In this document: positions 1 through 14,175 of the stretch, piece after piece
Layout: every line of letters begins with the position of its first letter
Position numbering within the stretch: the first letter of the stretch is position 1
From: Actinomycetes bacterium
GTDB taxonomy: Bacteria; Actinomycetota; Acidimicrobiia; Acidimicrobiales; Palsa-688
NCBI GenBank assembly: GCA_021815935.1
Contig: JAKAZH010000026.1
Span: forward strand, 1 to 14,175
Direction of reading: 5' to 3'
Length of the DNA stretch: 14,175 nucleotides
The notes under the pieces: model-generated
What the model saw: the letters and a program-made list of their open reading frames with translations, nothing else
The model's database searches: none
Told to the model about the DNA's origin: nothing
Position numbers and translations under genes: made by a program

Positions 1-156
1 CGAATACCCGCCGATGGCATAGCTGAACGTGATCGGCCACGTGTGTTCGTCCGGGGTGATCCCGTGCACCATTCCAAGGGCGAATGCTGTGACTACGATC
101 GCCAGGCCGGCCACGTGGGTCGGATTCCACAGATTGATGGCTGCCACAAGGTGCAT
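1..156 (-). CDS. Metal-transporter-like membrane protein, N-terminal fragment (runs off window)
   Basis: The first 52 codons of a minus-strand gene are present; the rest lies before the window. A hydrophobic stretch (about residues 15-30) is followed by H31-G-I-T-P-D36-E-H38 and then an aromatic segment (TWPITFSYAIGGYS). A helix carrying His-x4-Asp-x-His resembles the metal-selectivity motif of NiCoT/NicO nickel-cobalt permeases (HX4DH), with one extra residue before the last His. The ATG (154-156) shares one base with the TGA of the upstream Fur-family gene (TGATG), so the two are almost certainly co-transcribed and translationally coupled. A metal permease controlled by its own Fur-family repressor is a common arrangement. 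The identity rests on a short fragment; another divalent-metal or TauE-like permease is possible. Confidence 0.6.
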   Translation of the reverse strand, partial: MHLVAAINLWNPTHVAGLAIVVTAFALGMVHGITPDEHTWPITFSYAIGGYS

Positions 157-653
157 CAGGCGGCGCCGGGTGCGACTCGACTTGCCGCGGCGGCCAGCGT
201 CGGTTGCGCTCGGGGCGATCCCGCCTCGGCGCGAGGCTTCTCCGGTCGGGAACCGTCGGTACGAGGTCCTGTCCTCGACCGACACGGACCACAGGTGCCG
301 GTGAGGACCAGCCGGTGATCGGAGACGGTGAACCCGCAGCTATCCCACACGTCCTGGACGAGAGCGTCGACTAGCGCGCACGGCAGTGGCTCTACAGCGC
401 CGCAGCAGTCGCAGAGCAGGTGCTCATGGTGTTCGCCTGCAAGCTCGTAGCGGGCCCTGCGGTCGCCCAACACGACCCTGTGCACCAGACCCTCGTCTTC
501 GAGGCGATTGACGGCCCTGAAAATCGACGAGGGGTCAGCCTCGAAGCCTTGGCCGGCCAATGCGGCTTGGAGATCTTCGACGGTCCAGCAGTGCTGATCT
601 CCTTCATCCATAAGATCCGTGAGCCGGTCAGGGATCACCGCCCGTCTACCCAT
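156..653 (-). CDS. Fur-family metal-responsive transcriptional repressor
   Basis: This 165-residue protein fits the Fur superfamily (Fur/Zur/Nur/PerR), metal-dependent dimeric repressors. Residues 20-60 form the winged helix (WTVEDLQAAL...PSSIFRAVNRLEDEGLVHRV). The metal and dimerisation region follows, with the hallmark HHEHLLCDCCG (75-85, first Cys pair C81/C84) and a second Cys pair in CGPC (121-124), the usual structural zinc site. Fur proteins usually end near here, but this one continues for about 40 residues of Arg/Pro/Ala-rich, probably disordered tail. The ATG at 651-653 has no obvious Shine-Dalgarno. The stop overlaps the start of a permease-like gene, so the likely role is repression of metal uptake. 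The metal (Zn, Ni, Fe) cannot be read from the sequence; the permease motif mildly favours nickel (Nur-like). Confidence 0.85.
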   Translation of the reverse strand: MGRRAVIPDRLTDLMDEGDQHCWTVEDLQAALAGQGFEADPSSIFRAVNRLEDEGLVHRVVLGDRRARYELAGEHHEHLLCDCCGAVEPLPCALVDALVQDVWDSCGFTVSDHRLVLTGTCGPCRSRTGPRTDGSRPEKPRAEAGSPRAQPTLAAAASRVAPGAA

Positions 654-684
654 GCGAGGAACGTTACCGCATTCTGCTAGTCAG

Positions 685-705
685 TTGCGCAAATCGATTG
701 CGTAA
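685..705. promoter_or_regulatory. Palindromic operator candidate upstream of the Fur-family gene
   Basis: On the plus strand TTGCGCAA (685-692), a 5-base spacer, and TTGCGTAA (698-705) form an inverted repeat with 7 of 8 matching arm positions. It ends 32 bases before the repressor's ATG, within the expected promoter zone. Streptomyces Nur boxes have been described as TTGCAA-like halves separated by 5 bases; here each half is two bases longer with the same spacer. An autoregulatory Fur-family site is inferred. It could also affect the divergent hydrolase gene at 867. Confidence 0.5.
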
Positions 706-866
706 TGTTCGGACGAGGCTGAGCTTCGGGCCACCCAGCCGCCGGATCGAGAGGCGCGACTCTCCTTTGCTCCGCAGGCCCCTTAGACTCCTCGTCGGGC
801 CTCGGATAAGCGAGTCCCAGGGCCCGCCTCGGCGGGTTCGTAAAGTTATAGCGCGAGAGGTCGCAC

Positions 867-1946
867 GTGGCTGTCCGGATACGATCGAAGAGGTGGTTGG
901 TTGCCGCCTGTGTGGTGGTTGCCGCAGCCGTCGTCGGGGCTTTCGTCTATCGTAGCGGCGCTTCCACGTCTGGGGCTCACCACGCCAGGACCCGGCAAGC
1001 TTCGGCAGGCCTGGTGTCTAGAAGGATCCGCCACAGTGGTGCCCCGGCCTTGGTAGCCGGACGCGGCAGGGCGGGACGTCGCAAGCCGCTGCCGTTCCAT
1101 TTGAGTTCGGTCGCCCCGAGTGCAGCCCAGCTTCTCGCCGGGGCACCAACCCCTCCGCCCGGATGGACATCCGCGGTCCACACGGTCGACCAGGGCGGTT
1201 TGTTGCGGTCCTACCTGACGGTGCAGCCAAGTCATCTGTCGACTCCCGTACCCGTCGTCGTGCTCATGCACGGACGCTTCATGACCGCCGACCAGATTCT
1301 CGGATACACACGCCTGGCGTCGTCCGTCGGACCTGCGATCATCATCGCTCCTCAGGGCTACGAGCGTTCATGGAATGCGGGGGGATGCTGCGGACCGGCT
1401 TGGAAAGCCAACGTCAACGACGTGGCGCTCGTGGTCGCGGCCTTGGACTCCACGTTCGCCTCCACGCCGATGGCCGACCGCTCCCGGGTGTTCGCCGTCG
1501 GTTTCAGCAACGGGGGTCGGATGGCCTACCGGCTCGCGTGCGACATGCCCGGGGTCTTCACCGGTTTCGCCGCCGTGGAAGCCGTCCCGGTGGTGCCGTG
1601 CTCATCGATGCAGCCTGTCGACGTGACAGTAGTGGCCCAGCAGGGCGACCCGCTGCTAACGACGAAACCGGGAGCGCTGCCGAAGCGGATCGACGGAACA
1701 ACGGAGCCGACCTTGCCGGTGGAGTTGGCGCGACTGCGAGCTCTCGACGGCTGCGCATCGTCAGGGCAGGTCACCAAAGCCGGCGTCTCGGTCATCACGA
1801 CATGGTCGTGCGGGTCGGGGACGACGCTGCGTTACGTGTGGTACCCGGGCGGGCGCCACAGCTGGCGACCAAGCAGCGGAACCACCCCCGGGGCGACGCC
1901 GGTGGTTGTGGCGATGATCCGCTCCTCGCACGACCTTGTGAGTTGA
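867..1946 (+). CDS. Membrane-anchored alpha/beta hydrolase, PHB-depolymerase/feruloyl-esterase (LpqC-like) family
   Basis: This is a 359-residue secreted or membrane-anchored esterase. Residues 10-28 are a hydrophobic signal/anchor helix after a basic N-terminus, so the catalytic domain should lie outside the membrane. A basic linker leads to an alpha/beta hydrolase core: oxyanion-strand motif VVLMHGR (131-137), the family-typical Trp-Asn...Cys-Cys-Gly segment (169-176) followed by NDVALVVAALD, nucleophile elbow GFSNGG (Ser214), a probable acid Asp261 in QQGDPL, and the catalytic His331 in GGRHSW. Members hydrolyse esters such as polyhydroxyalkanoates, feruloyl esters or acetylxylan; the substrate here is unknown. 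The GTG start at 867 is supported by GAGAGG six bases upstream. The gene diverges from the Fur-family gene and ends 23 bases before the next plus-strand gene. Confidence 0.8.
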   Translation: MAVRIRSKRWLVAACVVVAAAVVGAFVYRSGASTSGAHHARTRQASAGLVSRRIRHSGAPALVAGRGRAGRRKPLPFHLSSVAPSAAQLLAGAPTPPPGWTSAVHTVDQGGLLRSYLTVQPSHLSTPVPVVVLMHGRFMTADQILGYTRLASSVGPAIIIAPQGYERSWNAGGCCGPAWKANVNDVALVVAALDSTFASTPMADRSRVFAVGFSNGGRMAYRLACDMPGVFTGFAAVEAVPVVPCSSMQPVDVTVVAQQGDPLLTTKPGALPKRIDGTTEPTLPVELARLRALDGCASSGQVTKAGVSVITTWSCGSGTTLRYVWYPGGRHSWRPSSGTTPGATPVVVAMIRSSHDLVS

Positions 1947-1963
1947 AGGCCCTGTGCGAGAAT
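1936..1963 (+). promoter_or_regulatory. Possible promoter for a leaderless transcript of the YbjQ operon
   Basis: TTGTGA (1936-1941) and GAGAAT (1958-1963) are spaced 16 bases apart, with the ATG at 1970 only 6 bases after the -10-like hexamer. No good Shine-Dalgarno precedes that ATG. Leaderless transcripts are common in actinobacteria, so an operon promoter overlapping the hydrolase stop is plausible. Read-through from the hydrolase is the alternative. Confidence 0.3.
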
Positions 1964-1969
1964 GGTGAC

Positions 1970-2380
1970 ATGAGCCAAGATCCGCTCGACCTCGAGCTGG
2001 CTACCACCGCGATCCTCGCCGACAACCACGACGTGAAAGGTCTCCTGGAAATGCTCGCCCGACAGCTGAGCGCCACCCTGGGCTCCAAGGTGACTGTCGA
2101 ACGTGAAGGCGGGATCCTGCGAAAGTCCAAGGAGATTCGGGCGCTGCGGGTTGCTTTCGGCGCAAAGACGTTCGTGGCCGAGATAGCCAGGGGTTCGCTT
2201 GTCACCGCGATCGCCCTCGAATCAGGTGGCATACGGATCCGCACCGACAAGGTGGAAATGGGCGACTGGCTCGCCGGGCTGCTCGCCGAGCTTCAGGTGG
2301 CGGCTTCGTCCAACCAGGCGTCACGAATGGCACTCGAACAGATCGTCAACGGGGGCCGACCGACCGGAGGAATACTATGA
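1970..2380 (+). CDS. Small uncharacterised protein leading the YbjQ-domain operon
   Basis: I do not recognise a named family for this 136-residue soluble protein. It has no signal peptide, membrane helix or cysteine. The visible pattern is an N-terminal helical region (about residues 8-37, ELATTAILADNHDVKGLLEMLARQLSATLG), a central basic/acidic segment rich in likely beta strands (KVTVEREGGILRKSKEIRALRVAFGAKTFVAEIARGSLVTAIALESGGIRIRTDKVEM), and a C-terminal helix (about 97-125). This suggests a compact alpha/beta fold. The reading frame is open well upstream, but inside the hydrolase gene; ATG 1970 is the first start after that gene. Its stop overlaps the next start by ATGA, so it is translationally coupled to the first YbjQ-type gene. 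An accessory or partner role for those proteins is inference from context. Confidence 0.75.
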   Translation: MSQDPLDLELATTAILADNHDVKGLLEMLARQLSATLGSKVTVEREGGILRKSKEIRALRVAFGAKTFVAEIARGSLVTAIALESGGIRIRTDKVEMGDWLAGLLAELQVAASSNQASRMALEQIVNGGRPTGGIL

Positions 2381-3201
2381 GCGACCCCAACCTGCCGGCC
2401 AACCTGCCGGCCAACCTGCCAGCTGACCTGCCACGCGACGCAGGCAAACGTCTCGCCGAGCTAAAAAACCTGTTCACCTCCGATCTGTCGGTCAACGAGT
2501 TCCTGCTCATCAAGCAGGCCGGGTTTCACCCGCTCGGCCTCGTGATGGGATCGTCGATCTACCACACAGGCATACAGACCCGAAAGTGGAGCAAGTCCCA
2601 GGAGCTGACCAAGCTGACCGAGGCGATGTACAACGCCCGAGAGCTCGCGATGACCAGGATGGAAGAGGAAGCCGAGCAACTCGACGCGGACGGCGTTGTA
2701 GGAGTGCGGCTCGACGTCAACTACTACGAGTGGGGCAACGACGCGGCCGAGTTCATCGCAGTCGGCACTGCCGTCAAAGCCGAAAACGGTGTCTCACATC
2801 GCACCAAGCACGGAAAACCGTTCACGTCCGACCTCTCCGGGCAGGATTTCTGGACCTTGATGCAGACGGGCTACGTGCCACATGGGCTCGTCATGGGAAC
2901 GTGCGTCTACCACATAGCGCATCGGGGCCTCGTGCAAACCCTCGGTTCGGTAGGCCAGAACGTCGAGTTGCCGAACTTCACTCAAGCCTTGTACGAGGCG
3001 AGAGAGTTGGCGATGACGCGGATGCAGGAGGAAGCTGAGCGGCTCGGCTCTACCGGGATCGTGGGTGTGCGCCTGGAGGAGAAAAGCCACCAGTGGGGGA
3101 GCCACACGATCGAGTTCCTCTCGATAGGCACCGCGGTCGGCGACACTGGTAGAGCCGTCACGCTTCCTCAGCCGATCACCGTCATTTCTCTGGACAACTG
3201 A
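2377..3201 (+). CDS. Tandem YbjQ-like (UPF0145, heavy-metal-binding-type) protein 1
   Basis: The 274-residue protein has two YbjQ-type domains (PF01906) at about residues 32-134 and 148-255. Each begins with the same block (FTSDLSVNEF / FTSDLSGQDF), continues with GLVMGSSIYH / GLVMGTCVYH and a helix NARELAMTRMEEEAE / EARELAMTRMQEEAE, then GVVGVRLDV / GIVGVRLEE and a closing EFIAVGTAV / EFLSIGTAV. The family is small, soluble and forms oligomers; it was named a putative heavy-metal-binding domain, but its function is not established. The N-terminus holds a short LPANLPANLPADLP repeat. GGAGG six bases before the ATG gives a strong ribosome site, and the ATGA overlap couples it to the preceding gene. 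No membrane segment is seen, so it should be cytoplasmic. Confidence 0.85.
   Translation: MSDPNLPANLPANLPADLPRDAGKRLAELKNLFTSDLSVNEFLLIKQAGFHPLGLVMGSSIYHTGIQTRKWSKSQELTKLTEAMYNARELAMTRMEEEAEQLDADGVVGVRLDVNYYEWGNDAAEFIAVGTAVKAENGVSHRTKHGKPFTSDLSGQDFWTLMQTGYVPHGLVMGTCVYHIAHRGLVQTLGSVGQNVELPNFTQALYEARELAMTRMQEEAERLGSTGIVGVRLEEKSHQWGSHTIEFLSIGTAVGDTGRAVTLPQPITVISLDN
2389..2433 (+). repeat. 12-bp tandem repeat inside the coding sequence
   Basis: AACCTGCCGGCC occurs twice exactly (2389-2400, 2401-2412), followed by a diverged third copy (2413-2424) and a partial fourth (2425-2433). It encodes (N/D)LPA repeats at residues 5-19 of the first tandem-YbjQ protein. Its 12-base period keeps frame, so copy number could vary without breaking the gene. 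Confidence 0.85.
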
Positions 3202-4328
3202 TGGCCGATTCGGGCTTACCGGGCGACGTACCGCCAAACGACCAGCACAGCCAGATTCCCGGCGAGGTGAGCGAAAGCGGCTACGAGGGCGACCTGCCCC
3301 CCGAAGCTGCGGAGCGGTTGTCGAGCTCCGCATGGTCGTCCGGCTTGAGCGTGAACGACTTCGCAGCCTGTCGCAGCATGGGCCTGCGGCCGGTAGCGCT
3401 GGTGCAGGGGTTCTGCGTGATGGGTTGGTCGTGGTACGGATCGGGATCGCCGTATATGTACCGGCCGGCGTATGGGCCGGCGATGGGCGGAGGCATTGGC
3501 GGTGGCTTCGCTGGGATGGGTGGGCGCCTGCCGGGCACCGTCGGAGGGGGATTCGGCGGACCGTTCTCGGGGAACACTCAGGGTGGCGGAGGCTACGGTG
3601 CCGCCAGCGGGTCGGGATCCGGTGCCGGCGCCTACGGACGTAGCCGCTGGGGTTCGACGATCAGCTCCTATAACTGCCCGCATTACTACGCTGGCATGGA
3701 CCATCGAAGTTTCGGGGAGAACTTCGAGCAGCGCTGGGTGTCGGACGTGTGGTCGCAAGGATTCAACACTGCGTTCGCCCGAATGATCGAGGAGGCCGCG
3801 GCCGCTGGAGCCCACGGCGTTGTCGGCGTGGTCGACACCGTTTCGAGTCTGATCGACAGGTCTATCAGGGAGTTCCACGTCTACGGCACGGCCGTCGCAG
3901 TCGAGGGAGCGCCTCGCCCGCCCTCCATATGGTCGACGTATCTGGCCGGCCAGAGGCTCGCCAAGCTGGTCGAGGCCGGATTCATGCCGACCTCGGTGGT
4001 CGCTTCAATAGCCTCGGTTCGGGTGTGGGCCGTCTGTGTCACCCAGGCGCTCATGGCCGGCGGCTACCAGACCGGCGGCTGGAGCGCTCCGACAGGCGAG
4101 ATTACACAGGTGTCCGACGCCCAGATGCAGGTTCGCCGTCTCGTGCGGGACCACGTCAAGTCGCAGATCGGCGCGGACACTCTCCACGGCGCCGACCTGG
4201 CGGTAGCGTGGCGCGACATCGGGGAGGGCGATTACGAGCTGCAAGCAGTTCTTCGAGGCACGAGGGTCCGCCGGGCCAGGCAAGCGGATCCGCTCCCGCC
4301 GCCCAAGCTGACTGTGCGTCTGGGATGA
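3201..4328 (+). CDS. Tandem YbjQ-like protein 2 with a glycine-rich insertion
   Basis: This 375-residue paralogue also has two YbjQ-type units. The first starts at SSGLSVNDFAACRSMGLRPVALVQGF (about residues 46-71) and resumes at FNTAFARMIEEAAAAGAHGVVGVVDTV (189-215) and EFHVYGTAVAV. Between these halves lies an insertion of roughly 90 residues: an aromatic patch (WSWYGSGSPYMYRPAYGPAM, about 76-95), a Gly-rich stretch (96-146) and NCPHYYAG. The second unit (about 243-356) is the most diverged of the set; it keeps LAKLVEAGFMPTSVVAS and LHGADLAVAWRDI but has lost most signature residues. A proline-rich tail ends the protein. The ATG shares one base with the previous stop (TGATG) and has no Shine-Dalgarno, so it depends on translational coupling. 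The low-complexity insert is probably flexible and may contact a surface or partner; this is inference. Confidence 0.8.
   Translation: MADSGLPGDVPPNDQHSQIPGEVSESGYEGDLPPEAAERLSSSAWSSGLSVNDFAACRSMGLRPVALVQGFCVMGWSWYGSGSPYMYRPAYGPAMGGGIGGGFAGMGGRLPGTVGGGFGGPFSGNTQGGGGYGAASGSGSGAGAYGRSRWGSTISSYNCPHYYAGMDHRSFGENFEQRWVSDVWSQGFNTAFARMIEEAAAAGAHGVVGVVDTVSSLIDRSIREFHVYGTAVAVEGAPRPPSIWSTYLAGQRLAKLVEAGFMPTSVVASIASVRVWAVCVTQALMAGGYQTGGWSAPTGEITQVSDAQMQVRRLVRDHVKSQIGADTLHGADLAVAWRDIGEGDYELQAVLRGTRVRRARQADPLPPPKLTVRLG
3475..3645 (+). other. Glycine-rich low-complexity insert region
   Basis: Residues about 92-146 of the second tandem-YbjQ protein are dominated by Gly, Ser and Ala (GGGIGGGFAGMGG, GGGFGG, GGGGYG, SGSGSGAG). 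The insert sits between the first strand pair and the central helix of a YbjQ unit, where the paralogues have only a short loop. The DNA is locally GGC/GGT/GGA-rich but not an exact tandem repeat. Confidence 0.8.
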
Positions 4329-5176
4329 GCTCGTCCAGCGACGGCCCTCAACCTGCGGAGAGCATCCGGGAGAAGGTTGCGCACTTGGCCGCAGGCGGGT
4401 ACCTCGAGCATTCGGGTGGCCGCCGGGGAGCCACCTCGGACCTGACTATCGACGAGACACTTGTCCTGCATTCAGTGGGCTGGGAACCGGTCGAGCTCGT
4501 CTGCGGTGCAAGTTCGTTCTCGATACCGGCGGGAGTGTGGCTTTGGAACCAGGGGGAGATCACATCGGCGTCGTATGCCTACACTGGCGCCCTTGCGCGG
4601 GCGGTGGCGTCGCTTCAGGGGGAATGCCGGGCTGTCGGTGGCCACGGTATCGTCGGCGTCCACCTCGACGTGGCTGTCGAGCGACACCTCGTCAACGTCG
4701 TGATGGTCGGATCGGCGGTGGCGCCAACGGATGGGAGCAGGCCGCTTGGGCAGCAGTTCGCGTCCGACCTCTCCGGGCGAGATTTCGCACTGCTTCACCT
4801 GGGAGGTTGGGACCCTATCGGCCTTGCGTATGGTGCGGCATTCGTAAATGCCCCGAGGCGCAGCGTTTCAGTTGCGATGAGGCAGAGCTCGCAGAACGTC
4901 GAACTGACCAACTACACCGAGGCTCTCTACGCTGCGCGCGAGTCGGCGATGGAGAGGATGCAGTCGATGGCCGGAGGCCTTTCAGGGCAAGGGGTGGTAG
5001 GCGTGAGGGTCTCCGAGGGCACGGTCGGCTTTGCGCGCCACGCGATCCGCTTTGCAGCATGGGGAACCGTCATCCGTCGCTCCGGGCGCCCCGACCGCCT
5101 TGGAGAACCTTCGATGGTCGTCCCTCTGCGAGACGAGTTGACGGCGTTTGAAGCTGCTGCTCTCCGCGGAGGCTAA
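4325..5176 (+). CDS. Tandem YbjQ-like protein 3
   Basis: The 283-residue protein holds two YbjQ-type domains at about residues 37-134 and 144-250. The second is clearly the counterpart of the second domain of tandem protein 1: both share ASDLSGRDF / TSDLSGQDF, SQNVELTNYTEALYAARESAMERMQ / GQNVELPNFTQALYEARELAMTRMQ, and GVVGVRVSE / GIVGVRLEE. The first domain is more diverged (TSDLTIDETLVLHSVGWEPVELVCGASSF, GIVGVHLDV, VNVVMVGSAVA). ATG 4325 is chosen because it gives an ATGA overlap with the preceding gene; the frame is open further upstream, but only inside that gene. It ends the four-gene run, and 126 bases without a convincing gene follow. The shared features imply duplication of an already two-domain ancestor, then divergence. 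Function is unknown. Confidence 0.85.
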   Translation: MSSSSDGPQPAESIREKVAHLAAGGYLEHSGGRRGATSDLTIDETLVLHSVGWEPVELVCGASSFSIPAGVWLWNQGEITSASYAYTGALARAVASLQGECRAVGGHGIVGVHLDVAVERHLVNVVMVGSAVAPTDGSRPLGQQFASDLSGRDFALLHLGGWDPIGLAYGAAFVNAPRRSVSVAMRQSSQNVELTNYTEALYAARESAMERMQSMAGGLSGQGVVGVRVSEGTVGFARHAIRFAAWGTVIRRSGRPDRLGEPSMVVPLRDELTAFEAAALRGG

Positions 5177-5302
5177 TTTACAGCAGTTGCGCCCGGCGAG
5201 GGGCAGGGACGCAGGGTGATGATTCGTATCGTCGTAACTGGGGTAGAAACAATCGATGAATTCAGTGTCGCGAAGCAGGGCAGCCCGGGAACGTGATGTC
5301 TG

Positions 5303-6187
5303 ATGCAGATATCGGGCGGCTTCGAGGGGCAGGACTTCGTCGAGATCGCCGATCTCCTAGCGCGGCGGCGATGCAGCGGCCGACTGGCTGTTCGCGCAGG
5401 AGGCCTCCGCGGGTCGGTTCGAATAGTCGACGGAGACGCCGTCTCGGCGGAGGCGTCAGGTAGCGCGCTTAGCACCGCGCGATCCACGTGGCAGGTAACT
5501 TTGGAGTACATCCTCTTCGAGGTACTTCAGGCTGACTACGGGACGTTTGATTATCAGCCCGACGAAGGTACACTTCTCGCGCCGGGTCCGCGGGTGACCT
5601 TCAAGGAGTCGTTTGATGGGGCGCGGCTGCGCCTCGAAGCGTGGCGTAAGGTTGAGAAGGTGATCCGCAGCTTCGAGGCTGTCCCTCGACTAGCGGATTC
5701 GCTTCCAGGCGAAATCACGGTTAGCAGCGAAAGCTGGTCCGTGCTCGTGGCCTTGGACGGACGGCGGACAGTAGCGGGGCTCGCGAAAAGGTTGAACCGC
5801 GACATCCTCGAGCTTTGTGAAGTTCTGGATCCTCTGGTGAGGGGAGGAGCGGTGACCGTGGATCAATCCGAGGCACCCTCGAAGTCCCTTCCGAAAGTTC
5901 GTTTGCAATGCAGTCTCGGCGAGGCGTCACCAGCTGCCGACGACGACGAGGGCCTCGTGAGCGTTACCCGCGGTGGTTTCGCTCTCGGCCTGGCTCGGCC
6001 GAGCGCGCCGATTGCGATGCTGGTCAGTGTCGATCCTCAGGTCGAGACACTGCCTCCGCTGGAAGGGACCGCCGGAGACGACATGTCGCCCGATTTTGCG
6101 CAAGACCCCGACGGTGGCCATCGCATCACGCGTAGGCTCGGCCTTCGGGGGCGCAGTCCGCTATTGAAAGGCGCCAGCGGGGAATGA
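5303..6187 (+). CDS. DUF4388 (PATAN) domain protein
   Basis: This 294-residue soluble protein opens with a DUF4388/PATAN domain (about residues 4-115): FEGQDFVEIADLLARRRCSGRLAVRAGG, then GSVRIVDGDAVSAEA and a helix leading to YGTFDYQPDEGT, the usual order of this domain. DUF4388 proteins are typically found with two-component, chemotaxis-like or GTPase signalling modules in bacteria. A second region (about 138-188, WSVLVALDGRRTVAGLAKRLNRDILELCEVLDPLVRGGAV) looks like a winged helix, as often follows DUF4388. The remaining C-terminus is acidic/polar and probably disordered. The ATG at 5303 is close behind an in-frame stop at 5294, so the start is fixed to within one or two codons; the ribosome site is weak. 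The next gene starts 16 bases after its stop, so they form an operon. Confidence 0.75.
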   Translation: MQISGGFEGQDFVEIADLLARRRCSGRLAVRAGGLRGSVRIVDGDAVSAEASGSALSTARSTWQVTLEYILFEVLQADYGTFDYQPDEGTLLAPGPRVTFKESFDGARLRLEAWRKVEKVIRSFEAVPRLADSLPGEITVSSESWSVLVALDGRRTVAGLAKRLNRDILELCEVLDPLVRGGAVTVDQSEAPSKSLPKVRLQCSLGEASPAADDDEGLVSVTRGGFALGLARPSAPIAMLVSVDPQVETLPPLEGTAGDDMSPDFAQDPDGGHRITRRLGLRGRSPLLKGASGE

Positions 6188-6203
6188 AATCGAGGTCGCT
6201 GCA

Positions 6204-7214
6204 GTGGCGCTGATCATCCCGCTTGGACTGATCGCGCTGCTAGCGGGAGCGGCTGGCTGGGGAATCACGCCGGGTCGTCGGGACGGTCGATCGATCAGGA
6301 CGCACAAGCAGACGGTCGGAACGATCGAGCGGATCGTAGGTAGCGTCGACTCCGAGGCCGGGGATGCGTCGAATCATGTCCGGCTCGTGGACGATCAAAA
6401 GGAGATCCCGACAAGCTCTGGACCCGCTCCGAACGCTGAGCTCGCTGGAGGCGCGCAGGTCGGGCAAAGCGCGGGCGACGGGGGAGGAGCGGACGTAGGG
6501 TTCAGCCCAGGAAGGGGGCCGAGGCCCAACGCTCGGCTAAAAGAAAGCGAGGGGGATCCCGCAGCCCCGAAGCACAAGGCGCGAGTCGCGTCACCGCTCG
6601 CGCCGCTGCACCTGAGGCGCTCGAATCGTTGGGGCGCCGTGCCACCGGCCGCCGCCGGGGTAGCAGTCCTAGTCGCGGCGATAGTAGTGGCTGTCGGTGT
6701 CGCCCGGTCACGTTCGCCTCAACCGACCGGGAAGCTTCCCGCGACGGCGATCGACCGTCCTGGGGCAGCGTCGGGGAGCTCGGGCGCAAACCAACCGAGC
6801 CGGTCCGGCGCCGCTAAGCCGGGGTCCGGCAACTCGGGATCTGGCCGCTCCGCCGGCGCTGGGTCTTCGGTGTCGAGCAACGTGACGGCCTCCACGACGA
6901 CACTACCGGCAGTCAGCGCCGCAACCTCAACCGCGTCCGGCTATCAATACGACGTGGCCGCCAAGGTTGTGTCGGCGACGCTCACGATGACCGGCGCGTG
7001 CTGGCTGGCAGTTCGGGATGGTTCCGCGGCTGGTCCGACTCTCTTCGAGGCAACCCTCAGCGCCGGGACGGTCAAGACTTTCACCTCCTCGGGGGCCGGA
7101 TTGTGGCTCCGGATCGGAGCGCCCGGGGCGGCCCGGCTGCAACTATCAGGGGAGAACGTGGCGCTTCCGCCAGGCGGACCTTACGACATCACCGTGACAT
7201 CCGCGTCCGGCTAG
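6204..7214 (+). CDS. Membrane protein with C-terminal RodZ-type DUF4115 domain
   Basis: The 336-residue protein has a hydrophobic N-terminal segment (residues 2-19), a polar, probably disordered region, a second membrane helix (about 146-167), a Ser/Gly/Ala/Thr-rich linker (170-246) and a C-terminal beta domain (about 250-333). That last domain fits the RodZ C-terminal DUF4115 pattern: CWLAVRDGSAAGPTLFEATLSAGTVKTF, then GLWLRIGAPGAARLQLSGENV and PGGPYDITV. In RodZ this domain is extracellular, and the cytoplasmic helix-turn-helix binds MreB. No helix-turn-helix is seen here, so this is not a full RodZ. The GTG start has GAGG eight bases upstream and lies 16 bases after the DUF4388 gene, suggesting the two products work together across the membrane (inferred). 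Confidence 0.7.
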   Translation: MALIIPLGLIALLAGAAGWGITPGRRDGRSIRTHKQTVGTIERIVGSVDSEAGDASNHVRLVDDQKEIPTSSGPAPNAELAGGAQVGQSAGDGGGADVGFSPGRGPRPNARLKESEGDPAAPKHKARVASPLAPLHLRRSNRWGAVPPAAAGVAVLVAAIVVAVGVARSRSPQPTGKLPATAIDRPGAASGSSGANQPSRSGAAKPGSGNSGSGRSAGAGSSVSSNVTASTTTLPAVSAATSTASGYQYDVAAKVVSATLTMTGACWLAVRDGSAAGPTLFEATLSAGTVKTFTSSGAGLWLRIGAPGAARLQLSGENVALPPGGPYDITVTSASG

Positions 7215-7223
7215 CCCGCGGCT

Positions 7224-7247
7224 AGCCCCGGCGGGACCCTCGGGGCT
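7224..7247 (+). terminator. Stem-loop after the DUF4388/RodZ-like pair
   Basis: AGCCCCG (7224-7230) and CGGGGCT (7241-7247) make a perfect 7-bp stem with a 10-base loop, starting ten bases after the stop codon. Only a weak T-run (ATTT) follows, so termination efficiency is uncertain. The more AT-rich stretch after it (about 7280-7345) probably holds the promoter of the next gene, but no clear hexamer pair stands out. Confidence 0.45.
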
Positions 7248-7359
7248 GCATTTCGGAGGTTCCCAGAGCGAAGGCTTCGTGCTTATACACCATAATGCCC
7301 TTTTAGTAACTACTTGCCCGAATTAAGGTCTATGTAGAACATGGCCGAATCTGAATAGT

Positions 7360-9048
7360 GTGGATCTGACAGTCGCCTCACTTGAAGTCGCTGCGTTGCA
7401 GGACGGGCATTCCAATCAGCACCCAGCCGAGCTGAACTGGGTCGAACTGGCCCTCTTCGAGCTTCTCGAACTTGAGCCTGCCTCCCGGATCTCCGCCCTG
7501 GGTGGCGAGGTTCCCCCTCGGGTCGTGGAGCTCCCGGCAGGATTAATTCTCGAGGCTTCCCGTGGTAGCCGGGCGGAAACCCCACTGCTGACGGTGATAG
7601 CACCGTCAGATCAGGCGGCGGTCGTCCGGGCTTGGTGGAGAGCGCGCACGAACGGGATGGCGAGTGCCGTCGTGCACCTACATGCGGATGCTGACAAGAC
7701 CAAGGTTGTGCACCTCTTCGACCTACGAGACCGTCACGGCGTAGTCGTGGTGGTGCTTACAGACGATCGCCCGACCGGCTTCCGTGAAGCTGCCGACCAC
7801 ACGACACGCGTATTCGAAGGGCCCCGGCCGGTCCGCTTCGGTCGGATCGCGAAGAATGCAAGCTCTGTAATTTTAGACGTCGATAGCGGAGCCCAGACAC
7901 TCCTAGGCTGGACCTGCGAGGAGCTGGTCGGAAGGCCGACGTTGGAGCTCATACATCCCGACGACCATCCTGGTGCTATCTCGTGTTGGATGGCGATGCT
8001 CGGCGACAACGGTATGTCCAGACCTGCCCGATACCGCTACAGACACCGTGACGGGCGCTGGCTGTGGATGGAAGTGACGAACGACAACCGGCTGAGCGAT
8101 CCGCTCCACGGCGACGTCCTGTCCCATATGGTCGACGTCACCGACGAGGAACGCACGGCGCGCGACTTCCAGGTACGCCAGCAGCTGCTAGAACAGGTGA
8201 CAGAATCCTTGCCCGTAGGGGTATTCCACGCCGACCTCGACGGTTCGATCATCTACTCAAACAACAAGATGGTGGAAATGTCGGGCCTGCATCCCGGCCA
8301 ACTCATAGTCGACTGGCAAGCGAGCGTTGGGTCGGCTCACCGAAGAGAACTGGTAAAGGCTATCTCACTAGCGGCCGGCGGCCAGGAGTCAAATGCCGTC
8401 ATCGAGGTGACCGGACCTTCGTCGACGCCGACCTTTCTCTCTTTGCTCGCACGACCACTGCGAGATCGGGCAGGCGAGATCACGGGTGTCACCGGGTCGC
8501 TGTCAGATGTCAGCAGCGAAGTGCGTCGCCTTCGACAGCTCGAAGTCCGCGCTGCAACGGATTCGCTCACAGGCTGCCTCAACAGGCGAGCGATACTCGC
8601 CCGTGTCCAGGAATCACTCGACGACCTGAGTAGCCCGAGGGACGGCGGTGGCGTCGGTGTGATGTTCGTGGACGTCGACGGGATGAAAAGGATAAACGAC
8701 GAGCTAGGACATGCCACGGGGGACGCTGTTCTTGTGGAGATGGCCAACAGGCTTGGTGAGTCGCTTCGAGGCTGTGACGGCGTCGGTCGTTTCGGGGGGG
8801 ACGAATTCCTCGTTGTCGCCCCCGGACTTTGCAGCGCGTCCTATGCGCTCCTTCTTGCAAACCACGTATCATCGCGACTTTCGGCAGCTTTCGAATCCGA
8901 AGGCGTGCCGGTCGCACTCAGGGCAAGCGTCGGCGTGTCGTGGACCTCGCGCGCCTGCAGTGACGCAGGCGAGCTTGTAAACCGGGCCGACGCCGCAATG
9001 TATCAGTCCAAAAGGGAAGGTAGCGGCGAGCCGGTCCTAGCGTACTGA
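7360..9048 (+). CDS. Diguanylate cyclase with tandem PAS domains (PAS-PAS-GGDEF)
   Basis: This 562-residue cytoplasmic protein should make cyclic di-GMP from two GTP. An N-terminal region (1-150) has no clear identity, perhaps a degenerate PAS. PAS 1 spans about 160-265 (SVILDVDSGAQTLLGWTCEELVGRPTLELIHPDDH, then RHRDGRWLWMEV and a PAC-like MVDVTDEERTARD). PAS 2 spans about 275-388 (ESLPVGVFHADLDGSIIYSNNKMVEMSGL). The GGDEF domain (395-558) has DSLTGCLNRRA, DVDGMKRINDELGHATGD, the intact GGDEF motif at 479-483 and an RxxD inhibitory site (Arg470-Asp473) five residues before it, so it is predicted active and product-inhibited. There is no EAL domain and no membrane helix, so sensing is presumably of a cytosolic signal. 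GTG 7360 is the first start after an in-frame stop (7324); no Shine-Dalgarno is visible. Confidence 0.9.
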   Translation: MDLTVASLEVAALQDGHSNQHPAELNWVELALFELLELEPASRISALGGEVPPRVVELPAGLILEASRGSRAETPLLTVIAPSDQAAVVRAWWRARTNGMASAVVHLHADADKTKVVHLFDLRDRHGVVVVVLTDDRPTGFREAADHTTRVFEGPRPVRFGRIAKNASSVILDVDSGAQTLLGWTCEELVGRPTLELIHPDDHPGAISCWMAMLGDNGMSRPARYRYRHRDGRWLWMEVTNDNRLSDPLHGDVLSHMVDVTDEERTARDFQVRQQLLEQVTESLPVGVFHADLDGSIIYSNNKMVEMSGLHPGQLIVDWQASVGSAHRRELVKAISLAAGGQESNAVIEVTGPSSTPTFLSLLARPLRDRAGEITGVTGSLSDVSSEVRRLRQLEVRAATDSLTGCLNRRAILARVQESLDDLSSPRDGGGVGVMFVDVDGMKRINDELGHATGDAVLVEMANRLGESLRGCDGVGRFGGDEFLVVAPGLCSASYALLLANHVSSRLSAAFESEGVPVALRASVGVSWTSRACSDAGELVNRADAAMYQSKREGSGEPVLAY

Positions 9049-9109
9049 TTGCTGCTTCAGGGGTACTCTTCAAGACCCGGCACCAAATAGCGAGAGTGCG
9101 CGGTGTGCG

Positions 9110-9250
9110 TTACCGCTGTGAACGCAGCCAACTCTCGGCCTCGTCGCTGAGCGACGGTGGTGGCTGACTTGACACCGGAGGCGTCCCGCTGATGCAGCGA
9201 AACACCAGGAGCAACCCCGGTACACATACGAGTCCGGCGCCAAGGTACAT
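9110..9250 (-). CDS. Possible small single-span membrane protein
   Basis: This 46-residue candidate starts at ATG 9248-9250, preceded on the minus strand by GGGGATC. It consists of a hydrophobic helix (MYLGAGLVCVPGLLLVFRCI) followed by a Pro/Ser/acidic tail. A GTG at 9293-9295 in the same frame would give 61 residues. It sits downstream of the large phosphoesterase/LPG-synthase gene on the same strand, 78 bases from its stop, so it could be the last gene of that unit. The evidence is only a start, a plausible membrane span and a position in an otherwise empty convergent gap; it may be chance. Confidence 0.4.
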   Translation of the reverse strand: MYLGAGLVCVPGLLLVFRCISGTPPVSSQPPPSLSDEAESWLRSQR

Positions 9251-9328
9251 GATCCCCACGCCTTCCAGGATACGGCCGCTGCAGAGTTGTACCACATTGG
9301 AACGCGACGCTGAAGCCCTACGGCTCCC

Positions 9329-12300
9329 TCAGGGCCGGTTCGAGGAAACATCCCCAGACGGCATGAGGAACCGGCCGACCAGCGGCAGTTCCCAGAACGA
9401 CTCGGCCCGAGCGATTGCCACCGCAACGTCTAGAAGATGTTCGGGGGAATCGTAGATGGCATATCGCGCGAGCCAGTCAGGGTCGAACTTGGCGTTGAAC
9501 TTCCAGAGGGACTCGATCTGCATCGACCCTCCCATCCGTTTGAGCGTCCAAGCCTGGACGCGCGCTGTGAGACCGTCACCGGCCTCGCCAGCTAGAACCG
9601 CCCGCATCGTAGCGAAGTTGAGGCCGAGGCCTTTCATGCCTCGTGATCGCAACTCCCGGATCGTCTCGACAACCGCAAAGTCGATGAGGCCGTTCGGGTG
9701 CTCGCCGTCGTCGCGGCGCATCAGATCCAGCGAGTAGCCGTCGATGCCGGGTGCCGGCACGAACTGGCAGAAGGCGACCGGCGGACCGGGCATCCCGTCG
9801 TCGCTCGGAGCGCGTACGACCGCCATGAGAAGGCCTCGATCCTCCGATTCGAAAACCCGCCCGAGGGTCATCGAGAAGCCGCGTTCGACGTCACCCCTTC
9901 GGGACTTGGTCATGACCATCGCCAGACCGCTGCGCAGTTGGGGATCCAGGTCTCCGGGATCGTGGAAGCTGATGGCGTAGCCGTACTTTGCCACGCGGTT
10001 GACGGCCTGCCTCAAGCTTTTGTGTCGCCCCCCTTCGAGGCTGAAGCGGTCAACGGCGACCACGGCTTCGTCGCCGACGTAAAGCTCCCGCATTCCGGTT
10101 GCACGGTAGATCGCCAGCCACTCTTCGCCTGCGCCGAGACCACCGAGAGTCCACCCCTGTCGATCGACGTAGCGGCGGAACTGCCGCCACGCTTCCTCTC
10201 GCTCCGCAAGGGGCCCCACAGGGTCCGGCGACACGAGACAGACGGAACCGTAGACGGCGTGGGCGACGACGGTGTCGCCCCAGAAGAAGAAGCTCTTGTC
10301 GGAGCGAAGGGCGAAGTAGTCGAGGGTGCCCGAGCCGTGGCGGGCGACTACCTCCCTGGCCCACGCAAGCCCGGCGTCCCCGGGGACTGCGACGCCGTCC
10401 CTGGCGGCAGCGCCGGCGCCAGGCGCTGAGAGCGAGCCTGAAACGTTCCGTGAGGTCGGTGCCCGAAACCGGCGCGACAGCCGGCTGCGTGCCCCTCTAA
10501 TCCGCCCAGCAGCAGACTCGCCCGAGGTGTCGTGGAACATCGGGATTATGCCGCCCCTTCGCGCCACGACAGGTCTGAATGTCACGACGAGCAGGGCGAT
10601 CAGAAGCCCCACCGATGCTGTCACGATCGTCGGGAACAGGAAAGTCTCGATTCGCGGCGGTAGCGTCACCGCCGAGCTTCCCACCATCCTTGCGAGCGCC
10701 GCCTCGAAGGCTTTCGTCCAAGACACCCGAACGATGCGATGGTTGCGGGCGTGGTCGATTGCCGTGGAGATCTCCACCGCAAGTGTGCCGGCAACGACGA
10801 CGAGCACGGCCGCAACGCTCACGGAAGCGACGCCGCGACCGGCTGCGAGCACGTCGGAACGCGCTCTGAACGAATCCCGGTACAGGTACAGGATCGCCGC
10901 CGAAGCGAGCGCCCCGGAGACTTCGCCGACGTCGATCCCCTTGACGAGGTGCAAGACCGCTACCGTGACGAGCAGAACTTCGCAGACGACCCAGGCTCTG
11001 CGCTGGCCGCGCCGGACGCTCCGGGCGACGACTATAAGGCCGACACCGAGAAAGGCCGCCCCGGCCGCCGCGACCTGTGGCACGATCAGCGGGAACAGGG
11101 TGCGTATGAAGCTGAGCCTGTCGGCTGCCGGGTCCGACATAGCCGAAAGCAGCGAGCCGAAGCCGACCGCCATGAGCAGGAGCGCCGCCAGCCTTCGCAC
11201 CCGCCGGTCTCGACGTTCGCCGGAGCGCAGCGCTGGCCACGATTCCCCCTCGGGATAGCACGAAACGGCCCGGGGCGCCCGCTCGTCGTTCGCTGCCCGG
11301 TCGAATCGATCGGCGACGAGCCGTTCGAGGAGCGCCGATCCAGGCATGTCTTGACTGGCGTGCATCAAGCGCACGACCGGATCGCCCTCACCGGCTGCCG
11401 TCTCCACCCAGGAGGCGACGGCGCTGCCGAGAAAAGCGGGCGGAAGGCCTAGCCCGGGAAGCCGGCTCGGATACGGCGAAACAACCTCTGCGACTGCACC
11501 GGCGTTGGCGTAGAAGCCGGGACCTAGGTTCGTGAGCTCCGCGCGGCACGTGTGGCCGGTAACAAGACCCCAGTAGCCTTCGCCTACGAGGGCGCGAGCT
11601 GCCGATCTAGCGCGAAGGTTGGGATCGTGGCCAGACGATCCGGGTTCGTCCTCGATGGCCAGAGCCCCCATCGCGTGGTTCGTCGCTCGGATGGCTGCGA
11701 TCGCCGCGCCGACCAGTAGGAGCAGCTCGACGAAGATCGCGAGGACGAACAGACCGAAGCGATTCGTGATGCCGCCGTGGCGTGCGGAGTAAAGCGCTGC
11801 GGCGGGGATGCGCAGGGCGAGCGCCGCTACTAAAGCCGCGACTATCAGCCAGCTGGCGTGGATGAGACGTCTATACACGAGGCGCGAGACCACGAACCGT
11901 GCGAGTGAGCCGGCGTCGTCTAGGTGCTCGACGCCGTCGAGCCATCCTGTCCTGGCGCTAGAGGATGTTGCACGGCGCCGCCCGCGCTGCGCTCGTGACC
12001 GCAAGGCTGGCACGACCTGACTGCGGATGTGGCTCGAGTAGGGCGAGTCAAGTCGGTTGCGCGGGTCTGTTGCTGCGCTCAGGGGATCGAATGACTGTCC
12101 CGGCTCGACTCGCACCTTTCTTATCCCGTCAGGTCCTGCGATATGCAGGTCAGCCGCGAGGGCAGTCTCGGCGCCGGTACGCGAACGTAGGATCTGGCGG
12201 TCGGTCGAGCTGGCTGCGAGCCTGGTGTCTCTGTCTCCCGGCAGCACGAGCACCCGACGTCCCGGGCCGGCTGCGTAGCAGGCCAGCGAGTCGCTGAACT

Positions 12301-12508
12301 CGGGGTAGGCCTCTAGGGTTTGAGCGATCTCGCAGCCCGAATCGAACATGTTGCCCGCGATCACGACGACGCCAGGTCTGGTCGAGCTTTCGATCGACCG
12401 TGCTACTTCGAGTATCGCCGCAGCGTGCCGGTTGGTTGGCCGCGGGTTCAGATGCAGGTCAGCGAATACTCTGACCTGCCCGTCGCAGGGTACGTCGACA
12501 TCGACCAT
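9329..12508 (-). CDS. Fusion: LpxH-like phosphoesterase module, membrane domain, lysyl-phosphatidylglycerol synthase
   Basis: A 1059-residue membrane protein, numbered from ATG 12508. The C-terminal domain (about 715-1045) is a cytoplasmic aminoacyl-tRNA:phosphatidylglycerol transferase (DUF2156, MprF/LysX type), with CLVSPDPVGP (757-766), GAGEEWL (792-798), RFSLEGGRHKSLRQAVNR and KFNAKFDP. This class uses lysyl-tRNA to add lysine to phosphatidylglycerol, lowering surface negative charge and raising resistance to cationic peptides. Before it lie about six helices (440-646). The N-terminus is a metallophosphoesterase: FADLHL (D17, H19), AGNMFD (51-56), LPGDRD (89-94), then VTGHTCRAEL (316-325), with two helices (218-240, 251-273) inserted between. 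The motifs resemble LpxH, but the GD, GNRD and GHTH elements read GN, GDRD and GHTC, so catalysis is doubtful. An in-frame TTG at 12628 would add 40 residues but overlap the divergent gene, so 12508 is preferred. Confidence 0.8.
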   Translation of the reverse strand: MVDVDVPCDGQVRVFADLHLNPRPTNRHAAAILEVARSIESSTRPGVVVIAGNMFDSGCEIAQTLEAYPEFSDSLACYAAGPGRRVLVLPGDRDTRLAASSTDRQILRSRTGAETALAADLHIAGPDGIRKVRVEPGQSFDPLSAATDPRNRLDSPYSSHIRSQVVPALRSRAQRGRRRATSSSARTGWLDGVEHLDDAGSLARFVVSRLVYRRLIHASWLIVAALVAALALRIPAAALYSARHGGITNRFGLFVLAIFVELLLLVGAAIAAIRATNHAMGALAIEDEPGSSGHDPNLRARSAARALVGEGYWGLVTGHTCRAELTNLGPGFYANAGAVAEVVSPYPSRLPGLGLPPAFLGSAVASWVETAAGEGDPVVRLMHASQDMPGSALLERLVADRFDRAANDERAPRAVSCYPEGESWPALRSGERRDRRVRRLAALLLMAVGFGSLLSAMSDPAADRLSFIRTLFPLIVPQVAAAGAAFLGVGLIVVARSVRRGQRRAWVVCEVLLVTVAVLHLVKGIDVGEVSGALASAAILYLYRDSFRARSDVLAAGRGVASVSVAAVLVVVAGTLAVEISTAIDHARNHRIVRVSWTKAFEAALARMVGSSAVTLPPRIETFLFPTIVTASVGLLIALLVVTFRPVVARRGGIIPMFHDTSGESAAGRIRGARSRLSRRFRAPTSRNVSGSLSAPGAGAAARDGVAVPGDAGLAWAREVVARHGSGTLDYFALRSDKSFFFWGDTVVAHAVYGSVCLVSPDPVGPLAEREEAWRQFRRYVDRQGWTLGGLGAGEEWLAIYRATGMRELYVGDEAVVAVDRFSLEGGRHKSLRQAVNRVAKYGYAISFHDPGDLDPQLRSGLAMVMTKSRRGDVERGFSMTLGRVFESEDRGLLMAVVRAPSDDGMPGPPVAFCQFVPAPGIDGYSLDLMRRDDGEHPNGLIDFAVVETIRELRSRGMKGLGLNFATMRAVLAGEAGDGLTARVQAWTLKRMGGSMQIESLWKFNAKFDPDWLARYAIYDSPEHLLDVAVAIARAESFWELPLVGRFLMPSGDVSSNRP

Positions 12509-12565
12509 GTCGGGTGTGTCGTTCGCGAAGTCCAACGCGAGGCAAGATCCTACTACCGTCGGGCC

Positions 12566-13645
12566 ATGCCTGACCGCTGTCTTTGTGAAATAGGCGTGCT
12601 GTCGTCGGAAGCCGGTTGGTTGAGCCAAGACCGTTGGCTCAGGATGGCCGAGCGGCTAGGTCCGCTTGCGTACTCCCAGCTCGGAGATCGCAGTGTCCTA
12701 GCCCCGAGCCAGCTCCGGGAAGTCGCCGGTTGGCTATCTCAGAAGTTGGACGAGTGGTGGGCGCAGGACGCCAGCCCCGACCCTTGGACCGTAGTGGTCG
12801 TCTCCGGAGACGACGGATCATTGGCTCGGGCGGTCATAGACCTCGAGCCGGCCTGCTCGAAGGCGCTCAGGTATGTGGTCGTCGAATCGACAGCCGCAGA
12901 TGGCGTGGTCGCTCGGGCGCGGGTAAGTGCCAAAGTGGCCCTGGAGGAGCCGGAGACGCTCTATCCGGTCAGCGATAACCTCACCGCCGACGGTTCCCGG
13001 GCGTCTCCACCGGGACGGGGGGCGCTTGATTCCCGTGACCACGGGGAGGAGGAAGCAGCCCTCAAGCAAGGAGTCGGCCCCCTCGTGACCTGCATGCGTG
13101 ACCTCCCGGAACTCTCGAATCTGGGCGCAGGCTTCGACGGTGCTGCGAGCGGAGCAGTGGTGGCGATCGGCGTGCTCGGCGCAAAGGCTTTCGACCTGTA
13201 CGTCACCGGAGAGGTCTCCGCTGAAAATGATACGACTGGGATCGCCTCACGCGAACGTTGGATGGAGGTTCGCGTCGCGGCGACGGAAGGCGCAGCCCGT
13301 TCGCTAGGCGACATAACCGTTCCGCCCCCGCCCGGCGGGCTTCCACGCGAGCTGACCGGCGTCGACTCCACAGACGGCGACGCCGTAGTTGTGCCGGTCG
13401 GCGCTGCTCAGTGGCTCAGATACGCGCTGAGGCTCGCGCCGAAAGGTCGACTCGTCGCAGTCGAGGAATGGTCCGATGACAGCGTTCGCCTCGACGCGGA
13501 ACGGGCGACCCGGCTCGGCGGATACTGGCTGAGTCCCGGCCGGGCGGTGTCGCTTCGCGCCCTCTCGGCGGTCCGGCCGCCGGAGAGCTCTTCGGGCGTC
13601 CCCGTGGCAGGTAACCTGAGAGCGGTTACATGGAGCACAGCCTGA
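12566..13645 (+). CDS. Degenerate MidA-like (DUF185) SAM-methyltransferase homologue
   Basis: The 359-residue protein aligns by pattern with actinobacterial MidA-family class I methyltransferases (DUF185; MidA/NDUFAF7 methylates a complex I subunit in mitochondria). Visible blocks are VAGWLSQKLDEWW (53-65), PWTVVVVSGDDGSLARAV (73-90, where the Gly-rich SAM loop GAGxG should be), ALRYVVVESTAA (100-111), GPLVTCMRDLPEL (171-183), RWMEVRVA (231-238) and AAQWLRYALRLAPKGRLVAVEEW (280-302). The SAM loop reads SGDDGS, and the expected 'NELLDALP'-type segment is replaced by an unrelated stretch (AIGVLGAKAFDLY), so SAM binding and catalysis are probably lost. ATG 12566 is chosen because the open frame upstream lies antisense to the divergent phosphoesterase gene. 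The last 16 bases overlap the HAD gene. Family assignment is moderately sure; activity is not. Confidence 0.55.
   Translation: MPDRCLCEIGVLSSEAGWLSQDRWLRMAERLGPLAYSQLGDRSVLAPSQLREVAGWLSQKLDEWWAQDASPDPWTVVVVSGDDGSLARAVIDLEPACSKALRYVVVESTAADGVVARARVSAKVALEEPETLYPVSDNLTADGSRASPPGRGALDSRDHGEEEAALKQGVGPLVTCMRDLPELSNLGAGFDGAASGAVVAIGVLGAKAFDLYVTGEVSAENDTTGIASRERWMEVRVAATEGAARSLGDITVPPPPGGLPRELTGVDSTDGDAVVVPVGAAQWLRYALRLAPKGRLVAVEEWSDDSVRLDAERATRLGGYWLSPGRAVSLRALSAVRPPESSSGVPVAGNLRAVTWSTA
13611..13629 (+). promoter_or_regulatory. Inverted repeat directly abutting the HAD gene start
   Basis: GTAACC (13611-13616) and GGTTAC (13624-13629) form a perfect 6-bp inverted repeat with a 7-base loop that ends on the base before the ATG at 13630. 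In the mRNA it would fold over the ribosome-binding region (the loop carries GAGAG). It could modulate coupling between the two overlapping genes or be a protein site; chance is not excluded. Confidence 0.3.
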
Positions 13646-14139
13646 GCACCGGTGGCGCAGCGAAGCCGAACTGGACCTGGCGTGAGCCGGGTGTCGTCGG
13701 CGGACGGGCCGTCATATTCGACGTCGACGGGGTCCTTTCGGACGCCGCCAACCGCCAGCACTTCCTGGAGGGCCGTCGCAGGAACTGGGAGGCATTCTTC
13801 GACTCTTGCGGCGACGATCCTCTGATCGAGGAGGTGGCAAGGTTGCTGGAACTCCTCGACGCTGGGCTCTCGGTCATTCTTCTCACCGCTCGACCTTCGT
13901 GGGTGGCGCCGCACACTCTCGCCTGGCTCGCCCGGTTCAACCTGCGCTGGGACCTCCTCGTCATGCGCGACCGGGGCGATTACGACTCGGCCCCCGACTT
14001 CAAGCGTCGTTCCCTCAGGGAGCTGCGCGAGTTCGGTTTCGAGGCTCTGCTCGCCTTCGAAGACGACCGGCGCAACGTGACGATGTTCCACGAGGAAGGC
14101 ATCCCGGCGATTTACATACATTCGGGATACTACGACTGA
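13630..14139 (+). CDS. HAD-superfamily phosphatase (polynucleotide-kinase-phosphatase-like)
   Basis: The 169-residue protein contains the four HAD motifs in order: motif I FDVDGVLSD (about 30-38, nucleophile and acid Asp at DxD), motif II ILLTARP (83-89), motif III Lys in DFKRRSL (123-129), and motif IV FEDDRRNV (142-149). The short cap-less layout, with a helical insert (FLEGRRRNWEAFFDSCGDDP) after motif I, resembles the phosphatase domain of T4-type polynucleotide kinase and similar small HAD proteins. These hydrolyse phosphomonoesters through a phospho-aspartate intermediate with Mg2+. The substrate is unknown. ATG 13630 overlaps the MidA-like gene by 16 bases in another frame, so the two are co-expressed. 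The 36 bases after its stop hold no recognisable gene. Confidence 0.8.
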   Translation: MEHSLSTGGAAKPNWTWREPGVVGGRAVIFDVDGVLSDAANRQHFLEGRRRNWEAFFDSCGDDPLIEEVARLLELLDAGLSVILLTARPSWVAPHTLAWLARFNLRWDLLVMRDRGDYDSAPDFKRRSLRELREFGFEALLAFEDDRRNVTMFHEEGIPAIYIHSGYYD

Positions 14140-14175
14140 ATTCTTCGCCTTTCTTCACGTCGGCAGGCGCAGAAT

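What the first reader, a model, noticed from the sequence alone, without database searches (positions are those of the whole stretch)
1970..5176. Six YbjQ-type domains in three consecutive, overlapping genes with an unknown leading partner
Seen: three adjacent genes each encode two YbjQ (UPF0145) units, joined by ATGA, TGATG and ATGA overlaps and led by a coupled 136-residue protein of no recognised family. Known: YbjQ proteins are usually single, about 100-residue, oligomer-forming proteins of unsettled function. Inference: tight coupling of three diverged tandem copies suggests fixed-stoichiometry production of a hetero-oligomer, perhaps a mixed ring, with the small protein as subunit, adaptor or cargo. 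This is the best candidate in the window for an undescribed system.
Basis: partly seen in the sequence, partly recalled or inferred. Interest (0 to 1): 0.75.

Follow-up and report, generated by a model that had tools for sequence, protein, structure and literature searches.

The report
Conserved tandem-YbjQ module with small partner
Four tightly linked bacterial genes encode three double-unit relatives of the little-understood YbjQ proteins plus a small partner; the partner and one double protein keep turning up side by side in other bacteria, so this looks like a real protein assembly whose job is still unknown.

Summary
Window 1970-5176 carries S (136 aa), A (274), B (375) and C (283), joined by ATGA, TGATG and ATGA. 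Five of the six claimed YbjQ domains are clear by profile; the sixth (second half of B) is probable.

The order S-A-B-C recurs in 13 of 14 loci found with S (the 14th ends inside S), with overlapping start and stop at 37 of 42 junctions. More widely the constant core is S plus tandem-YbjQ protein A, in several gene orders. Of 296 genomes, mostly held out, A is in 17, S in 17, both in 15, adjacent each time. The pair is also on two Streptomyces plasmids and one cyanobacterial plasmid.

S appears to be a remote relative of DUF5073 (PF16817), the family of M. tuberculosis Rv1761c, whose neighbour Rv1762c has two YbjQ-type domains. That link rests on intermediates.

Best explanation: a cytosolic YbjQ hetero-oligomer around A (which alone keeps invariant His and Cys), with B and C as paralogous subunits and S as dedicated partner. 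Linkage is shown; heteromer, stoichiometry and ligand are inferred. My paper searches found no description of the module.

The parts
1970..2380 (+). S: 136-aa leading protein; predicted helix-helix-five strands-helix-helix
   Evidence: 26 homologues; model pLDDT 83.9, pTM 0.79; no direct Pfam/NCBIfam family; remote link to PF16817
2377..3201 (+). A: 274-aa tandem-YbjQ protein, most conserved member
   Evidence: PF01906 89.3 bits, 2 stretches; at least 8000 homologues, capped
2464..2787 (+). A, YbjQ domain 1 (residues about 30-137), with His63 in GSSIYH
2812..3144 (+). A, YbjQ domain 2 (residues about 146-256), with Cys176, His179, His243
3201..4328 (+). B: 375-aa diverged tandem-YbjQ protein
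   Evidence: PF01906 27.3 bits
3327..3911 (+). B, YbjQ domain 1 (residues about 43-237), split by a Gly-rich insert
3429..3671 (+). Gly/Ser/Tyr-rich insert inside B domain 1 (residues about 77-157)
   Evidence: sequence; pLDDT under 50; length varies among relatives
3918..4277 (+). B, probable YbjQ domain 2 (residues about 240-359), most diverged
   Evidence: hhalign 92.0 to A2, 2.5 to single-domain YbjQ; model shows long helix plus hairpin
4325..5176 (+). C: 283-aa diverged tandem-YbjQ protein
   Evidence: PF01906 45.7 bits, 2 stretches
4418..4726 (+). C, YbjQ domain 1 (residues about 32-134)
4742..5083 (+). C, YbjQ domain 2 (residues about 140-253)
2377..2380 (+). ATGA overlap S/A
3199..3203 (+). 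TGATG overlap A/B
4325..4328 (+). ATGA overlap B/C

Best explanation
The four genes make one soluble, cytosolic protein assembly. A is its core: a tandem-YbjQ subunit that supplies two ring-forming domains and carries the only invariant His/Cys set, a candidate metal or ligand site. B and C arose by duplication of an already tandem gene and fill neighbouring positions in the same YbjQ oligomer; B's long Gly-rich loop projects from the ring. S is a dedicated small partner (adaptor, assembly factor or cap) made in step with A by translational coupling. Since known YbjQ proteins are pentamers, five tandem chains would naturally form two stacked five-membered rings, or a mixed version with B and C. 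SHOWN: conserved gene order and overlaps, S-A linkage across genomes, domain make-up, fixed identity of each domain position, purifying selection, A-specific His/Cys. INFERRED: physical complex, ring geometry, stoichiometry, role of S, ligand.
For: S found with a profile built only from homologues of S: 6 of 198 genomes, and each of the six has a strong A. Class sample of 296 genomes: A 17, S 17, both 15, and in all 15 S lies within 140 bases of a tandem-YbjQ match; 12 of the 15 gave no row to the S profile. Streptomyces plasmids have X-A-S (2 of 2) and a cyanobacterial plasmid S directly before A. Each domain class A1, A2, B1, B2, C1, C2 is a clade (support 96-100) and all first domains group apart from all second domains (support 36 and 82), as expected if fusion preceded gene duplication. 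His in domain 1 and Cys, His, His in domain 2 invariant in 28 of 28 aligned A-type proteins and not at those columns in B, C, X or 7 single-domain YbjQ. YbjQ structures are pentamers (PMC4092069, passages). Rv1762c, the mycobacterial tandem YbjQ, was 'consistently identified' in particles pelleted through sucrose (PMC8635971, passages).
Against: No complex was modelled or measured. A occurs without detectable S in G565 and G645 and at second loci in G141 and G004, and S lies about 40 kb from A in G021, so S is not always co-transcribed; in G571 S is on the opposite strand. In this group B and C evolve faster than A, which could mean relaxed roles. The first-domain clade has support of only 36. 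A strict text pattern for the His/Cys motifs held in 26 of 36 A-type proteins, though the aligned columns hold in 28 of 28. The Rv1762c co-purification may reflect encapsulin binding or a contaminant.
Confidence: 0.5

Rival explanations
1. S and A form the real two-protein system; B, C and X are paralogues that make their own homo-oligomers and are only co-regulated.
For: S-A or A-S without any further tandem gene occurs in G027, G612, G634, G342, G293 and G546. A is by far the most conserved.
Against: B/C overlaps conserved at 24 of 28 A/B and B/C junctions; the extra tandem gene X or B sits next to A in most S-X-A and X-A-S loci.
Confidence: 0.25
2. The tandem-YbjQ proteins are encapsulin cargo or encapsulin-associated proteins, and S helps loading.
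For: Rv1762c consistently found in M. tuberculosis nanocompartment preparations (PMC8635971, passages).
Against: Family-1 encapsulin (PF04454) is found in only 5 of 15 A-bearing genomes, absent from 10, many of them incomplete. Family-2 encapsulins were not tested. No encapsulin gene neighbour recurred among the loci (clusters).
Confidence: 0.1
3. S is a membrane protein that tethers the YbjQ assembly to the membrane.
For: Rv1761c (DUF5073) was treated as a one-helix membrane protein and solved in DPC micelles (PMC2396618, PMC6151718, PMC6269851, passages). Five DUF5073 rows have a hydrophobic stretch (19-residue Kyte-Doolittle 1.72-2.22).
Against: The 22 other S rows reach only 0.52-1.43; the window's S is predicted alpha/beta with five strands at good confidence.
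Confidence: 0.1

Closest known systems
YbjQ / UPF0145 / PF01906 single-domain proteins (PDB 1vr4, 1y2i, 2gtc)
   Same: Domain family; B domain 1 model matches 1vr4; A profile matches 2gtc, 1y2i, 1vr4 at E 2e-4 to 8e-4
   Different: Two domains per chain, up to three diverged tandem genes, dedicated partner S, A-specific His/Cys absent at those columns in 7 single-domain proteins
Rv1762c-Rv1761c pair of M. tuberculosis (tandem YbjQ plus DUF5073, PF16817)
   Same: Tandem YbjQ next to a 127-aa partner; the mycobacterial-type pair in G342, G293, G546 aligns with window A, and its partner matches PDB 2k3m (Rv1761c) at E 1.6e-54
   Different: No B or C; partner after A rather than before; S and DUF5073 share only 16-19% identity in the joint alignment
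RcsF / DUF1471 / dodecin-like folds
   Same: Same small fold group; RcsF and dodecin appear below YbjQ for B domain 1; PMC4092069 passages group YbjQ, DUF74, RcsF and DUF1471
   Different: No sequence match in the scans; different settings

Membership tests
YbjQ (PF01906) | Profile score above the curated cut-off | tested here: met
   A 89.3, B 27.3, C 45.7 bits against 23; in B only one stretch
YbjQ (PF01906) | All six halves individually YbjQ-like | tested here: inconclusive
   Five halves 83.6-98.7 against single-domain YbjQ; B2 2.5, linked only through A2 at 92.0
YbjQ (PF01906) | YbjQ fold | tested here: inconclusive
YbjQ (PF01906) | Pentameric ring | not testable with these tools
   No complex prediction; pentamers known for single-domain members
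DUF5073 (PF16817) | Window S above the Pfam cut-off | tested here: not met
   No PF16817 match for S up to E 10; so S is called a remote relative, not a member
DUF5073 (PF16817) | Homology by profile and intermediates | tested here: inconclusive
   For: S vs A8 99.8, A8 vs DUF5073 84.9, 51-row S profile vs DUF5073 91.5, bridge L146 (S profile E 3.5e-7; PF16817 30.7 bits, cut-off 27). Against: first S alignment vs DUF5073 9.7; S profile A6 does not find 2k3m
DUF5073 (PF16817) | Encoded next to tandem YbjQ | tested here: met
   G342, G293, G546 and bridge G634
Encapsulin system | Encapsulin shell gene in the same genomes | tested here: not met
   PF04454 in 5 of 15 A-bearing genomes; family 2 not tested
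Known anti-phage defence systems (PADLOC) | Profile match of any of the four proteins | tested here: not met
   Only one weak match, A to HORMA at E 0.033

The most novel reading that the evidence does not exclude
Tandem-YbjQ proteins with S define an undescribed class of large protein particle: stacked five-membered rings, perhaps higher assemblies, in which A holds a metal or ligand through its invariant His/Cys set, B-type subunits display Gly-rich loops and S is the dedicated cap or loading factor. The mycobacterial pair would belong to it, and the recovery of Rv1762c with encapsulin particles would be the particle's own sedimentation rather than cargo loading.
Probability: 0.2. Interest if true: 0.8.

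Novelty: new variant of a known kind. Interest (0 to 1): 0.6.

Why it matters
YbjQ proteins are widespread pentamers of unsettled function. A conserved partner, a recurrent two-gene core and a conserved His/Cys set give this family a concrete biochemical handle. The same reading ties together two M. tuberculosis proteins so far listed separately (one a micelle NMR structure, one an unexplained companion of encapsulin) and predicts that they act together.

Tried and rejected

Counts against the reading: A without S in G565, G645 and at second loci L065 and L076; L137 is cut by a contig end. S without A in G643 (match starts at base 3 of its contig) and weak S matches in G500, G259, G331 and G069 (E 1.5e-4 to 0.007). 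The 396-genome and 198-genome samples gave the same 11 and the same 9 genomes for A and for S once a cut of E 1e-20 for S is set after the fact, but 10 of those 11 and 8 of those 9 had supplied rows to the S profile A9, so only and the 12 new genomes are independent. The A9 profile's match to 2k3m (E 4e-23) is circular, as A9 holds DUF5073 rows.
Full report

CONSERVATION OF THE FOUR GENES. A scan of genome contigs with a profile of S alone found 14 loci; 13 hold S, A, B and C in this order and the 14th ends inside S. Over the window and these 13 loci, taking the nearest in-frame start, S/A overlap in 13 of 14, A/B in 11 of 14 and B/C in 13 of 14. Some loci are close relatives (window-L001, L002-L003, L004-L005), so these are not 14 independent events. 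dN/dS is 0.04-0.18 for S, 0.05-0.10 for A, 0.08-0.26 for B and 0.11-0.24 for C in three pairs of loci.

THE WIDER MODULE. In other actinobacteria the surroundings of A differ: S-X-A (G066, G141, G377, G395, G624, G610, G289), with S divergent from X-A in G571; X-A-S (G180, G607, G651, G697, G582, G688, G640, G581); S-A (G027); A-S (G342, G293, G546, G612, G634); A with S about 40 kb away (G021). X is another tandem-YbjQ protein with a Gly/aromatic-rich insert in its first domain, like B; B and X second domains group at support 77. Named records agree: two Streptomyces plasmids carry X-A-S and an Aulosira laxa (cyanobacterium) plasmid has S directly before A, S found there at E 3.5e-13 with a database size set to 10,000; A matched 3 of 72,556 plasmid records in all. 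In the cyanobacterium A is interrupted by a stop codon.

CO-OCCURRENCE. With the profile built only from S homologues, S is in 6 of 198 genomes of the class of L011, and each of the six also has a strong A (9 of 198 have A at E below 1e-80). With a broader S profile (A9) the sets for A and S coincide in that sample (9 and 9) and in a 396-genome phylum sample (11 and 11) if S is cut at E 1e-20, but most of those genomes had supplied rows to A9. The fairer test is a 296-genome sample of another class: A in 17, S in 17 (E up to 1e-3), both in 15; A alone in G565 and G645; S alone in G643, whose match starts at base 3 of a contig, and in G500, a weak match. In all 15 S lies within 140 bases of a tandem-YbjQ match. 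Three of the 15 (G342, G293, G546) had supplied A9 rows; 12 had not.

WHAT S IS. S has no direct family in Pfam, NCBIfam, PADLOC or PHROGs. Its model is good (pLDDT 83.9): two helices, five strands, two helices; no solved structure matches convincingly. The protein after A in G342, G293 and G546 is DUF5073 (PF16817; tested in G546, E 1.6e-64). The link from S to DUF5073 runs through intermediates: S against the S proteins of S-X-A loci 99.8; these against DUF5073 84.9; a 51-row S profile without DUF5073 against DUF5073 91.5, finding 120 of 120 DUF5073 proteins, though the best only at E 0.0016; and the S of G634, found by that profile at 3.5e-7, passes the DUF5073 cut-off (30.7 against 27 bits). 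Against it: the first S alignment compared directly gave 9.7, and its profile does not find the solved DUF5073 chain. Position beside A in both cases makes the link likely; I call S a remote relative, not a member.

THE TUBERCULOSIS PAIR. DUF5073 is the family of Rv1761c (PDB 2k3m, E 1.6e-54 to the G546 protein). A paper on M. [quoted passage not shown] Rv1762c was 'consistently identified' in nanocompartment preparations made by pelleting through 38% sucrose and a gradient (PMC8635971, passages and outline). Encapsulin itself is found in only 5 of 15 A-bearing genomes, so A does not depend on it; a large particle of its own is the alternative I favour, by inference.

HOW IT PROBABLY WORKS. 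Each of A1, A2, B1, B2, C1 and C2 is its own clade (support 96-100), and first domains group apart from second domains (36 and 82), so an ancestral tandem gene was duplicated and its copies kept distinct positions (127 sequences, 112 columns). A alone holds an invariant His in domain 1 and Cys, His and His in domain 2 (28 of 28 aligned proteins; the GxSxYH motif in 36 of 36, the full strict pattern in 26 of 36). An N-terminal LPxxAxxRL motif occurs in A (15 of 17), other A (9 of 19), B (13 of 17) and X (8 of 11), never in C (0 of 17). YbjQ proteins are pentamers (PMC4092069, passages). The economical reading is a mixed YbjQ oligomer with A as core, B and C as fixed-place paralogues and S as partner. 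The complex, its geometry and its ligand are inference.

NOVELTY. Searches of the paper library for YbjQ, DUF5073, UPF0145, Rv1761c/Rv1762c, C2CD5 with YbjQ, PF01906/DUF74/heavy metal-binding, and Rv1762c with encapsulin showed no account of such a module; I saw listings and, for eight papers, passages. No tandem-YbjQ structure appeared among solved chains. It is a new variant of a known kind: known domains in an undescribed, conserved arrangement.

Noticed in passing
L073-L075 partner proteins; PDB 2k3m: Rv1761c was solved in DPC micelles as a kinked transmembrane helix plus four helices (PMC6269851 passage), whereas its remote relatives S are predicted alpha/beta and lack a hydrophobic segment. 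The micelle fold may not be native.
   Followed up: partly
L151 4812-5567: Tandem-YbjQ gene of an Aulosira laxa plasmid is interrupted by a stop codon; S lies intact just before it.
   Followed up: partly
L004 and L005: A contig labelled Acidobacteriota carries an operon nearly identical to that of an actinomycete MAG; probably a mis-binned contig.
   Followed up: no
L076 2711-5477: A second locus in genome G004 with A-, C- and B-like genes but no S found.
   Followed up: partly
window 867-1946: An esterase-like gene ends 23 bases before S, as in L001; it is not a shared neighbour elsewhere.
   Followed up: partly
window 5303-9048: DUF4388 protein, RodZ_C-domain protein and PAS-GGDEF protein downstream; the DUF4388 gene follows the operon in L001 and L003 only among the loci clustered.
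   Followed up: partly
window 9329-12628: 1099-aa protein with a phosphatidylglycerol lysyltransferase C-terminal domain and a weak metallophosphatase match at the N-terminus.
   Followed up: no
L134 7524-9745: In G571 S is divergent from X-A instead of in line.
   Followed up: no
P0027, P0031, P0049: Some homologues of A have three YbjQ domains in one chain.
   Followed up: no
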